Positions 1 to 64,000 of a DNA stretch of 64,000 nt are shown in pieces. The notes beneath the pieces are model-generated. The model had not been told where the DNA came from, searched no databases, and worked only from the letters and a program-made list of their open reading frames with translations. The DNA is taken from the IMG/VR virus record IMGVR_UViG_3300028829_006090, positions 1 to 64,000 of that record; one strand, given 5' to 3'. Position 1 is the first letter of the stretch; each line of letters opens with the position of its first letter. The translations under genes were made by a program, and so were the position numbers. This DNA is from a virus.

Positions 1-447
1 GGACCCAGCGGCGGACCCAGCGGCGGAATATGCGGCGGACCGTGTGGCGGACCAGGCGGCGGACCGTGCGGCGGACCCAGCGGCGGACCAGGCGGCGGAC
101 CCAGCGGCGGACCGTGCGGCGTACTCTGCGTCTTTCCGGTCCTCCTCTCTCCCCTCCCGCAGCCAGCGAAGAACTACTTCGGGTACTTCTGCCTCCCAGT
201 TCCCGATACATCGGAGCGCTGAGCGTCGCGCTGCAAGACTGCACTGCTTCTCGGACATTAGGCGATATAGGGCCCAGAGCTTATCCAGCGGCTGGATCTT
301 GCGCATACGGCCTAGCTGCTCTATACTGATCGGCAGCTTAGGCATCAACCATTCGCCTAGTACCGTACACGGATATCCCTCTCCGTCGAAGTAGCACGCC
401 TCTTTAGATACTAGCCACTCGTGCGTTATTACCTTATCGTCTTTCAT
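1..447 (-). CDS. Ala-rich tetrapeptide-repeat protein, copy 1 (partial, runs off left edge)
   Basis: Reading leftward from ATG at 447, the protein opens with MKDDKVITHEWLVSKEACYF, a conserved domain of about 110 residues containing PKLPISIEQLGRMRKI and NWEAEVPEVVLRWL. It then enters a repeat of four-residue units of the type xSAA, encoded by near-perfect 12-nt repeats, and is still open at base 1. Two full paralogues lie at 20908-21525 and 39232-39669. The start overlaps the stop of the upstream gene as ATGA, so translation is probably coupled. The function is unknown. The repeat could form a regular helix or solenoid, but that is inference. Confidence 0.85.
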   Translation of the reverse strand, partial: MKDDKVITHEWLVSKEACYFDGEGYPCTVLGEWLMPKLPISIEQLGRMRKIQPLDKLWALYRLMSEKQCSLAARRSALRCIGNWEAEVPEVVLRWLREGREEDRKDAEYAARSAAGSAAWSAAGSAARSAAWSATRSAAYSAAGSAAGS

Positions 448-626
448 TGTGTGTCGTTCCTTGCGTTGTAGTCGTCCTCTGCCTCTGCCTCTAGGGCGTC
501 TATTACCTCGTTGTTCCAGTGTTCCGCCAAGATCTCCAGAACTCCTGGAGTATATATGATTGCTTGTTTGCTCTCGTACTCAAGGATCTCGTCCAGCTTA
601 CTGTAGAATCGCTCAGTTTCCGTCAT
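444..626 (-). CDS. small acidic hypothetical protein, 60 aa
   Basis: The protein begins MTETERFYSKLDEIL and is acidic, with a run of Glu/Asp near its C-terminus (EAEAEDDYN). It has no recognisable domain. It overlaps the end of the upstream gene by 14 nt, and its stop shares ATGA with the repeat protein at 447. Both features mark it as a member of the tightly packed leftward operon. A purine-rich AGGCAGGAA stretch lies just before the ATG. Its function cannot be assigned. Confidence 0.7.
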   Translation of the reverse strand: MTETERFYSKLDEILEYESKQAIIYTPGVLEILAEHWNNEVIDALEAEAEDDYNARNDTQ

Positions 627-1053
627 TTCCTGCCTCTGAGTTAGCGTTCCATACTGGGTCTACCTTTATACGTCTCTTCAGCCCCCCGCCCTTTCCGAAC
701 CTCTCCGCGACTAGGACTCTGTCGTGCACCCCTACTAGCCATGGCCGGCGGTAGTCGTTGCACTCTGCGGATACCTCGATTATCTCGTCCATCTCCGGAC
801 TATACGCGAGCCCGGCTCCTGTGATTATCGTCTTGCATATAATCTCTGCTACTATCTGAGGGTCGGGAAGCCAGGGTCTAGTCAGTAAGCAGTCTATTCT
901 GAGCTTCTGATTGACGTAAAGTTTAAGCCACCCCTTGTTGTGGGCCGCCTCATCTATTCTCCAGATCTCTCGTGGTATTCCCCTCGAAGATGCTGCTTGC
1001 TCGAAAGCGGTAAGGTCCCTGTCTCCGGGAATGCTGCGGTAAATATCGCTCAT
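613..1053 (-). CDS. hypothetical protein, 146 aa
   Basis: The start ATG at 1053 is preceded by AAGGACACACA, a Shine-Dalgarno arrangement used repeatedly in this window. The sequence (MSDIYRSIPGDRDLTAFEQA at the start) has no motif I recognise. The middle contains LRIDCLLTRPWLPDPQIVAEI and the C-terminus is basic and Gly-rich. It sits between unknown small genes in the same direction, with 28 nt to the gene upstream. It is likely real because of its length, ribosome site and operon position. Confidence 0.75.
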   Translation of the reverse strand: MSDIYRSIPGDRDLTAFEQAASSRGIPREIWRIDEAAHNKGWLKLYVNQKLRIDCLLTRPWLPDPQIVAEIICKTIITGAGLAYSPEMDEIIEVSAECNDYRRPWLVGVHDRVLVAERFGKGGGLKRRIKVDPVWNANSEAGNDGN

Positions 1054-1081
1054 TGTGTGTCCTTATGTTGTTAGATCTTGC

Positions 1082-1318
1082 CTACATGTAGGTATCGGGC
1101 CTTAGTAGTCCTCGACGCTCTAGGTTTGCTACGGAGCCGCATTCTATCTTACCTCGACTCCCTGCGGAGTCGATGAACCATACGTTGCCGTTGAATGCCT
1201 GGCTATCTAGTGTCAGCCTCTCTCCTCTACATATAGTTCTCCGATGTGTCGCTGATCGCTGTGTTGTGCTGCCGTAGTATAGAAAGAACTCATCCTGTAC
1301 TATGTAGTGCCTGCTCAT
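1082..1318 (-). CDS. hypothetical protein, 78 aa
   Basis: The protein begins MSRHYIVQDEFFLYYGSTTQ. Its start codon overlaps the stop of the 1315-1653 gene as ATGA, implying translational coupling. It carries aromatic residues early and several Arg later (RSATHRRTICRGERL), with no transmembrane segment or known motif. It is a member of the leftward operon of small genes. The function is unknown. Confidence 0.7.
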   Translation of the reverse strand: MSRHYIVQDEFFLYYGSTTQRSATHRRTICRGERLTLDSQAFNGNVWFIDSAGSRGKIECGSVANLERRGLLRPDTYM

Positions 1319-1653
1319 ACGAATAGCCTATGGTTCTCCAAGTCCGCAGTCCATTCCTCCCCCACCGTAAGGCCTCGGTCTTTATACATCTGACCGAACT
1401 CCATTACTAGAAATAGAATATCTCGGTACTCGTAGATATCTTCCGAATCCCCGTACCGAGCGGTTGCTCTGAACTTCGGCTGCCGGTGCTTGCTTAAGCA
1501 TGAGGTTTCTAGCGGATATAGTTTGATAAATACAGACTTCGGTATACCTCCTACAGAGAAGTACACTCCTCGCTCATCCGTGCCCCACTCGTAAGCTTTG
1601 TCGGCGCACTTCTCCAGTATCTCTAGGTGTCCCGCGGTTAGCTTGCTTAGCAT
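1315..1653 (-). CDS. hypothetical protein, 112 aa
   Basis: The protein begins MLSKLTAGHLEILEKCADKA. It is a mixed alpha/beta-looking soluble protein containing DIYEYRDILFLVMEFGQMY. The start lies within the last codons of the upstream gene (7 nt overlap) and its stop shares ATGA with the next gene. No domain is recognised. Its place in an unbroken chain of overlapping genes is the main support. Confidence 0.7.
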   Translation of the reverse strand: MLSKLTAGHLEILEKCADKAYEWGTDERGVYFSVGGIPKSVFIKLYPLETSCLSKHRQPKFRATARYGDSEDIYEYRDILFLVMEFGQMYKDRGLTVGEEWTADLENHRLFV

Positions 1654-1979
1654 TTTCCTTCTCCTAGTTGTCTTTTATAGTAGTTATAGATGGGATGTCT
1701 CTCCCCGTCCAAGACGTAGTACCCTTTAGAGATCCCTGCCAGGTACCGGCTGCCTTTTGATACAACTACCTTGCCGTGAGCGTCCTTGTGATTTTTTCTA
1801 GCTCTGTGGGTCGAGGTCTTGTCCATCCATATCTTCCCCGGAGCGACTTCCGATCCGCAGCAGGCCGATCCTTCTCCAGATTCGTCGTGCCATGCTCCGA
1901 CTATGTCCCCGTAGTCGTAGAAGAATCCGTCATTGATTTCAACTACCGAGCACTCTCTCTCGCATGCTAGGCAGATCAT
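1647..1979 (-). CDS. putative zinc-binding protein, 110 aa
   Basis: The N-terminus MICLACERECSVVEI carries a CxxC-x3-C arrangement. A further Cys pair (SACCGSEVAPGK) follows about 30 residues later, so a four-Cys zinc site is plausible. The C-terminal half is basic and Tyr-rich (YYVLDGERHPIYNYYKRQL). The ATG at 1979 overlaps the stop of the upstream gene as TAATG. A DNA-, RNA- or protein-binding role would be inference from the knuckle alone. Confidence 0.7.
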   Translation of the reverse strand: MICLACERECSVVEINDGFFYDYGDIVGAWHDESGEGSACCGSEVAPGKIWMDKTSTHRARKNHKDAHGKVVVSKGSRYLAGISKGYYVLDGERHPIYNYYKRQLGEGKC

Positions 1980-2665
1980 TAGACCCTTGCCCCTACATAG
2001 ATATCTAGTCCGTCCAGCCAGTACTCGACTACGACATCATTACGGCTAGGCATTGAAGATATGAGATCCTCTGCAGATACCTGCATCCAGAATGGATCTG
2101 CGTTATGCGATAGATTTACCGACACAAATACCGATTCCGCGTTCCTCAGGGCGTTGAGGAGAGGCACCGACTTTGTGTGTGTGCTTAGAGGCTCTGCGTC
2201 CTCTGTGATGAACCCGTAGCGAGCTCCAGCTAGGCTGCTGTGACAAATTTCGCAGCTCGACGTGGAGAACTCTTCCATGTCCGGCTCGCCCGTTACACAG
2301 TGCGATAACGGTACGAAATGCTCCAGTCCGTAGGTGACTCCCATTCCGAGTTGGTAGGCGCAGTCTGTGCAGCAATATCCGTCTGCCTCCAGATATCGGG
2401 AAAAGTACACGCTTCCGTCGATCATTTCTATATCCCACGTGGCGTCTCTCCTAGTAACTTCTTGGCCCAGTACTTGCTCTTCCCAGATCTGCTTCCCGTC
2501 GTTCTTCGGTGTAGGAGCCTGCATTGCGCGTATATCTTCGTAGGAGATTCCCATTTTCTGCAACATCTTCTCATACATTCTGGCGAATATTGCTGGGGCC
2601 ATTAAATCTCTTTGGCCGTTAAATCTTTTGCTACTAACGGCCAGTTTTCGTTCTACGCACGTCAT
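1979..2665 (-). CDS. putative zinc-knuckle protein, 228 aa
   Basis: The ATG at 2665 follows AGGAGAGGCACT, a good ribosome site. The protein has two Cys pairs, CCTDCAYQ around residue 98 and SCEICHSS around residue 137, with His in between (HFVPLSHCV), a layout expected for a zinc ribbon or treble clef. The remainder is mixed alpha/beta with no named domain. It is the first gene after the tRNA cluster in transcription order. No specific function can be given. Confidence 0.75.
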   Translation of the reverse strand: MTCVERKLAVSSKRFNGQRDLMAPAIFARMYEKMLQKMGISYEDIRAMQAPTPKNDGKQIWEEQVLGQEVTRRDATWDIEMIDGSVYFSRYLEADGYCCTDCAYQLGMGVTYGLEHFVPLSHCVTGEPDMEEFSTSSCEICHSSLAGARYGFITEDAEPLSTHTKSVPLLNALRNAESVFVSVNLSHNADPFWMQVSAEDLISSMPSRNDVVVEYWLDGLDIYVGARV

Positions 2666-2700
2666 AGTGCCTCTCCTGGTTATTCTTCTTGTTTTTGTAA

Positions 2701-2777
2701 TGCGCGGTCAGGGATCGAACCTGTTACAGACCTTCCGACTGCCGTAGGATTTATTAAGGTCTAGGCTTACTCGCGCA
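2701..2777 (-). tRNA. tRNA-like sequence, anticodon unresolved
   Basis: On the minus strand a 77-nt stretch starts TGCGCGA and ends CCGCGCA, giving six acceptor pairs. It has a good T arm, CAGG-TTCGATC-CCTG. The middle does not fold as a normal D arm plus anticodon arm: the strongest pairing I find is AGACCTT with AAGGTCT around a 21-nt loop. No CCA is encoded. It could be a tRNA with an unusual core, a decayed tRNA, or a mimic. A covariance-model search would decide. Confidence 0.4.
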
Positions 2778-2783
2778 ATAGTT

Positions 2784-2840
2784 TGGTATTCCCGCTCGGA
2801 TTCGAACCCGCGCCTGAATATTCGACCACAGTGGCATAAA
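2784..2840 (-). tRNA. orphan tRNA 3'-half-like sequence with encoded CCA
   Basis: The minus strand contains TTCGAAT, then 5 nt, then CGGGAAT, A and CCA, which is exact tRNA 3'-end spacing. The matching 5' acceptor strand ATTCCCG is absent immediately upstream, because tRNA-Gly ends there. It is present at the 5' end of the Asn-like gene at 3023, on the other side of tRNA-Gly. The local T stem is poorly paired. This may be a remnant, or one half of a rearranged or split tRNA. Confidence 0.35.
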
Positions 2841-2911
2841 AGCGGGTAGAGGGAATCGAACCCTCTTCTTCAGATTGGAAATCTGAGGTAATACCTATAT
2901 ACGATACCCGC
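2841..2911 (-). tRNA. tRNA-Gly (anticodon TCC)
   Basis: This is a clean cloverleaf on the minus strand. The acceptor GCGGGTA pairs fully with TACCCGC. The D arm is GTA-TATAGGTAT-TAC. The anticodon stem TCAGA/TCTGA closes loop TTTCCAA with anticodon TCC. The T arm is GAGGG-TTCGATT-CCCTC, and the discriminator is T. No CCA is encoded. It would read GGA glycine codons. It is the only tRNA in the cluster that folds without problems. Confidence 0.92.
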
Positions 2912-2945
2912 AATATAATACTATATACACAAACCATCAAAAAAT
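2912..2945 (-). promoter_or_regulatory. AT-rich stretch upstream of tRNA-Gly, possible promoter
   Basis: On the minus strand TTTTTTGATGG is followed about 16 nt later by TATTATA, just before the tRNA-Gly 5' end. A weak sigma70-like pair (TTTTGA / TATTAT, 16 nt apart) can be drawn. The region is much richer in A and T than its surroundings. It could equally be a plain intergenic spacer. Confidence 0.25.
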
Positions 2946-2948
2946 TTA

Positions 2949-3023
2949 TGGCTCTAGTGGCAATATTCGAACTTGAGACCTTGAAGTTAACAGCTTCTTG
3001 CTCTTCCGCTGAGTTACGGGAAT
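2949..3023 (-). tRNA. tRNA-Asn-like gene (anticodon GTT) with unpaired acceptor
   Basis: The spacing is exactly that of a tRNA with encoded CCA. The 5' strand is ATTCCCG, the D arm ACTC-AGCGGAA-GAGC, and the anticodon stem GAAG/CTTC closes loop CTGTTAA with anticodon GTT. Then come T loop TTCGAAT and a 3' end reading G-CCA. The 3' acceptor strand CACTAGA does not pair with ATTCCCG, and the T stem has mismatches. The perfect complement CGGGAAT lies at 2788-2794. It is either decayed or needs a partner RNA. Confidence 0.5.
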
Positions 3024-3062
3024 ATATGATTGTTAGCCGATGGCTTGCGGCCTCGTTGACTT

Positions 3063-3290
3063 TTATGTAGAGTACATTCTAGCTTCGATATAGCTATCCG
3101 AGGCTAGTTCGATAAACTTTAGGAACTCCTCAACTCTGGCCGTGTTGACTGTGTATCGATCGGGGATGAGTAGTCCTACGGACTCCAAGTATTTGATATC
3201 CTCGGTAAGCTCTGAGGAATAGTTGTACGTTCTCGTGGTGAATGTGCCGGAGTATAGAGATAGTAGGATCTCCAGTCGTCGGGGAGTCAT
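3063..3290 (-). CDS. small winged-helix-like protein, 75 aa
   Basis: I chose the ATG at 3290 (MTPRRLEILLSLYSG) because it forms an ATGA overlap with the upstream stop; a longer reading would extend 45 nt into that gene. The pattern LTEDIKYLESVGLLIPDRYTV resembles the recognition helix and wing of MarR/winged-helix folds, though this is a weak match by eye. The tRNA cluster begins about 40 nt further on. It might be a small regulator. Confidence 0.65.
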   Translation of the reverse strand: MTPRRLEILLSLYSGTFTTRTYNYSSELTEDIKYLESVGLLIPDRYTVNTARVEEFLKFIELASDSYIEARMYST

Positions 3291-3604
3291 ACGCGTTCCC
3301 GGCCTTCCCAGGTAGACTCGAGGGCCGATATGCACCGTTCTATGTCCATCTTTATGTTCTCTAGAGCCGCGACAGCCTCCGCGACCTGGTTGCGGCTAGA
3401 TCCCTCGATTCGATAGGACTGGGCCACTTCCTCGATAATCAGCTGGCAGAGCATGTCGTCGGGGCCTTCTTTTTCCTGTCCTGATAATACTCGAATCTGC
3501 TCTCCCGTCATAGCCTCGTGTACCCCGCTATGCTTTTCCCAGTGCGTCCTGAATGCTGGGTACATAGCCTTAGATAGTATCTCTAGGATTTCAAATAACT
3601 CCAT
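3287..3604 (-). CDS. hypothetical protein, 105 aa
   Basis: The protein begins MELFEILEILSKAMYPAF and is predominantly helical and acidic, with a C-terminal helix NIKMDIERCISALESTW. It starts immediately after the DUF6915-like gene ends at 3606 and couples by ATGA to the gene after it. No known domain is seen. Confidence 0.7.
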   Translation of the reverse strand: MELFEILEILSKAMYPAFRTHWEKHSGVHEAMTGEQIRVLSGQEKEGPDDMLCQLIIEEVAQSYRIEGSSRNQVAEAVAALENIKMDIERCISALESTWEGRERV

Positions 3605-3605
3605 T

Positions 3606-3998
3606 CTACTTCTCCTCTCTGTGTGTTAAACTCTCCGGGAAGTCTATAGCCATCCGGATGTCCATAGCGGTCGACTGGTTGCGGTACATCCAAGGCTCTG
3701 GGTTGTTCTTGATCGGGCGTAGCCAGTCCTGTATAGTTGGGATGAACCCAAGCTCCGTAATGATGTGATCCTCCACTATATCCCGTACTGAGACATCCTC
3801 GCCGGTACTGGTGATGAGAGTGGGTCCGAATTTAGTAACGGCCGCCTCTACACCTTGGGAGTGATGACGGAGAGCCTGGTGTGTAAAGTCCCCCGTGTGT
3901 CCTTTAGTGGAGTCGAACCAGTTGTGGATTTCATAATAATCCGTGTCGTGTCCTCCAAACTTAGATGCCGATACGCATGCGTGGTTGTAGGCGTTCAT
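3606..3998 (-). CDS. DUF6915-like conserved phage protein, 130 aa
   Basis: The pattern HNWFDSTKGHTGDFTHQALR followed by HHSQGVEAA and IPTIQDWL is one I associate with a widespread uncharacterised family (DUF6915) found in phages and bacteria. The conserved His residues (HNWFD, HQALRHH) could bind a metal, but no activity is known. The length fits the family. Its ATG at 3998 shares ATGA with the zinc-ribbon gene upstream. Confidence 0.75.
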   Translation of the reverse strand: MNAYNHACVSASKFGGHDTDYYEIHNWFDSTKGHTGDFTHQALRHHSQGVEAAVTKFGPTLITSTGEDVSVRDIVEDHIITELGFIPTIQDWLRPIKNNPEPWMYRNQSTAMDIRMAIDFPESLTHREEK

Positions 3999-4228
3999 TC
4001 GTCCTCCTCGCAGTTAGTCTCGGCCGACGGGTCCCCGAAGATGTCATCCTGACATGGAGAGCACATCCCTGTTATGAGGAATTCCCGGTCTTCCGGAGAT
4101 AGTGTAGGAAATGCCCGCTGTACGAGCGCCCCTTGTTCGTAGCTTCGCCATCCATCTTCGTCTACGATGAGTTTGCCGACTGTGCTGCAGATCGGGCATG
4201 TCTTTAGGATCTCTTTTGATGCAGACAT
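3995..4228 (-). CDS. zinc-ribbon protein, 77 aa
   Basis: A CPIC pair near residue 11 and a CSPC pair near residue 56 frame a compact acidic protein, fitting a four-Cys zinc ribbon. The C-terminus is strongly acidic (NCEEDE). AAGGACACACACTA precedes the ATG. It is the first gene downstream of the 40-bp palindrome at 4265-4304, so a transcript starting near that element would begin with this gene. A transcription-related role is possible but unproven. Confidence 0.75.
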   Translation of the reverse strand: MSASKEILKTCPICSTVGKLIVDEDGWRSYEQGALVQRAFPTLSPEDREFLITGMCSPCQDDIFGDPSAETNCEEDE

Positions 4229-4264
4229 TAGTGTGTGTCCTTAGGTGTGTTGTTTGTGGTACGT

Positions 4265-4304
4265 GAATAGAGGACCTAGCATACGTATGCTAGGTCCTCT
4301 ATTC
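4265..4304. promoter_or_regulatory. perfect 40-bp palindrome with TAGCATACGTATGCTA core
   Basis: Each 20-nt half (gaatagaggacctagcatac and its exact complement) meets without a loop. The 16-bp core at 4277-4292 recurs at three other intergenic sites (13120, 26092, 54824). It lies 48 nt upstream of the gene starting at 4228 and 4 nt past the stop of the GHKL gene. No T-run follows on either strand, so a plain intrinsic terminator is less likely than an operator, a promoter-linked element or an RNA processing site. Confidence 0.8.
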
Positions 4305-4308
4305 TTCT

Positions 4309-6036
4309 CTAGGCGAACGTCGACTCTTCGAACCGAGTCGCCTTGTCTAGTATCTTCTCTGAAGTCTCCCGGATCTTCTTCAGTCTCTTGGTCTCTCGCC
4401 GGCCCATTGTATCGAGGATTCGGGGCAGGTTGTTTGTTCGAAACGCTAGGAACTGTCCGATGAAGTGCTCGGCGCCGTCGTGGAATCGCTCATAGAACTC
4501 CTCCCCATGTACGTGAGTCTCGCATGTAGTGTCTCCGTGTACGTATTCGTGCCACAGAGTAGCCGCCACTTGTACTGTGTCCTGGATGCTGGCTAAGGAC
4601 TTGTACTTGAGGTATGCCTCGTCGAAATGGATTAAGTATCTTCCGTCGGTCCATGCACACGCTAGTCCGAAATGCGTGCCGAGATGTACCGCCCTGTTGG
4701 CAGGGGTCTCTGCGTACTGCTTTACTAATGACGAGCAGATGTGGCTTTTGGAGAACTCCCTTAGTAGCTTCATCCACGTCTGTGTTTCGATAGCCGCCTC
4801 CTTTTCTGGGGCATCTCTCCACCCTGAATCATTGTCCGATAATAGGTCGTCAACTTCTACGGACTCTATGTCCGGGTTCACTCGGTCGTAGACGTCTGGG
4901 CAGTGCTGTTCGAGAGAGGTCAGGAGTGCGTGGACAATCTCGTGGACGTCCTTGTCTTTGAATCGGTCCGCACAGTCCTTTGATAATACGAAAGCCAGTC
5001 CACTCTGCATTACCTTATCACCTCGGGGACATCCCTTAGGAGCCACGGCTATCCGGTTGGAGTATTTTTCTCCCAGTACATCAAACAGACGTTTTACGGT
5101 ATAGGACGATCCCTTAACTGACGTGATGATCTTCAGGGTATTTACATGCTCCGGAAGAGCACGGTGCGTCCCTAACTCCAGACTGTATCTCTGCTTCGCC
5201 GCAGATGTGAGTCGTGCCGCCTTTAGGGCCTTCTTGTGTGCCGTATTACGGATGCTCTCTAGTACGCCTACCCATCTATCGCAGTCATATTCCAATACCG
5301 CGTTGCGGGCGAAGTTGAGGGAGAATCCATTGACTGCGATGACGTCTCCTCCGGACCCCGTAAGGTAGGAGGATTTCTCGGACACGAATACCCCTTTGGA
5401 GTATATCGTAAGAGGTCCGGTGTCTTTCAGACGTAGGTAGATTTCCCCGTCAGATAGGTCCCACTCCTCTGTTGCTGGGTCGACCGAGATGAGCTTGTCG
5501 TTTATATACACTTCGATGTTAGGCATGTATTTACATGCCCTTGTCACCTCTCTGACTGTGTCGTCCACAGCCCAGGTCCGTAGCGGTTTATACAGGTCTA
5601 TGTCGATGCAGCATCCTGCGCGTCGTGTACGACTAGTGGTCATGTCGTATGAGATGCGTCCTGTCTCGCCTATGGATTTCTCGACATCCACTCGTAGGGT
5701 ATATCGTCCGGTATTCCATGTGTTTCTCCCGAAGGAGAACATCTGGCCTCGGCCCATGCGAAAGGTTCCGTAGACTTTCTCCTCTTCTTCAGCGTGTGGA
5801 GCTCCGAATGTACCGAACCACTCCTCCACTTCCTTAGCGTTTTTGAACCCTTTCCCATCGTCTAGGATCTGGACCTTGTCGCCGTTGATGAGGATATTAC
5901 AGGCCTTTGCTCCAGCGTCTGCTGAGTTCATCACTCCTTCTACGATCGCCTTAGCTAGGGTTCCTGCCTGCTTCCGGATTACGTCCAGAAGAAGCTTAGG
6001 TGCCATCTTGAATTCAATGTTCTTATTTGCTGCCAT
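4309..6036 (-). CDS. GHKL-type ATPase with C-terminal zincin-like motifs, 575 aa
   Basis: The N-terminal 110 residues carry the GHKL/Bergerat fold signatures of HSP90, MutL and MORC proteins: VEGVMNSADAGAK (E33, N37, D40), LDDGKGF (D60, G61, G63) and GRGQMF (95-100). The family binds ATP and often closes like a clamp. The C-terminal half has two HExxH motifs, HEIVH (365-369) and HEYVH (496-500). The second is followed by VHGEEF (H510), the spacing of SprT-like zinc proteases. ATG at 6036 follows AAGGAACAAC. The joining of an ATP clamp to a possible protease is unusual; its role in DNA metabolism or host defence interference is unknown. Confidence 0.85.
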   Translation of the reverse strand: MAANKNIEFKMAPKLLLDVIRKQAGTLAKAIVEGVMNSADAGAKACNILINGDKVQILDDGKGFKNAKEVEEWFGTFGAPHAEEEEKVYGTFRMGRGQMFSFGRNTWNTGRYTLRVDVEKSIGETGRISYDMTTSRTRRAGCCIDIDLYKPLRTWAVDDTVREVTRACKYMPNIEVYINDKLISVDPATEEWDLSDGEIYLRLKDTGPLTIYSKGVFVSEKSSYLTGSGGDVIAVNGFSLNFARNAVLEYDCDRWVGVLESIRNTAHKKALKAARLTSAAKQRYSLELGTHRALPEHVNTLKIITSVKGSSYTVKRLFDVLGEKYSNRIAVAPKGCPRGDKVMQSGLAFVLSKDCADRFKDKDVHEIVHALLTSLEQHCPDVYDRVNPDIESVEVDDLLSDNDSGWRDAPEKEAAIETQTWMKLLREFSKSHICSSLVKQYAETPANRAVHLGTHFGLACAWTDGRYLIHFDEAYLKYKSLASIQDTVQVAATLWHEYVHGDTTCETHVHGEEFYERFHDGAEHFIGQFLAFRTNNLPRILDTMGRRETKRLKKIRETSEKILDKATRFEESTFA

Positions 6037-6061
6037 GTTGTTCCTTGGTGTTGTTCGTTGT

Positions 6062-6724
6062 TTATAGATTTTGTCGCTTAAGGGACTCTAGTGCGTGCCT
6101 CTTAAGGTCCTGCTGTACCGCTATGTCCGATCGGGGTACATCTATCTTCAGTCTCAGAATTCCCTGCGCTGCGCAGGTTCGAGCTCTCTGAGGGGTCCAC
6201 TCCTCAGTTTTACGAGAGAGCACATCCCAGTACCAAGACTCGCCTAGCTCAGGATCTTCTTGCGTATACTCTGTTAGGACAAACTCCCCTTGCTCGGTCT
6301 TCTCTAGCTCCATGAATTCATAGACGTGTTTCGGGATCTCCTTAGTCCACGGACCGCGTGCTCCCCTTCTTGCCCCCTGCAGTCTCGGACCATCTGGGGA
6401 GGTCTCTATTTTAAGTTGCCACGTCTGCGGTTGTGAGTAGTGTCCGCGGACCCCTATGTACTCCTCTAGGGGCTCTTCACCGGTCCGCAATACATGGCGA
6501 TGATATTCTGACCAGGCCCTCGAGTGCTCCTCACATGTGGGTATCTCGTCCTCCGAGATGTCCTCAAAATCTCCATCTCCGTACGGAGATACTGAGTAGC
6601 CGCTCTCGGACTCCGAGTCGAGGAAGTACGTGGAGAGGTGCCATCCTACCGGACAGTCCCTCTCCCCGCAGCTCCACGGAGCAGTCATCATATGTTCGCA
6701 GAAGTGATGCCCCTTATCGCTCAT
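6062..6724 (-). CDS. hypothetical protein, 220 aa
   Basis: The N-terminus (MSDKGHHFCEHMMTAPWSCG) contains several Cys and His that could form a metal site (HFCEHMM, WSCGERDCPVGWH, TCEEH). The central part is acidic and Ser-rich. The C-terminal 100 residues look alpha/beta, with EFVLTEYTQEDPELGESWYW. It lies 25 nt upstream of the GHKL gene in transcription order and may be part of the same functional unit. No family is recognised. Confidence 0.75.
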   Translation of the reverse strand: MSDKGHHFCEHMMTAPWSCGERDCPVGWHLSTYFLDSESESGYSVSPYGDGDFEDISEDEIPTCEEHSRAWSEYHRHVLRTGEEPLEEYIGVRGHYSQPQTWQLKIETSPDGPRLQGARRGARGPWTKEIPKHVYEFMELEKTEQGEFVLTEYTQEDPELGESWYWDVLSRKTEEWTPQRARTCAAQGILRLKIDVPRSDIAVQQDLKRHALESLKRQNL

Positions 6725-6921
6725 CCCCGGGCCTCCTGGAGCTCATGTATCTGGTACTCGTAGTGATTCTGTTTGCAGTGATCGCAGTCCGGCTCAATAT
6801 CCTTCAGCTTTCGGATGGCGGCCTCTGCGTCCCCTCTAGTACGGTAGAACTTAGGAGACATTCCAAGCCCGGTGGAGTCCCTGATGATGTTGCTTATCTC
6901 TACTATGTATACGGCGTTCAT
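6721..6921 (-). CDS. small hypothetical protein, 66 aa
   Basis: The protein begins MNAVYIVEISNIIRDSTGLG. It has a CDHC pair (residues 47-50) and a short basic amphipathic segment (RGDAEAAIRKLKDIE). Its stop shares ATGA with the next gene, implying coupling. The function is unknown. Confidence 0.7.
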   Translation of the reverse strand: MNAVYIVEISNIIRDSTGLGMSPKFYRTRGDAEAAIRKLKDIEPDCDHCKQNHYEYQIHELQEARG

Positions 6922-6942
6922 GGCGCCTCCTTTTTTTGTATA

Positions 6943-7266
6943 CTAAGTGTAAAATATTAGGTCGAATCCCCAGTAAGTCTCGCAGTATCCCCACGGTCCG
7001 TGCAGGTAACTACCTACTGCCCAGTCTGTCGGTCCGGACTCCCAGCATACATGCCAGGCCGATCCGACGTATCCGTGAATCTCGGAATCTTCTGGGCTTT
7101 TTATCCATACCTCGACATCGGGGTGCGTCACCAGACGCGAACCGCCGCTCTCCAAGGCGGCGGCCTTTAGAATCTTATATGCAAATGCCGCTGCGCCTGC
7201 CTTGGTCTTATACTTACCTAGGCCTTTGCCGAGCTCTACTAGCAGCTCTTTTGTTCTATTGCTCAT
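6943..7266 (-). CDS. hypothetical protein, 107 aa
   Basis: The N-terminal half is a basic helix-rich segment (KELLVELGKGLGKYKTKAGA). The C-terminal half is rich in Trp, Gly and Tyr (SAWHVCWESGPTDWAVGSYL), suggesting a small beta domain. It shares ATGA with the gene at 7263. There is no known homologue by eye. Confidence 0.7.
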   Translation of the reverse strand: MSNRTKELLVELGKGLGKYKTKAGAAAFAYKILKAAALESGGSRLVTHPDVEVWIKSPEDSEIHGYVGSAWHVCWESGPTDWAVGSYLHGPWGYCETYWGFDLIFYT

Positions 7267-7430
7267 TTTGTGTCTTTGAGCTCCCAGCTCCTTAGTTCGG
7301 TGTCCTCCATCTCTCCATCCTCTGAGGAGAAGCTGTAGTCCATATTCTCCATGAGGGTATCCACGTCAGTGTCATCGTCCGTGCGGACAACTAGGCGTAC
7401 CGTGGTGTTGATGTACAGTTTCTTGCTCAT
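7263..7430 (-). CDS. small acidic hypothetical protein, 55 aa
   Basis: I chose the ATG at 7430 (MSKKLYINTTVRLVV) because it forms ATGA with the stop of the HTH gene; the longer upstream reading would overlap that gene by 43 nt. After a short beta-like start the protein is almost entirely acidic (TDDDTDVDTLMENMDYSF). It is co-translated with the putative regulator upstream. No function is assigned. Confidence 0.65.
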   Translation of the reverse strand: MSKKLYINTTVRLVVRTDDDTDVDTLMENMDYSFSSEDGEMEDTELRSWELKDTK

Positions 7431-8029
7431 CTCTGCAGAGGAGCCGGGTCGCCGGGCTTGCCGTACCATGCTGCACGATACTTCTCGAGGACTGTGATTG
7501 ATAGGGACGACACAAAGTCGTCGGCTTTGAGCTCTCTGATGACTGCGTCCAAAAGGTCTGGGGACATAGAGATTCCCGGAAGGCTATGTGGCGGGGCCGG
7601 GAGTAGGCTGCCGTACCTTTGGTGCAGTTGCTCCACAGTGGGGAGGTCCTCTACGTATGTCGGATCCTGCTCTTCTGATGGGTCGGTATCTTCCTCTGCC
7701 GCTGTTGCGGAAAGTAGCAGCCCCGCCTCGCACATGTACTTCACCAACTCAATCAGGTGCGTAGCGACCGGCACCGTCTTACCTTGACACCAGTTCTGAA
7801 CTGCTGTGGCGGTGACTCCAATCCTGTCTCCTACGATCCCGCACGCTCGGGTGTTCGGCATGTCGTTCTCCTTCATCAGGTCGTAGATGTGGTCCTTGAG
7901 TGTGCTGTTAATTGCCTGCATGTGGGATTTGCGGGTGCTACGGTACCGAAGCTCACTCGGCGTCGCGTAGGGTGTGTTCTTCTCGGCCCCGGTCTCGGGG
8001 TTATCTGTGATGTTGGTTTCTGTGGTCAC
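7427..8029 (-). CDS. putative HTH DNA-binding regulator, 200 aa
   Basis: Residues about 40-100 look like an XRE/Cro-type helix-turn-helix. GDRIGVTATAVQNWCQGKTV fits helix 2-turn-recognition helix, and LKDHIYDLMKENDMPN supplies helix 1. The C-terminal part is acidic and may mediate oligomerisation. It starts with GTG at 8029 after AGGAGAATTCCCAC. It is the only clear HTH regulator in the left block, and so a candidate partner for the palindromic sites at 4277, 13120, 26092 and 54824, but nothing here links them directly. Confidence 0.75.
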   Translation of the reverse strand: MTTETNITDNPETGAEKNTPYATPSELRYRSTRKSHMQAINSTLKDHIYDLMKENDMPNTRACGIVGDRIGVTATAVQNWCQGKTVPVATHLIELVKYMCEAGLLLSATAAEEDTDPSEEQDPTYVEDLPTVEQLHQRYGSLLPAPPHSLPGISMSPDLLDAVIRELKADDFVSSLSITVLEKYRAAWYGKPGDPAPLQR

Positions 8030-8111
8030 GTGGGAATTCTCCTGTTGTGATGTTTATTTTTGTAGTGAGGGTTTGAGCGTTGTTCTTGTACTAGCTTATA
8101 GGCTCTTGCTG

Positions 8112-8300
8112 CTACTCCCTATACTCCTCTACCATCTCTGGATAGAACTGGGAGATGTGTTCGAGAATCTCAGGCTCCGACATATCCTCAAGGTTGTCTA
8201 CTATGGTTTCCTCCGCAAATGTCGCTAACGTGCTTATGTCCATTTGCTCCGTGATAGCCTCTGCGAATTCCTTACATAGGTTGTGTAGCTCTTCTTTCAT
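8112..8300 (-). CDS. small acidic helical protein, 62 aa
   Basis: The protein begins MKEELHNLCKEFAEAITEQM and is strongly acidic and helical throughout (EEYRE at the end). It lies 82 nt upstream of the HTH gene. Phage proteins of this kind often bind host proteins, but no specific resemblance is seen. Confidence 0.65.
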   Translation of the reverse strand: MKEELHNLCKEFAEAITEQMDISTLATFAEETIVDNLEDMSEPEILEHISQFYPEMVEEYRE

Positions 8301-8304
8301 TACG

Positions 8305-8826
8305 CTACGCTGATCGGAGAGCTGTCTCGGCCTCTTCTTCTGGAAGATCTTCCAGAAACGTCAGAGTCTCTCCGTCGTATTGCTTTCGGATCCGCTTCTT
8401 ATGTTCGGCGGTGTCTTCTTTGGTCCGTGTAATCTGGTAGACGCCTGGCCCTACGGATGTGGTGAATAGGAGGTATTTTCGATTCAGTCTCTTGTATTCC
8501 TTGCGAATAAGGTGTCGATTCAGAAGCTCGCCACATACTGTTTCCAAGTCCTGCTTCATCGGATCCAGTCCGGCCGAATCGAACGTATACGGGGGATACG
8601 TTTCACCGATACGAACATTGAGCTCTTGCAGTTCTTTACGTATCTCTCTATAGGTAGCGGTCCCTGACTTAAGAGGGGAGACATCGTCAGGTCCTCCGCA
8701 TCCGTGATTAGATGCCATTGCCCATCGTTTCCCGTCCACATATACGGTTGCAGTGTATGCGTGTGTTTCCTGCGAGAGGCCGTGGTTAATCTTGATGTTC
8801 TTCAGTTCTATCTTTGGCTTTTTCAT
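8305..8826 (-). CDS. conserved phage hypothetical protein, 173 aa
   Basis: The N-terminus MKKPKIELKNIKINHGLSQE, followed by TATVYVDGKRWAMASNHGCG and GP, matches a pattern common in phage and prophage proteins of unknown role (IELKNIK ... YVDGK ... N-GCGG). The middle is helical and the C-terminus charged. It overlaps the upstream zinc-ribbon gene by 41 nt. Family recognition is from memory of the pattern; no function is known. Confidence 0.75.
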   Translation of the reverse strand: MKKPKIELKNIKINHGLSQETHAYTATVYVDGKRWAMASNHGCGGPDDVSPLKSGTATYREIRKELQELNVRIGETYPPYTFDSAGLDPMKQDLETVCGELLNRHLIRKEYKRLNRKYLLFTTSVGPGVYQITRTKEDTAEHKKRIRKQYDGETLTFLEDLPEEEAETALRSA

Positions 8827-8971
8827 TTATTGTCCTTGAGATGGCGAAGTATGTGCAAGTATCGCACACTCCTTCTTTGTCTACTGTCGTAGTGGGTGTC
8901 AGGCATTCGCATGCCTTGCATGTCACTCTATCGCACCGGAGGAGGAACCCTGTTGTCGGTGTAGTGCTCAT
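8786..8971 (-). CDS. small zinc-ribbon protein, 61 aa
   Basis: Two pairs, CKAC (residues 18-21) and CDTC (36-39), flank a short loop, making a four-Cys zinc ribbon likely. The rest is polar and charged. Its start couples by ATGA to the gene at 8968. The 41-nt overlap with the next gene is longer than usual here, so the exact end is certain but the importance of the C-terminal tail is not. Confidence 0.7.
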   Translation of the reverse strand: MSTTPTTGFLLRCDRVTCKACECLTPTTTVDKEGVCDTCTYFAISRTINEKAKDRTEEHQD

Positions 8972-9180
8972 TTTTCTATCGGCGGCTTTTTATACACCTT
9001 TGCTCGCACTAGCTCTTTGCATAGCTCTGTTGCATGGTCTAGGTACGGATGTGTGCTGTTCCGTATCCGCATGTTGCGTAGTAGCCACAGGGGGTCGATC
9101 CTGCGCAGGGGTGGAAGATCCATCCCGTCTGTCACTGCCTTTAAGCGCGCGAATAGTTCTCTTGACGTATCGGAATCCAT
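8968..9180 (-). CDS. small basic hypothetical protein, 70 aa
   Basis: The protein begins MDSDTSRELFARLKAVTDGM and continues with a basic helical centre (RRIDPLWLLRNMRIRNSTH). It couples by ATGA to the zinc-ribbon gene that follows. There is no recognisable domain. Confidence 0.65.
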   Translation of the reverse strand: MDSDTSRELFARLKAVTDGMDLPPLRRIDPLWLLRNMRIRNSTHPYLDHATELCKELVRAKVYKKPPIEK

Positions 9181-9200
9181 GGTATTCCCGAGCCTCCTTG

Positions 9201-9407
9201 TTATCTTGGCTGTAGTGGTGATCCTGGGATATGTAGGAGTCGTCCTCCTACATATCGATAGTTCGGCACACCTTCCGGATTATCCGTCACCGTGTAGTTA
9301 GTGAGATCGATATCTCTTTCCGATAGGTCGAATACATAGTTGTTCATCTGGTCCTCTGATGGGAACGTCAGAACTTCTCCATCAGCTGTTCGTAGAGAAG
9401 TAGACAT
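9201..9407 (-). CDS. hypothetical protein, 68 aa
   Basis: I placed the start at ATG 9407 (MSTSLRTADGEVLTFPSEDQ), where it overlaps the upstream TAA as TAATG; earlier in-frame sequence lies inside the neighbouring gene and reads as low-complexity basic shadow. The coding sequence contains a 12-bp inverted repeat near its 3' end (9228-9256). The function is unknown. Confidence 0.65.
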   Translation of the reverse strand: MSTSLRTADGEVLTFPSEDQMNNYVFDLSERDIDLTNYTVTDNPEGVPNYRYVGGRLLHIPGSPLQPR

Positions 9408-9757
9408 TACTTTATCTCTTGCTTCCGGTACGATGTGATCGCTGTAGGGTCTCCTGGTTGAGTCAGGGCATACATTCGGTCCGATGCATACATACCTTCC
9501 ATTTGCTTTATGTCCAGGGAATCTACTCTTCGTAAAACTGCGTTTTCTGTGATGTGTCCTCGAGCTGTGAGAAGGGCACTGGCTAATGAGTTGAACGATA
9601 GTACGAGCTTGCATGGCCCTTCATTTTCAATAGGTCCGTCACTAGTCTCGAAGTATATCTCTCTCTCGTCTTCCAGGGAAGCTGTGTAGAACCTATTACT
9701 GCTCTCATCCCATTTAAGTAGCGCCTCAGCCATGTTCGGCTCTGTGTTGTTACTCAC
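9407..9757 (-). CDS. hypothetical protein, 116 aa
   Basis: The protein begins MSNNTEPNMAEALLKWDESS and looks like a small soluble alpha/beta protein (FYTASLEDEREIYFETSDG then KLVLSFNSLASALL). It is translationally coupled to the following gene by TAATG. No family is recognised. Confidence 0.7.
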   Translation of the reverse strand: MSNNTEPNMAEALLKWDESSNRFYTASLEDEREIYFETSDGPIENEGPCKLVLSFNSLASALLTARGHITENAVLRRVDSLDIKQMEGMYASDRMYALTQPGDPTAITSYRKQEIK

Positions 9758-9781
9758 GGATTCTCTCCTGTGTGTGTGATT

Positions 9782-10102
9782 TTATAAGTAATATGCTCTG
9801 TGTATTACGGCATCGCCCTGTAAGGCTATGGATACCTCTGCCTTGGTCGGCATACTATATCCGCAGTTTGCGCAGAATGTGCCGCTCTTTACTAGTCCGA
9901 ACCCATGTACGTTGTGTCCTACGTACACACTTCCGTCTTCGCAGTCTGAGCATGCTCTATATACGAGTGGCATATCCTCTTTCTTTATGTCGTCGGCGAA
10001 TTCGAATACGATACTTTCCTTGACTATTCTGGTACGGTCATTTCCAAGACTTAGTAGGATGTCCCTGGCCTGCTCCGCCTCTGTGATCTTGTATACGGTC
10101 AT
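9782..10102 (-). CDS. putative zinc-binding protein, 106 aa
   Basis: CSDC (about residue 51) and CANC (about residue 77) form a likely zinc ribbon around a Gly/His-rich hairpin (VYVGHNVHGFGLVKSG). The N-terminal 45 residues are helical (EAEQARDILLSLGNDRTRIV). The start at 10102 has only a weak ribosome site. It is part of the leftward chain; function unknown. Confidence 0.7.
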   Translation of the reverse strand: MTVYKITEAEQARDILLSLGNDRTRIVKESIVFEFADDIKKEDMPLVYRACSDCEDGSVYVGHNVHGFGLVKSGTFCANCGYSMPTKAEVSIALQGDAVIHRAYYL

Positions 10103-10108
10103 AGTGAG

Positions 10109-10300
10109 CTACTGTTTTCTATGTTCTTCTTCGGAATTTAGCCACTCTATCACCTCAGGCAGAGTGCCGACGAACTTTGTTATATGAGACTTATTGAATA
10201 TCTCAAACATATCGCCTGTGGTGGTCGACCCTGCCTTCCTGTGATGGAGCCCCAGTTTAAGCAGTCTGTCTTTTATAGACATATGTTTTGTACTTCTCAT
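10109..10300 (-). CDS. small basic hypothetical protein, 63 aa
   Basis: The protein begins MRSTKHMSIKDRLLKLGLHH. It is basic at the N-terminus and ends in a polar helix (LPEVIEWLNSEEEHRKQ). MSIKD (ATG at 10282) is a possible alternative start. No domain is recognised. Confidence 0.6.
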   Translation of the reverse strand: MRSTKHMSIKDRLLKLGLHHRKAGSTTTGDMFEIFNKSHITKFVGTLPEVIEWLNSEEEHRKQ

Positions 10301-10315
10301 CGGAAGCTCCTTATC

Positions 10316-10480
10316 TTAAGATATTGAGGTTATGGTCTCTTCTGCGTGGCAGACCGTGCTATTTCTCCAGTCGTAGTCGTTTACTATGTCGTCCCACTCA
10401 TAGCTGCCCTCCTCCACTCCATCCGGGATATCGAACGTATGTTCTCTGCACTCTTCTCTCAAGATAGTTACTTTTTGCAT
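10316..10480 (-). CDS. small acidic protein, 54 aa
   Basis: An ATG at 10480 opens a frame reading MQKVTILREECREHTFDIPD and ending TSIS with TAA at 10316-10318. It fills the gap between its neighbours with only a few bases either side, as real genes in this block do, and AAGGAG lies just before the start. The sequence is acidic and Trp-containing (EEGSYEWDDIVNDYDW). I have seen similar small phage proteins but know no function. Confidence 0.65.
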   Translation of the reverse strand: MQKVTILREECREHTFDIPDGVEEGSYEWDDIVNDYDWRNSTVCHAEETITSIS

Positions 10481-10486
10481 TGTATG

Positions 10487-11173
10487 CTACTCCTTTTTAT
10501 GTATCTTCAAGCAGTGCTCTTCCCACTGCTTAACCATAGCGTCCGCTATACCTTCGTAGGTTTTAGCTCGCTTGGCTGCTCTGTCCTTCCCGGGCCCTAG
10601 TCTGTTCTGACCTGAGTCGGTCTGGTTTGCCCATCTGGGCTTACCGTTTACCATGCGCGGAGGTATGTACTTAGTCGGCTTCAGGGGCGGCAGCCCTTTG
10701 AGCCATAGTCCGGTCCTCTTAGACGCATCATGTCCGAATTCGTACGGCTGTACGTATTGCGTGGCCTTCTGTCCTGTGAACCCTCGGTCCTTAGCGAATT
10801 TGTCGCCAATCCTAGTCGATATACACCCTGTTGGGTTCTCTACGGCTATGTGCGGGATCGGTGCCGCCATTATGGACCGCACGAACTCTAGGGCATCCTC
10901 CGTAAGCTGCGGGTCTCTCAGTCCTCGGGTAGTCCAGTGTAGTCCTGAGCAACACAGATAGTCGCAAGGAGGATGGGCGATCAATATATCCCACCTTTTT
11001 CGCCGCCTGTCGTTGTGTAGGAGCTCAAGCAGATCTCCTACTATGTGGTTGCCGGCTGACGATGAGGGCAGGATATCGCAAGACCATGCGTTATGTCCTC
11101 TAGCTGCGAAGGCGTCCCGGACAGTTCCGGATGCTTCGCAGCCTACTAATACGTTTAGTTTATCCCTATGCAT
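10487..11173 (-). CDS. C5-cytosine methyltransferase-like protein, 228 aa
   Basis: The N-terminus VLVGCEASGTVRDAFAARGH fits a SAM-binding motif I. AHPPCDYLC (around residue 67) matches motif IV with the Pro-Cys nucleophile, and AVENPTG matches motif VI (ENV-like). At 228 residues it is short for a C5-methyltransferase and I see no clear target-recognition region, so activity and target are uncertain. No restriction enzyme is adjacent, so self-protection of phage DNA is the natural guess. Its stop lies 7 nt from the small gene at 10480. Confidence 0.75.
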   Translation of the reverse strand: MHRDKLNVLVGCEASGTVRDAFAARGHNAWSCDILPSSSAGNHIVGDLLELLHNDRRRKRWDILIAHPPCDYLCCSGLHWTTRGLRDPQLTEDALEFVRSIMAAPIPHIAVENPTGCISTRIGDKFAKDRGFTGQKATQYVQPYEFGHDASKRTGLWLKGLPPLKPTKYIPPRMVNGKPRWANQTDSGQNRLGPGKDRAAKRAKTYEGIADAMVKQWEEHCLKIHKKE

Positions 11174-11885
11174 CTGCTCCTCTGGCTGCTAAAGCAGCCG
11201 CTCGGATCAGGGCATCCTGCGCCTCGTTTAGGTCCTGTAGTACTGATCCTTTACCTCGCTTGCCGGGGCACAGTAGTTTTTTCAGCGCGTGCTGCTGCGC
11301 TGGACATGTTACGTCATATGCTCGTAGCACTTCGTATATGTCTATTACACACGATAGGTCCACTCCTTCGCGGCAATCGTAGATCGTGCGGTGGTATTTA
11401 GATCCGCTTGCTTCGGGGGCTTCCAAGTCCGGGGCCTCCGATTCTGGGAGATCTCGTACACATGTCTTGTGCTTGTTCTTGAATTTCTCATACTCTCCGA
11501 CTAGGGCGAAGTAGCCTTCTGAGGACGCTGTTAGCTCTCCGCTAAGCGGATTTTCAGAACCAACTACTTTGTCTGTCTGCCTGTACGTTAGTTCGACCTC
11601 CAGTCCTCCATTAATTCCTTCGTATATGAGGAACTCCTTTACGGCATCTATGAGCGGTTCTCCTCCCGTATTGCATGTGTATATCTGACTCCACCTTTTT
11701 GTTGATAGATTCACTAGTGAATGAGGTTCCACGTACCAGTCTAGCTCCACTACTCCGGTGCGGCTAGACGGGGGGCCAGTCGATAGCGCTTTTAACAAGC
11801 TGCCTTCGGCCTCTGCGCGATGCTCCAGCCTGCTGACTGCAGTACTAGGCCCTGTGATAGATAGGATGTTCTCGAATATATTCAT
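11166..11885 (-). CDS. hypothetical protein with conserved phage C-terminal domain, 239 aa
   Basis: The C-terminal 65 residues (IDIYEVLRAYDVTCPAQQHA, then KKLLCPGKRGKGS and a helical end) match a pattern I have seen attached to many unrelated phage proteins, of unknown role. The N-terminal 170 residues look like a mixed alpha/beta domain. It overlaps the methyltransferase-like gene by 8 nt and the upstream gene by 4 nt. Confidence 0.7.
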   Translation of the reverse strand: MNIFENILSITGPSTAVSRLEHRAEAEGSLLKALSTGPPSSRTGVVELDWYVEPHSLVNLSTKRWSQIYTCNTGGEPLIDAVKEFLIYEGINGGLEVELTYRQTDKVVGSENPLSGELTASSEGYFALVGEYEKFKNKHKTCVRDLPESEAPDLEAPEASGSKYHRTIYDCREGVDLSCVIDIYEVLRAYDVTCPAQQHALKKLLCPGKRGKGSVLQDLNEAQDALIRAAALAARGADA

Positions 11886-12346
11886 GCCGTGAGCTCGCTG
11901 TACTGTTGGACTATATCGAAGGCGGAGTCTAGTTCAGCAGGCAGGCGTTTGGCTGTCGTTATCGATGAGACTGTGTAGACTGTGTCTCCCTCGTTGTCCC
12001 AGATTCCCGCGAAGCTGCAGCCGGGCTCATAGTACAGGGCAAATATCTTCCTACCCTCCTGCTGACCGATCCAGTGCGCATATGCACCTGTCGGAGGGCT
12101 CCAGGCCGAGTCGAACCTTAGTCGCATCGAGGCCTCTTTGTTTGAATAGCCAGTCTCCAAGATATCAGGATGCACGTCCCATTTGCAGTGCCAGTTGTTG
12201 CAGCGCCAGTTGTACCAGTCGCCGTTGTGTGTTTCCGGATACAGTACTGACAGGAGTCCTTCTCCGTCGTATAAGCTGTTGGCTATATGCTCAACGTCCT
12301 CTTTCGTAGCTGTAATTTCAACTACGTTCTCGCACCAATTAGGCAT
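11882..12346 (-). CDS. YubB/DUF1281-like ferredoxin-fold protein, 154 aa
   Basis: The start MPNWCENVVEITATKEDVEH, the central WRCNNWHCKWDV and RFDSAWSPPTGAY are characteristic of the YubB/Api92-type family found on plasmids and phages. A ferredoxin-like fold has been proposed; no activity is established. The length fits. ATGA coupling joins it to the next gene. Confidence 0.8.
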   Translation of the reverse strand: MPNWCENVVEITATKEDVEHIANSLYDGEGLLSVLYPETHNGDWYNWRCNNWHCKWDVHPDILETGYSNKEASMRLRFDSAWSPPTGAYAHWIGQQEGRKIFALYYEPGCSFAGIWDNEGDTVYTVSSITTAKRLPAELDSAFDIVQQYSELTA

Positions 12347-12527
12347 AGTGCTTCGTCCCCTCTTTTGCTGCTCTCAGGGACTCTGCCCCTTTCTCAGAAT
12401 CCAGTGCGGATACTACGTCCGCTACTGTCTCATCCAAGTCTACATCCATGGTGATGTTTCTTGGGGCGGTGGTTGCCAGTTCGGCAATCTTATCCGGCCA
12501 GTCCGGTTTCGTACTTTCTTTGCTCAC
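12339..12527 (-). CDS. small hypothetical protein, 62 aa
   Basis: It starts with GTG at 12527 after AAGGAGAACTGAAC. The sequence MSKESTKPDWPDKIAELATT continues as an acidic helical protein. It overlaps the YubB-like gene by 8 nt. No family is recognised. Confidence 0.6.
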   Translation of the reverse strand: MSKESTKPDWPDKIAELATTAPRNITMDVDLDETVADVVSALDSEKGAESLRAAKEGTKHYA

Positions 12528-12529
12528 GT

Positions 12530-12595
12530 TCAGTTCTCCTTATATTCTGCTAATGTGCTGCGCTCTACTCGGTACCTAGTTGTCTCATCTTCCAT
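12530..12595 (-). CDS. possible 21-aa micro-ORF or leader peptide
   Basis: An ATG at 12595 gives MEDETTRYRVERSTLAEYKE plus one residue, ending in TGA two bases before the GTG of the next gene. It exactly fills an otherwise empty 71-nt gap and contains the ribosome site of that gene, a leader-peptide-like arrangement. Its own ribosome site is weak. At this length it may be chance. Confidence 0.3.
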   Translation of the reverse strand: MEDETTRYRVERSTLAEYKEN

Positions 12596-12598
12596 TCT

Positions 12599-13099
12599 TC
12601 AGATAGGCCTGGCTCGGGTATTGTGTTTGCGGTCCCGGTATTTGCGGTCCCGGTATCTCTTGCGAAGGACTCGAAGCCGTTCCGGGCTATGCTCCGTGCC
12701 CTCGGACTGCACTTCTTGGATGGCTAGGTCTACATGTCTGCGGTGTATCCGAAGTGCTCCTCGGCGTCGCATCTCCGCCGCAGCTAGTTCGTGTACTCTC
12801 GCCCCTATGGCGATGTCTTCGTCTGAGATCTTAGAGACAGGCTTCTTTGCCTCTAGGGTACGTGCCTCGTTTTTTATCCACCCCGGTCGTATGGGGTCTA
12901 CCGGGATCGGTACGCACTCTTCTTTGCAGGCGTGGCAGTGAGCTACGCTAAGCTGTCGTGTCGGTTCCAAGTGTCCGAACCTAGCTCCGCACTCAGAGCA
13001 GCCGAACAGCGCAGCTGCGTCGTCGCTTGTTGCCCCTAGCTGAGCCCTAACGTATTGGGCGCAGGAGCGTCTAAATGAATAATCGTCGATATGTGGCAT
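12599..13099 (-). CDS. zinc-ribbon protein with basic tail, 166 aa
   Basis: CSEC (about residues 34-37) and CHAC-x3-C (about 55-62) form a zinc ribbon. The C-terminus is a strongly basic run of Arg/Lys-Asp repeats (RKRYRDRKYRDRKHNTRARP), itself encoded by a short direct repeat (cggtatttgcggtccc twice). Nucleic-acid binding is likely by inference. It is the first gene of the leftward block that starts beneath the operator-like site at 13120. Confidence 0.75.
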   Translation of the reverse strand: MPHIDDYSFRRSCAQYVRAQLGATSDDAAALFGCSECGARFGHLEPTRQLSVAHCHACKEECVPIPVDPIRPGWIKNEARTLEAKKPVSKISDEDIAIGARVHELAAAEMRRRGALRIHRRHVDLAIQEVQSEGTEHSPERLRVLRKRYRDRKYRDRKHNTRARPI

Positions 13100-13119
13100 A
13101 GTGTTCTCTTGTGGAAAAA

Positions 13120-13135
13120 TAGCATACGTATGCTA
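13120..13135. promoter_or_regulatory. operator-like palindrome TAGCATACGTATGCTA
   Basis: This is an exact copy of the 16-bp core at 4277-4292. It lies in the 92-bp gap between the leftward gene starting at 13099 and the rightward gene starting at 13192, where it could control both. It is 20 nt upstream of the leftward start. A-rich sequence precedes it on the plus strand. Confidence 0.75.
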
Positions 13136-13151
13136 AATGTTATTGGTTATT

Positions 13152-13169
13152 GATTCCTGTATAGGAATC
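13152..13169. repeat. short inverted repeat in divergent promoter region
   Basis: GATTCCT and AGGAATC are separated by GTAT, making a 7-bp dyad 16 nt from the operator-like palindrome and 22 nt before the rightward gene. It may be a second protein site or a 5' UTR hairpin. Confidence 0.4.
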
Positions 13170-13191
13170 TAGTCTGCCGTCTCTTCGGTCA

Positions 13192-13872
13192 ATGCCCTCT
13201 ATGCCTATCTGTACAATCTGCCGCGACCACATTCGAGAGAATTGCCTGGAGTGGCTCTCTCTAGTGCTCTGCTCTACTGATTCTGAGCGGGAGGTGTTCA
13301 TAGAGCTTATGGAGGAGGATCCGGAGTCCTATCACAAGATGCTGCACAGCCCGCACACCATGCAGGCCGTCCTGGAGTCAGCGTATGCTGCGGAGGAAGT
13401 GGATTTCCATATAGCTACTTATGTAGGACTAAGTCGGCTGCTTCTGCAGAGGGGCGTTGATGATGCGTCCCTTGCGGACTATCTGACCGCTATGCTAGGT
13501 AAGTTCCTATTTGAGGTAGATTGGGTAGGTACTGAGTTTTCTCGACCCGCCGCATATGTAGACCACCTGATAGACGCCATTGCTGCCGAGGCTATGATAG
13601 GAGACAAGGCCGCGGTCCTTAGGCTGGAGACCCATCTTGCGAACTATTGCTTGTTCGTCTCCACCGTGATGGTTCGGACATTCAGTCCATTGGAGCTAGA
13701 TGCAGACGGAGAGGAAGCCTTACTGTTGTCCTTGTCTGAGATGTCCCGTGAGAGATTCCTATCAGTAGCTGCCCAAGACGTGGTTATCCCGCTTGTGTAT
13801 TCGGCAATAGGTCGGGACTTCGAGGCTGTCTGTGATGCCCTCGTATCGTTTGTAGAGGGTCCCTTCGTATAG
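13192..13872 (+). CDS. isolated rightward gene, 226-aa helical protein
   Basis: It reads MPSMPICTICRDHIRENCLE at the start, with a CxxC and a further Cys; MPIC (13201) is an alternative start. The rest is helical, with many Leu, Val and Ala and repeated acidic patches, and no recognised domain. It is the only rightward gene in the first 40 kb, sits opposite an operator-like palindrome, and ends just before a terminator hairpin facing it. That isolation suggests separate control, as for a regulator or an accessory (moron-type) gene. Confidence 0.75.
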   Translation: MPSMPICTICRDHIRENCLEWLSLVLCSTDSEREVFIELMEEDPESYHKMLHSPHTMQAVLESAYAAEEVDFHIATYVGLSRLLLQRGVDDASLADYLTAMLGKFLFEVDWVGTEFSRPAAYVDHLIDAIAAEAMIGDKAAVLRLETHLANYCLFVSTVMVRTFSPLELDADGEEALLLSLSEMSRERFLSVAAQDVVIPLVYSAIGRDFEAVCDALVSFVEGPFV

Positions 13873-13874
13873 AG

Positions 13875-13912
13875 AAAAACCCTCCCCCCTGTCTGTTAAG
13901 AAGGGAGGAGGG
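13875..13912 (-). terminator. intrinsic terminator for leftward transcription
   Basis: CCCTCCCCCCT and AGGGAGGAGGG form an 11-bp stem with one mismatch around an 11-nt loop. On the minus strand it is followed by TTTTT, giving a standard intrinsic terminator for the leftward genes that end at 13986. The hairpin may also slow rightward transcription past 13872, though no T-run follows on that strand. Confidence 0.8.
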
Positions 13913-13985
13913 CCGCATGGAGGCGCAGAGACGGCGACTGTCTCTGTACTCTCTACTAACTACCCGTCCTGCTGACGCAACGCCA

Positions 13986-14327
13986 CTATGCGAATATGAT
14001 GGTCTGGCATATGCGCTTGCTCCGCTTTGTCGATAGCAGTGTTAATTTTCCGTCTGCCGGCCTGGCCACTGCTGTGGGTATACCTAGAGACGATACCAGA
14101 TAGTCCGGAACTGCTGGTTCCGCATCTGCGGGGGATCTGCTAACTCTGTACAGAAGTACCGGTCGATGCCCGTCTTTTGACAGTTCTTCGATTGCTGCTT
14201 TGTATGCTATTGTATACTTGAGGGAGGATGCTTTTTCCTCGTTGAGCGGCTTATCTACGATTAGCGGCATGTCGACGATGTCTCCCTGCGTGCCTTGTAG
14301 GCAGATTCTATACTCAGTGCAGTCCAT
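13986..14327 (-). CDS. hypothetical protein, 113 aa
   Basis: The protein begins MDCTEYRICLQGTQGDIVDM and looks like an alpha/beta protein with a basic C-terminus (STKRSKRICQTIIFA). It overlaps the end of the GP88-like gene by 14 nt and is the last gene before the leftward terminator. No family is recognised. Confidence 0.7.
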   Translation of the reverse strand: MDCTEYRICLQGTQGDIVDMPLIVDKPLNEEKASSLKYTIAYKAAIEELSKDGHRPVLLYRVSRSPADAEPAVPDYLVSSLGIPTAVARPADGKLTLLSTKRSKRICQTIIFA

Positions 14328-15024
14328 AACTTACCCACGGTTGTTCGGTGTCCCAGCAGGCTCTGCAGTCGCCGCAGAATCCAAACTCGACGTCTGGCTC
14401 CTCTTTGCTTCTGCGAAGCTGTGCTCGCTTATCTTTCGATACGATCTCTCCGCTCTTCAGCGTGCGGTAGGCCAGGCACTCGTGTGCCGGCTCCGGAGCT
14501 TTGGTGCGATGCACTGTAGAGACCGGTAGGTTGCGTACCTTGGCCTTAGGCTCCTCGTCTATGTAGAAGGCCGATAGCCGGATACATAGGTTGTCAGGTA
14601 TGTCTCCTGCGTAACGCTTAACGAGGTGTATCTCCTTGGTCGGCAGCCAGTGCTGCACATCAGGTGTACGCCGACATACCTCGCAGATGTTTGCTAGGTG
14701 ATCCATAGACTGTAGGTCGCCGGAATCGTGCCATCGGAAATGCGTATATCCCTTGGTCCTGCGGTATCGGCTAATTAGAAAGACCATGGCCTCCACCCAC
14801 ATCGGGTGTGCGAGCGCAGCTAGTCTCCGATACATAGCATTCTTTACGTTCTCAAACAGGTATCTGCCCTTTCGCGCATAGCAGTCGAAGCATACCGATC
14901 CCTTTAATTTATTGAGTGCGGACCCTACATTACATTCTACGGCCGGTAGATTGTAGCTGTATCCGGGCATCTTACTGGGGGTGGATAACTTCCCTGTTAT
15001 ATCCTGTGCTTCCTTTACGAGCAT
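14314..15024 (-). CDS. GP88-like phage protein, 236 aa
   Basis: KGSVCFDCYARKGRYLFENV (around residue 41-60), FRWHDSGDLQSMDHL, and the C-terminal FGFCGDCRACWD cluster fit the GP88 family of mycobacteriophages and related phages, a Cys-rich family of unknown activity. The Cys groups may bind zinc or an iron-sulphur cluster. The ATG at 15024 is 20 nt from a strong ribosome site (AAGGAG), which better serves an out-of-frame ATG at 15037 opening a 21-codon frame. A leader or re-initiation arrangement is possible. Confidence 0.75.
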   Translation of the reverse strand: MLVKEAQDITGKLSTPSKMPGYSYNLPAVECNVGSALNKLKGSVCFDCYARKGRYLFENVKNAMYRRLAALAHPMWVEAMVFLISRYRRTKGYTHFRWHDSGDLQSMDHLANICEVCRRTPDVQHWLPTKEIHLVKRYAGDIPDNLCIRLSAFYIDEEPKAKVRNLPVSTVHRTKAPEPAHECLAYRTLKSGEIVSKDKRAQLRRSKEEPDVEFGFCGDCRACWDTEQPWVSYGLH

Positions 15025-15148
15025 GTTGTTGTACCATAGTGCTTTCTCCTTTCCTTGTTTTGGGATTCATGTTATTCAGTTCTTAGTTGGTTGTGCCCGG
15101 TTCGCCTCCTCCTGCAGCGAAGGTATGTGCGCTGGTGCGGTCGGTTGT

Positions 15149-15919
15149 TTAGCCGACTACCTCGGTGTACTTCTTCCCCCCGACGATCCCTGCGGTCACG
15201 TCTAAGAGCCCTTTAAGGGTCTCCTGGGTTCGAGGCAGTTCGAAGATGTTGCGTCCCTTCTGGACCTCCGTGAAGGCGTTTTGGAGGGTCCACAGAGATC
15301 CTCCGTCCTCTTCAAGGTGCTCCGGGTATGTCGGTTCCTCGAATTCGGCCAGAACTTTGAGGATTTTACTAGGAGGCAGTACGCCTCCTTCAACGGCCCG
15401 TACGGTGAGTGCTCGTGCCTCGTCTCCGGACAACATGCGCTGCCGGTAGGCCGTCATGCGGCTCTCCGTCTCTTCGTAGTGGTCGTTAAGCTGAGACACG
15501 CACTGCCATACCAGTCGAGGCAGGTCTCGGTAGATATTCCGAGTATGGCGCCGTCCGATTACAGCCTCTCCGGAGAAGCAGAGATTATCGCAGACTAGCA
15601 CTCGGTTGCCGAAGCAGATACCCGCGCGGAAGCGCTTATCGTGGGAGTTCCGCAGACCTACGGTCATTGTAAACTGCGTATTCGCCCCGTCAGACGGAGC
15701 TAAATTCAGGAGGCCGAAGTAGCGGCTACCGTCGTGCGATACGGCGTGTTGCTCGCTATAAACAGCTGCTCCTGCCTCTTCTAAGGAGTGCATTACTTCT
15801 TCATAGAGGTCGTAGTGGGCGATCGGATAGTGTCGTCCGGAGGACATCGGTGTTGTCGAGTTTTTAAGCTCTTCGATGCTGACGGGTGCGCTCTTAGAGC
15901 GTGCAATTGCAAGATCCAT
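15149..15919 (-). CDS. DUF932-like phage/plasmid protein, 256 aa
   Basis: The segment YFGLLNLAPSDGANTQFTMT, then VGLRNSHDKRFRAGICFGNR and VFVCDNL-like VLVCDNLCFSGEAVIGRRHT, is diagnostic of the DUF932 family (PF06067) found on plasmids and phages. The function is unknown. The length is near the short end of the family, and a C-terminal region with TAGIVGGKKYTEVVG is present. The gap to the GP88-like gene is 124 nt and holds only a ribosome site. Confidence 0.85.
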   Translation of the reverse strand: MDLAIARSKSAPVSIEELKNSTTPMSSGRHYPIAHYDLYEEVMHSLEEAGAAVYSEQHAVSHDGSRYFGLLNLAPSDGANTQFTMTVGLRNSHDKRFRAGICFGNRVLVCDNLCFSGEAVIGRRHTRNIYRDLPRLVWQCVSQLNDHYEETESRMTAYRQRMLSGDEARALTVRAVEGGVLPPSKILKVLAEFEEPTYPEHLEEDGGSLWTLQNAFTEVQKGRNIFELPRTQETLKGLLDVTAGIVGGKKYTEVVG

Positions 15920-15947
15920 GTGTGTGTGTTGTTCCTGTGTGTTGTGA

Positions 15948-16187
15948 TTACGGCTTGAAGTAGACGGATGTGTGCTTGGTTTTGACTCGCTTAATCTGCA
16001 GGCTTTCGTCTCCTTCGACCTCGGAGATTGCGGAGACCAAGTCGTCCAATTCTCCGTATGTGGCGGTTACCAGCTTGTGTGTGCGCTGTGACTTACCGAT
16101 GATTGTGAAGTTATATAGGTGCGGGGCGAGAAGTTTAGCTGCTTTCTCGAGCGCGGTCGTTATCTTTAGGTTGTTGGTGGTGCTCAT
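15948..16187 (-). CDS. small basic hypothetical protein, 79 aa
   Basis: The protein begins MSTTNNLKITTALEKAAKLL and ends in a basic beta-like segment (IKRVKTKHTSVYFKP). It lies directly upstream of the DUF932-like gene and may be co-expressed with it. No family is recognised. Confidence 0.7.
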   Translation of the reverse strand: MSTTNNLKITTALEKAAKLLAPHLYNFTIIGKSQRTHKLVTATYGELDDLVSAISEVEGDESLQIKRVKTKHTSVYFKP

Positions 16188-16238
16188 TGGGTTCCTGTGG
16201 TGTGTGAATATTATGTCTCCTTTTCCGGTTGTTGTACT

Positions 16239-16421
16239 CTATCTCTTACGTCGGCATCCGCAGCCTTTCGATCTCCCGCGACCGGTGCGGGGTGGGGAGG
16301 CCTTCGCGGACAGCACGTCCTTGCGAACAGACGCCGATCCGCATTTTTCACAGACTGGTGCAGTCGTCTCCTCTCCGTACCGGTATGCGCGGCAGTCTCT
16401 GCAGAATATCCTGACAGTCAC
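16239..16421 (-). CDS. zinc-ribbon protein with basic tail, 60 aa
   Basis: CRDC (7-10) and CEKC (24-27) form a classic zinc ribbon. The C-terminus is Arg/Lys-rich with two more Cys (GRSKGCGCRRKR). This layout is typical of small phage nucleic-acid-binding proteins, but no specific homologue is known. Confidence 0.7.
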   Translation of the reverse strand: MTVRIFCRDCRAYRYGEETTAPVCEKCGSASVRKDVLSAKASPPRTGRGRSKGCGCRRKR

Positions 16422-16422
16422 T

Positions 16423-16803
16423 CTACGCCTCGACTAACAGCGCATCAGCTACAGCTTCGTACTCTTTTTCGTACTCCTCAGAGTCCGAATCTTCAGAAGC
16501 CGTAGGATCGACGCTAAGGGCCTCTACGTCTTGACCCGCACTCTTGGCCGCCTCCCGCTGCTGCAGGGCTCCCAGGGCATCCTCATACGTCCCTAGCATG
16601 GTACGTACCGTTTTACGCAGACCTAGGAACTCCGAGCTGTTCGGAGGCATCTGTAGTAGGCTATCCTGCATGTACTCTATGGCGGATAGCAGCTGCTCGG
16701 AATTTAGAGGTACTGCTATGAAGCTATCCTCCGAGAACTGTGCTGTGAACAGCTCTGCAGCGCTGCTCAGCTGTGAAGGGTCTGTCCCGTCAATCTTACT
16801 CAT
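16423..16803 (-). CDS. acidic hypothetical protein, 126 aa
   Basis: I chose the ATG at 16803 (MSKIDGTDPSQLSSAAELFT) because CGGAGTAGAT sits correctly before it and it follows the upstream stop at 16806; a start at 16821 is possible. The protein is helical and acidic with a Ser/Glu-rich C-terminus (SEDSDSEEYEKEYEAV). Position next to the replication-initiator-like gene suggests a partner protein, but this is inference. Confidence 0.65.
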   Translation of the reverse strand: MSKIDGTDPSQLSSAAELFTAQFSEDSFIAVPLNSEQLLSAIEYMQDSLLQMPPNSSEFLGLRKTVRTMLGTYEDALGALQQREAAKSAGQDVEALSVDPTASEDSDSEEYEKEYEAVADALLVEA

Positions 16804-16805
16804 AT

Positions 16806-17891
16806 CTACTCCGTGGTCCAAGGGTGGTCGGCGTAATACTTAGCTTCCCGCTTAGTCCGTACGTCCGCATATATCTGTTCTGAGATGACCGCGTCTACGG
16901 TCAGGTTAACGTGACTGCGGTAATTAAGGATCTGTTTTGTCCATGCTGCATACTCCTCCAAACTTAGGCCCTCCGCTTGTAGACTTCTCTTCAGGCGTAT
17001 TAGTGATTGCTTCTGTATGGCCTGCTTACGGGGGTCACGCGGCATATGTTCGTGCTGTATCCCGAAGACGCATACTACGCGGCAGAAGAGCTGATCGTAT
17101 AAGGCGTAGTCCTTTTCCTTGTATCGGGCGTGGAACCACTTCTTCAGTGCCAAGACGAGGAGCTGGCACTTATCCGCGTCGGACTCGCCTCGAAGGGCCC
17201 TGCCTCCCCAATACTCTCTTTGCGGGATCAGCGCCCAGTCTACGAACACTGGATAGGACATCGTACTCAGCTCCAGCGGCACGTTCTCCTCGAACCACTG
17301 CAGGATCTCCCGCCAGGCCGCACCATCCTTCGCCAGTAGCTCCTCCCCAGAAGTAAAACCTCCCATCGCAGGCACCGATGGCGGCTTGTCCGCCAGGGGG
17401 GTCGGCGATGTTAGTAGTTTTATTGGTGTTATTCCTATAGGATTATAAGATCTATTAGTAATAGGAGTAATAAGAGTCTTATAAAGAGCAGGTTCCGTGC
17501 CAGGTTCTGAAATGGCACAATCATGCCCTTCCGACGGATTAGAGGCAGTGAACGGGCATGGCTGTGCCTTTTCATTAGGGTCTGAAAGGTCATGATGGTG
17601 CTCTTTCACATCCAGCGACAATTGATAAAACTCTCCACGTTTAGATACTGATCCGTCCCTGTTTATGCGGCTTAAGAGACCTAAGGCTCGGAGGTGTTTC
17701 AGATAGTTCTTCAGCGCCCTATACTTGCAGCCGATCTGCGTAGCGAGTCTGCCCATATCGGCCTTCACTCGGCCGTTCTCATCAGCCTCTGCGGCCAGAT
17801 ACAGGAGAATGAGCGCCTCCTGTCCCTTAACCTCGAGGGAGTTGAGGATGTACGGAATAGCTCGGGCTCCGTATTCTGTCAGAACTGACAT
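16806..17891 (-). CDS. winged-helix replication-initiator-like protein, 361 aa
   Basis: The N-terminal 95 residues contain a winged-helix domain (EALILLYLAAEADENGRVKA then LATQIGCKYRALKNYLKHLR), the type seen in phage and plasmid replication initiators and DnaD-like proteins. A Pro/Ser-rich linker (about 100-190) leads to a helical C-terminal domain. The adjacent 115-aa gene is a duplicate of the winged-helix part alone. Initiation or helicase loading is a reasonable guess, not shown. Confidence 0.7.
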   Translation of the reverse strand: MSVLTEYGARAIPYILNSLEVKGQEALILLYLAAEADENGRVKADMGRLATQIGCKYRALKNYLKHLRALGLLSRINRDGSVSKRGEFYQLSLDVKEHHHDLSDPNEKAQPCPFTASNPSEGHDCAISEPGTEPALYKTLITPITNRSYNPIGITPIKLLTSPTPLADKPPSVPAMGGFTSGEELLAKDGAAWREILQWFEENVPLELSTMSYPVFVDWALIPQREYWGGRALRGESDADKCQLLVLALKKWFHARYKEKDYALYDQLFCRVVCVFGIQHEHMPRDPRKQAIQKQSLIRLKRSLQAEGLSLEEYAAWTKQILNYRSHVNLTVDAVISEQIYADVRTKREAKYYADHPWTTE

Positions 17892-18226
17892 GTATGTTCC
17901 TCCGATCGGCAGCTCTCCTCCTCTTCTTCTTCTTCGAGGTACATCTGCTCAATACCTAGACTTAGTTGATAGAACTCGCCGCTCTCCGAGACTGATCCGT
18001 CCGCACGTACCCGGCGTAACAGTCCATCTTCGTGCAGTGTCTGGAGGATACTCTTAAGTGTGCGGTATGCACAGCCGACCTGAGCAGCGAGCCTACTTGT
18101 ATCGGCCTTCGCCCGGCCGTTCTCGTCAGCCTCCGAGGCCAGATACAGGAGAATGAGCGCCTCCCGCGCGCTAAGTACGAGACAGTCGCGGATATACTGG
18201 ATAGCCCAGGTAGCATACTGTGTCAT
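17879..18226 (-). CDS. stand-alone winged-helix paralogue, 115 aa
   Basis: It shares the pattern EALILLYLASEADENGRAKA, RLAAQVGCAYRTLKSIL and SGEFYQLSLGIE with the N-terminus of the next gene, so the two arose by tandem duplication. It lacks the C-terminal domain and instead ends with a run of eight Glu interrupted by nothing (EEEEEEE region). It could modulate the longer protein by competing for DNA, which is inference. The 13-nt overlap couples them. Confidence 0.75.
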   Translation of the reverse strand: MTQYATWAIQYIRDCLVLSAREALILLYLASEADENGRAKADTSRLAAQVGCAYRTLKSILQTLHEDGLLRRVRADGSVSESGEFYQLSLGIEQMYLEEEEEEESCRSEEHTCQF

Positions 18227-18522
18227 CTCCGTCTCCAGACTAGCACGTTAGGTTGAACAGGTTCGAATGGCCCGATCCCTAGTCCTGCATTCTCCAGGAG
18301 GTCGAGAGGGTCCGGTGTAATAGCGAGCCCGGTGTACCAGCAGTTCTCGCATCCCCGGCCTCGGCATCGACAGTTGCGCGCAGGTTCTACAGGAGCTGTA
18401 TTCGGCAGCCGGACGACGCGCTTGCCGACGATCCGAGGTGAGTATCCGATATTTATGGTAGTATCCACACGAGGTACTGGTGTGCGTGGCGTAATCCTTA
18501 GCCGTCGTGATGTGGTTCCCAT
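18223..18522 (-). CDS. Cys-rich hypothetical protein, 99 aa
   Basis: The ATG at 18522 (MGTTSRRLRITPRTPV) has GGAGG eight bases upstream and is preferred to a TTG five codons earlier. The centre carries CRCRGRGCENCWYTG, a compact four-Cys knuckle resembling DnaJ-type CxxCxGxG spacing only loosely. The N-terminus is basic. It is coupled by ATGA to the winged-helix gene. Confidence 0.7.
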   Translation of the reverse strand: MGTTSRRLRITPRTPVPRVDTTINIGYSPRIVGKRVVRLPNTAPVEPARNCRCRGRGCENCWYTGLAITPDPLDLLENAGLGIGPFEPVQPNVLVWRRR

Positions 18523-18576
18523 TTGGGGGTCCTCCAATTTTTTAGAACGTCTGTGCCCGATCGGTCTGGCTGTCCC

Positions 18577-19113
18577 TCATTGCCGTACTCCGTCCAGGCC
18601 TTCTCCGCAGAGCTGTTCCGCGCCGTACACCGCAATGGCAAGGGCAGACCACATGTCTCCCTTCAATCCATACAGCATACCTGGATCTGCCTTTGTGCCT
18701 TGTCCCTTCTTTCCGGAGCCATAGTATCCAAAACGCTCGAGCATCCGTGCGCGCACGTTCGTGTCCTTAGCACGAGAGCTCTGGCAGTGGTGGATCTTTA
18801 CCTTATTCCGGGTAACCAGTCGGAAGTCCGCACCGTACTCCTTAGCTACTCGTCGGTACTCTCCGATCCAGAAGCATGTTTCAAATACGTCGTACCCTAC
18901 TGCAAAGCCCATGTGGGCGATGTCCTCGCAGAATATAGTTAGAGGAATGTCCGCATCAGGGTCGGACAGCTCCTCTTTCAGCACGCGCACTATATGCTCC
19001 CCATCAGTAAGATACTTACTGTCGATCACAAGGCGACCGCCCTCCATACTGAGGAGGACGGCTCCGTTGTGCGCTTTGTTGCTAGGGTCAATCCCTAGTA
19101 AGCGGATCGACAT
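18577..19113 (-). CDS. RuvC-like Holliday junction nuclease, 178 aa
   Basis: LLGIDPSNKAHNGAVLL gives the first catalytic Asp of the RNase H fold. TIFCEDIAHMGFAVGYDVFE supplies the conserved Glu region, and DMWSALAIAVYGAEQL near the C-terminus matches the last helix with the final Asp. The length is close to bacterial RuvC. It probably resolves branched phage DNA before packaging. It ends two bases from the next gene in the leftward operon. Confidence 0.8.
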   Translation of the reverse strand: MSIRLLGIDPSNKAHNGAVLLSMEGGRLVIDSKYLTDGEHIVRVLKEELSDPDADIPLTIFCEDIAHMGFAVGYDVFETCFWIGEYRRVAKEYGADFRLVTRNKVKIHHCQSSRAKDTNVRARMLERFGYYGSGKKGQGTKADPGMLYGLKGDMWSALAIAVYGAEQLCGEGLDGVRQ

Positions 19114-19114
19114 T

Positions 19115-20227
19115 CTAACCGATCAGCGCCAGCAGCTGCTGCCGGGCACTTTCATCCAAGTCTAGTGTCGGTGCAGGAGGCTCTGCGTGCACAGCCTCGA
19201 GTGCCTGCAGTACGGACCCCTTGAGATCGTCCAGATCTCCGAGAAGACCTTCGAGGAGCTCAGACGGAGTCTTAGGTGTGTCCTCGCCTTCTACCTTAGT
19301 CATGGCAGAGACGTCATACCCTTCGTTTTCCAGCAGTTCCTTTGCGTCGCGGAGACGCTCTGCGTGGATCTCCTCCTTGGTGCGGCGGCGGCGTGTCTTC
19401 TTCTCATCGGACGTATTCGGAGAAGAGGCTGTATCGTGGGAGGCTGCGACTGGATTAGGCGAAGCGGCTGCATCGGAGTTTACGGTAGCGGGTGGCATAG
19501 TAGGAGTGTCCTCTGTGTGGTTTTTGGATTGCGCCTTTCCTGCTTCGTGCAGGAAGGCAGTCACTGGTTCTGACGGGGCGGCGGGTACTGGGTCGACTAC
19601 CGCGGCTCCTTGTTTCTTCTGTTTCTCTCGTCGTGCGAGCATTCGCTTTTGCGGCCCTGTTAAGTTGTTGTAGATGTTAACGATAGTCTCCGAACATCTG
19701 CCTCGGAGCAGTACGTCTACTCCATCTCCGCACTGGATGGCATAGCCCAGGTTATCCGGGCCATTGTCGGAGTCGGCAAGCACTGACAATCCACAGACGT
19801 CAGTAGCCACGTCGTAGCACCAGCTGGCGGGGATCATGTCGTCCTTATTGGTGGACGCGGTAAACGTATAGTCGGTCCCATTTACTCTAATAGCCGCCAT
19901 ACCCGGGGTAATCAAGGACACAGCCATCCGCGAGGTGGATGAGAATAGGCCTATACATTCCAGAAGGACTCGAGAGTCCTCGTGTGACGGTGCGACGATG
20001 AATATACTTTCTGTCGACGACTCGCAGGACACCGGAATGGCCCGTGAGATAAACACATCCGAACCGCCCGACATCGGCCTGTACAAGCGCTGTAGGTGTA
20101 AGTGACGTCCTAGGACATCGAGCTCCAAGTGAAGCTCCTCTTCCTCGGAGTATCCTGGAAGAGTAGGGAACCCTAGCTCTAGTTCCTCGTCTGTTTGAGT
20201 TTTTACAATAATTGAGTTGTTTGTCAT
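19115..20227 (-). CDS. hypothetical protein with disordered linker, 370 aa
   Basis: The N-terminal 195 residues look like a beta-rich domain. Residues about 210-290 are Ala/Pro/Ser/Thr-rich and likely disordered. KKTRRRRTKEEIHAERLRDA then begins a basic and helical C-terminus. It lies between the RuvC-like and exonuclease-like genes, without gaps, suggesting a DNA transaction role, but no domain is recognised. Confidence 0.65.
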   Translation of the reverse strand: MTNNSIIVKTQTDEELELGFPTLPGYSEEEELHLELDVLGRHLHLQRLYRPMSGGSDVFISRAIPVSCESSTESIFIVAPSHEDSRVLLECIGLFSSTSRMAVSLITPGMAAIRVNGTDYTFTASTNKDDMIPASWCYDVATDVCGLSVLADSDNGPDNLGYAIQCGDGVDVLLRGRCSETIVNIYNNLTGPQKRMLARREKQKKQGAAVVDPVPAAPSEPVTAFLHEAGKAQSKNHTEDTPTMPPATVNSDAAASPNPVAASHDTASSPNTSDEKKTRRRRTKEEIHAERLRDAKELLENEGYDVSAMTKVEGEDTPKTPSELLEGLLGDLDDLKGSVLQALEAVHAEPPAPTLDLDESARQQLLALIG

Positions 20228-20878
20228 CTACTTCTCCAAAGTTAGGAGGGCGTGATATAGGGCCCTTAGTTTATATACTTGACGGGTGAGGGCAGGACTC
20301 CCTACCCCCATATAGCTGTTTGGTAGGTCTCCGTCAAATGCTGGAATAACTCGCGCACATACCTCCTCGAATCGATAGCCTCCTTGAATGTATGTAGTAC
20401 GTCTATTAATCTCGTCCTGCAGCGCTCCTAGAGTGTCTACTGACGGTAGCTCTATCCCCACGCTCATACACTTATACAGAGCCACCATGTCTAGACAGGG
20501 CATGTCGGCTAAGATGGGAAAGTGAGCCTGTATCCAAGGACGGGTGAATCTTGCAGTATGCATCACTAAGAATGAACTATCCTTCTTAGCGGTGTTTGCC
20601 AAGACCTGGGCCTCTATCACATCCATAGCGTTGTCGTAGTAAGTATCTGAAGACACGCCGGTTATATCGATAAGAGACTTTCCTGTACTTCCCAGAGAGG
20701 CGCTAGGGTCTGCTCCTTTGATGTACATAGTTCCTATGTCCTGCACATCTGCCGCCCCCGTACAGGAGACGGCCAGCAGATTGTGTTTTTCCGGGGACAG
20801 CCCATCTGTTCCGACGGTTACGCTCAGCGCGCGTGCAGGATCGATCCCACGTGCTGTAAGCCATGTGTGTAGGGTCAT
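20228..20878 (-). CDS. exonuclease-fold-like protein lacking catalytic residues, 216 aa
   Basis: The pattern FLVMHTARFTRPWIQAHFPI followed by PCLDMVALYKC resembles the HNAxFDxxF and PxxDT segments of DnaQ-type 3'-5' exonucleases, and the end (KLRALYHALL) resembles their last helix. The first motif DxET is not visible (VSCTGA is where I expect it) and the second Asp is Thr. If the fold call is right, it is an inactive relative, perhaps a binding subunit. The match is by eye and tentative. Confidence 0.55.
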   Translation of the reverse strand: MTLHTWLTARGIDPARALSVTVGTDGLSPEKHNLLAVSCTGAADVQDIGTMYIKGADPSASLGSTGKSLIDITGVSSDTYYDNAMDVIEAQVLANTAKKDSSFLVMHTARFTRPWIQAHFPILADMPCLDMVALYKCMSVGIELPSVDTLGALQDEINRRTTYIQGGYRFEEVCARVIPAFDGDLPNSYMGVGSPALTRQVYKLRALYHALLTLEK

Positions 20879-20907
20879 TCAGGTACTCTCCTTCGTATCT
20901 CTATATT

Positions 20908-21525
20908 TCATTGCGTTGCCTTTGTTACGCTACCCCGGAGGATAGCGATTGCGTCCTTTACTAAGGCGGCCCCAGCGACGTGCCACATGGCGGAATATGC
21001 GGCGGAATATGCGGCGGAAGTTGAGGCGTACTCTGCGGCGGACCGTGCGGCGTTCCACATGTCGGAATATGCGGCGGACCGTGCGGCGGACCAGGCGTAC
21101 TCTGCGGTGGACCCAGCGGCGGACCCCGCGGCGGACCGTGCGGCGTGCCACATGGCGGAATATGCGGCGGAATATGCGGCGGAAGTTGCGGCGGAATATG
21201 CGTCTCCCCGGTCCTGCTCTCTCCCCTCCCGCAGCCAGCGAAGAACTACTTCGGGTACTTCTGCCTCCCAGTTCCCGATACAGCGGAGAGCAGAGCGCCG
21301 AGCTGCAAGGCTGCGCTGCTCTTCAGACATTAGGCGACATAGAGCCCAGAGTTTATCATCCGATGGGATCTTTCGCATACGTCCTAACTGCTCTATGCTG
21401 ATCGGCAGCTTAGGCATCAACCATGCGCCTAGTACCGTACACGGATATCCGCTACATGCGTCAAAGTAGCAGGCGCTTTTCGATACTAGCCACTCGTGCG
21501 TTATTACCTTATCTTCGTCTTTCAT
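20908..21525 (-). CDS. Ala-rich tetrapeptide-repeat protein, copy 2, 205 aa
   Basis: The N-terminal domain MKDEDKVITHEWLVSKSACY is nearly identical to copies 1 and 3. The repeat region runs for about 90 residues of xSAA-type units mixed with AMWHAA and AEYA units, the longest complete repeat of the family here. The last 20 residues (VKDAIAILRGSVTKATQ) and the DNA on both sides are shared with copy 3. A role is not known; the high identity points to recent duplication within the genome. Confidence 0.85.
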   Translation of the reverse strand: MKDEDKVITHEWLVSKSACYFDACSGYPCTVLGAWLMPKLPISIEQLGRMRKIPSDDKLWALCRLMSEEQRSLAARRSALRCIGNWEAEVPEVVLRWLREGREQDRGDAYSAATSAAYSAAYSAMWHAARSAAGSAAGSTAEYAWSAARSAAYSDMWNAARSAAEYASTSAAYSAAYSAMWHVAGAALVKDAIAILRGSVTKATQ

Positions 21526-21558
21526 TGCGTTGTTGTTCCTTGTTATTAAGTGTAGGTA

Positions 21559-22350
21559 CTACAGAGACACAGATACGTGAGGTAGGTGTAGCTCGTCCGC
21601 AGATGTGCGGTACCAGTCTGCGATGTTATGCGGACTAGCCGCCACTACTCCGCTTCCTTGGAAATACCGATAAGGCCACGCCTCGCGATCTGATCCGGCA
21701 TCTAGTACGATAGACTCTCTAAGAGAGTATAGATTTCGAACCAAGTCCAGTCCGTGGTCATATCCCGGCTGCCTCTGTATCCAATCTATCGCGGATACCC
21801 GTTCTCGAAGGAACGGAAGCCGTTGAGAGGAGGATGGGATGGTAATGTACAGCCTCGGAGGCCGGATCTCCTCGTCCTCAGCAGGTGCTTCCAGCATTCC
21901 TTCCAATAGATCAACGATTTCCACATCCCCTCTGCGCCGAAGAGAGATGTTCCAAGCAGCGTCACCGATACTTAGCGACTTACTTAGTCCCGTAAGCTGT
22001 ACACGCTCCTCTGTGGACACATCGTCTGATTCGACTACGAATCCCTTACGAGGTCCGGAGACGATACGGCAGGTAGTTTTAGGACTGTACGTTAGGCAGT
22101 GCCTCTCTCGCTCCCTGTGTAGAACAGGAGCTCTACGGTGTATTGTAACATCTCCGGAGGACTCGTCCAACTGCACGACGTTTAGCATCAGCTTATCTCC
22201 TCGGATGAACCTGTGAGAGGCAGTATATGCAGTAGCTGACCAGCAGTAGTGATATACTCCAGGTCCTGCCGCTATTGCCACCTCTCTACATCGTCGTAGG
22301 GTCTCCTGCATATCCGACTCATCTTCGTCGGTCACATAATCTTTTTGCAT
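21559..22350 (-). CDS. hypothetical protein, 263 aa
   Basis: The protein begins MQKDYVTDEDESDMQETLRR. It is a beta-rich soluble protein with segments such as RIVSGPRKGFVVESDDVSTE and RPPRLYITIPSSSQRLP. No named domain, signal peptide or membrane segment is seen. It is the first gene upstream of repeat copy 2 in transcription order. Confidence 0.7.
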   Translation of the reverse strand: MQKDYVTDEDESDMQETLRRCREVAIAAGPGVYHYCWSATAYTASHRFIRGDKLMLNVVQLDESSGDVTIHRRAPVLHRERERHCLTYSPKTTCRIVSGPRKGFVVESDDVSTEERVQLTGLSKSLSIGDAAWNISLRRRGDVEIVDLLEGMLEAPAEDEEIRPPRLYITIPSSSQRLPFLRERVSAIDWIQRQPGYDHGLDLVRNLYSLRESIVLDAGSDREAWPYRYFQGSGVVAASPHNIADWYRTSADELHLPHVSVSL

Positions 22351-22354
22351 ATAG

Positions 22355-23272
22355 TTATCTTCCTTTTATCTGACAAGACAGGCACACTACATCTCCGCTA
22401 TCCGGGAGGAAGAGTCCTCTGTGCTGATATGCACATATCCTGACCTCGCTGTAGGTCCGCTCAAATCTTGATAGCGGACACCTGTCCTGACCTATAGGAC
22501 ACGGGGCGCAGGATCTGCCGAAGCGGGGACTGCCGTTAATAGGACAATCCCCCAACCTACCGGCAGCCAGTCTTTTGTTGTATGTTTTCTGAGACGCGCC
22601 TACATCTACGTCCTCTAGTGATAGCCGACCGTTGATTACGCAGACTGTTGCTATAAGCCACATACTGCATATGTCGAAATCGGAGTACTTACTGTACTTA
22701 GGTGCCCCTATGTCTCGAAGTACCTGCTGTATGTGTCCTCCGGTCATCCCCGCGGACCATTTGTTGCCGGCCGCTAATCCTGTGTAGGCCTCCAGACTTA
22801 CATCGTACCTTCTTCCCTTCTTGGAAGGCGCCCGGCGCATTGATAAGACACGAAGCAGGGATCTAGACGGAGCGGTATTATCCCAGCCACCTAGACTTAG
22901 CGAGCCTTCGCGCAGTTCATCGAACTGCCCACACACCCTGATCAACAAGGTACGCAGCTTCTCTCCGGACAGATGCTCTCCTGCCAAGTCATCCAAGAGG
23001 AATCCTACGCATCTCCTGCGAACAGCTAATGCGTAGTCATCCTCAAGAACTTCGTCGAAGTACGACCCGTCGCCTATATCCTCTAAGCCAGGGGAGAAGT
23101 CCCCCGGCTTGTGGATGAACGATAAGATATACTCTGTAAGCTCCTCTCGAACTTGACCAGTCACTAGACCATCAACAAGATCCCTGTCTAGTAGACCTTC
23201 ATGCAGGCTGTTGCGGAGCTTGCGTAGCTTGGGAAGCGAAGGGCGCCGTATCGAACAGTTCTGGTTGGTCAT
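22355..23272 (-). CDS. hypothetical protein with Cys-rich C-terminus, 305 aa
   Basis: Most of the protein is helical and charged. The last 75 residues hold CPINGSPRFGRSCAPCPIGQ, DRCPLSRF, RICAYQ and VVCLSCQ, enough Cys for an iron-sulphur cluster or two zinc sites. Iron-sulphur clusters of this kind occur in primases and nucleases, but no such domain is recognisable otherwise. Its start overlaps the upstream gene by 74 nt, which is long for this block. Confidence 0.65.
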   Translation of the reverse strand: MTNQNCSIRRPSLPKLRKLRNSLHEGLLDRDLVDGLVTGQVREELTEYILSFIHKPGDFSPGLEDIGDGSYFDEVLEDDYALAVRRRCVGFLLDDLAGEHLSGEKLRTLLIRVCGQFDELREGSLSLGGWDNTAPSRSLLRVLSMRRAPSKKGRRYDVSLEAYTGLAAGNKWSAGMTGGHIQQVLRDIGAPKYSKYSDFDICSMWLIATVCVINGRLSLEDVDVGASQKTYNKRLAAGRLGDCPINGSPRFGRSCAPCPIGQDRCPLSRFERTYSEVRICAYQHRGLFLPDSGDVVCLSCQIKGR

Positions 23273-23519
23273 CTACTTTCTCCGGCCCAGACACGAATGT
23301 TTGGATCATAGTGGTAAGGATGGTATCGATCTGCCTGAGTAATGCGATCCTCTCCCGGACGCGCATAGTTGGAGGGGATTGGGAGAACTCTACGAAGGAA
23401 GTAGTCGCCAAAAGGTCAGCAGGGACTTCGCTCATAAGAGAGTCTGCGAGGCCTTCTCGAGAATCCTGCAGCTCACTACGCAGCGCTGCGACATCGCCCG
23501 CCGTCTGTAGTCTTATCAC
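23199..23519 (-). CDS. hypothetical helical protein, 106 aa
   Basis: The protein begins MIRLQTAGDVAALRSELQDS and ends with a Pro/Gln/Ala tail containing QPELFDTAPF, a short linear motif-like segment that could contact a sliding clamp or other partner (inference). Overlaps on both sides with same-direction genes support its being in the operon. Confidence 0.6.
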   Translation of the reverse strand: MIRLQTAGDVAALRSELQDSREGLADSLMSEVPADLLATTSFVEFSQSPPTMRVRERIALLRQIDTILTTMIQTFVSGPEKVDDQPELFDTAPFASQATQAPQQPA

Positions 23520-24253
23520 GCGGATTCCTCAGATGTAGCGTCGTCAAAGGCGCTTCGAATAGGCACCACCTGCGAACTCAGGTATGCAGACAATCTCACA
23601 GCTTCGTCGGAGATAGAGGCAATTAGAGCATCATTCTCGCAATCGCCGTGCACGATGAGGTCGTAGTCATCGTCAGCCGTTTTATCAGCATCTGCTGCGG
23701 TATGCGCAGCTTCCGGGTACTTAAGCATATGGGCCTTAATCTTCTCGAGATCGCTCTCCAGCATCTTGAGCATCTTGCGGAACCATCCCTTAGCAGACAT
23801 GGCGCGAGCTCTAGGGGGACTGGCCGAGGAGTCGTCGGATACTGCCTTATTGACGAGCTCCCGTACTTGTCGGACGGTCAGATTAGAGGTCGCGGCCTCT
23901 TCGATGACTTGCTCTCTTGTCTCCTCGTCCGGGAGACGAAGAACCTCGCGGGCAGATGACCACTCGATGGAGAGATCCTCCACGGAGTCCGAGGATGGGA
24001 AGGCCTTGAAGAACCTCAACATCTCCTGCAACAGTCTGGGAGTCTTCCCTACCTTCTCTGCAATCCGCTCTACAGCTCTGGAGCCATATACGCCCTCGTT
24101 TTCCTGGACTGTCGATATGACTTGTCCTACCCTCCAAGCGTAGTTGAGGGCCTTTCGATTACCTTCGCGCAACAGCGCGTCCACCAGTCCAGCGGCATTG
24201 TCCAGATCGCTCGGAGGTATGAAGGTGGTGGTCGTTTGTGTTAGAGATTCCAT
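23516..24253 (-). CDS. ParB/DUF1016-N-like HTH protein, 245 aa
   Basis: Residues about 25-95 resemble the N-terminal domain of DUF1016/YhcG proteins (WRVGQVISTVQENEGVYGSR, then VGKTPRLLQEMLRFFKAFP). ATSNLTVRQVRELVNKAV looks like an HTH helix pair. The C-terminal half is acidic. The nuclease domain of full YhcG proteins is not seen. It could bind DNA and recruit neighbours. The match is by pattern memory and uncertain. Confidence 0.55.
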   Translation of the reverse strand: MESLTQTTTTFIPPSDLDNAAGLVDALLREGNRKALNYAWRVGQVISTVQENEGVYGSRAVERIAEKVGKTPRLLQEMLRFFKAFPSSDSVEDLSIEWSSAREVLRLPDEETREQVIEEAATSNLTVRQVRELVNKAVSDDSSASPPRARAMSAKGWFRKMLKMLESDLEKIKAHMLKYPEAAHTAADADKTADDDYDLIVHGDCENDALIASISDEAVRLSAYLSSQVVPIRSAFDDATSEESA

Positions 24254-24804
24254 TATGATCTCTCCTTTGTTAGTGTGTCTACATCTATGATCTCTAGAGG
24301 AGTCCGCTCCAAGGAGGAGGGGACTATAATCCTAGGGTGCGGAACAGCTGTGGGGCGGGATGCACTATATGCTTTAAGGACATATGTATGTTTACTGGGA
24401 ACCCTGAATAGAAGCCAGGGCGGGCTGTGACCTGCTTCGGACATCTGTAGGACATCCCTATACTTAGCCCACGTCTTTAGAAGAGCGGACGACGTAAAGG
24501 AATCCGGCTTCAGTAAGAAGCCGACCAGCTTACTCTGCGAAATCGTCTTATGATACACGAAGACGTGATCGACCACTCCTGCGCTAAGTGACTTATAGGA
24601 GGAGAGAACGTCCTTCGCATCGAAGGCGTCCCCCCAGAACCTCTGTATATCCTTAGGCTCTACTCCGAGGGACGGAGCCGCATCCTTCATAAGATCCCTA
24701 GACAGTCTCCACCTCTTACGCTGCTTGGTCTTATCGTTTCGCTTCCGCTCAGCCTTTCTAAACCGCGCGGCAAGCTCCGTCCGCCTATCCTCGTACTCAC
24801 TCAC
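24253..24804 (-). CDS. hypothetical protein, 183 aa
   Basis: The first 50 residues are very basic (RKAERKRNDKTKQRKRWRLS), suited to nucleic-acid contact. The rest is mixed alpha/beta with no known motif. It sits directly after the RecA-like gene (4-nt overlap) and may act with it, for example as a mediator, but that is context only. Confidence 0.65.
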   Translation of the reverse strand: MSEYEDRRTELAARFRKAERKRNDKTKQRKRWRLSRDLMKDAAPSLGVEPKDIQRFWGDAFDAKDVLSSYKSLSAGVVDHVFVYHKTISQSKLVGFLLKPDSFTSSALLKTWAKYRDVLQMSEAGHSPPWLLFRVPSKHTYVLKAYSASRPTAVPHPRIIVPSSLERTPLEIIDVDTLTKERS

Positions 24805-26063
24805 AACAGGGCCTGCCCTTCGAAGTGAGGCTGACGTGAGACAGACAGAAGATCCTGTAAGTCCTTTACGAGGTCAGGATCGTTATGGATAGCGTGGCCT
24901 AGATCCTTTGGAGTAGCCTCCTTGATGCCGAGACGAGAGCACTTTAGCTTATTGCCAGCTCCGCCGATGTGGCAGATCTCTTTCAGCTTAGCGCGCTCAA
25001 TCGTTACCCTGCCCGTCTCTCGAGTTAGCAACTCCACCAAGGACGTATCCCAGTCAATATCTACGTGATACCGCTGATAATCCTCCTCGGTCTCTCCCAT
25101 ATGGGATAGGATAAGATCTCGAGAGTGCTTCTCCTTGTCAGGGCCCCGGGTACGCATCTGCACACAGATCTTGAGTCCCGTATCGGCCAGGGACGCCTTC
25201 AGGGTCTGCATCCATACCTTGGACCGCGCCTCAGACCGCAGTTTATTTCCTCCCTTCTCCCGAATCATCTCAATCGTGGCGAAGTTTAGGAAATCTTTAT
25301 GCGCTCCGCCCGGCGATCCCTTCTCCGGCGCGAAGTTGGCACCGCCTTGTCCTGCAGGCATCTTCTCCTTCAGGTGATTAATGATCACTAGGGCCATGGG
25401 CCGCTCTTGCAGCTTGGTTAGAGTCCATGTCTTCAGATGGTTTGTAAGATCAGAGGCCCGTCGTGCGGACAGGTACCCGCTTACTGAATTGACGTCGCCC
25501 GTCTTGTTAAGGGCCGTTACCTCTTCTTTAGAGACCAATGCGCCCATGCTATCCAATAGGAATACCATAGGATGAGACTGGTCCGGCACTACCTGGTCAT
25601 ACTGCGTGGCGTACTCACTCATCGCCAGGGACAGGTCTTCCACCGTCTTTACCGGGACGCGCATGATCATCTCGCTGAACAGCACGTCATCGTCGAGAAT
25701 CCCTCGGACTAGGTTGTCGTTGGTCTTATTCTCCACATCCAGATATACCCCAATGCCCGCGGCACGCTCGTACTTTAGGAACTGCGACACTACCCACCAT
25801 CCCATCTGGGACTTTAAGGATCCCGGCTTACCTACCAAGGACATTGCTTGACGGAGAGGCAGTACATCCAAGCCCAGTAGATACTGGAACGGAAGGGCGC
25901 CTGTCAACGGAATACCCGTCTTAGGATCTCCCATAGGTCGAGGGGCATGGTTTTTCATCACCTTACCGAAGAGGTCTCTAGCAGCAAAGCGAAGGGCGGC
26001 GCCGTCTGTTGACTCTTTGGTAGGACTTGCTAGGGCTACTGAGGCCCGTTTACGTGGAGGCAT
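24801..26063 (-). CDS. RecA-like recombinase, 420 aa
   Basis: The Walker A motif GKPGSLKS (78-85), VYLDVENK with the catalytic Glu (about 111), Walker B PMVFLLDSMGAL (165-176) and MALVIINHLKEKMP (about 225) with a following Gly-rich loop identify a RecA/UvsX-type ATPase. It would form filaments on single-stranded DNA for recombination-dependent replication and repair. The C-terminal 120 residues are less typical. It is the first gene below the palindrome at 26085-26114. Confidence 0.88.
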   Translation of the reverse strand: MPPRKRASVALASPTKESTDGAALRFAARDLFGKVMKNHAPRPMGDPKTGIPLTGALPFQYLLGLDVLPLRQAMSLVGKPGSLKSQMGWWVVSQFLKYERAAGIGVYLDVENKTNDNLVRGILDDDVLFSEMIMRVPVKTVEDLSLAMSEYATQYDQVVPDQSHPMVFLLDSMGALVSKEEVTALNKTGDVNSVSGYLSARRASDLTNHLKTWTLTKLQERPMALVIINHLKEKMPAGQGGANFAPEKGSPGGAHKDFLNFATIEMIREKGGNKLRSEARSKVWMQTLKASLADTGLKICVQMRTRGPDKEKHSRDLILSHMGETEEDYQRYHVDIDWDTSLVELLTRETGRVTIERAKLKEICHIGGAGNKLKCSRLGIKEATPKDLGHAIHNDPDLVKDLQDLLSVSRQPHFEGQALL

Positions 26064-26084
26064 GTATATTTTTTCTCCAATTTA

Positions 26085-26114
26085 TAGGAAATAGCATACG
26101 TGTGCTATTTCCTA
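26085..26114. promoter_or_regulatory. operator-like palindrome upstream of RecA-like gene
   Basis: A 30-bp near-perfect palindrome centred on TAGCATACGTGTGCTA (26092-26107) has flanking taggaaa/tttccta arms and one mismatched pair. On the leftward strand it contains the ACGTATGCTA half that is invariant in all four copies. It is 28 nt upstream of the RecA-like start. No T-run follows. Confidence 0.75.
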
Positions 26115-26163
26115 GTGAGTTGTTGTTTGTGCGTCGGATAGTAGCTGACATGGAGTCGAGGTA

Positions 26164-27231
26164 CTAATATATCTGTTGGTCATTCTTTTTGTCCCTGAAG
26201 TCAGTCCCCAGGCAGTCCTTCCATCCCCGGGAATGCCTAGAACATTCTAGCATATCGTTGTCGAAGGCCTTGCGGTAGGAGTCGACGCAGTTTTCGCAAT
26301 GCACTGGAGTCTTGGCGGTTAGAGGAGGCTGCAGGGCTGCCAATCTTTTTCTAAGGTAAGTTCGACTAGGCTCGGCATCCTTCGCGATCGTAGACCCAGG
26401 CTCAGTTCCAGCTAGCATACAATCGAGCACCTCCAGTGCCGCCTCTATCTCTGAGGCCTCCTCCGCAGCAGGATCGGGCTTTGGAAGCGTCGGTATAGCC
26501 GGAGCCTCCATATGCCACTCGCACACGCACTCAGACGGATTCTTCACTAACTGGTGACTGACTCCTTTGACGTCATCGACCACGGCATATCCCAGATAAT
26601 ACCACCCCGCTACAGATGGGGCTCCCTTTTTCCACTCGGTACGTTGTGGGATAGAATTGCTCGGTCGAAGTCCTAGCTGTCTGAGGTTCTCCAGATGCTC
26701 GGACAATGCCCGAAGCAGCTCCGGTTGATCCGGGTCTCGCCAGTCCACTGGAGACTCCCTTCCGTATAGGATCTCGAGTGCCCTATTAGATAAAGGCAGA
26801 TGTTGGAGGAGCGGCGAGGGATCTGGAATGATCTGCTGATGAAGTGCGGCGAAACGAGCGCATATGTCCGAATTCTTATCTAGCTCAGACAGGGAATTCT
26901 CTATCTCCTTGAGCTCTATCTGCTTATCCGTAAGAGCAGTGAATGGAGCATAGGGCAGCGGAATTGGCATGTGGGCAAGCATAGGTATCTCTCTGGAACA
27001 TTCGTATTCGTCCTCGGGGTGACCAGAATGAAAGTATGTCATCGTCTCCCCAAAAATACTGCGGACCCAGTAGTGTCCGGGAGCAGAGGGAGCTCCATGC
27101 TCCCATGCTGGATATATATCGCAAATCCGCTCGGCCATCGCAGTTGTGAAATTCGTCGGAGCTCGTTCTAGCTCTTTGTCGAAGAATCGGTGCACTTCTT
27201 CGACGGTTGATCCTGATGATATGGTATTCAC
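26164..27231 (-). CDS. hypothetical protein, 355 aa
   Basis: I chose GTG at 27231 (first residues VNTISSGSTVEEVHRF) because AGGAG lies seven bases upstream and the GTG overlaps the neighbouring TGA as GTGA; a GTG at 27270 would extend into that gene. It has two similar segments, WEHGAPSAPGHYWVRSIFGE and WKKGAPSVAGWYYLGYAVVD, suggesting an internal duplication, plus a C-terminal Cys pair (CENC) with further Cys. The function is unknown. Confidence 0.65.
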   Translation of the reverse strand: MNTISSGSTVEEVHRFFDKELERAPTNFTTAMAERICDIYPAWEHGAPSAPGHYWVRSIFGETMTYFHSGHPEDEYECSREIPMLAHMPIPLPYAPFTALTDKQIELKEIENSLSELDKNSDICARFAALHQQIIPDPSPLLQHLPLSNRALEILYGRESPVDWRDPDQPELLRALSEHLENLRQLGLRPSNSIPQRTEWKKGAPSVAGWYYLGYAVVDDVKGVSHQLVKNPSECVCEWHMEAPAIPTLPKPDPAAEEASEIEAALEVLDCMLAGTEPGSTIAKDAEPSRTYLRKRLAALQPPLTAKTPVHCENCVDSYRKAFDNDMLECSRHSRGWKDCLGTDFRDKKNDQQIY

Positions 27232-27704
27232 CACCCTTCTCCTATTCTTTCTATTTCTTGAATCTTCCACGCCCTGAGGGCATCGTAGTATCTCGCTTCC
27301 TCCAGTTCGTACATCTGTAGTAGCTCCTGGTATCTACGTTCTCGGTCGACATACCTACTCCACGCAGTCTCGTACTCCCCCTCTGTCATGCGTAGTACGT
27401 ACGGTACCCTTATATGCGACAAGTCATCCGAGTCTGGGTCGTATGGACAATAGGTCGCCTTAGTCACATCCCAGGTTCGGTGATGCCGGTCTCCCAGGAT
27501 TTTAACTAGTTGGCGCTCTTTGTTCAGCATATGCTCATCGACGAATGCCGTAAACTTCTCCTGAAATTCAGGACATAGCGGACGAAGCTCTTCCGTAAAA
27601 GTCGAGGCACTGATTTGCTCCACCATGTGGATGTCTTGCTGAGGCGGCTTCGGAGGCACAGGTTTTATAGGTGGCTCCGGTTTAGATAGTATCTTTTTGT
27701 TCAT
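27228..27704 (-). CDS. hypothetical protein with Pro-rich N-terminus, 158 aa
   Basis: After a Pro/Lys-rich leader (KPEPPIKPVPPKPPQQ) the protein is helical and acidic/aromatic, ending in a long charged helix (RRYQELLQMYELEEARYYDA). It lies between the SSB-like gene's hairpin and the gene at 27231. No family is recognised; a structural or scaffold-type coiled coil is possible. Confidence 0.65.
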   Translation of the reverse strand: MNKKILSKPEPPIKPVPPKPPQQDIHMVEQISASTFTEELRPLCPEFQEKFTAFVDEHMLNKERQLVKILGDRHHRTWDVTKATYCPYDPDSDDLSHIRVPYVLRMTEGEYETAWSRYVDRERRYQELLQMYELEEARYYDALRAWKIQEIERIGEGW

Positions 27705-27760
27705 TTGTAGGTTCTTATATATATAAGTGTTCGTGCTCCGTAGCTCTCCACTACCAGAAA

Positions 27761-27798
27761 GGACACACGCGTCATATATTACTACGACGCGTGTGCCC
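27761..27798 (-). terminator. hairpin downstream of SSB-like gene, likely terminator
   Basis: GGACACACGCGTC and GACGCGTGTGCCC form a 13-bp stem with one G-T position around a 12-nt loop. It lies 9 nt past the SSB-like stop. On the minus strand only TTTCT follows, so termination may be partial, allowing lower expression of the genes after it relative to the abundant SSB. Confidence 0.65.
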
Positions 27799-27806
27799 TA
27801 GGGATG

Positions 27807-28595
27807 CTAACCGGTAGACAGCCCCTTCAAGGCGTCCGCAAATTTGGCCAGATCAGCGGGGCTTGTGACAGCCTCCGCTGCTGTGACCGCAACAGGGACG
27901 GGCGGAGGAGGCGCTGCTGCGTAGTTAGCAGGAGGCGCTGCGGGAGGCGCTGCTGCGTAGTTAGCAGGAGGCGCTGCGGGAGGCGCTGCTGCGTAGTTAG
28001 CAGGAGGCGTTGCGGGAGGCGTTGCGGGAGGCGCTGCGGTGAACGGAGGAGGAGGCGCAGAGGCCGCCTTAAATCCCCCCTCTCCTACCGGGTCAAAGCC
28101 CGTATGTCCCGCTGCTGGTGCCACGAGCTCTGTGATCTGGATTTGGTTGAGGAACATGCCTACACCAGACACAACGCCTGTGGCGTATGCACGGCCCGTG
28201 CCGATTGAGAACCGACCACGACTACCGTTGCCGATGAGCCAATTCTCCCCAGCAGGTGCCTTCTCCCCCGTGGCATCGTAGAGAGCCGGGGGACGGGTGG
28301 TCTTGAACTTAAAGACCAAGGTCCCTGCGGCTTCGCCGGGAGTTCCAGGCACGTACTTCTTTGCCCAGATCTTTTTCTTTTTCTCGGGATCCGGCTCCGC
28401 ATCAGCAAGAGCCGTGAGACCCGCGTTTACGATCTCCTCCAGAGTCTGCCGAAGGTGTTGCCCTTCCTCGCCCTCGATTACAATCGAGCATTCGATCTTC
28501 GTCGACGACGAGTCGAAATGGGTGTTGGGAACGGTCGTGTCCCCATTGATGCCGCACCAGACCAAGTCCCCGAAGGGTGTGATAATGTCTGCCAT
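27807..28595 (-). CDS. putative single-stranded DNA-binding protein, 262 aa
   Basis: The N-terminal 170 residues (MADIITPFGDLVWCGINGDT ... IECSIVIEGEEGQHLRQTLE ... VGMFLNQIQITEL) resemble phage ssDNA-binding proteins of the DUF2815/gp2.5-like type, with the usual phrase listing kept positions for an OB-fold barrel. A low-complexity Pro/Ala tail follows, with three near-identical PPANYAAAPPAA repeats. The position just downstream of the DNA polymerase fits. AGGAGACTATAAA precedes the ATG. Confidence 0.65.
   Translation of the reverse strand: MADIITPFGDLVWCGINGDTTVPNTHFDSSSTKIECSIVIEGEEGQHLRQTLEEIVNAGLTALADAEPDPEKKKKIWAKKYVPGTPGEAAGTLVFKFKTTRPPALYDATGEKAPAGENWLIGNGSRGRFSIGTGRAYATGVVSGVGMFLNQIQITELVAPAAGHTGFDPVGEGGFKAASAPPPPFTAAPPATPPATPPANYAAAPPAAPPANYAAAPPAAPPANYAAAPPPPVPVAVTAAEAVTSPADLAKFADALKGLSTG
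27900..28045 (-). repeat. tandem repeats encoding Pro/Ala tail of SSB-like protein
   Basis: A unit of about 39 bp built on gcgctgctgcgtagttagc and aggaggcgctgcgggaggc occurs three times in succession, followed by shorter gttgcgggaggc units. It encodes PPANYAAAPPAA repeats. Length change by slippage would leave the DNA-binding domain untouched. Confidence 0.8.
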
Positions 28596-28638
28596 TTTAT
28601 AGTCTCCTAATTTTTGGCGTGTAGTTAATATCGGCGCC

Positions 28639-30510
28639 TCAGATATTTGCTGTAGGCTGCCAGAGTAATACGTCTCCGTTCTCTCCTAGAACGGGCTCTG
28701 CGTCTTTGTACCAGCGGTCCATGAGTGCCCCCTCAACGCTAATCTTAACGTCCGGGATCACTCTCCGCATACCTTCGACCATTAGTGTGTTGATGCGCTT
28801 GATATTGTGCTGAAGGTGCTCGTCGGGGAGAAGCTCTACTATCACCTCGTCATGGATGAAGTTTACTACCCGGAACCCCTCTAGAAACAGATACCATAGC
28901 GCTATTTTTGCCCCGTCCGCAGACAGCCCTTGGAAGCTATAGTTAGCTGCCGAGCAGTACGGACAGGCTCGTCGTATTCTCCCTGTTACAGTTCTACCTA
29001 TATATAGCGTATCTCCGTCATCGTCCGTATCCGAGCTGGAGTAGTCCACAGGAGGAGACAGGTGCTGTTTCATCTCAGGAAACGCAGCCAGCCACTTATC
29101 CTTTAGGATCCGGCATTCCTCGATAGGTAAAGTAACCCCGTACGAAGATTTAGCCAAAGTGCTAAAAGTCGCAAGTCCCAGACCTCCCGGGAATCCGAAG
29201 TTACAGGCCTTAGCCGTCTGTCGTTCCCCTTTATCAACTAGCGACTGATCTTTATTCAGGATGACTCCTGCGAACCACCTGTGTAGATCCTCCCCTGCGT
29301 TGATAACATCGGCCATAGTAGATGCCCCGTACCACTGCAGGCAGCTCTGGGCAAGTGCGCATAGCTCTAGCTGGCTATAGTCCGCCGCATACAGTAGATA
29401 TCCCTCAGTAGGGATGTACATCCCACGAACCCCCTCTTCCCGAGGCACGTTCTGAAGATTGGGGCCGGAACAACTGGTTCGTCCGGTCCGCATCAAAGGA
29501 TTGAACCTAGGGTGCACCCGACCGTCCCCGCATATTAGCTCAGGGTTTATGTAGGTGCTCAATATCTTCTGGTCGTGCTGGAAGGACTGGTAGGCCTCGA
29601 GGAATGGATGGGATCGATGTCCCATCACGGATAACGAGTCGTCCGTGATCTGTATTGCACCTGTCTTCTCCGTACGGGAGAACTGGATGTCTTCTGACCC
29701 TTCTATAAACTGAAGCTCTTTCTCTATGTAGGCGAGGAGCTTCTGAAGTACAGAAGAGTTGCCGGCTACTCCAGCATAGTATCCGAAATCTGCCATCACA
29801 GCTTCTGTCACACGCTTCTTATCCTCGAACTTGACCTTCATCTGGTCGAAGTACGGACGATCTACCCGCATACCATTACGGCTGATGGAGTCCAGGGCGA
29901 TCGCCCCAAGTAGCTGAATCTGTTCGGTAGGATACGCCTCCGGCATCTCTCGGAACATCAGGACAGTTATAGCTGCATCAACTGCTGCATATTTAGCGTG
30001 GCGGTCCGTAAGCTCCATATCTCTAGTGAAGGTTAGGCGGATCTCCTCATCCTTAGGCACATCAATGTGCAGCAGCCGCTTTGCCACAAAGTCCAACTTC
30101 CATCGACGATCTTTAGATCCCCTATTCAGCTGACGAAGCATCCAACGCATCCCAGTATCGACTATACGGTTCTCAGTAATCGCATTTACCCATAACTGCT
30201 TATGGGGGCCGGATATGCCGAGAACGTGGAGATCAAAGGATGCGTTATGGAAGATCAGCTCTGCCGTAGGATTGAGCCGCACCATCTCAGGCAGATAGAA
30301 GTCTACGTCCCATGCGCGGACTAGGTGGATCTGCCGGGAGACACTGCAGGCGGCCTGCAGTAGTGCCAGCTCTACGGGCTCGCCCGGGATAATTAGCTTA
30401 GTCTCAGTATCCACCCCGATAGCGGGGCGTAGTCCTGAAGTCCGAAGCACAGGAGACCCTGGCTCCCATACCGTTACAGTGTATATTTCCCTGCCGACTA
30501 ATACTTCCAC
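28639..30510 (-). CDS. family A DNA polymerase, 623 aa
   Basis: The 3'-5' exonuclease motifs are GVDTET (D34, E36), FHNASFDLHVL (D93) and KYAAVDAAI (about 173-181). The polymerase motif A is AADYSQLELCA (D377), the O-helix is RQTAKACNFGFPGG (R430, K434, F438), and motif C is FIHDEVIVE (HDE 553-555). RTSCSGPNLQNVPRE is also typical. No 5'-3' exonuclease domain is present, as usual in phage enzymes. It starts with GTG at 30510 after AAGGAGGAGCGGTT. It is the replicative polymerase. Confidence 0.95.
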   Translation of the reverse strand: MEVLVGREIYTVTVWEPGSPVLRTSGLRPAIGVDTETKLIIPGEPVELALLQAACSVSRQIHLVRAWDVDFYLPEMVRLNPTAELIFHNASFDLHVLGISGPHKQLWVNAITENRIVDTGMRWMLRQLNRGSKDRRWKLDFVAKRLLHIDVPKDEEIRLTFTRDMELTDRHAKYAAVDAAITVLMFREMPEAYPTEQIQLLGAIALDSISRNGMRVDRPYFDQMKVKFEDKKRVTEAVMADFGYYAGVAGNSSVLQKLLAYIEKELQFIEGSEDIQFSRTEKTGAIQITDDSLSVMGHRSHPFLEAYQSFQHDQKILSTYINPELICGDGRVHPRFNPLMRTGRTSCSGPNLQNVPREEGVRGMYIPTEGYLLYAADYSQLELCALAQSCLQWYGASTMADVINAGEDLHRWFAGVILNKDQSLVDKGERQTAKACNFGFPGGLGLATFSTLAKSSYGVTLPIEECRILKDKWLAAFPEMKQHLSPPVDYSSSDTDDDGDTLYIGRTVTGRIRRACPYCSAANYSFQGLSADGAKIALWYLFLEGFRVVNFIHDEVIVELLPDEHLQHNIKRINTLMVEGMRRVIPDVKISVEGALMDRWYKDAEPVLGENGDVLLWQPTANI

Positions 30511-30532
30511 AACCGCTCCTCCTTATCCGTCG

Positions 30533-31297
30533 TCATCCGAATAGCCACTCCACCTGCCGCAGCGCAGTAGGTTCTTTGAGCTTCTCTAGAATGGCTGACC
30601 GTACTTCCGGTACAGGGACGGACTCCTCAGAATGGGAAGCGAGTATATCTACTCTAAGTACTCGGATCTCCTCCAATACTACCCTCCTCTCCTCCTTCAG
30701 GATGTCGAGCTTAGAGTCTATCTGAAGAAGCTGCTTATCTAGCGGTACAAGTCGGTCATCTTCAACCTTATCGAACCGCCAGCAATCTAGTGAGGAATAT
30801 GTCCTGCACATATCTCTCGTAAGTTCCGAGTTGTGTGCAGAGACCTTCGTCTGTATGTTTGCGTTCAAGTCCTGTAGCATAAACTCTACTGTCAGCTCCG
30901 AGATTGCCCTAGCCTGGACTTTATCGCAAATATCGTTATACCGCTTAAGCTTGGCCTCCTCTCCACGCAATCCCCGGTAACTAACCGTCTCTTCTACGGA
31001 GTAGTAGAATTCTATAAGAGGATGGTTTTCTAGGTGTTTCTGGTTCCGGGGGGTCCGAGAAATATAACCGGACCGAGGTGACAACAGCCCCAGGGTCTTG
31101 GCGTCTTCTATATCCACCAGTCCGCTGTTGATCTCCACGCGGTATCCTGCGTGTACTCTCGTACCGGTGCGTAAAGGGCCGTCCTTGGGCGAACGCATGG
31201 CGATCGTCACATCCTCCTCTACAACCGGCCGTGCTTGGAAGAACCTCCCCGTGCGCAGCTTGGTCGTCTTAAATACGGGCTCTTTCTTATTTTCCAT
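30533..31297 (-). CDS. coiled-coil hypothetical protein, 254 aa
   Basis: The middle and C-terminal thirds have heptad-like helices (KQLLQIDSKLDILKEERRVV). The N-terminal third is beta-like and basic. It is located between primase and polymerase genes, so a replisome accessory role is plausible but no domain is recognised. Confidence 0.65.
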   Translation of the reverse strand: MENKKEPVFKTTKLRTGRFFQARPVVEEDVTIAMRSPKDGPLRTGTRVHAGYRVEINSGLVDIEDAKTLGLLSPRSGYISRTPRNQKHLENHPLIEFYYSVEETVSYRGLRGEEAKLKRYNDICDKVQARAISELTVEFMLQDLNANIQTKVSAHNSELTRDMCRTYSSLDCWRFDKVEDDRLVPLDKQLLQIDSKLDILKEERRVVLEEIRVLRVDILASHSEESVPVPEVRSAILEKLKEPTALRQVEWLFG

Positions 31298-31329
31298 AGT
31301 TTGATATCCTGATTTGTGTGATGTGTGTA

Positions 31330-32376
31330 TTATCTAGCGGTCTCAAGTGCTTCAGATATACGCTTATCCATCTCCCCTTTAGTGAGGGATGCCGGATCTA
31401 CTCCTGGAGGAAGATGTATTTGAGATACCCCTCTGGGAAACGCCTCTTCTATACGAAGCCTGGAAACCAGAGCCTCCTGCTCGGACTCGGCATCGGAGTC
31501 GAAGCATACGACTGCACGTCCGCTGAAACCCCACAGTGACTTCAGTAAGGATACCTGTCTAGGTGACGGGGACTTGCCAAATAAGGCAACAGACTTGGGC
31601 CCTATGCGCCAGCAATCCGTAACTCCCTCTACAATCACGACATCTCGGTGGAACATAGCCACGTCGCGATTATATAGGCAATGACTCTTGCGGACCTTGG
31701 AGTTCAGGTATTTGTACCTATCCTTCCATATGTCCTTACATCTGCGGGCCTGCCATCCGACTAATCTAGCACCCTGTATAAGCGGCACGATCAGCCTGTC
31801 GTCGAAGAACGTCCTCTTCTCATCTCCCATTTGATATGAGCTTCCTTTTCGAGCCACATGTATGAAGTATTCGTTAGCTAGCTCTACAGGATCGAAGCCC
31901 CTGCTTCGGACATAGTCTAAGATGTAGGCAGGCACATCCTCGTTTAGAAGAGGCAAACAGTCCTTAGGAAGAGACGTCTCCTCCATGAGGATGCTGGTAA
32001 ATGCCTGAGGTTTAGTGGTCAGAACAGGCCTATCGAGGTCCATGCGCTGTATGTATTCAGACAGGTTGCAGCTTTCGTTATGGCATTTATACACCCGGCC
32101 GAAGTAGTACGTGACTGAGTTCTTCTTTACGCTACATAGGAACGTATGAGAGAAGTACAGCCGACGACGAGTATCTCCGCATGCAGGACAGTTCAGCACA
32201 TAGCATTCGCCCCATCCTCCGCATAGATTCACCATCCGCTTAGTCTTTCTCCCTAGATGGGTACGGCTAGTTGGAGGACAGGAGAACCCGGCAGCAGTTC
32301 CCGGATTAGCTATCTCCGGGTCTTGCTGGAATACCTCACGAAGTGCTTGATATAGATTAGGATTTAGGAGCGTCAT
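31330..32376 (-). CDS. DNA primase with zinc finger and TOPRIM domain, 348 aa
   Basis: An N-terminal zinc finger is formed by LNCPACGDTRRRLYF and YKCHNESCNLSEY (Cys 63, 66, 98, 103). A linker of about 130 residues leads to a TOPRIM domain: VVIVEGVTDCWRIG with the catalytic Glu, and AVVCFDSDAESEQEAL with the DxD. It makes RNA primers with the helicase encoded just upstream; the two genes overlap as TGATG. The length is short relative to bacterial DnaG, as in phage primases. Confidence 0.9.
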   Translation of the reverse strand: MTLLNPNLYQALREVFQQDPEIANPGTAAGFSCPPTSRTHLGRKTKRMVNLCGGWGECYVLNCPACGDTRRRLYFSHTFLCSVKKNSVTYYFGRVYKCHNESCNLSEYIQRMDLDRPVLTTKPQAFTSILMEETSLPKDCLPLLNEDVPAYILDYVRSRGFDPVELANEYFIHVARKGSSYQMGDEKRTFFDDRLIVPLIQGARLVGWQARRCKDIWKDRYKYLNSKVRKSHCLYNRDVAMFHRDVVIVEGVTDCWRIGPKSVALFGKSPSPRQVSLLKSLWGFSGRAVVCFDSDAESEQEALVSRLRIEEAFPRGVSQIHLPPGVDPASLTKGEMDKRISEALETAR

Positions 32377-33806
32377 CAGAATACCGCCCCGTCGCCGCTT
32401 AGCGACTGGAACTCATCCATAAGTGCTCCTGTGTCCGGAGTAGCTATATCCGCCAGATCCACGTCAGCAGGACCGGCAGAGATGAACTTACAGTACTCCC
32501 CTGCTAGCTGAAGTAGTCCCGTAGTGGATGCCGCAGATCGGGCCTTATCGCAGTTGACTTTACACTGCTGATCTGAGTTGAGCTTAGACAAGGCGAATCC
32601 GAACTCGAAGAGATTATTCAGGTTCTTATCCTCCTGCGCGTCGTGCGTGGTAAGTAGGGCATCTGGTCCCTTTTGGGCTGCTGCTCCCGAAACCTGATGC
32701 AGTACTAGACTTCTGCCTTTCCTCTCTCTCACACCGTCTAGAAACGTATCCATCCAGTCCGAAGAGGCGTGCCTAAAACGATTATCCGACATACGGTCCT
32801 GCTGCATCACAAGGCGGCTACGGAGCCTTCCCCACCAGTCTAGTATCACCAGACTGGGGCGCTTGCCCTGCTCTAGTAGAGCGTCTATCGGAGAGAAGAG
32901 ATCGTCAATACACGTGATGGCCCTGGTGGACTTTCGACAATCCACGAAGTGGAAATACTCCAGCCACTGGTCTTTAACCGAATCTAGCCGGCTCAGGACC
33001 TCTTTAGATAATCCCGAATATCCTCGAGCAAATTCTCGACGAGACGCCCCGGTTCCTAGGACGAATTGGCGGATAGCCATATCCCCCTGCAGGCGCTGCT
33101 CAGTGGATAGATACACCACGTGCTTCTGGCTAGCTACCTGTGCCGCCGCGCACTGCATCCCCAGGGTGGTCTTTCCTCCGCCGCTGGGTGCCACCAGAAG
33201 CACAGCCTCTCCTGGAGCGGAACCTCCGTCTAGTGCAGTGTCGATAAAGGATTGACCTAGTCGCTCCTTTTTCATCTCTCGCATAGATCCGGCCACGTCA
33301 GTCCACGCTGTCTCTACAGCCAGAGAATCGAACACGTCCGATGAGAAGTCTCGTTCTGCCCTCTGCAGATATGTCTGAATCTCCCCTATATCGTCATTGT
33401 CTGTGACCTGGGCTACCAGCTCCTCCTTGGCCACCATGCGGGCAGACTCGGTTATCAGGGACTTGACGTACTCGTCCGCCCAGTCATCCGACTCGTACCA
33501 TACGTCAAAGACTTCACCGAATCCCTGCAGTAGAGAGGATGCAAATGGTGACGAGCTTTGCTGGTTTAGGCCATCCATCTCCATCAGCAGAACCTCTTTG
33601 CTAGGCAGCTGCTGAAATTCTTGGAAGTACATCTCAACAACCTTGAAGACGAACTCCAGATCGGGATATTCCTTGAAGTAGCGTATACGCATCAGCAGCC
33701 TATGAGAAGGCTGTAGGATATGAGCGCGACGGACGAGATGCTTACATACAAGCGTTTTCGTCCTCCTATCAGTCTCCCGACCAGGGAAACAAGTGTCTGG
33801 CAGCAT
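32376..33806 (-). CDS. DnaB-like replicative helicase, 476 aa
   Basis: The N-terminal 180 residues are helical, as in DnaB N-domains. The RecA-like core has Walker A VAPSGGGKT (205-213), VVYLSTEQ (about 230), Walker B LVILDWWG (319-326), RSLVLHQVSGAA, and NSDQQCKVNCDKARSA near the arginine-finger region. It unwinds DNA at the fork. The ATG at 33806 follows GAGGAGGACTCTT, which confirms the start inside the neighbouring gene's end. Confidence 0.88.
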   Translation of the reverse strand: MLPDTCFPGRETDRRTKTLVCKHLVRRAHILQPSHRLLMRIRYFKEYPDLEFVFKVVEMYFQEFQQLPSKEVLLMEMDGLNQQSSSPFASSLLQGFGEVFDVWYESDDWADEYVKSLITESARMVAKEELVAQVTDNDDIGEIQTYLQRAERDFSSDVFDSLAVETAWTDVAGSMREMKKERLGQSFIDTALDGGSAPGEAVLLVAPSGGGKTTLGMQCAAAQVASQKHVVYLSTEQRLQGDMAIRQFVLGTGASRREFARGYSGLSKEVLSRLDSVKDQWLEYFHFVDCRKSTRAITCIDDLFSPIDALLEQGKRPSLVILDWWGRLRSRLVMQQDRMSDNRFRHASSDWMDTFLDGVRERKGRSLVLHQVSGAAAQKGPDALLTTHDAQEDKNLNNLFEFGFALSKLNSDQQCKVNCDKARSAASTTGLLQLAGEYCKFISAGPADVDLADIATPDTGALMDEFQSLSGDGAVF

Positions 33807-34389
33807 AAGAGTCCTCCTCTTTTAGCGCGTTTATTGTTGTAGGCAGATGTAGTGCGATCTGTGGAAGTCCCAATAAGACCTCTCCGGCTCGCAATCCCCA
33901 CATCTGGATGATATCGGCGTACTCCGGACGCCCGATCCTAAGCATCTTCAGGGCAGACTCTACTCTAAGAGAGGGGCCTACTTCGAAATAAGGATGCTTG
34001 AGAACATAGTGCAGGCCGTTGGTCCTTGTCGATGAATTTAGGATATCTCGCTGTAGACGCATGTTTACGTCCAGCTCCAATGGGAGGCCTGACTTAAAGA
34101 CCAAGAACCCTCTCCACATCTTATCACTCACGCAGACGTTCTTAATCGCAAGAGTAGCTACAGAGGACTTCATCCCAGAATCTCGCTGCGAATGGACAGC
34201 GATGTAGTATATGTATTCGAAGGGACTGAATCCAGCAGATCTAAGCCTACACTCCATGTTCGTCCATATAGGATCGTTCGCCACAGGAAGGACAGTGCCT
34301 CCTGTGAGGTAGTGCAGACTATCCCATATATCTAGGTCAGGAATAGGCAGGGACCCATCCGTCCCTGATTCTCCATCCTTTTTTCTCAT
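33769..34389 (-). CDS. hypothetical protein, 206 aa
   Basis: I chose the ATG at 34389 (MRKKDGESGTDGSLPI), which has GGAG eight bases upstream; 34395 is nearly equal. It looks like an alpha/beta protein with FSPFEYIYYIAVHSQ and MWRGFLVFKSGLPL. It overlaps the helicase genes on both sides (53 nt upstream, 38 nt downstream). No domain is recognised; helicase loader or accessory roles are possible by context only. Confidence 0.6.
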   Translation of the reverse strand: MRKKDGESGTDGSLPIPDLDIWDSLHYLTGGTVLPVANDPIWTNMECRLRSAGFSPFEYIYYIAVHSQRDSGMKSSVATLAIKNVCVSDKMWRGFLVFKSGLPLELDVNMRLQRDILNSSTRTNGLHYVLKHPYFEVGPSLRVESALKMLRIGRPEYADIIQMWGLRAGEVLLGLPQIALHLPTTINALKEEDSYAARHLFPWSGD

Positions 34390-35767
34390 ACTCATCTCTC
34401 CTTTTGTCCGATCTACGGACAAACCATGGGTCGAAGTTATCCTGGAAGTCTACTAGGACCCCCTGGGGTTTGTTGTCGGATATTCGTGAAAGTCGTCCAA
34501 CTATCTGCGTGCATGGGATGCTGGACGTCTGCCCGTCCCCTCGGATTAGGACCGATAGTTCAGGAAAATCAACTCCCTTGTTCCAGCAGGTAGTGCAGAT
34601 TGCTTTCTTAACCTCGCCCGTCTCGAATCGCTTACGTATATCGTCTGCGTCCGGAGACTTTAGATCCGTGCGCTCTGGATCTACAATGCCCATATCGACA
34701 AACGCTTTCCAGTACTGGTCTCCGACTCCTCCGTGAACTACTTCGAACTCCGGAAGCCGGTGCTTTAGACGCAGGGCATGTTCTGTCTTCTCCACGAATA
34801 CCAATACTTGGTGATCCTCGAACGATTTCGCAGCCCTTGCGATCAGGTCATTTCTATGGGAGTTCTGCCAGTACCCTTCTTTCTTGCGCGCTATCTCCGA
34901 CCCCACCAGAGGAGACCTATCCTCATTTACAGAAATGAAGCGACACTCTATTGGAACAACCAACCCTGCCTCTTCGGCATCCTGGTAGCCCACCTCAGCA
35001 ATCACTGGTCCGAATAGAGCTTCTATGAACTTATCGGCTCTATCTGAGCGACCAGTAGGAGATGCGGAAAACCCGAATCTACGGCACTGCGAGAATCCTA
35101 GCACGGCAGTTACAGCAGTAGTGCTGCCGGCCTCGTGAGCCTCGTCATATATTAACAGGTCGGGCCACTCTGAAGGTATCTTATATAGGACACCTACTGT
35201 AGAAACGCATACTTCGCTCTCCTCCAGAAACCTATGGGATCCGGAGTGCTTAGACACCTTCTTTTCAGGACATGCCCGGCAGATTCTGTCGTATATGGAA
35301 TTCACCACGGGGCGCGACCCAGACACCACTAATATCTTTGCAGACGGATAGATACGACACAGCTGCTCGATCATGTAGGTTTTACCCATCCCGGTGGCGC
35401 AGTTCACCACCCCCATGTAGGAACTACATATCTTGGCAAGTACCTCCGGTTGATGGGTCCTAAGGGGCCCTACATTATCGAAGGACGGAGTAGGCAGCGG
35501 GTCCCGATGATCCTTTATCTCGAAGGGCACGCGGGCGGCCTGGAGAGAGGAACAAAGAGAAGTCAGGAGCCCAGCGTGGGTAAAGATCCCGCCGGACGCT
35601 ACGTCATCGTATAGGGGAATCTTCTCGAATATGAAATTGCCCTTACTAGTGGACGATCGCATATTCCACGGCTTTTTCTTCATGCGAGTAGCTGTCAGCG
35701 GAGCAGCCATACATGGGTGGAATGAGGAAGCCGTTAATATGTTTCCTCGAAGCTCTAGCAATATCAT
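34337..35767 (-). CDS. superfamily 2 DNA helicase (UvsW-like), 476 aa
   Basis: Motif I is CATGMGKT (123-130), motif II IYDEAHE (206-212), motif III FGFSASPTG (about 233), and motif VI QIVGRLSR (about 430). A beta-rich N-terminal domain of about 100 residues precedes the core, as in UvsW/RadD-type helicases. It likely processes branched intermediates or drives branch migration. AAGGAGG stands nine bases before the ATG. Confidence 0.88.
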   Translation of the reverse strand: MILLELRGNILTASSFHPCMAAPLTATRMKKKPWNMRSSTSKGNFIFEKIPLYDDVASGGIFTHAGLLTSLCSSLQAARVPFEIKDHRDPLPTPSFDNVGPLRTHQPEVLAKICSSYMGVVNCATGMGKTYMIEQLCRIYPSAKILVVSGSRPVVNSIYDRICRACPEKKVSKHSGSHRFLEESEVCVSTVGVLYKIPSEWPDLLIYDEAHEAGSTTAVTAVLGFSQCRRFGFSASPTGRSDRADKFIEALFGPVIAEVGYQDAEEAGLVVPIECRFISVNEDRSPLVGSEIARKKEGYWQNSHRNDLIARAAKSFEDHQVLVFVEKTEHALRLKHRLPEFEVVHGGVGDQYWKAFVDMGIVDPERTDLKSPDADDIRKRFETGEVKKAICTTCWNKGVDFPELSVLIRGDGQTSSIPCTQIVGRLSRISDNKPQGVLVDFQDNFDPWFVRRSDKRRDEYEKKGWRIRDGWVPAYS

Positions 35768-35818
35768 ACTGCGCGGCCTCCTTGTTGTTGGTGTTGTTGT
35801 TGATCCGAGTGAGCCTCC

Positions 35819-37882
35819 CTATACAGCATAGGCTCCGGACGCAGACACGTCCTTGATTCGGCTAAAGGCTGGCATCAGTGCCGGCTCGTGTGTTGCGATC
35901 AGCACTTCAGATGACGTACGCTCGGTGATACTCTTAGCCTTGGAGAGGATAGATGCAAGCTTTGGTTTATTGATATCATCCAGCCACACAGTAGGCTCGT
36001 CAAGAACCAGCAGAGGCACGCGGAAAGCCAACAGGTCGGCAGCCGCAAACTTAAAGGCAAGGGCTAGAGCTACCATTTGTCCTCCGCTAAGTGCTCGAGA
36101 AGATACGTTGCTCTTATGAGGGAACGACACCATAAAGTCGAACTCCTCGCTGATGTACGCCGTGAAGTTGGTATCGAATAAGGATAGGTATGAATCCAGC
36201 TGAGCATTCAGCCCCACTAGCATTTTCTGCATAACTAGCTTAGGTAGGTTGTCCCGATGCAAGACTGTGCGTGCCTCAGCTAAGAATGATGAGACCTTCT
36301 CTGCCTTATTCCGAAGGGACTGCTCTTCCTGGGCCGCAGAGAGTCGTTCCCGACTGGCTGCTAAGGTTGCGTCGGCGGCCGCTTTTGTTTCAATAGCCTT
36401 TAGCCGAACGCTCTCTAGTTCCTTCAGATTGGAGATGAACTCCTCGCACTTCTCCCTAGACTCTTCCGAGCAGGCGACCTGTGCCTCTGCTTGGAGTAGG
36501 GAGTCCCTAGCATCGTCTAGCTTGCGCTGTACTGGGGATATCTGAGCCTCTGCGCGGGCCTGTAGCTGTAGGTACTGCGTGAATTTAGCATACGCGTTCT
36601 TTTTCTGCATATACTTATCCTTATCGAACCCCTGCAGCGATTCCTGCATAGTCCGCACAGATTCCAAAAGATGTCCGACCTGCCTCTCGGCGGAAGCTAT
36701 CTCCGCCTTGTACCCACTTCTTTTTATGTAGTTGTTATTAAAAGCCCTGTTGCTCTCCTCCCACTCCTCAGACAGCTTTTCCAATTCCTTCCGAGCAGCA
36801 TCCAGCGATGCCTCGGCCTCGTCCTTTTCTTCGTCCTTTGCGTCGTGGAGTCTCAGGCACGTGGGACACACCCCAGCAACGCATAGATCGTGCTGCGCGC
36901 TGAGCTTGGCCACGATGGCCCGCTTATCGGAGAATAGTCCGTCCCCGGGAGAGGGAACGGTAGGTAGCTGTCTTAGTTGATTTCGAAGATCCTCCAATCG
37001 ATCTGACGCGGACAGGAGTGACGAGGATGTCAGATCCAGTCTATCCTTCTGACGATATAGGTTTTCTTCCTCTTCTGTAGGAGGATCGCAAGGTGGACAC
37101 GGCTCCGGGGTGTGCTGGGACTGCAGGTCCGCCAGCGTCTTGGACAGATAAGCAACTTGCGCCACGGCCTGGGCCACCTTCTTCGACTTCTCGTCCTCGG
37201 TCGGAGACGACAGAAGGGCCTGAACTTCCGGAAGTTGTTTTCTATACTCCTCTTCCAGAGCCTCCGAGTCGGCGATAGTCTTGGCCGATTGTTCCCTGAC
37301 CTGCGTCTGATGCTTGATTGTCTCGGACAGCGTGCCCACCTCCTCGGATCGGTCCAGATATAGAGGAATTTTAGACCGTGCGTCAGATATCTTTGCTCGG
37401 ATCCGCTCTACAGTGCTGTGCTGAACCAGACGTTGGAAGAACGCCATTCGCTGCGCATGGCCCATAGTCAGGATGGAGATAAGACCCCCCTGTGGTGTGA
37501 AGCAGGTTTCGTACATACCGGAAAAGGACGTACCTAGCGCGTCCTCCATAAAGGCATTGGCCTCTTTACTTCGAAGGGGTTTCTCCATATCTGGCGACGA
37601 CAGCGTCACAGCGGATGAGTCTACCCGACGCTTCAGGGTAAATGTCCGACCACCGTGCTCGAAGACAAGAGTCGTGCTGCCGGACGAGGCTGCCCACCCG
37701 AGCATATCCGCCTTCGCCGTATCTGACGAGGTCTTTCCGGATATTGCAAAATATAGCGCATCCAAAAAGTTAGACTTCCCAGATCCGTTGCGACCCACTA
37801 CTCCTGTAATTCCAGGCTGGAACTCGTGGTAGAGGTCCTTGTGCTGGAATATGTTATCCAGCGTCAGTGATACAAACTTCAT
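35819..37882 (-). CDS. sbcC: SbcC/Rad50-like ATPase subunit, 687 aa
   Basis: Walker A GRNGSGKS (30-37), a long coiled coil, a CPTC zinc hook (339-342) and the C-terminal ABC signature LSGGQ with Walker B LLVLDEPTVWLDD mark a Rad50/SbcC relative. A second Cys pair, CPPC (262-265), lies earlier in the coiled coil. With SbcD it would trim DNA ends and hairpins for recombination. It overlaps the sbcD-like gene by 29 nt. The length is shorter than bacterial SbcC. Confidence 0.9.
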   Translation of the reverse strand: MKFVSLTLDNIFQHKDLYHEFQPGITGVVGRNGSGKSNFLDALYFAISGKTSSDTAKADMLGWAASSGSTTLVFEHGGRTFTLKRRVDSSAVTLSSPDMEKPLRSKEANAFMEDALGTSFSGMYETCFTPQGGLISILTMGHAQRMAFFQRLVQHSTVERIRAKISDARSKIPLYLDRSEEVGTLSETIKHQTQVREQSAKTIADSEALEEEYRKQLPEVQALLSSPTEDEKSKKVAQAVAQVAYLSKTLADLQSQHTPEPCPPCDPPTEEEENLYRQKDRLDLTSSSLLSASDRLEDLRNQLRQLPTVPSPGDGLFSDKRAIVAKLSAQHDLCVAGVCPTCLRLHDAKDEEKDEAEASLDAARKELEKLSEEWEESNRAFNNNYIKRSGYKAEIASAERQVGHLLESVRTMQESLQGFDKDKYMQKKNAYAKFTQYLQLQARAEAQISPVQRKLDDARDSLLQAEAQVACSEESREKCEEFISNLKELESVRLKAIETKAAADATLAASRERLSAAQEEQSLRNKAEKVSSFLAEARTVLHRDNLPKLVMQKMLVGLNAQLDSYLSLFDTNFTAYISEEFDFMVSFPHKSNVSSRALSGGQMVALALAFKFAAADLLAFRVPLLVLDEPTVWLDDINKPKLASILSKAKSITERTSSEVLIATHEPALMPAFSRIKDVSASGAYAV

Positions 37883-38960
37883 CGGGTACTCCTTTATCTA
37901 CTATCCGCTGAATCTCTATGTCCTCATTCCCCGCGAGACATCCGGATAGAAAGTCGTATAGGGGCCGCTTATCTGCAGGATCGCAGAATACGGATAGAGA
38001 GGACTGCAGCGATAAGTCGCTCATGCTCTTACGAGCTTGGATCAAGTGATCCTCCGATACTAATCCGGTAGCGAGAGGGCGGGAGAACACCTTAACATTA
38101 GATGCCACACCTAGTACCTCGCCCACCTCATTCGCTAGTTTTGTCGGATACCGAACCTCTACTATAGGCTCTAGCCCGTCCGCCTCTGCTGGAGAACCTG
38201 CCAGCTCCTTTAGAAGAGCACATACCTCCTCTAGATCTTCTACTACCTGTACGGAAAATCTGTGTATACGTCTTGTAGCGTGCGGGACAAATTCCCACTC
38301 CGCGGCACCCTCCTCGAGAATATACGCCCCGTGCGGTCCTCCTTGCTCTATGTTGCAGGGCTGAAGAGGTCCTGGAGATATGCAGACTCCGGATCCGCGC
38401 AGGCTGGTAATGTCTCGTACATGCACGTCCCCGACTAATACATTGCCCACATGCAAGGGAATGTCGTCTAGGGATAGGTCAGCAGCTGCCTCGAAATGCA
38501 CTAAGTGTTCAAACATCTGGTGCAGTATTAGGAAATCGCAGGCAGGCACAGAGTCCAGCGCTAGTGGCAGATCCGTCTTACATTGCCAATCCAGTCCGTA
38601 GATTACTTTCCCGTCCAGCTCTACAGACCTGCCGTGTATGTGCGTAGCTCCCTGTACTGATGGAAGAGGCTCTACTGCGTCAAAGTCGTGATTGCCTTGA
38701 ACGAAGTATACTTCAACTCCTTCTTTGTATAGGTCGTCAACAAACGAGGTAAACGCATGCAGTGTAGCTCCGTCTACTCTCTTCTCGTCGAATATGTCTC
38801 CGCCTAGGATTACATGCAGATCCGGATCTGGGCTAGATCTCCACCTGCGTATAAGAGAGTCCCGCATAGACGCTAAGGCGTGAAACCCGTCCCCATCCAT
38901 ATCTCTACGAGACCGCCACATAAAACGACGGAGATGTAAGTCAGCAGAGAACGCTATCAT
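37854..38960 (-). CDS. sbcD: SbcD/Mre11-like nuclease subunit, 368 aa
   Basis: Metallophosphoesterase motifs are in order: SADLHLRRF (D7, H9), LGGDIFDEKR (D54), VQGNHDFD (N, H near 93-95), ILHQMFEHL and VGDVHVRDI. The C-terminal region holds a capping domain. It works with the SbcC-like ATPase as a double-strand-break nuclease. The ATGA at 38957-38960 couples it to the small basic gene upstream. Confidence 0.9.
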   Translation of the reverse strand: MIAFSADLHLRRFMWRSRRDMDGDGFHALASMRDSLIRRWRSSPDPDLHVILGGDIFDEKRVDGATLHAFTSFVDDLYKEGVEVYFVQGNHDFDAVEPLPSVQGATHIHGRSVELDGKVIYGLDWQCKTDLPLALDSVPACDFLILHQMFEHLVHFEAAADLSLDDIPLHVGNVLVGDVHVRDITSLRGSGVCISPGPLQPCNIEQGGPHGAYILEEGAAEWEFVPHATRRIHRFSVQVVEDLEEVCALLKELAGSPAEADGLEPIVEVRYPTKLANEVGEVLGVASNVKVFSRPLATGLVSEDHLIQARKSMSDLSLQSSLSVFCDPADKRPLYDFLSGCLAGNEDIEIQRIVDKGVPDEVCITDAG

Positions 38961-39235
38961 GGATCCACCTGCCGTTTCAGACTCTCCGCTACCCAGTGCG
39001 CTAATGCACCTGCGCTGGCGGCGTCTTCGAAGTCGTGAAACACCTCCGGACGGTCCGGTAGCTTCCTACCATCCGGGGCAGTAACTTTCCTATATCCTAG
39101 GACTACCAAGTTGGTATACAGCTTTAGGTCAGGGCAGGTTACCCGAAGACGCTGTACGGACATCTTTATAGGGCCTGCGGCAGGCGCCTTCTTACGAGTA
39201 TTCTTCTTCTTACGAGTATTATTCTTCTTACTCAT
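38957..39235 (-). CDS. small basic hypothetical protein, 92 aa
   Basis: The N-terminus is a strongly basic Lys/Arg/Asn tract (MSKKNNTRKKKNTRKKAPAA) followed by a compact domain (SVQRLRVTCPDLKLYTNLVV). It may contact DNA. It shares ATGA with repeat copy 3 and with sbcD, so the three are translated as a chain. Confidence 0.7.
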   Translation of the reverse strand: MSKKNNTRKKKNTRKKAPAAGPIKMSVQRLRVTCPDLKLYTNLVVLGYRKVTAPDGRKLPDRPEVFHDFEDAASAGALAHWVAESLKRQVDP

Positions 39236-39669
39236 TGTGTTGCCTTTGTTATGCTACCTTGGAGGATAGCGATTGCGTCTTTTACCGCGGCGGACCGTGC
39301 GGCGGACCGTGCGGCGAACTCTGCGGCGGACCCAGCGGCGTACTCTGCGTCTTTCCGGTCCTCCTCTCTCCCCTCCCGCAGCCAGCGAAGAACTACTTCG
39401 GGTACTTCTGCCTCCCAGTTCCCGATACATCGGAGCGCTGAGCGTCGCGCTGCAAGACTGCACTGCTCTTCAGACATTAGGCGATATAGAGCCCAGAGCT
39501 TATCCCGTGCGGGGATCTTGCGCATACGGCCTAGCTGCTCTATACTGATCGGCAGCTTAGGCAGAAGCCATCTTCCTAGAGCCGTGTCAGGCTCTCCCTC
39601 TTCGTCGAAGTAGCACGCCCCTTTCGAGACTAGCCACTCGTGCGTTATTACCTTATCTTCGTCTTTCAT
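39232..39669 (-). CDS. Ala-rich tetrapeptide-repeat protein, copy 3, 145 aa
   Basis: The start is set at 39669 (MKDEDKVITHEWLVSKGACY) by alignment with copy 2; upstream in-frame codons lie in unrelated sequence. The conserved domain is followed by a short repeat (AEYAAGSAAEFAARSAARSA) and the same C-terminal end as copy 2 (VKDAIAILQGSITKATQ). The repeat is much shorter than in copy 2, so repeat number varies. About 70 bp around the start codon match copy 2 almost exactly. Confidence 0.85.
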   Translation of the reverse strand: MKDEDKVITHEWLVSKGACYFDEEGEPDTALGRWLLPKLPISIEQLGRMRKIPARDKLWALYRLMSEEQCSLAARRSALRCIGNWEAEVPEVVLRWLREGREEDRKDAEYAAGSAAEFAARSAARSAAVKDAIAILQGSITKATQ

Positions 39670-39707
39670 TGCGTTGTTGTTCCTTGTTATTAAGTATGGG
39701 AGGGCAT

Positions 39708-40115
39708 CTAGCGGTGGATATGGTCCCGCACCATGCAGTATATGCAGTACGTACCTCTTATCAGCGGGTATGCCAGTAGATATCCTGCACCTATCAGCGA
39801 TGTCATATCCATCGCACACCCTAATCCCGTGTCAAAGTTAAAGTAGTACACTAGGAGTAGGGCACATAGCGCAGCACCTCCCGCTATGTATGTGAATTCC
39901 CCAGCCGCATTCACACGGCGGTTCCTTCCTTTGTTTCCATATGCGAGTAGTAGGGCGAGAGGAATAAAGAGCCAATAGAACAATAGCCCTACCGCCGCGA
40001 TTAGGCTAACGGATAAGGCCCTATGCAACGGCTCAGATATCTTGGCGTCCTGTGTAAGACGATTGTGTGGGGTGTATGTTCTTGTGATGTCGGACGATGG
40101 TATTCTGCTATTCAT
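39708..40115 (-). CDS. integral membrane protein, 135 aa
   Basis: After a polar N-terminus of about 30 residues, hydrophobic segments follow at about 35-58 (LSVSLIAAVGLLFYWLFIPL), 74-93 (FTYIAGGAALCALLLVYYFN) and 103-120 (MTSLIGAGYLLAYPLIRG). It has no lysozyme-like partner nearby, so a holin role is not supported. The start overlaps the stop of the 57-aa gene upstream. Function unknown. Confidence 0.75.
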   Translation of the reverse strand: MNSRIPSSDITRTYTPHNRLTQDAKISEPLHRALSVSLIAAVGLLFYWLFIPLALLLAYGNKGRNRRVNAAGEFTYIAGGAALCALLLVYYFNFDTGLGCAMDMTSLIGAGYLLAYPLIRGTYCIYCMVRDHIHR

Positions 40116-40281
40116 TTCCTTCTGTAGTGAGACCCCTAGTAGAAGGATCGTCGTCTGGTTCCTTATTCCTAGGGACCTCGACAGGACGGCGGTGGGAATG
40201 TAGGATCCCCGTAACGTAACGTGTTTTGTTCTTTATCACGGGGCCCTGATTCACTCGATCTTCAAATAGGTCAGTCTTCAT
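40108..40281 (-). CDS. small hypothetical protein, 57 aa
   Basis: ATG at 40281 follows GCAGGATACTTAA, a good ribosome site, and opens MKTDLFEDRVNQGPVIKNKT, ending ...LTTEGNE with TAG at 40108-40110 inside the start of the membrane protein gene. A perfect TATAAT box lies about 30 nt upstream. It is therefore probably the first gene of the leftward replication operon. The sequence is polar; no family is known. Confidence 0.7.
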   Translation of the reverse strand: MKTDLFEDRVNQGPVIKNKTRYVTGILHSHRRPVEVPRNKEPDDDPSTRGLTTEGNE

Positions 40282-40303
40282 TTAAGTATCCTGCGGTGGG
40301 TGT

Positions 40304-40340
40304 AGTCCTTATTATATGTTACCTGGTTGTTGTACACTCA
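40304..40340 (-). promoter_or_regulatory. putative sigma70-type promoter for leftward operon
   Basis: On the minus strand ACATATAATAAGG contains a consensus TATAAT (plus-strand 40311-40316). A -35 element is weak (TGAGTG about 18 nt upstream). The predicted start near 40304 would leave a 5' leader of about 23 nt containing the ribosome site of the gene at 40281. Confidence 0.5.
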
Positions 40341-40420
40341 TTTATTGGAGCTATGTCGCAGTCCTCCTTGCTGCGGCAAGTTATATCTAAAAAAAATACA
40401 TAGGGTGGGTGGCGTCCGAC

Positions 40421-40469
40421 TATGAAATCCCTCCCCTGCTCCCCGACCTAAGCCAGGAGCAGGGGAGGG
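40421..40469 (-). terminator. hairpin terminator after gene at 40475
   Basis: CCCTCCCCTGCTCC (40429-40442) pairs perfectly over 14 bp with GGAGCAGGGGAGGG (40456-40469), loop 13 nt. On the minus strand it is followed by ATTTCATA, a weak T-run. It starts six bases past the stop of the leftward gene and would insulate it from the operon promoter at 40.3 kb. Confidence 0.7.
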
Positions 40470-40474
40470 AGACA

Positions 40475-40756
40475 TCAGGCGGGGTCCAGCAGCAGCAGAT
40501 TGAAATCTGCCACTGCTCCAAATGCCACCGCGGCCAGGAGGTCGTTACCCTCCTCCGCGGCGGTTGAGGCCCACTGGAAGCACTTCCGCTTCCAGCTTTC
40601 TATGCGCCGAAGCGCATCGGGGCGCCCCTCTTCTATTCCCTCCGCCTCGCGGCGGAGGACCTGTTGCAGCAGCATCTCTGCTGCTGCATGAACTTCTTCT
40701 GGGGCATCCGCCCCAAAATAAACCTGCAGGCGTCCCTGCAATTCGACTTGAGTCAT
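40475..40756 (-). CDS. small helical protein, 93 aa
   Basis: The protein begins MTQVELQGRLQVYFGADAPE and is helical and acidic, with an aliphatic C-terminal helix (LLAAVAFGAVADFNLLLLDP). It is a single-gene leftward unit bounded by a terminator hairpin and by the divergent region before terL. Its codons are noticeably richer in G and C than neighbours, which may mark separate acquisition. Confidence 0.7.
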   Translation of the reverse strand: MTQVELQGRLQVYFGADAPEEVHAAAEMLLQQVLRREAEGIEEGRPDALRRIESWKRKCFQWASTAAEEGNDLLAAVAFGAVADFNLLLLDPA

Positions 40757-40987
40757 GTGACTCTCCTCAGGCCGTCGTTATGGTGAGTTAGGGCAGCTGA
40801 CGGCCGCGGGCTACCACTAACTGAGAGACTAGCACCACCTAGCACTACTCAGGTATATATGCCCTAAAAACCTCCTAAAATTAAGGTATTTGTGGAGTAT
40901 CTATATCTAAACAGGGATGTTGACTATGGGCCGCTGACGGGTACTATTCTACGCCCCTCATGCATCCCTTAGGTACATATACGCGCA
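40757..40987. other. divergent intergenic region between leftward gene and terL
   Basis: This is 231 bp with no open frame of note. It has the terL promoter at 40920-40947, an AT-rich stretch around 40860-40915 (cctaaaaacctcctaaaatt and tatctatatctaaac) that may hold the leftward promoter, and several short ctagcac/tagcacta repeats near 40830-40850. A packaging or replication site here is possible, but I see no iteron set that would support it. Confidence 0.5.
40920..40947 (+). promoter_or_regulatory. sigma70-type promoter for terL operon
   Basis: TTGACT at 40920-40925 and TACTAT at 40942-40947 are separated by 16 bp, a close match to the bacterial consensus. Transcription would start near 40954, about 34 nt before the terL ATG at 40988. 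Confidence 0.7.
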
Positions 40988-42736
40988 ATGCAGGACCCCA
41001 GTAGATCAACCCTATTCAGCAAGATGCGGAAACGTATCCTGGAGAGCAAGAGCCGACATAAACTGCTCGCCGCGCTGACCTTATTCCGGCTGAAGGGTAA
41101 GAGCTACAACCTGTCTGACCACTACTTCTTTCGCCCACTGTTCCGTATAGACCTGCCGAGAAAGGTTCTGTATAAGTGTGCCAGGCAGGTAGGCAAGTCG
41201 CAGAATATGTCGGTAGCCAAGCTGTCTAGGACTATATCTACTCCGTACTACAACTCACTGTTCGTATGTCCGCGGTTCGAGCAGATAAAACGTATTAGCA
41301 ATAACAACATGCGTCCCCTGATAGCGGAGTCTCCGTGTAAGGAGCTATTTCTTGAGAAGGGTGTAGGTAAGGAGCAATCTGTTCTGCAGCGCACGTTTCG
41401 GAACGGGTCTATACACTATTACTCGTTCGCATTTCTTGACGCGGAGCGTATCCGATCGATAGCCTGTAATAACGTCAACTACGACGAGGTGCAGGACATA
41501 TTGTGGGAATTCCTTCCCGTCATCGCGGAGACGATGTCTGGGTCTAAGCTATACCGAGACGAGCTGTTCACAGGTACTCCGAAGACGTTCGATAACACTA
41601 TCGATAAGCTGTGGAATGAGTCCTCTATGGCGGCGTGGACCACTCAATGCCAAGCATGTAACTACTGGAACATAGCCTCTGCTGAGCACGACCTTCTGAA
41701 GATGCTTGGGAAGAAGGGAGTAAGCTGTGCTAAATGCGGCCGGGTCATAAATCCACGAGAAGGGGGATGGGTGCACGCCAATCCCAGCAAGCAGTCTGAA
41801 TTTGTAGGATACCACGTTCCGCAGGCCATACATCCCGTGCACTTCGAGTCCGAGGACAACTGGCGGGACCTGCTCAATAAGATGCGCCTATATCCCACTT
41901 CCAAGTTCTGGAACGAGTGCTTAGGGGAGTCATACGACAGCGCCACTAAACTTATGTCCTTGAACGACATCCGACGTGTAAGCACAGAGGATAAGCCGAA
42001 CACCCTACGAGACGCCCTGTTCCGTAAGCGGGACTACAGTATGCTGTGCATGGGCATCGACTGGGGCGGGGGCGGCGATGAGTCAGAATCATATACCGCG
42101 GTTGTCATAGCAGGTACTCCTCGATCAGGAGGAGATGCCGTAGATGTCCTGTACGCTACCAAGCTGAACAGGAATATGCCTCCGCACGAGGAAACACAGC
42201 TAATACTGGATCTGATAACCAGATTCAATCCCGACCTTATTGCTCACGATTACGGCGGCGCGGGTAATCTAAGAGAGGTGATGCTAATACAGGCTGGAGT
42301 ACCTCCTGAGAAGCTTATCCCGTATACATACTCGGTGACAGGAAATAAAGACGTCATCTACTTCAATGGAGGGGCCGCCCACGGCTCTCGGTCTAGCTAT
42401 ACAATAGACAAGCCCCGCTCTCTGGTCACCCTGTGTGCAATGATAAAGGGAGGAAAGGTACGGCTGCCTGAGTACGAAAGCAGCGTGGACTGCTTCTCAG
42501 ACTTCGTTAACCTGGTAGAGCACCTTCAAGAGCGCCCTAGAGGCAGCGATGTGTTTCTAATATCGAAGGCTGCCGGCACCTGCGATGACATATGCCACGC
42601 CACCAACTACGCATGCAGCTGTATATGGTACAGCAAGCAGCAGTACCCGAACCTAGCCGAGGCCTTGGCTATAAAGCTATCACATTCTGACGCCGATATG
42701 ATCGCTCCGAGAGGGGCCTCGGTCGACTGGCGCTAA
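40988..42736 (+). CDS. terL: terminase large subunit, 582 aa
   Basis: The ATPase has Walker A CARQVGKS (64-71) and Walker B VNYDEVQD (163-170). A zinc ribbon follows (CQAC at 221-224, CAKC at 247-250), then the RNase H-type nuclease with GIDWGGGGDES (D358) and LIAHDYGGAG. It cuts concatemers and pumps DNA into the prohead. The zinc-ribbon insertion places it with GpA-like and related phage terminases rather than the T4 type. It is the first gene of a three-gene rightward operon. Confidence 0.93.
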   Translation: MQDPSRSTLFSKMRKRILESKSRHKLLAALTLFRLKGKSYNLSDHYFFRPLFRIDLPRKVLYKCARQVGKSQNMSVAKLSRTISTPYYNSLFVCPRFEQIKRISNNNMRPLIAESPCKELFLEKGVGKEQSVLQRTFRNGSIHYYSFAFLDAERIRSIACNNVNYDEVQDILWEFLPVIAETMSGSKLYRDELFTGTPKTFDNTIDKLWNESSMAAWTTQCQACNYWNIASAEHDLLKMLGKKGVSCAKCGRVINPREGGWVHANPSKQSEFVGYHVPQAIHPVHFESEDNWRDLLNKMRLYPTSKFWNECLGESYDSATKLMSLNDIRRVSTEDKPNTLRDALFRKRDYSMLCMGIDWGGGGDESESYTAVVIAGTPRSGGDAVDVLYATKLNRNMPPHEETQLILDLITRFNPDLIAHDYGGAGNLREVMLIQAGVPPEKLIPYTYSVTGNKDVIYFNGGAAHGSRSSYTIDKPRSLVTLCAMIKGGKVRLPEYESSVDCFSDFVNLVEHLQERPRGSDVFLISKAAGTCDDICHATNYACSCIWYSKQQYPNLAEALAIKLSHSDADMIAPRGASVDWR

Positions 42737-42767
42737 CGACTACCCTATAACCCCTACGTAATTACCT

Positions 42768-43136
42768 ATGGATATACATTCCCGCAGAGAAGCACTAGCC
42801 GAGAAGATAGAGGCATTAAAAGAGGATGCACCTACTGCAGAGCATCCGTCTCTCCTTAAATTGGCTAAGAACCTTGCCCGATCAGCATCGGCAGCCTTAG
42901 AGCATGCTTTAGACACAGGAGATGTCTTGGTGGAGGAAGAAGAGTTCCTTGACAGGATGGAGACCTGCGTTACATGTACGCTGTTTGATCCACAAGAGGT
43001 GAGATGCTCTCACGAGTCTTGCGGCTGCTTTTTGGAGCTAAAGGCCCGGATGGCGTCGACATACTGCCCTCTACATTTATGGGTAGGTGATCTGGAGAAA
43101 GCTCAACTATACGGCCACGAAGAAGAGGAGAACTGA
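42768..43136 (+). CDS. DUF6171-like Cys-rich protein, 122 aa
   Basis: The C-terminal part has CVTCTLFDPQEVRCSHESCG followed by CFLELKARM and YCPLHLW, matching a small phage family (DUF6171) with a zinc-like Cys cluster and a CP-x-W end, commonly found near terminase genes. The N-terminus is helical and charged. It probably accompanies packaging or head assembly; no activity is known. Confidence 0.75.
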   Translation: MDIHSRREALAEKIEALKEDAPTAEHPSLLKLAKNLARSASAALEHALDTGDVLVEEEEFLDRMETCVTCTLFDPQEVRCSHESCGCFLELKARMASTYCPLHLWVGDLEKAQLYGHEEEEN

Positions 43137-43138
43137 CA

Positions 43139-43717
43139 ATGTCCCGTTCCAAGAAAAAGACCAAGTCCCGGACACGCCGCAAGGCATCCTTCAATATCGG
43201 CAAGTCTAAGGACGAGTCGTTCATCACATATGATACGATGTGGGCGGAGAACGGGATCGTGTACATCCGAGGCAAAGACGGAATAGTATCCACCATGACC
43301 ACGCTGGAGGCAGCAAATAGAGCTAAAGGCCTGAACGAGATGCTGGGAAATCCTAAAATCACTAAATCCAGCAGAGACCACTATGTGCGCTTCGTCGAGA
43401 AGGTGATCAAGGTTATCCACGCTGCCAAGGCTCAGCTGGAGACCCCGGGCAATAGCACTTCCTCCATAATCTCCAATGTCATGGCAGGTAAGACTGCGGA
43501 CGGCAAGGAGATCAAGATGACCCAGGAGAGCCGGCTCGAGCTATTGGAGTTCAAATTCCCCATGCTCACCTCAGAGGAAATCCGCACAGTGTGTAACGAG
43601 CGAAGCTTGTCAATGGCGGAGAAGATTGAGATGCTCCGTACTATCAATCAAGACCGAATGGCAGACAAATACCGACAGGCTGAGGCGGCCGGCGGGGTAG
43701 TATCCGGCCTAACTTAG
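43139..43717 (+). CDS. hypothetical protein of terL operon, 192 aa
   Basis: The first 25 residues are very basic (MSRSKKKTKSRTRRKASFNI). A beta-like segment follows (TYDTMWAENGIVYIRGKDGI), then helical regions to the end. It starts two bases after the DUF6171-like gene and converges with the leftward gene at 43714 with a 4-nt overlap. A DNA-binding or head-related role is possible by context. Confidence 0.7.
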   Translation: MSRSKKKTKSRTRRKASFNIGKSKDESFITYDTMWAENGIVYIRGKDGIVSTMTTLEAANRAKGLNEMLGNPKITKSSRDHYVRFVEKVIKVIHAAKAQLETPGNSTSSIISNVMAGKTADGKEIKMTQESRLELLEFKFPMLTSEEIRTVCNERSLSMAEKIEMLRTINQDRMADKYRQAEAAGGVVSGLT

Positions 43718-44385
43718 GACGCCTCGCGCATAGTAGCAGATAGCTGACTCTTGATCTGCTCTACATCCCCGTACCGGAGAGGTAGGCGAGTCAGCTGCTG
43801 GAAGAGGGACAGGAGTCGAGCATTGTTCTCGGCCTCTAGTCCCTCTTTTTCTTCCGCACGTCTTGTGAAGTATACCTGAGACTCCACCTCGTCTGAAAAG
43901 GCCTCTGACTCTATTCCTTGTGTCCTCTCGTCTCTCTCAGCGAACCCGAGGATAGCGGGAGGATCCTGAACCCCCTCCTGGTCTAGCAACTGTCCGACGT
44001 ATCTGGCTATGTTATGGCTGAACTCTGTTTCGTCCGCAAACTCCCCTAGCAGAACCCGCGATTCGGAGACTCCCCATAGCACATCGTCCAGGTCCGCCGG
44101 CAGGAATACCTCTGAGGACACTACTCCGAAGTTTAGGGCGTTGCATACTGCAGAGAAGGTCTCCAGAGATAGGTAGAATAGGTTAGAGTTAAACAAAGAG
44201 ACTGCTGCATTTACCCGGTCCAGTAGCTCAGGAGTCGGATCGATCCCGAAGGTCGTAGCCAGCTCCATCTCAATGGTTGCAGGATCCCATTCAAAGAACT
44301 TTGAACCCCACGCATCCACTAGAAGCACTATAGCGGAAGTCGAGAACAGGGTAGGGTCTTGTAGCCAGTCTCTAGCAGTCTTCAT
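43714..44385 (-). CDS. hypothetical protein, 223 aa
   Basis: I chose the ATG at 44385 (MKTARDWLQDPTLFSTSAIV), which follows the upstream TAG closely; a TTG at 44406 is the alternative. The protein is acidic and helical with no known motif. It follows the 352-aa gene directly and the pair may encode head or connector proteins, judging only from position next to packaging genes. Confidence 0.65.
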   Translation of the reverse strand: MKTARDWLQDPTLFSTSAIVLLVDAWGSKFFEWDPATIEMELATTFGIDPTPELLDRVNAAVSLFNSNLFYLSLETFSAVCNALNFGVVSSEVFLPADLDDVLWGVSESRVLLGEFADETEFSHNIARYVGQLLDQEGVQDPPAILGFAERDERTQGIESEAFSDEVESQVYFTRRAEEKEGLEAENNARLLSLFQQLTRLPLRYGDVEQIKSQLSATMREAS

Positions 44386-44386
44386 A

Positions 44387-45445
44387 CTAGCCCGACACCT
44401 CGTCAACGGCGGATCGGATGTGAGAATACAGGATTTCCGACCGTCTGGAAGACATGGCCTTCACGGCGTCTACTAGCTCGTCCTCGTTAGCGGTCTTCTC
44501 ACCAAAGCAGCGCTCCAGCCACGCCCCGGCCTTCGCTACCCGGAGATCTTGTCGAGAAATAACTTCCCCGCATCTCAGCTCTACGGCCTCTTTGGCGAAA
44601 GAGTCTACATCATGGGTAGTTGTCTGGAATATCTGTTCGTATCCTGGGCGGAAAGTATCCGTATATCGATCGCACATCGATGTGACTCGATCGACCGCGT
44701 CGAGCATAGCCGCCGTCTTACTGAGAAGCTCTGGGCCTAAAAGGTTGCCTGTCTCCTCGGATGCGGCTGCCTTAAGGATGCCGTCAAGCTCATCCATCTC
44801 TACTCCAACGCTCTTCAGTGGGCCCTGCATAGCGTTGCGGCGCTGACGGACTGCGCGACGGGCAGCCTCCAGCGTCCCTACTCCGTAGCCGGCAAGTTTG
44901 TGAAGCGAGCACATCACTTCATTGGTGATGTCTCCCTTCATAGCTGCTGGAGCGGCGATTACTTGTCTCGCAGACGCCTGTCGCGCCATATAGGGATAGT
45001 CGTCGTTCTCCACGATATGGGCGGCCACCTTAGTCATCTCCTCGGGTGAGGATACATAGGTAGTATGTGTGTCTCCGCCTACATCGAATACAACGGAGTA
45101 TGCCGAGGCAGGCTCTTCGATACTGGCCTCCTTAGGCGTGTCGAAGCGTGGGAGGTCTACCCCCCATAGCTCGGCAGCGCTCTCCACGGCAGCTTGGATG
45201 CCCTGGAAGGTGCACGGAGAGAGGGCTGAGGCACTCTTGTGAAGATACGCAGCGGACAGCCATATATCGGCCTTTGTGTGAATAGGGAATCGACGCATCT
45301 CTGGATATGCGAACCCAGCCGGAGGAAGATCCTTCAGGCTGTCTGCATCCGGCAGGGAGGCTTCCTTAACGAATTCCGGAAGGTTGACTTCTTGGCTGAT
45401 TTGGTACAGTGTGGCGTTATTGGTGTCGGAGACATGATCGAACAT
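44387..45445 (-). CDS. putative virion-associated protein, 352 aa
   Basis: The ATG at 45445 (MFDHVSDTNNATLYQISQEV) has AGGAG eight bases upstream; longer readings run into the divergent gene. The sequence FAYPEMRRFPIHTKADIWLS recalls a motif I have seen in structural-cluster proteins of large phages, but I cannot name it. The rest is helical. It is transcribed away from the gene at 45473, with the shared promoter region being only 27 bp. Confidence 0.65.
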   Translation of the reverse strand: MFDHVSDTNNATLYQISQEVNLPEFVKEASLPDADSLKDLPPAGFAYPEMRRFPIHTKADIWLSAAYLHKSASALSPCTFQGIQAAVESAAELWGVDLPRFDTPKEASIEEPASAYSVVFDVGGDTHTTYVSSPEEMTKVAAHIVENDDYPYMARQASARQVIAAPAAMKGDITNEVMCSLHKLAGYGVGTLEAARRAVRQRRNAMQGPLKSVGVEMDELDGILKAAASEETGNLLGPELLSKTAAMLDAVDRVTSMCDRYTDTFRPGYEQIFQTTTHDVDSFAKEAVELRCGEVISRQDLRVAKAGAWLERCFGEKTANEDELVDAVKAMSSRRSEILYSHIRSAVDEVSG

Positions 45446-45472
45446 AGGACTAACTCCTAGGGTAGTTGGAAT

Positions 45473-46180
45473 ATGGGTAGAGGCAAAGATGAGCAAGCGC
45501 AGAAGAGCGTAGTTCCCAGGATAATTGAGAAATGTCCTAGATGTGCTGAGCGCACGTGCGGGAGATTCGGGAGAATAAAAGCTCCGTGGTTCTACTGCTA
45601 TAGCTGCTTGGCCTCTGGGTCTAAGGGATGGATGTACCATAATAACAGCAACGGCATGCAAACACAACTCAGCATTAGAAAATACCTACAGCAAGCCCGA
45701 AGGGCTTATCTTGATGATGGATTTCCGGACTCCGTAGATAGGGCGAGATACGGGGTCCCGGGTATGCGATGGGATGCACTACACCATTCACTATTCGAAG
45801 GCCTACTGTTCCGGGGATCTAAGGCCGGCCTGGAGAGCGTAATGAGAGATAACCACGGGTTCTGCAGATCGAGCTCTAAGCTATTGCCGGAGACTGAGCG
45901 ACCGTTCCTGGTTATAGAGCAGTACCCCGGCCTAGTATGTGGCGTCTGCTTCCTCACGCCCGACGGGCCTGTATCTACCTATCTGTCCACTATACGAAGA
46001 GGCAGCGCGACTCCGGCTATTATACTGTATATGCCGAATAGCTTCACAGGACTGATAAGCGTGCCGGGCGGCTTAGATAAAGCACTGCCTGTGGCTAAAG
46101 AGTACGCAGCCTTTAATCTACCAACATGCGTTGTCGCAGATTTGTCGGAGGATTACGGAAGAGCGAATAAGGCGTTGTAG
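45473..46180 (+). CDS. primase-like zinc-finger protein, 235 aa
   Basis: The N-terminus has CPRCAERTCGRFGRI then FYCYSCLASGSKGW, the spacing of CHC2-type zinc fingers in DnaG primases. The middle (RYGVPGMRWDALHH, LLFRGSKAGLESV) and ISVPGGLDKALPVAKE loosely follow the order of a primase RNA polymerase domain and TOPRIM, but the catalytic acids are not visible. It lies alone on the plus strand within leftward virion genes and converges with the next gene (28-nt overlap). It may be a decayed primase or a nucleic-acid-binding accessory protein. Confidence 0.6.
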   Translation: MGRGKDEQAQKSVVPRIIEKCPRCAERTCGRFGRIKAPWFYCYSCLASGSKGWMYHNNSNGMQTQLSIRKYLQQARRAYLDDGFPDSVDRARYGVPGMRWDALHHSLFEGLLFRGSKAGLESVMRDNHGFCRSSSKLLPETERPFLVIEQYPGLVCGVCFLTPDGPVSTYLSTIRRGSATPAIILYMPNSFTGLISVPGGLDKALPVAKEYAAFNLPTCVVADLSEDYGRANKAL

Positions 46181-46629
46181 ATATCTCGAATAGCCAAGGG
46201 AGCCGTCCAGAATGCGACGTTGATGTTAGTTCTACCCTCGTACCACTCAGATGCCAGGCTATCTCCGGTAATATCGTCAGACACATAAATTCTGTGTAGG
46301 ATGGCCATAATCAGGGCATCCCGCTCTTCGTAGTTAAGGGCATCTACAGCATCCGCAGCAGCGTCTCTAATCGCTTGTCGGCCGTCCGCTGCATTTATGT
46401 CCCTCAATGCTTGTAGAGCATCAGTGCACGCCGATGCACTATCTAGCATACGAGCGTACAGGGGATCTCCCGGCGCCTGCTGCCAGTCCCCCTCAAGTAG
46501 GCTAGACCCAGTATCGTTGAACAGGAAGATATATTCGATAATCTTATCGGACATAGCAACTAGCTCTTCTTCGTGAAGAGTGGCCAATGCTCCTACGGCC
46601 GCCATTCTTATTTGAGTACGATCTGCCAT
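46153..46629 (-). CDS. helical hypothetical protein, 158 aa
   Basis: The protein begins MADRTQIRMAAVGALATLHE and is acidic and helical throughout, with no motif. AATAGGAGATAAGGT stands before the ATG. It follows the LamG/array gene in transcription order and may be a small virion or assembly protein. Confidence 0.65.
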   Translation of the reverse strand: MADRTQIRMAAVGALATLHEEELVAMSDKIIEYIFLFNDTGSSLLEGDWQQAPGDPLYARMLDSASACTDALQALRDINAADGRQAIRDAAADAVDALNYEERDALIMAILHRIYVSDDITGDSLASEWYEGRTNINVAFWTAPLAIRDIYNALFALP

Positions 46630-46642
46630 ACCTTATCTCCTA

Positions 46643-48979
46643 TTAGTGGGGGTCGCATTCGTCGTAGTCGAATAGAGATACCCCTGCCTGAGCAGTAGCG
46701 TCCTCTCCGTTCCCGCTCTGGTCCGGAACATCAGTAAGGGTAGACTGGTTGCCGACATAGTGGAACAGTGCTCCGGCTGGGGGCTCCTTAAAGCATCCTG
46801 CCGCGTAGAAGTCGGACGGCGTCTCGTATGAGTCGTACATACATATGTGATCCAAATACCCGTCGACAGTGCCCATGCGTCCGGCGGAAGTAAGTACCGA
46901 TATCCCGGTACCGGGCCAGCTAGTGCTGGTAGACTCGGAGTACATACTAGTCCCGTCGCTCAGCCATAGCTGCGCTGTGTTAGTAGAGGACTGGTATCTC
47001 CACACAAGCTGCCTCCAGACATTATCGTCCCACCCCAATGTAGAAGAGTACATACGGACATCGCCTACACTCGGATGGTGGCTGATGATTCTAATCTTAG
47101 TGCCGTCGCGGTCCCACCATACGTTCTGGATTGATCCGGACGACGGGCGATAGAACGCTGTGAAGCTGGCGGTGGAGTCCCATCGAAACCGGCCCGCTAT
47201 TGTAAGATCTGTGAATGTGCTCCAGGTCGGTGTAGCATCCATTGTAATATACCCGGACCCTATGTCAAACGCCTGAAGTTGGGGAGCCGGGGCGGCGGCT
47301 ACTAGGCTCGAAATCTCGTAGAGGCTAGACACATCGACCGGGCTAGACACATCCACAGGGCTCGACACATCGACCGGGCTAGACACATCGACCGGGCTAG
47401 ACACATCGACCGGGCTCGATACATCGACCGGGCTCGATACATCGACCGGGCTCGAAATCTCGTAGAGGCTCGAAATCTCGTAGAGGCTCGAAATCTCGTA
47501 TAGGCTAGACACATCTACAGGGCTAGACACATCGACCGGGCTCGATACATCCACAGGGCTCGACACATCTACAGGGCTAGACACATCTACAGGGCTAGAC
47601 ACATCTACAGGGCTCGACACATCGACCGGGCTCGAAATCTCGTATAGGCTCGAAATCTCGTATAGGCTCGAAATCTCGTATAGGCTCGAAATCTCGTAGA
47701 GGCTAGACACATCTACAGGGCTAGACACATCGACAGGGCTAGACACATCGACCGGGCTCGATACATCGACCGGGCTCGACACATCTACAGGGCTCGAAAT
47801 CTCGTATAGGCTCGAAATCTCGTAGAGGCTCGACACATCTACAGGGCTAGACACATCGACCGGGCTCGAAATCTCGTATAGGCTCGACACATCGACCGGG
47901 CTAGACACATCCACAGGGCTCGAAATCTCGTATAGGCTCGAAATCTCGTATAGGCTAGACACATCTACAGGGCTCGACACATCTACAGGGCTAGACACAT
48001 CTACAGGGCTCGACACATCCACAGGGCTCGACACATCCACAGGGCTCGACACATCCACAGGGCTCGACACATCCACAGGGCTAGACACATCTACAGGGCT
48101 AGACACATCTACAGGGCTAGACACATCTACAGGGCTCGACACATCTACAGGGCTAGACACATCTACAGGGCTCGACACATCTACAGGGCTAGACACATCG
48201 ACAGGGCTCGACACATCGACAGGGCTCGATACATCCACCGGGCTAGATACATCCACCGGGCTAGAAATCTCGTAGAGGCTCGAAATCTCGTATAGGCTCG
48301 AAATCTCGTATAGGCTAGACACATCTACAGGGCTAGACACATCTACAGGGCTCGACACATCTACAGTGCTAGATACATCGACCGGGCTCGAAATCTCGTA
48401 GAGGCTCGAAATCTCGTAGAGGCTAGACACATCGACCGGGCTAGACACATCCACAGGGCTCGACACATCTACAGGGCTAGACACATCTACAGGGCTCGAC
48501 ACATCCACAGGGCTCGACACATCTACAGGGCTAGACACATCCACAGGGCTCGACACATCCACAGGGCTAGACACATCTACAGGGCTCGACACATCGACCG
48601 GGCTAGACACATCCACAGGGCTCGACACATCTACAGGGCTCGACACATCTACAGGGCTCGATACATCCTCAGCAAATGGATTATCGGAAGATGCAAATCT
48701 ATCAGATAAGCTAGACATCTCCTGAGCCGTAAGAGATATTGCATAAGAGCTGCTGGAAGGAGTGAATGCAACAGAGACGCCCTGGGCGGCGATGGAAGAT
48801 GCGCCGAGTAGCGAACTAGAGGAGCTGGTACCTAGGCAGTCCGCGCACGTTTCGTACGTAGGCACGCCCCCCGCTTCAGGCGAGTTGGGGACAGTAGTCA
48901 CGTATCTGGCAAACGAGAAGCACTTCCCGTCTATCTTGACTACTTCTCCGGCAAACTCAGGTAATATACGATGGTCCAT
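46643..48979 (-). CDS. virion display protein with 75-unit hexapeptide array and LamG-like domain, 778 aa
   Basis: Three parts are visible. Residues 1-50 are an anchor module (FAGEVVKIDGKCFSFARY ... TYETCADC) shared with the next two genes. Residues 107-556 are 75 uninterrupted six-residue units, mostly SSPVDV with 18 of SSLYEI and one SSTVDV. Residues about 570-735 look like a jelly-roll LamG/concanavalin-type domain (FTDLTIAGRFRWDSTASF, DDNVWRQLVWRYQSS, YLDHICMYD). The array is likely an extended stalk presenting a carbohydrate-binding head. AAGGACGTT precedes the ATG. Function inferred from architecture. Confidence 0.85.
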   Translation of the reverse strand: MDHRILPEFAGEVVKIDGKCFSFARYVTTVPNSPEAGGVPTYETCADCLGTSSSSSLLGASSIAAQGVSVAFTPSSSSYAISLTAQEMSSLSDRFASSDNPFAEDVSSPVDVSSPVDVSSPVDVSSPVDVSSPVDVSSPVDVSSPVDVSSPVDVSSPVDVSSPVDVSSPVDVSSPVDVSSPVDVSSLYEISSLYEISSPVDVSSTVDVSSPVDVSSPVDVSSLYEISSLYEISSLYEISSPVDVSSPVDVSSPVDVSSPVDVSSPVDVSSPVDVSSPVDVSSPVDVSSPVDVSSPVDVSSPVDVSSPVDVSSPVDVSSPVDVSSPVDVSSPVDVSSPVDVSSLYEISSLYEISSPVDVSSPVDVSSLYEISSPVDVSSPVDVSSLYEISSLYEISSPVDVSSPVDVSSPVDVSSPVDVSSPVDVSSLYEISSLYEISSLYEISSLYEISSPVDVSSPVDVSSPVDVSSPVDVSSPVDVSSPVDVSSPVDVSSLYEISSLYEISSLYEISSPVDVSSPVDVSSPVDVSSPVDVSSPVDVSSPVDVSSPVDVSSLYEISSLVAAAPAPQLQAFDIGSGYITMDATPTWSTFTDLTIAGRFRWDSTASFTAFYRPSSGSIQNVWWDRDGTKIRIISHHPSVGDVRMYSSTLGWDDNVWRQLVWRYQSSTNTAQLWLSDGTSMYSESTSTSWPGTGISVLTSAGRMGTVDGYLDHICMYDSYETPSDFYAAGCFKEPPAGALFHYVGNQSTLTDVPDQSGNGEDATAQAGVSLFDYDECDPH
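47312..48661 (-). repeat. tandem array, 75 x 18 bp, two unit types
   Basis: Every unit is exactly 18 bp. In reading order the runs are P13 L2 P1 T1 P2 L3 P17 L2 P2 L1 P2 L2 P5 L4 P7 L3 P7 L1, where P is SSPVDV, L is SSLYEI and T is SSTVDV (one substitution near 48365). P units differ at silent positions (cctgta, cctgtg, cctgtc, ccggtc), so the protein is conserved while DNA varies. No spacers are present, so it is not CRISPR. Unit number is expected to be unstable. Confidence 0.97.
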
Positions 48980-48992
48980 AACGTCCTTCTGG

Positions 48993-50825
48993 TTACTCTA
49001 GCGTAAGGGTCTCGCCGTCTTCTGTTATGAAGTTCTCCCCGGTCTCGAGAACTAACCCGAATTCTTCCGCAGATGACGAGGACGGTGACGTATCTAATAC
49101 AGCTCCTACACAATCTAAGCAATCGAAGTACGGTCCGAGGACATTAATGGGAGGAGAGAGGAAGTCGAATACCACGTCGCAATACGGACTGGATGATCCC
49201 TCCTCTAGCATCGTAAAGCACGCGCTGCTGCTTACATCGAAATGAACTTCAAAAGTCTCGCCCGGAATAAACTGGTCTATGTAGTAGGAAGGAATGCACC
49301 ACACTTCCTCGTCTTGGCAGTGAAGGGCCAGAGTCATATCAGGCATCGCCGCATCGTCGTTGATAAGAGTCACTCGGCCGGATAGGTCTAAGACAGAACT
49401 GTCAGAGGAGGACGAGTTCTCTTCTATTGGCCTCTGGTCTACAAGAGCCTGCTGTCCGTCATCCTTCGCAGACAGCAGAGGATCCAATACATCGTCCGGT
49501 AGGCCACTAGCGCAGTCGAAGCACCCGTCGAATACATCATCCAAGGTCGGGGAAGACAGCACACGCGTGCTACCTGAGGAGCAGGATGGAAGAGAGTCCG
49601 ACGGGCCTGTATGTACGTCGATGAATGAATAGCAGACTCCGTCAATCTTAAGGACATCCCCGTCTACGAACCCGGCTACGCTAGAAGAGGCTCCGTTAAG
49701 CAGGTCATCCATACATGCCCACGTACAGCTGTAAATAGGCACGGTAGGCATTCCATATACCTCGTGTATGCCTCGGACGTCTTCGTAGGACTTAACAAGC
49801 CCGCCACCGCCCCACGATTTATCCAGCCGACCTGCTCCGTATATGTGCGAACGATTAACGACTGTGGGAAACAATACGGACTTATAGGAATGAGTAGCGT
49901 ATACCGGAGTGCCCTTAAAGGATTCGTTGTGCTTAAATCCTAGAGAATGTCCTATCTCATGCGCAGCTACATAAGCTATGCTATATGAGTTAGTATCCCC
50001 TCTGTGCTTGTTAGAAGAGTCCTTAGACCAAGGACTGCCTCTATCAAAATGTAAGACAGTCCCTCCAGCTCCGTTCCCTATCTTAGCGTACCTAAGCGGA
50101 TAGGAGGCGTGAGCTAGTGCGGACAGATCCTCCATGCCGAACCGGAAATCTCCTCTAGTTAGTGAGGGATTGCTATTCTCGTCACCCGTGTACGTGAACT
50201 CCACCGTAAGTTGGTTGGAGAACCCGAACGATGGGCTATATGCGAACTCAAACGCAGCCTTCCATTGGTCGAACGCGGATTGTATCTCTGCGAGAAATTC
50301 AGCCTTCGTTACTGGATTTCCTGTAGTGCTGCGCTCTGCGCTAACATCCGCAACCGGGTCCTCTTTTAGCTCGAAGATAGGGGCATGCCACGGAGAGCCT
50401 CTGGTATATTTCTGAAGTGTCCACGTGAAGGAAATAGTCTGGGGACCCTCCGCTAGGTCATCTACAGCATCCTTCAGCTCGTACCAGTATCCGCCCTCTT
50501 CACCGGTCCAGGCACCTTCGTACGTATAGGGCTCTGTTGCCACAAAGCAGTTATCGAGCCGCGCCCACTCCAAGCATTCGTACAAGCTGATAGATACAGA
50601 GCTCGAGCTTACAACCAATGTACTAGGTGTCGTGGAGCTAGGGACCTCAGAGACTGCTATAGCCGAACAATCTTCGCACGTATCATACCTAGATGCATCG
50701 GAGTCTAGGATATCCGGCTCTCCTGACGAGGCGTACCCGTCAAAGATATAGCATACGCCGTCTATCTTCACCACATCTCCGGAGTAATCCGGGAGTAAGT
50801 ATTCTCTGTCTCCGTATATAGGCAT
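48993..50825 (-). CDS. virion protein with matrixin-type metalloprotease domain, 610 aa
   Basis: It starts with the anchor module (MPIYGDREYLLPDYSGDVVK, CYIF, TCEDC). A metzincin domain occupies about 130-360, with zinc motif HEIGHSLGFKH (289-299) and a probable Met-turn reading SVLFPTV where Met is Leu. A second Cys module (GDVLKIDGVCYSFIDV ... CFDC) follows near 400, then a beta-rich region with a final CLDC. A protease on the particle could degrade capsule or surface protein, or process virion parts. No signal peptide is seen. Confidence 0.85.
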   Translation of the reverse strand: MPIYGDREYLLPDYSGDVVKIDGVCYIFDGYASSGEPDILDSDASRYDTCEDCSAIAVSEVPSSTTPSTLVVSSSSVSISLYECLEWARLDNCFVATEPYTYEGAWTGEEGGYWYELKDAVDDLAEGPQTISFTWTLQKYTRGSPWHAPIFELKEDPVADVSAERSTTGNPVTKAEFLAEIQSAFDQWKAAFEFAYSPSFGFSNQLTVEFTYTGDENSNPSLTRGDFRFGMEDLSALAHASYPLRYAKIGNGAGGTVLHFDRGSPWSKDSSNKHRGDTNSYSIAYVAAHEIGHSLGFKHNESFKGTPVYATHSYKSVLFPTVVNRSHIYGAGRLDKSWGGGGLVKSYEDVRGIHEVYGMPTVPIYSCTWACMDDLLNGASSSVAGFVDGDVLKIDGVCYSFIDVHTGPSDSLPSCSSGSTRVLSSPTLDDVFDGCFDCASGLPDDVLDPLLSAKDDGQQALVDQRPIEENSSSSDSSVLDLSGRVTLINDDAAMPDMTLALHCQDEEVWCIPSYYIDQFIPGETFEVHFDVSSSACFTMLEEGSSSPYCDVVFDFLSPPINVLGPYFDCLDCVGAVLDTSPSSSSAEEFGLVLETGENFITEDGETLTLE

Positions 50826-50910
50826 AAAGCGGTCTCTGGTGTTTACAGGCAGTCAGGCGGCTGTGGGGAATACACTGGTGTAAGCACTTTAGTACAGTAA
50901 ATCATAGAGG

Positions 50911-51345
50911 CTAGGTGGATATGCTGTCAGACGATGAGCTATCCGGCAAGGAAGACGATGAGTCTTTGCTTGAAGACGATGAGCTATCCGGCAAGGCAGA
51001 CGATGAGCTATCCGGCAAGGCAGACGATAAGTCTTCGATTAAAGACGATGATCTATCCGGCAAGGCAGACGATGAGCTATCCGACAAGGCAGACGATGAG
51101 TCTTTGCTTGAAGACGATGAGCTATCCGGCAAGGCAGACGATGAGTCTTCGCTTGAAGACGAAGTAGACGAACAATCATCACACGTCTCGTAGGCCACAA
51201 GCTCGTCTAAGTCTATGTCGTCAGCAGCGGCGCTAGACTCGAAGCCTCGGAATTTATAGCAAATTCCGTCAATCTTCACGACCTCGCCTACGTAGTGCGG
51301 TAATCGGTAATTTCTGTCTCCATATATGGGAGGGGGTATAGGCAT
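50911..51345 (-). CDS. anchor module with Ser-rich tail, 144 aa
   Basis: The first 60 residues (MPIPPPIYGDRNYRLPHYVG, VVKIDGICYKF, YETCDDC) match the N-terminus of the matrixin protein. The remaining 85 residues are almost only Ser with Asp, Ala, Leu and Pro (SSALPDSSSSSSKDSS repeats), encoded by imperfect 24- to 60-bp repeats. It looks like a display stalk without a head domain, either truncated or serving as a linker. Confidence 0.75.
   Translation of the reverse strand: MPIPPPIYGDRNYRLPHYVGEVVKIDGICYKFRGFESSAAADDIDLDELVAYETCDDCSSTSSSSEDSSSALPDSSSSSSKDSSSALSDSSSSALPDRSSSLIEDLSSALPDSSSSALPDSSSSSSKDSSSSLPDSSSSDSIST
50935..51165 (-). repeat. imperfect repeats encoding Ser-rich tail
   Basis: Units based on gacgatgagctatccggcaa and gaagacgatgagtctttgct recur about nine times. 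They encode Ser-rich ALPDSSSS and SSSKDSSS segments. The pattern allows slippage and tail-length change. Confidence 0.8.
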
Positions 51346-51360
51346 GGTGCTGTTTCTCTT

Positions 51361-54300
51361 TTATCCTATCGCTATGAGGTCTATAAACTCAGGTCCGTCT
51401 CCGCACCGTATTTGGTCCCTGTAGTATCTACCTTCCGGAGATGATCCACACACTTGGACGCCATACCATGACGTATCCAAGCTCGGACTAAGAAGCGTCA
51501 TCTTCAGCTCCCATATACCTGTAGATGGCAGGTCTCCATCGGCCACGAACCGTACGTAGGTCTCGTCAAAGTACATCCGAGCATCTCTAGTGGGGCTATA
51601 CTCTACTCTGTCCGCGGGCGTAGGATCTACTCCGCGGTCTGGGTTCCACTGATCGGTTCCGTTAAAGTAAAAGTCCCCTGACCAAGCATACAGAGAGGAC
51701 TGGTCGAGGTCGTACGCTGAACACCCTGGAGCATTCAGCATAGTTCCTACATCTTGTACTGTCTCTAAGATGGAAGACGCGGAGCCGTCCCAGTACCCTA
51801 TGCAGTTCGTACTGCTATCTGCCGGGGGAGCCGATCCGACGGTATGAGTAGAGGACGAGGAACTTGTCGGAGATACCTCGGAGGACGAGGAACTTGTCGG
51901 AGATACCGCGGAGGACGAGGAACTTGTCGGAGATACCGCGGAGGACGAGGAGGAGGAGTTAAACACATCGCAGGGTATATATCTCGCTAGACGCCTAGAT
52001 GATATGGTCGAAGATGATGACACAAGAACAGAGCTCGAAGACGGACTAATAGAGGGCACAGATGAGCTGGACGGCAGTATCGACGAGCTGGACAGCATTA
52101 TCGACGAGCTGGACAGTGTCACGGATGAGGACGAAGAGACGTCACATGGCTCATATACCGCGATTAGCTGACTACTTACTGCGCTGCTACTGCTCTGCTC
52201 GCAGGTACGGCAGTCAGCGTAGGGGCCCGACACAAAGGTAGGAGTAAGTTCCAGAACAGTCCACGTATCCGGACAGGATGTATCCATAGCACAGTCTGAT
52301 ATAGAGTAGCAGCGTCCGTCCAAGCTAAGAATATCTCCGACTTCCGCGTCGAATGGAATATTAGACTTTGCCACAAATGTACACTTCTCCAACACGTCTG
52401 GAAAGCATGGAGAAAGCCTATAATACTCGCAGCAGTCGTCGCAATCCGCGTACGGACCTTTGACCTCTGCCGGCTGAGGCAGTACTACGACAGTCGGCCA
52501 TATGCAGTCTACCCCATCCCCTATGTATGTCTTCTTCCTACCCTTTATACGATAGCACTTAGGTCCGTAGTTCGGGCTCTCTGGATCTGTCTCAGGAAGC
52601 GTGATACTTATCGTATCTCCTATATCATACTCTACTGTGACGTAGGATTCGCAGATAAACCAGCAAGACTCCAGAATGTACGGGAAGCATGGCTCTAACT
52701 CCAGATATTCTGTGCATGGCGAGGACGAGGACGATGACGTAGCTCCTACACAATCTAAGCAATCCGCGTACGGACCTTTGACCTCTTCCGGTTGAGGCAG
52801 GACTTTGACTGTAGGCCATCTGCAGTCTGGCGCAGCCCCTATGTCTGTCTCCGTCCTATCCGCTATACGATAGCACCTAGGGCTCTCCGGAGCCTCTCCA
52901 GGAAGCCTGATATTTATCGTATCTCCTATATCATACTCTACTGTGACGTAGGATTCGCAGATAAACCAGCAAGACTCAAAAATGTGCGGGAAGCATGGCT
53001 CTAACCCCAGATATGCTGTGCATGACGGGAGCGATGGGGAGGAAATAGACGGCGCGCTGCTGCTGCTACTACTTATTACGTCAGAAGATGATGACGAGAC
53101 CGTGTCGCACGGCTCGTATACAGCAATCACGGACACACTGCTCTCGCTAGTGCTTATGCTGCTCTCGCTGGTGCTTATGCTGCTCTCGCTGGTGCTTATG
53201 CTGCTCTCGCTGGTGCTTATGCTGCTCTCGCTGGTGCTTATGCTGCTCTCGCTGATGCTTATGCTGCTCTCGCTGGTGCTTATGCTGCTCTCAGAGGACA
53301 CAGTAGAGCTAGACGACCCCGCACATGCTGAGATATACGCACGCGCCTCGTACGCGTAGCAATACTCCCCTTCTACGCAGGGATGCGCAACGCCCGGCTC
53401 AGTACCTATACCGCACTGCTCTTCTCCGTACAGGCCTGCCGTCACTGACGGAAAATCATCCCCTCGTACGACCAGCCACCCGGTAGATAGGCCTGACCTA
53501 TATGTAGCGAAGATGATCCACCAGTCCGGATCAGATACACCTCTATAGGCCGGGAAGGAGTTAAATGTACCAACATGTGCGTACTGCTGATCTGCGCCTG
53601 CGTACTTGTCTGGGTTTTCGTTAACCGAAAACGACAGTGAGTAGCAGGTTTCGAACGCGCACCGTCGGGCGGCCGTAGATCCTGTAAGTGAAGACAGCTT
53701 GGCGGCACATGCTGAATAGTCCGAGTACGGGCCCTCGACCTGTAGTCCTCCCAGGGACGGCACTATAAGCTCGCATCCGTCTCCTTGGCCCTGATAGTCG
53801 GCGACTTCGTCAAGTATCTCGTAGCACTCTGTTCCTGCTATAAACGTGTCTCCGATCTGAGCTCCGAGCGGCGCCTCGAATGCACTGATATAGAAGCACT
53901 GGTAAGGGGAGCCCCCTTCTATATCTGCTGGCAGAAGATTAGGAGGTCCACCATCGTCCTCGAATGCCGGGTTGGATATTTTGAAGAAGGTCTCCTCGCA
54001 CGGCAGATATAAGGGGTACACCTCTGCTGAGGACTCTACTAGCGGGACTGCCGTTATACACCACGACGCGGTCAGAGAGTAATATCCAGGCGTCTGCTCG
54101 ATCAGCGTGTGGTCGAACCCGCATAGGATTCCACCCTCCTCTTCCGTTATCTCAACAGCGCTGGAGGACAGGCGCAGGACCACTTCCGACACGTCCGCGC
54201 CCTCTCGATACAGGCATTCGTCGGTGAGTTCTCTGAAATCGCCTCCCGGACATCCTATGTAATGGCAGGGGCCGTGGACTTCCTGCCCGGAGGAGCTCGT

Positions 54301-54456
54301 AGGGCATCCCACGGCATCGTCAGGGCCGGTACTAGCAGGCAGGTTCTTAACCACAAAAATATCCGGATCCTCGCCCTCTCTAGTAGGGGAGACTTCCAGG
54401 ACAGCCAAGTAGCTATGCACCGCCCGATTATACACCTTGTGTATAATCAGTTCCAC
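51361..54456 (-). CDS. large modular Cys/Ser-rich virion protein, 1031 aa
   Basis: It starts with GTG at 54456 after AGGAGGATGTATAA. The N-terminal 370 residues have several Cys and likely beta domains. A stalk of seven-residue SSISTSE repeats follows at about 385-440. Three tandem Cys modules of about 95 residues (CFPHIFESCWFICESYVTVE ... GPYADCLDC) come next, two of them sharing 62 bp of identical DNA. Ser-rich linkers (SAVSPTSSSSS three times) lead to a C-terminal domain of about 150 residues rich in aromatic residues, possibly a receptor-binding head. A tail fibre or whisker is the likely role. Confidence 0.75.
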   Translation of the reverse strand: MELIIHKVYNRAVHSYLAVLEVSPTREGEDPDIFVVKNLPASTGPDDAVGCPTSSSGQEVHGPCHYIGCPGGDFRELTDECLYREGADVSEVVLRLSSSAVEITEEEGGILCGFDHTLIEQTPGYYSLTASWCITAVPLVESSAEVYPLYLPCEETFFKISNPAFEDDGGPPNLLPADIEGGSPYQCFYISAFEAPLGAQIGDTFIAGTECYEILDEVADYQGQGDGCELIVPSLGGLQVEGPYSDYSACAAKLSSLTGSTAARRCAFETCYSLSFSVNENPDKYAGADQQYAHVGTFNSFPAYRGVSDPDWWIIFATYRSGLSTGWLVVRGDDFPSVTAGLYGEEQCGIGTEPGVAHPCVEGEYCYAYEARAYISACAGSSSSTVSSESSISTSESSISISESSISTSESSISTSESSISTSESSISTSESSISTSESSVSVIAVYEPCDTVSSSSSDVISSSSSSAPSISSPSLPSCTAYLGLEPCFPHIFESCWFICESYVTVEYDIGDTINIRLPGEAPESPRCYRIADRTETDIGAAPDCRWPTVKVLPQPEEVKGPYADCLDCVGATSSSSSSPCTEYLELEPCFPYILESCWFICESYVTVEYDIGDTISITLPETDPESPNYGPKCYRIKGRKKTYIGDGVDCIWPTVVVLPQPAEVKGPYADCDDCCEYYRLSPCFPDVLEKCTFVAKSNIPFDAEVGDILSLDGRCYSISDCAMDTSCPDTWTVLELTPTFVSGPYADCRTCEQSSSSAVSSQLIAVYEPCDVSSSSSVTLSSSSIMLSSSSILPSSSSVPSISPSSSSVLVSSSSTISSRRLARYIPCDVFNSSSSSSAVSPTSSSSSAVSPTSSSSSEVSPTSSSSSTHTVGSAPPADSSTNCIGYWDGSASSILETVQDVGTMLNAPGCSAYDLDQSSLYAWSGDFYFNGTDQWNPDRGVDPTPADRVEYSPTRDARMYFDETYVRFVADGDLPSTGIWELKMTLLSPSLDTSWYGVQVCGSSPEGRYYRDQIRCGDGPEFIDLIAIG
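51850..51955 (-). repeat. 33-bp tandem repeat encoding SAVSPTSSSSS
   Basis: Three successive copies of a unit beginning gaggacgaggaacttgtcgg and ending in agataccgcg or agatacctcg. They form one of the Ser-rich linkers of the 1031-aa protein. Confidence 0.85.
52610..52977 (-). repeat. 62-bp exact direct repeat, offset 306 bp
   Basis: The 62 bp at 52610-52671 are identical to 52916-52977 and encode the start of two neighbouring Cys modules. The flanks are similar but diverged. This marks a duplication of a 102-residue module. Confidence 0.9.
53130..53292 (-). repeat. 21-bp tandem repeat encoding SSISTSE
   Basis: About seven successive copies of a unit containing tgctgctctcgctggtgctt, with one copy reading gatgctt instead of ggtgctt. 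They encode the SSISTSE stalk of the 1031-aa protein. Confidence 0.9.
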
Positions 54457-54501
54457 TTATACATCCTCCTGCTCATCGTGAGTATCTGTCCGCCGAGGAC
54501 G

Positions 54502-54801
54502 CTAGGGTAAGATAAACATATCGCCGTCTCCTAGAATATACCCAGGATCTGTGATATTAACCACTTCGATGTTCGATAACGACGACCGCTGGAGCCGGAC
54601 GTTAGTCTTTATATGATCGATAGCCACAGGCAGTACCCGCTCCATTGCTACCTTAGATCGGAAAAGCATTGCGATATTGTCTGACCGGTACAGGTCTCCC
54701 AGGTCTGCTGAGAGCGGGTGAACCATGAGGTCAGTAGGTGATGCGATGGATATCAGGACCTTTGTCGGATCTATGTCTGGGAGCTCTGGATCTTCATTCA
54801 T
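54502..54801 (-). CDS. small hypothetical virion-cluster protein, 99 aa
   Basis: The protein begins MNEDPELPDIDPTKVLISIA and is alpha/beta with a hydrophobic C-terminus (YILGDGDMFILP). Its size and place near tail genes recall small baseplate proteins, but I see no diagnostic motif. It lies 22 nt below the operator-like half-palindrome at 54824. Confidence 0.6.
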   Translation of the reverse strand: MNEDPELPDIDPTKVLISIASPTDLMVHPLSADLGDLYRSDNIAMLFRSKVAMERVLPVAIDHIKTNVRLQRSSLSNIEVVNITDPGYILGDGDMFILP

Positions 54802-54823
54802 ATCAGTACCTACTGGTGTGACC

Positions 54824-54839
54824 TAGCATACGTATTCTG
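54824..54839. promoter_or_regulatory. diverged copy of operator-like palindrome
   Basis: TAGCATACGTATTCTG matches the 16-bp core at 14 of 16 positions. On the leftward strand it keeps ACGTATGCTA, the half invariant in all four copies. It sits 22 nt upstream of the gene starting at 54801, the same placement as the others. Confidence 0.65.
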
Positions 54840-54863
54840 TTTTCAGCGACATATAAAAGTGAC

Positions 54864-56711
54864 TCACGTATGGACAATCACGCACTGTATGTCCCCTCGC
54901 TGCCTAGTAACATACAAGAGTTCGCCCCAGATCTCTCCGGATATGTGGATCTTATCCCCGGCAGCGAGTTGCCAAACCGGTCCGGATAGGGGGAAGTACT
55001 CGGCCGCTCTAGTCGGATCCAATGCCTGGGCAGGGCCGTCTGAGCCTACAGGTGGCCGAAAGATCTGGTAGGGCAGGGCATTAAGTATATGCTCATCACC
55101 ATCCGATAATCGGAGGCCCAGCTTATAATACTCGCTTATGTTCGCTCGAGAGGTGCCGCTCACTCGTTTAACCCCGACGGCAGGCCGGCCGGACTCTGAT
55201 AGGTAGGACGAGACTACCCTATGGCCCTCCTGCAGATCTTCGCACGAATATGGACCACCTAGAGGAGCAGGCACTGTGCAGACAGTAGTCCCCGGAAGTA
55301 GCGGTATGTCCTCAGACTCCGGTATAGCGATTGTAGGGCCTTCATACCGAATGTCCGTGTACGTCGATAGATTATGCACTAGGAATCCGTTGGCGAATAA
55401 GGTTAGGTAATTTGCGACGTCCCATACAGCCACAGACTCTTCAGGTCCTTGGTGCTCATCTATACTTAAGATAGGATGCCATGCCCTATCCTTAGAGTAC
55501 AACTCATCCTCTGCTCGTAGAGGCAGTATCTCCGATAGATATGGGTACTCCGCTGTGGCCTTGGCTGCATCTATGGCCTTCCAAGCTTCCTCTCCGGGAG
55601 CGGATCTAGCATATACGGGCTGAGTGTCTGAGATCTCGAGAGTACCTCCGGATAATGTCCGGATCTGCCAGTACGCAAGCACGGATGATTTACAGGTACC
55701 TCTAATGGGCTGGAAATCTAGAGCGCCGTCGTACTCTGAGTATGAGAATACAGTATCTCCAGAGGCTAGATCCGATATAGGAACAACTCCCCGATCGCCG
55801 GTTAGTACGGTAGTAGAGCGGGATACAAGGGATCCCTTATTGTGTAAGAGCACCCCATCTGCGAAGTAGTTCCTATTGTCCTCTACCGCCCATAAATTAT
55901 ATACCTGCTTCTGCCCGGGATATTCCGATACAGAGGATATCTGATCCCACTCTCCACTCTTTGTTAGGACAAAGTCCCCTGCCGACATCTTCAGCAGTCG
56001 TCGTAGATACGGGTGCGATTTACGGGATCGGGAGGGGCAGTAGGATGCCCACCCTATCCCCGATCCGGGCTTACGGACATACACTGGCTGGGAGGTGGTG
56101 ATCCCCAGAGACGTCCCAGACTGTAGATTCAGCGTGATGTACCGGTCAACTAGCGGAGCATCTATGCCGAGGACTCGTTTACCTTCGACCTGCTCGCTTA
56201 CCTCGTTGTAGGAGAGCACAATGTCGCCTACCTGCACATCTTCGACTTTTATCTCCCCTCCTCCTGGAACTGATATTAAGGTGCTGGCCACTACGCATCC
56301 TCCTGGAATATCGTCCGAGGACGAGGACCCCGCCCCAACCTGCAACGTGCACAGATCCTGCATAAATACATGGGAGGCATTACGTACATACGGCATAGAT
56401 ATCTGCACAGGCGCGTCGAGCGTTACCCCTCGTACAGAGGATACGACAATATCTCCGTCTTCGCTGCGGAGAACGGCGCCCTCTACCAGTCCTCGATCCT
56501 TCTGGATAAAGCCAGAGGTGTTCTCAGCAGAGAAGAACTTGGTAGACGCTGAGAATACGTGGATGTCATTTATTACGACAAATTCACGTACTGTTGTCTG
56601 AACTGCTTTGAATACCTTCCTCGTCTCAATATCTAGCTCCGGGGACAGCGTCGCTATCTCCATACCCCTCTTCCAGGTCGGTAAAGCATCAAGCACGTCT
56701 TGATCCGTCAT
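54864..56711 (-). CDS. virion-cluster protein with tandem Hint (intein-like) domains, 615 aa
   Basis: After an N-terminal region of about 135 residues comes a Hint domain: GCVVASTLISVPGGGEIKVE (C139) to FADGVLLHN (H290, N291), followed by Lys. A second spans about 297-447 (TTVLTGDRGVVPISDLASGD ... LFANGFLVHN) with Ser/Thr in place of the first Cys. A third, diverged, runs from about 474 (TTVCTVPAPLGG) to the end without the HN. In the first two the usual TxxH of block B reads TSQP and DTQP. Such domains can splice, cleave or form crosslinks; here activity is uncertain. Confidence 0.8.
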   Translation of the reverse strand: MTDQDVLDALPTWKRGMEIATLSPELDIETRKVFKAVQTTVREFVVINDIHVFSASTKFFSAENTSGFIQKDRGLVEGAVLRSEDGDIVVSSVRGVTLDAPVQISMPYVRNASHVFMQDLCTLQVGAGSSSSDDIPGGCVVASTLISVPGGGEIKVEDVQVGDIVLSYNEVSEQVEGKRVLGIDAPLVDRYITLNLQSGTSLGITTSQPVYVRKPGSGIGWASYCPSRSRKSHPYLRRLLKMSAGDFVLTKSGEWDQISSVSEYPGQKQVYNLWAVEDNRNYFADGVLLHNKGSLVSRSTTVLTGDRGVVPISDLASGDTVFSYSEYDGALDFQPIRGTCKSSVLAYWQIRTLSGGTLEISDTQPVYARSAPGEEAWKAIDAAKATAEYPYLSEILPLRAEDELYSKDRAWHPILSIDEHQGPEESVAVWDVANYLTLFANGFLVHNLSTYTDIRYEGPTIAIPESEDIPLLPGTTVCTVPAPLGGPYSCEDLQEGHRVVSSYLSESGRPAVGVKRVSGTSRANISEYYKLGLRLSDGDEHILNALPYQIFRPPVGSDGPAQALDPTRAAEYFPLSGPVWQLAAGDKIHISGEIWGELLYVTRQRGDIQCVIVHT

Positions 56712-56725
56712 AATAGTATGCTCCT

Positions 56726-57112
56726 TTAGCAGTCGTTAACTATTACTTCTACAGCCTCTTCGCCGTTAAGTCGAACCAGATCCTCTACTGTATTTTTAAT
56801 CTGCCCTTCTATGAGATCCCACGTATCTGAGAGGTGCGGGAGACTCTGGAAGATGAGATCTACGTAATACTTACGGAAGAACGGAGAATCCTCGCCGGGA
56901 TCATTCTCTGGATAGTCGGCTATATCGGCATAGGACGCTATGTGTACGAAGAGGTCTGCGAGTACATCATAGGAAGGAACGGAGGGAAGTCTCTGGTACA
57001 CGAAGACCGTCGGCGGAAGGTTATCGGAAGTCTCTGAGACCCAGACACGCATCCTATGTCGACTATCCTCCTCTAGTGTCACCCTCCTTGAGATCTGTAT
57101 GTAGCTGCTCAT
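56726..57112 (-). CDS. hypothetical virion-cluster protein, 128 aa
   Basis: The protein begins MSSYIQISRRVTLEEDSRHR, has a beta-rich N-terminal half and a helical acidic C-terminal half (DLIEGQIKNTVEDLVRLNGE). It follows the 89-aa gene with a 3-nt gap. Phage baseplate or fibre assembly proteins can look like this, but no family is recognised. Confidence 0.65.
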   Translation of the reverse strand: MSSYIQISRRVTLEEDSRHRMRVWVSETSDNLPPTVFVYQRLPSVPSYDVLADLFVHIASYADIADYPENDPGEDSPFFRKYYVDLIFQSLPHLSDTWDLIEGQIKNTVEDLVRLNGEEAVEVIVNDC

Positions 57113-57115
57113 ATT

Positions 57116-57385
57116 CTAGACTGCTCCGCTGAGATAGAGGGCCTCTCCGTGTAGTTTCTCCGACGAGCCCTGCGTCGGCACAGGTATTATGCCGGATTTG
57201 ATGGCCGCCTTAAGAAGATCTAGACCTATTGTCGGATATCCTAACTCCTGGATTTCAGATGCCCCCGGCAGGCCTTGCTCCGCCAACTCATCTGTAGGAT
57301 GCTCGTCTCCCTTTATGAGGGAGGCAAGGATACAGCTGGCTGCCGCCAATCCGTCACTATTGTTAAAAGTACCGGGAGCAATCAT
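57116..57385 (-). CDS. small hypothetical protein, 89 aa
   Basis: The protein begins MIAPGTFNNSDGLAAASCIL. It is soluble and neutral, and coupled by ATGA to the large LamG-containing gene upstream. No motif is recognised. Confidence 0.65.
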   Translation of the reverse strand: MIAPGTFNNSDGLAAASCILASLIKGDEHPTDELAEQGLPGASEIQELGYPTIGLDLLKAAIKSGIIPVPTQGSSEKLHGEALYLSGAV

Positions 57386-59661
57386 TTATAGGGAGATGGT
57401 GGAGCATATAGCAGGGTCGGGGCGGTGGCGTCAAGCGTGATACCTGTGTTTCTCCGTATATACGGAGCATCTACAAACCCGCGTACGAACGAAGTGTCGC
57501 CTGCGTTCAGAGTCTTCCCTATAGATATAGTGTTCGCCGATGGTAGGATGCTTCCGGCGAATGCCCTAGAGCCCAGCACGGTGCCGTCCAGGCTGAACTG
57601 CATGACGTTCCCCACCCTGTTCCATTCTAGCCAGTACCACGTGTCGTTATTTATAGTAGGAGTCCCACCACATCCCCAGTACCCTCCGTCCGGTCCCAGT
57701 CCTGCCATCCCCGCCTCAGTCCATGCCGAATATAGTGTTTTACCTCCGCTTGCTGCCCAGCCGGCAGGCTCGAAGGATATCACCCAGCACTCCCCGTTAG
57801 CGGAACCCCAGTTCGCAAAAATGTTCTGGTTTTGGGTATTATCTGTAGTACGCCATGCTATCCCTATCTCGAAGTTTTCTGTGCCGAAGTTGAAGCACGA
57901 GTGATAGTCTGCGGTAGCTAGGTCGGCACTAGTGTGCCTAGGGTCGTCGTACGTATTTCCCCAGTTCGGGAACGCGCCGGCAGTCATTGCGCCGTTGCCT
58001 CTTGTATTTATAGTCACATAGCTGCCTGCTGCGAAGCCTGTTATGCTGTCGGTGCCTATGTACGCCTGGGCGTTCGATACAGACGGTGTGCCTAGGGTAA
58101 GAGTTTGGTGCTGCTCTGTAGCATCTACCGCCGACCCTCCGTCTACATTAAGCGCAAGCAGAACCTCGCAGCACATGTCTGCGCAGCAGTCGCAGTCATC
58201 GTACGACACTAGGGGAGTACTTACTGTATCTGGGGCCACGTCCGTCGTGTACTCTACGAAGGAATAGCACTCTGAGCTGGACTGGAGTATAGAAGTAATG
58301 CCTGTTATTCCACCGGCATCCGACTCTTCGAATACATACTCGCCTCCTATTCCATCGCAGTCCTCGAACCTCATGCTTAGCGTAGTAGTATCACAAGTGG
58401 AGCAAAACTCGAACTCGTAGTCTATACTAGCGGCAGTAGTGGCAGCGGCTACGTATTGATCAAACTCATAGCATACGCCGTCAATGCGTACGACCTCTGA
58501 GGTAGTGGTAGCGTCTGAGACAATCTGAGAGGAGGCCGGGTTATCGCACCTGACGTACTGTCGGTTATTGCCTGCACATGTCGCGCAATCAGCAAACTCG
58601 GCATCTATATCTACGCCCGTATGCGTGACAGGATCCGTGGTAGTGCTGATGAAGTCATAGCACACTCCTCCTATCTTTATAGTCTGGGAACTTGTGTACT
58701 GGCTAGAAATAACCACCGCAGACGATCCGAGTATGCACTCCTCGTATAGCCTATATGTCTCACAAGCTCCACACGATGTGTGCGACGCATCAGGAGCCGC
58801 GTTGGTAGACGCGTCTTCTGTGAACTCGAAGAACTCGTAACACCCGCTGTTGATCTCTATTACAGAGTCTGTGGCCGGCACCTGGTTCTCAGGTATAATG
58901 ACCTCGGCAACCCCGTCTACGCAAGACTTATACCTAGCCTGGATGCTAGTAGCAGCGCAGTCGGCGCAATCCGTGTAGTTCGAATAATCGATAGAGGTAT
59001 GTGTCGTAGCAGCCAGTGTTGAGGATGTGGACGAGTAGCACACTTCATCAACTCGTACGATAACTTGTCCCGGAGCTACGCTTTCCCGGATAACTAAGCT
59101 GGGGGCGGCAGCCGCACAATCTACGTACTCAATGGCGGAGAATGTGCTAGCGCATGACTCGCAAGTTACGAACTCGTTATCCACTGCAAACACGTCCGCC
59201 GCGGTCTCTACATACTCTGTAGACGAGTAGCATTTACCGCTGACCTCGACAATAGCTGCGACAGTTACCGCGTCGTCTATGTAGATAATGTCCGACGGAT
59301 CTGCGCAGTTGGTATACCGTATGTTTAGGTCTATATCAGAGCAGTCCTGGCAGGTGTCGAACTCGTAGTCGAACTCTGTGTCGGTGATAGCGTCTTGGGT
59401 AGCGCCTACTCGCTCGTAACAGGCTCCGTCAATCTGGATAATTTGGGCATCTCCGGCTACAACCGGACTTAGTACTACAGGCATCTCAGGACCCCCGCAG
59501 TCTGTGTACTTTACGTTCGCTTCCCTGGCCGAAGAACTCCCCGGGCACTCCACAAACAGGACCTCGGAACATACCGTAAACCCCTCCCCATCGCACCGCA
59601 GCTCGCATCCCAAGGGGCGCTCTCTTACGGTGACATTTTCTATTCTGTGCTGGGAAGACAT
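57382..59661 (-). CDS. seven-module Cys repeat protein with LamG-like head, 759 aa
   Basis: From about residue 45 to 500 the protein consists of seven tandem modules of about 60 residues. Each has the order YxxC, a short beta segment, IDGxCYxF or a variant, a Thr/Asp-rich stretch and a closing CxxC (for example IKIGGVCYDF ... FADCATC). The last 250 residues form a LamG/jelly-roll-type domain (FEIGIAWRTTDNTQNQNIFA, YWLEWNRVGNVMQFSLDG). This looks like a stalk of disulphide- or metal-stabilised beads carrying a binding head. A fibre or spike is the likely role. Confidence 0.75.
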   Translation of the reverse strand: MSSQHRIENVTVRERPLGCELRCDGEGFTVCSEVLFVECPGSSSAREANVKYTDCGGPEMPVVLSPVVAGDAQIIQIDGACYERVGATQDAITDTEFDYEFDTCQDCSDIDLNIRYTNCADPSDIIYIDDAVTVAAIVEVSGKCYSSTEYVETAADVFAVDNEFVTCESCASTFSAIEYVDCAAAAPSLVIRESVAPGQVIVRVDEVCYSSTSSTLAATTHTSIDYSNYTDCADCAATSIQARYKSCVDGVAEVIIPENQVPATDSVIEINSGCYEFFEFTEDASTNAAPDASHTSCGACETYRLYEECILGSSAVVISSQYTSSQTIKIGGVCYDFISTTTDPVTHTGVDIDAEFADCATCAGNNRQYVRCDNPASSQIVSDATTTSEVVRIDGVCYEFDQYVAAATTAASIDYEFEFCSTCDTTTLSMRFEDCDGIGGEYVFEESDAGGITGITSILQSSSECYSFVEYTTDVAPDTVSTPLVSYDDCDCCADMCCEVLLALNVDGGSAVDATEQHQTLTLGTPSVSNAQAYIGTDSITGFAAGSYVTINTRGNGAMTAGAFPNWGNTYDDPRHTSADLATADYHSCFNFGTENFEIGIAWRTTDNTQNQNIFANWGSANGECWVISFEPAGWAASGGKTLYSAWTEAGMAGLGPDGGYWGCGGTPTINNDTWYWLEWNRVGNVMQFSLDGTVLGSRAFAGSILPSANTISIGKTLNAGDTSFVRGFVDAPYIRRNTGITLDATAPTLLYAPPSPYK

Positions 59662-59692
59662 AAATCATGACGCCTCTAAAGTAGTGCTATAT

Positions 59693-61216
59693 CTATACTG
59701 TACAACAGTACGCTACGGCGGCTTCGTACGCCATAGCGCCTTCGTCGAATACTGTATAGCATGTAAAATAATCCACCGTGTTTGGGTCGTCCTCGCAGTT
59801 GGCAGGCGCATCTGTATTTAGCGCTTGGTCTAGAGCAGCTTGTGCAGCATCCTCTGCGGTTGCTCCGTACGCCACTGAAATGAACTGAGTTGATCCCGGG
59901 TAATCCGCGCACATTAGAGCCTCGGTGGGACAGGCAGGGGAACATGCGTCCCCCGCTTTCCCCATAGCCGTTGCCGCAGCATCGCAAGTTTCCTCGCACC
60001 AGGGCGCAGGATCGTCCTGAGCAACAATAGGTGTGAAGTCCTCTAAGTATGTAGGAGGAGTTCCCGAGACTATAGTTGCCCATACCGGCTGCTCTTGGTA
60101 ATCTCTGTTTACATCCAAGTCCTCCGGAGGCAGCGGAGGCAGATTTCCGGGTATTACTACGGACTCTGATCGAGGAGGCTTTACGTTCCACTGGAGTCCG
60201 GAGATTACACCATCGTGCACGACTATGTTGGCATAGTATACATAAAGTCTCCCATCCTCGTAGCATTGGATATCTACCACAACCGGGATAATCCCTAGCG
60301 GCTCTTCTCTGCTCACTTCGTCAGATTCGTAAGGATTTCTCGGTGTACGGACAGACTCGTCTTGGTTGATATCTATATTAGTAGTCAGACTGTTCGGGGA
60401 CGGCCAGCGAGGAAAATGCAGCTCTCTATTTACAAACTCATCGGCACTAGAAGACCACCCGCAGTCGTCTTTTAGGCAGCAGCTCTTGGGATATCCTGCA
60501 ACCAGTTGGAAGCTCTGGTCGGTATCGTCTGCTCTATAGACATCCCGTACCTCTGGCTTCTCCCTACGAGTTAGCCTAATCTCGCCATTTACTATCTCCG
60601 CCTCTATGTGATCGGGCAGATCGTCTGGTTGCGGACAGCATCCTGTATCTAATGGAGGGCCGTCTGGGTTGAACTCCCGGACTGTTAGAGTTTCTCCGCC
60701 GGAAACTACCGTTGTGCCGTCTCCGCCTCCAAACGAGAAGAACGGGATAGTGTCTATAGATGGAAAGCGAGGCCGTCCGATAGATAGTGAGTTGGACTCT
60801 ACGCCCTCTCCGGGACAGTAGCAGGTATCCTCCAGTACATCGGTCTGCAGGGCGCCGCTGATGTTGCCGGTAAGGGACCATAGGTCTGGATATTCTAGAG
60901 ATGTGGGAGGTACAGGGCAGTCAGGGTCTAGAGGTGTGTAGGGATTGGTAAGAGAATCCCACCTGCTGTCGTACCCCCCTGTGTCTATCTCCACGTCTGG
61001 GGCATAGGATCCCGGCAGCCGCGCATAGTTATTGGCATTGTTCAGAGCAAATGTGTCGCACCCTGTAGTGGGAGTGACTGCTACGGAGTCTGTCGCCTCG
61101 CATACCGCGCATCCTCGAGCGGGCCCAGACCCTTCTGTCCCGTCCGGACATGCGCCGAAGTCCCGATACACGGCCCCTCGCCTAGTACTCGTATAAGATG
61201 TAAAAAGGCGTCTCAC
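59693..61216 (-). CDS. Cys-rich virion-cluster protein, 507 aa
   Basis: It starts with GTG at 61216 close to the stop of the upstream gene. The sequence is rich in Cys (CPDGTEGSGPARGCAVCEAT, CYCPGEG, CCPQPDDL, CCLKDDC) and Pro, with beta-type segments, and ends with FISVAYGATAEDAAQAALDQ and CC near the C-terminus. The last 90 residues resemble a small secreted-protein type domain that I cannot name. It probably belongs to the same surface structure as its neighbours. Confidence 0.65.
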   Translation of the reverse strand: MRRLFTSYTSTRRGAVYRDFGACPDGTEGSGPARGCAVCEATDSVAVTPTTGCDTFALNNANNYARLPGSYAPDVEIDTGGYDSRWDSLTNPYTPLDPDCPVPPTSLEYPDLWSLTGNISGALQTDVLEDTCYCPGEGVESNSLSIGRPRFPSIDTIPFFSFGGGDGTTVVSGGETLTVREFNPDGPPLDTGCCPQPDDLPDHIEAEIVNGEIRLTRREKPEVRDVYRADDTDQSFQLVAGYPKSCCLKDDCGWSSSADEFVNRELHFPRWPSPNSLTTNIDINQDESVRTPRNPYESDEVSREEPLGIIPVVVDIQCYEDGRLYVYYANIVVHDGVISGLQWNVKPPRSESVVIPGNLPPLPPEDLDVNRDYQEQPVWATIVSGTPPTYLEDFTPIVAQDDPAPWCEETCDAAATAMGKAGDACSPACPTEALMCADYPGSTQFISVAYGATAEDAAQAALDQALNTDAPANCEDDPNTVDYFTCYTVFDEGAMAYEAAVAYCCTV

Positions 61217-61217
61217 G

Positions 61218-62039
61218 TTAGCGTACCAAGATCTCCAATTTCCCTTCAGATCTTTGTAACCCTAATGCCGCTGACGTATCGACATCTATGTCTCCATTAG
61301 TCGGAAGCAGTCCATTTATCGTAAAGACTGGCTCGGCTGAGTAGGATGAGGAAGACGATCCGTCCCCATAGTCTACCGGGCACGGATCTTCGTAAGAGAT
61401 GTCTCCTTCGTCTGTGAATCCAAGACCGTTTCCTACTCCTACGGAGAGGGTGAGGACGTCGGATGAATAGGATACTGCGGCGTTATATCCGTCTGCCCAA
61501 TCCATGCTAGACTCTCCACCTACACTTAGTGTAAGGATCTCTTCCTCGGGGTCGTCGGCGCAGGCGGGAGAGTTTAAGAAAGACAGGGATTGGACGTGCT
61601 CTGTATACCACTGTGCCCGGCAGGGCTCTACCTGTATGTAGCACGTTCCCGATCCGGCGTTAATGATATCCGCGGAGGAGAAGACAAGTACTCCGGTAGC
61701 GTCCCCGGGGCCGGAGCTAGACACTGATCCTATATCGGAAACTGTCCCCACCTGATTAGGTACATCGAATGTAATGAACCAGGACTGGCCTGACGAGTTC
61801 ATAGCCTCGAACACAAGCTCTGTGGTAGTGGCTCCTGCTGAGTATGAGATAAGGTGAACCGTCGGAGCGCGCCCGGTAGAGACTGCCGGGGCCGCCGAGG
61901 AGGACGGCATAAGTACATCAGCATCTCCCTGAACTACAAAGAAGACGTCCAGAATGCCGGACGTGATAGTAGCGTTTGCGGCTGACAGGGTAGGGACAAA
62001 TGGATAATCCTGCTGGGCAGATACGTGGCGCGTGCTCAT
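61218..62039 (-). CDS. tail/fibre-like structural protein, YPF family member 1, 273 aa
   Basis: The N-terminus QQDYPFVPTLSAANATITSG matches a motif (YPF/YPL near residue 12-20) shared with the next two genes. The C-terminus has FTINGLLPTNGDIDVDTSAA, like the ING-x-P-x-x-G-x-I segments of phage fibre proteins. The middle is beta-rich. It is coupled by ATGA to the next gene upstream. Confidence 0.65.
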   Translation of the reverse strand: MSTRHVSAQQDYPFVPTLSAANATITSGILDVFFVVQGDADVLMPSSSAAPAVSTGRAPTVHLISYSAGATTTELVFEAMNSSGQSWFITFDVPNQVGTVSDIGSVSSSGPGDATGVLVFSSADIINAGSGTCYIQVEPCRAQWYTEHVQSLSFLNSPACADDPEEEILTLSVGGESSMDWADGYNAAVSYSSDVLTLSVGVGNGLGFTDEGDISYEDPCPVDYGDGSSSSSYSAEPVFTINGLLPTNGDIDVDTSAALGLQRSEGKLEILVR

Positions 62040-62749
62040 ACTGTGTCGTCCTTAGCTTGCGTGAACTTGAGAGATCCTTCCTCTACCGATATACGTAAAT
62101 TGGCTCTAGGATGATTCTCCAGCCATATAGAGGAGTTGGATACTCCGTTTATGCTTCTAACCGGGATCGCATCCGACACAGCAGGGTCAGTTCCTAATAC
62201 ATCAAGCCGCAGGCTGCCGGCCTCTGTAAGGGCGAATCGGCAGCCGGTTCGCGCTACTACTCGGACGTCTCCGTATATGGCCCGGCCGTTGGCAACAACG
62301 TATCGTACATACGGAGCCTTGCTGACATGGCACAGATCTACCAGAAATACGGCCACCTTGCTGAACACTCGGACTACTGTACCTGTGACTGATCCTATAA
62401 ATCGGGCAACTCCTTCTGGATTAAAAAGTAGGTGACCTACTGGGATACCTACAGAATTTTGTACCTCGACGTCTGTAGTATCGTAGTCTATAACACATGT
62501 TCCGATCTCCTGACCTCCGTCATCGGATATATGCATCCGCACCTGTGGCCGGTCCCCGTGTGTGCCGTCTACCTTCGAGACCTTAAGAGGCAGGGAAAAG
62601 TCTCCCTTCAGATAGAACGCCGCATCTATGAGAAGATCCGTGCCTATATCGACGGCGCCGTCCCGCAGGAGGGAATTCTCGTCGAACGGATAGCTGTGCT
62701 TGACTACCTCGTCCCTAAAGTTTTGATTGGTGATCGCGTATGCCGGCAT
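62036..62749 (-). CDS. tail/fibre-like structural protein, YPF family member 2, 237 aa
   Basis: VVKHSYPFDENSLLRDGAVD at the N-terminus and RSINGVSNSSIWLENHPRAN near the C-terminus match the pattern of the genes on either side. The rest is beta-rich with no Cys clusters. It is probably a virion subunit made by gene duplication. TAG of the upstream gene abuts its ATG. Confidence 0.65.
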   Translation of the reverse strand: MPAYAITNQNFRDEVVKHSYPFDENSLLRDGAVDIGTDLLIDAAFYLKGDFSLPLKVSKVDGTHGDRPQVRMHISDDGGQEIGTCVIDYDTTDVEVQNSVGIPVGHLLFNPEGVARFIGSVTGTVVRVFSKVAVFLVDLCHVSKAPYVRYVVANGRAIYGDVRVVARTGCRFALTEAGSLRLDVLGTDPAVSDAIPVRSINGVSNSSIWLENHPRANLRISVEEGSLKFTQAKDDTV

Positions 62750-63661
62750 CTAGACGTCCTCCGGAACTGTATATAGGGATCCTATGGCCCTACCTGCAGT
62801 GATGTCGATTAGCGGGATATTCACAATGTCGGTAGGCCCTACGAAATAGTCTTCCTCGATCTCTATAGGTACGGTAGAAGAGGAGGTAACCGGCGCACAG
62901 TCGTCGCCTTCCTCATATGTCCTGGGCTGGAAGACGTCTAGAGGAAGTTCCTCATAATCTCCCCCACCCTCGTCCCCTCTTGGAATGATAAGCTCTCCGA
63001 AGTCTCCGCAATCCTGTACCTTGCCAACTATGTCTATGTCTATATTGCCTAGTTCATCCGGCGTAGCTCCGCCTACAGAGAATATGTATCTCTCCGTATC
63101 TGCGACAGCGCCTCCTGTCTGTCCGGACTTCAAGGCAATTAGCTGATCTTGGCTGAGGACCTCGTCCGCTCTATCTAGATATACCGTATCCCCTTCGACT
63201 GTTACCGACAGGAAGTCCGTATTGCTGGCAAACTGCAAAACGTCTGCCAGGTCCTGGTCGAAGGAGTTAGTAGTTAGTTGGATAGGTATGCCGGACTGCT
63301 TCAGAGATACAATGGTCTCTGGGTCCAAGTCTATCTCCACATCCCCTATATAGAACGCGTCGCGAACTCCGGACCCTAGCACTACCCAGCCTGTCCCTAC
63401 TACTTCCATCTCCATCGGATATACTCGTGCAGGCTCGGCCGCCACCTGCATGAGATGAGCAATCGGCAGGCCTGAGGTACGGTCCTCTATGGCGATAAAT
63501 ACAAAGCTCGACGTCACCCGCACGCACACTACTACTGGGTCGTATGCTTCGGGAACATTGAGAGACAGGTCCAGGAGGATGTCGTTGGGGACACCTAGTT
63601 CGTGGAAGTCGCTGAGCGGATACTTTATGTCCGCGTTATTGGAGTAGAGTAGGGGAGTCAT
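62750..63661 (-). CDS. tail/fibre-like structural protein, YPF family member 3, 303 aa
   Basis: NADIKYPLSDFHELGVPNDI, then LLDLSLNVPEAYDPVVVCVR, gives the family N-terminus. FSVGGATPDELGNIDIDIVG is the fibre-like segment. An acidic Gly/Asp-rich tail follows. ATGA coupling links it to the partial gene at the right edge. It is likely part of the same virion sub-structure. Confidence 0.65.
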   Translation of the reverse strand: MTPLLYSNNADIKYPLSDFHELGVPNDILLDLSLNVPEAYDPVVVCVRVTSSFVFIAIEDRTSGLPIAHLMQVAAEPARVYPMEMEVVGTGWVVLGSGVRDAFYIGDVEIDLDPETIVSLKQSGIPIQLTTNSFDQDLADVLQFASNTDFLSVTVEGDTVYLDRADEVLSQDQLIALKSGQTGGAVADTERYIFSVGGATPDELGNIDIDIVGKVQDCGDFGELIIPRGDEGGGDYEELPLDVFQPRTYEEGDDCAPVTSSSTVPIEIEEDYFVGPTDIVNIPLIDITAGRAIGSLYTVPEDV

Positions 63662-64000
63662 GCGGAGGATGCCGGTTCTGGGGGACGGAAGTAGACAGCA
63701 GTGTCTCGGGATACAGGATTATCCGGCCCAGCAGGTCCGAGATGCGTATGAGATACGGTAAGGTCTATATCTACCCGGTATGAGTAGATAGGATCGTTTG
63801 TCAAGAGCGTTCCCAGCAATACGACCGCGAAGTCTGCATACATCTCCGCTCCTGTAGTGATATCTCCTCCCGATATCATCTCTACCTGAACTTGGCTTGC
63901 GCTCGGGAAGGTAACTCCGAGACCTCCGATATCTGCAGAGCACCGCTCTTGCCGGACGAGCGGTATGACGTCTGTGATGGAGTCGGAAATGCCGGCCCAG
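63658..64000 (-). CDS. hypothetical virion-cluster protein (partial, runs off right edge)
   Basis: The frame is open from the right edge to the TGA at 63658 and reads ISDSITDVIPLVRQERCSAD before QVQVEMISGGDITTGAEMYA. It has beta-like segments (IYSYRVDIDLTVSHTHLGPA) and no known motif. The true start lies outside the window; an internal ATG at 63879 is unlikely to be the start because the upstream codons have the same character. Confidence 0.7.
   Translation of the reverse strand, partial: WAGISDSITDVIPLVRQERCSADIGGLGVTFPSASQVQVEMISGGDITTGAEMYADFAVVLLGTLLTNDPIYSYRVDIDLTVSHTHLGPAGPDNPVSRDTAVYFRPPEPASSA

Follow-up and report, generated by a model that had tools for sequence, protein, structure and literature searches.

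The hexapeptide array and its genomic setting

The window, i.e., the whole 64,000-nucleotide stretch analyzed here, comes from a virus record of 164,893 bp, in which terminase, DNA polymerase A, primase, helicase, and UvsX-like genes are found. The protein of interest consists of an N-terminal cysteine module, a short Ser-rich linker, a long array of hexapeptides, and a C-terminal head. The features of its gene and of the neighboring genes are listed in Table 1.

Table 1. Features of the array gene and of its neighbors in the window
Feature	Position	Strand	Basis
Array-bearing ORF, 778 aa	46643..48979	-	ORF list and translation
C-terminal head, about 216 residues, predicted mostly β, possibly concanavalin/LamG-like	46646..47293	-	AF2, fold search
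Degenerate 76th unit SSLVAA, where the head begins	47294..47311	-	Sequence
Array, 75 x 18 bp, 450 residues, net charge -75, without Lys/Arg/His	47312..48661	-	Translation and TRF
Short Ser-rich non-repetitive linker preceding the array (SSSSSLLGASS...FAEDV)	48662..48831	-	Translation, Ser-rich window
N-terminal three-cysteine module, residues 1-62 (KIDGKCFSF...YETCADC), proposed virion anchor	48794..48979	-	Alignment A2; anchoring proposed from position and recurrence
Sibling: cysteine module, matrixin-like metalloprotease, second module	48993..50825	-	Pfam and module matches
Sibling: cysteine module and loose Ser-rich array (SSSSALPD, SSSSSSKD, ...)	50911..51345	-	TRF, module match
Neighbor: Ser-rich arrays (SSISTSE, SSSSSAVSPT) and partial module match	51361..54456	-	TRF, module match
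Neighbor: weaker internal copies of the cysteine module	57382..59661	-	Module match

Re-translation gives exactly 75 in-register 18-bp units without a gap, as in the initial annotation, encoding 56 SSPVDV, 18 SSLYEI, and one SSTVDV. TRF independently finds 74.7 copies of the 18-bp unit at 47323-48667 with a score of 1270. Degenerate half-units are found at both flanks of the array (PFAEDV before and SSLVAA after). The reading frame is open from end to end, and the other five frames contain 8-31 stops within the array. Every unit has one acidic residue, and the array is 33% Ser and 25% Val (114/450) with zero basic residues. The two kinds of units, initially called alternating, are better described as clustered in runs, of which there are 16, compared with 28.4 ± 3.1 in shuffled orders (P about 1e-4).

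The RNA polymerase beta-type gene of the array phage matches that of Salmonella phage Arash (29.9% over 97%) and those of Vibrio phages D69, D181, and D148, and eleven genes in all match Arash. The array phage is a distant relative of Arash and D69. Relatives of its terminase and RNA polymerase were sought in viral contigs and none were found. Within the late minus-strand cluster, the array gene occupies the distal end, past the Arash-homologous genes for the portal, RNA polymerase, structural protein gp236, and sigma factor, and beyond a baseplate wedge gene assigned by PHROG. The initial assignment of the product as a phage virion protein is supported only by context, namely by gene order and by the homologues of the heads in related proteins, described below.

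Other repeats and domains were observed in the window. Two tandem Hint/intein-like stretches, each with HN at its end, are found in the virion cluster at 54864-56711 (minus strand); the matches to Intein_splicing (E 1.5e-6) and Hint (E 6.8e-5) are both below the curated cut-offs, and the second stretch was recognized by eye. A 36-bp array with 97% matches at 27807-28595 (minus strand) encodes Ala/Pro-rich repeats (PPANYAAAPPAA) in a different protein. G/C-rich 12-bp arrays with a similar unit (GCGGCGGACCNT-like) are present at three sites (1-130, 20989-21202, and 39287-39349).

The search for the two hexapeptides in viral metagenomic contigs, proposed in the initial annotation, did not find either dodecapeptide elsewhere. 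SSPVDVSSPVDV is absent from 2.9 million viral contigs (IMG/VR) apart from the window phage, and SSLYEISSLYEI has no other occurrence in these contigs, though the rarity is provisional because records very near the window may be excluded from these searches. The two matches to the SSPVDVSSPVDV pattern in 84,980 genomes are judged to be chance: one is WPVDVWWPVDV, which was matched since the degenerate pattern lets W stand for S, and for the other no matching ORF was found. Neither relatives of the whole array protein or of its head nor a second copy of the array were found in viral contigs and phage records. The function is thus not given by homology.

The array matches Pfam DUF1388 (PF07142) with 98.3 bits, above the curated cut-off of 25.9. 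No matches to this family are found in 14 control genomes, and single repeats score just 18-19 bits. The family represents neurofilament-type repeats, which have been described as being targeted by neurofilament-directed kinases (PMC5426083). Passing the cut-off, together with the two serines in each strictly conserved unit, would agree with the array being a multivalent surface for binding or modification, such as O-glycosylated serines or repeated binding sites, for which spacing is secondary. However, the match looks like one of repeat composition, without independent support or any other sign of kinship, and no modifying enzyme was identified beside the gene by a non-systematic inspection. 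We regard such a surface as unlikely to be the main role of the array.

Constraint on the units and history of the array

The initial annotation described silent changes as frequent and protein-altering ones as almost absent, and took the protein pattern to be under selection. The first statement holds and the second is supported. In the 57 SSPVDV-type units, pS is 0.387 and pN is 0.0026, giving a pN/pS of about 0.007 and a dN/dS of about 0.005, and in the 18 SSLYEI units, pS is 0.258 and pN is 0; the silent alleles underlying these values are, however, few (TCG/TCT, CCT/CCG, GTA/GTC/GTG, GTG/GTA, and CTA/CTC). The codons AGC, GAT, TAC, GAG, and ATT are invariant throughout the array, and their synonyms are freely used genome-wide (e.g., GAC 58% and TAT 36%). 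Seven of the eight allelic differences are silent and one is a replacement (binomial P about 3e-4, under a null in which all changes are equally likely and 76% are expected to alter the protein), a test that rests on these eight differences between units that share the history of one array and are not independent. Other Ser-rich arrays were considered as a control for selection but dropped, their unit numbers being too small.

These observations support that the array is a repeat at the protein level and that its protein pattern is under selection. Since the silent sites have diverged and the residues have barely changed, the exact S-S-[PL]-[VY]-[DE]-[VI] seems to be required in every unit. 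This bears on the alternative of an acidic spacer or brush that is flexible and disordered, like the staphylococcal Ser-Asp repeats, in which composition and length matter but the exact sequence does not, and uniformity is maintained by homogenization between units. The Ser-rich composition, the one acidic residue per unit, and the strongly negative charge without any basic residue suit such a spacer, and the SD repeats of staphylococcal adhesins provide a precedent (PMC3324548). Homogenization, however, acts on silent and replacement sites alike and should wipe out the silent differences too, so that it alone should not produce the contrast between pS (0.39) and pN (0.0026). The abundance of Val is also odd for a disordered spacer. 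We consider this alternative possible, though somewhat unlikely.

The runs of the two unit kinds were initially ascribed to expansion by slippage or unequal crossing-over of mixed blocks. Shared blocks of at least two units are in excess (32 vs. 20.7 in shuffles, P 0.006), which, together with the runs, fits an old block duplication. In contrast, there is no sign of recent slippage, since the longest block of units in common at the DNA level is three, the same as in shuffles, and neighboring units are not significantly more identical than expected (12 adjacent identical units vs. 8.6 ± 2.6 in shuffles, P 0.14). Which codon encodes the first serine depends on the type of unit that precedes it (TCG after SSLYEI in 16/17, P 5e-4), and CCG is enriched in the SSPVDV unit following an SSLYEI run (P 0.02). 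We read the history of the array as an old duplication of mixed blocks that was later blurred, not as recent slippage.

The longest exact repeat in the array is 71 bp and each 77-mer occurs once. The unit count is therefore credible, as words longer than this could allow the 75 units to be resolved in an assembly of short reads, and an assembly artefact is disfavored. That the array is such an artefact, or a minisatellite that expanded recently and matters little for function, might be suggested by the tandem arrays common in the gene cluster, some of which are near-identical in DNA, and by the traces of block duplication just described. The end of block sharing at three units and the uniqueness of the 77-mers make recent expansion or misassembly unlikely, and the ratio of replacement to silent changes is far from neutral. 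We give this explanation very little weight.

A recurring module, linker, and head

The array gene and the next two genes all begin with the cysteine module, and weaker copies are located inside other genes of the genome. The consensus over the first approximately 50 residues is G..[VI]KI[DN]G.C[YF].F...C..C, and the invariant columns in alignment A2 are G11, K15, I16, G18, C20, F23, C45, and C48. The best match of the module of the array protein within its own genome has an E of 1.4e-27, with a model that includes the array-protein sequence. In the array protein, SSSSS immediately follows the module and leads to the Ser-rich array. The Ser-rich linkers of the sibling genes have loose units, whereas those of the array gene are strict. 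The metalloprotease in the sibling at 48993-50825 (minus strand) matches Peptidase_M10 (E 3.1e-13), contains HEIGHSLGFKH, and is flanked by copies of the module on both sides. In the candidate L006, the protein that contains VKIDGSCYVF lacks the remainder of the module, and this match was taken as chance.

A pattern search led to two large phage contigs of 296 and 476 kb (IMGVR_UViG_3300017991_005548 and IMGVR_UViG_3300018080_008436), in which 17 and 19 matches to the module are found, mostly at N-termini, ahead of a Ser-rich linker that leads to a variable head. The two contigs are near-identical, with the same stretches and the same set of cysteine-module genes, and apparently represent one large phage that has at least these numbers of matches. 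The terminase of the window phage has no match in them. The proteins in these contigs share with the array protein a homologous N-terminal module, an adjoining Ser-rich linker, a C-terminal head, and clustered paralogues. Unlike the array protein, they have irregular SSSSES-type linkers, and a strict hexapeptide array was seen in none of them. At least one of their heads is Laminin_G_3 (E 1.3e-10). For another head of these proteins, matches were obtained to a PHROG annotated as virion structural protein (E 9.4e-30) and, with an E of 2e-45, to proteins of isolated phages.

The arrangement of anchor, stalk, and head proposed in the initial annotation is thus well supported as an architecture, since the plan of a module, a Ser-rich acidic linker, and a variable head recurs both in other genes of the array phage and in the two large contigs. 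The irregular Ser-rich acidic linkers that hold the same position in the siblings and distant relatives also speak for a flexible spacer, while the strictness of the units in the array somewhat favors a regular structure.

The assignment of the head as LamG-like did not fare as well. The head has no hit in Pfam, LamG (PF13385) included, even at E 10. Its AF2 model is mostly β, with a mean pLDDT of 34 (low confidence), and the best fold matches of the model are lectins and a neurexin LNS domain, none of which are at E ≤ 0.001, giving a weak hint of the fold. Comparison with the heads of the relatives gives nothing significant by phmmer and blastp, and hhalign probabilities are below 1%, so homology to those heads was rejected as well. 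The head is thus taken to be β-rich and possibly LamG-like. Because heads vary within the cysteine-module family, the absence of head homology does not exclude membership at the level of the module.

The array as a probable stalk and its relation to known repeats

Structure prediction of the array, also proposed initially, gives a β-solenoid-like pattern in part. In the AF2 model without an alignment, a strand appears at each six residues in the SSPVDV runs, with pLDDT up to 86, and the pattern is lost around the SSLYEI runs. However, the model has no significant match among PDB folds, and AF2 is known to give confident but unrealistic β-solenoids for perfect repeats (PMC11795689). The solenoid is thus not accepted at face value. 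A match to PDB chain 9e5c_0q (E 2.4e-11) is a low-complexity alignment of an acidic repetitive stretch and was not used. By ordinary geometry, the 450 residues would be about 150 nm long when fully extended and about 12 nm long as a solenoid with 18 residues per turn.

The explanation that we consider probable is that the array protein belongs to a group of modular proteins on the virion surface. Its three-cysteine module at the N-terminus would dock the protein on the particle, the C-terminal β domain would bind something outside it, and the hexapeptide array would be a long acidic stalk separating the two. The apparent requirement for the exact hexapeptide is slightly more in line with a regular shaft, e.g., an oligomeric β shaft, than with a spacer that is simply flexible. 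It is also conceivable, though we hold it to be quite improbable, that the two hexapeptides are the structural letters of a new regular fiber fold forming an acidic shaft with a length of up to about 150 nm at full extension. Bends or joints of such a shaft would be marked by the SSLYEI runs, so that its shape would be encoded in the run order.

Many surface proteins have long repetitive stalks, and usually it cannot be told if the precise repeat is important. In this array, the divergence of silent sites alongside fixed residues serves as a natural test, which says that it is, in an uncultivated and poorly known phage lineage that reuses an anchor module. A regular shaft, if the array does form one, would represent a simple two-word fiber design.

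This kind of protein is familiar, while the strict two-word hexapeptide repeat was found nowhere else searched. The SD-repeat adhesins of staphylococci (ClfA and Sdr) likewise have a Ser-rich acidic stalk coded by a minisatellite between an anchor and a binding domain, and variation in repeat number is known in them (PMC3324548), but these are cell-wall proteins with a dipeptide unit and unrelated sequences. The heptads of the yeast RNA polymerase II CTD resemble the array in that a degenerate DNA repeat codes for a conserved short peptide, and they show dynamics in repeat number (PMC4882425), whereas their unit has seven residues and the protein and function are unrelated. The aaTRs of Borgs, which are large mobile elements, are likewise in-frame repeats within coding sequences, and some are P/T/S-rich and enriched in extracellular proteins (PMC9879509). 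Borg tandem repeats are, however, described as recently formed and mostly disordered, whereas the silent sites of the array are well diverged.
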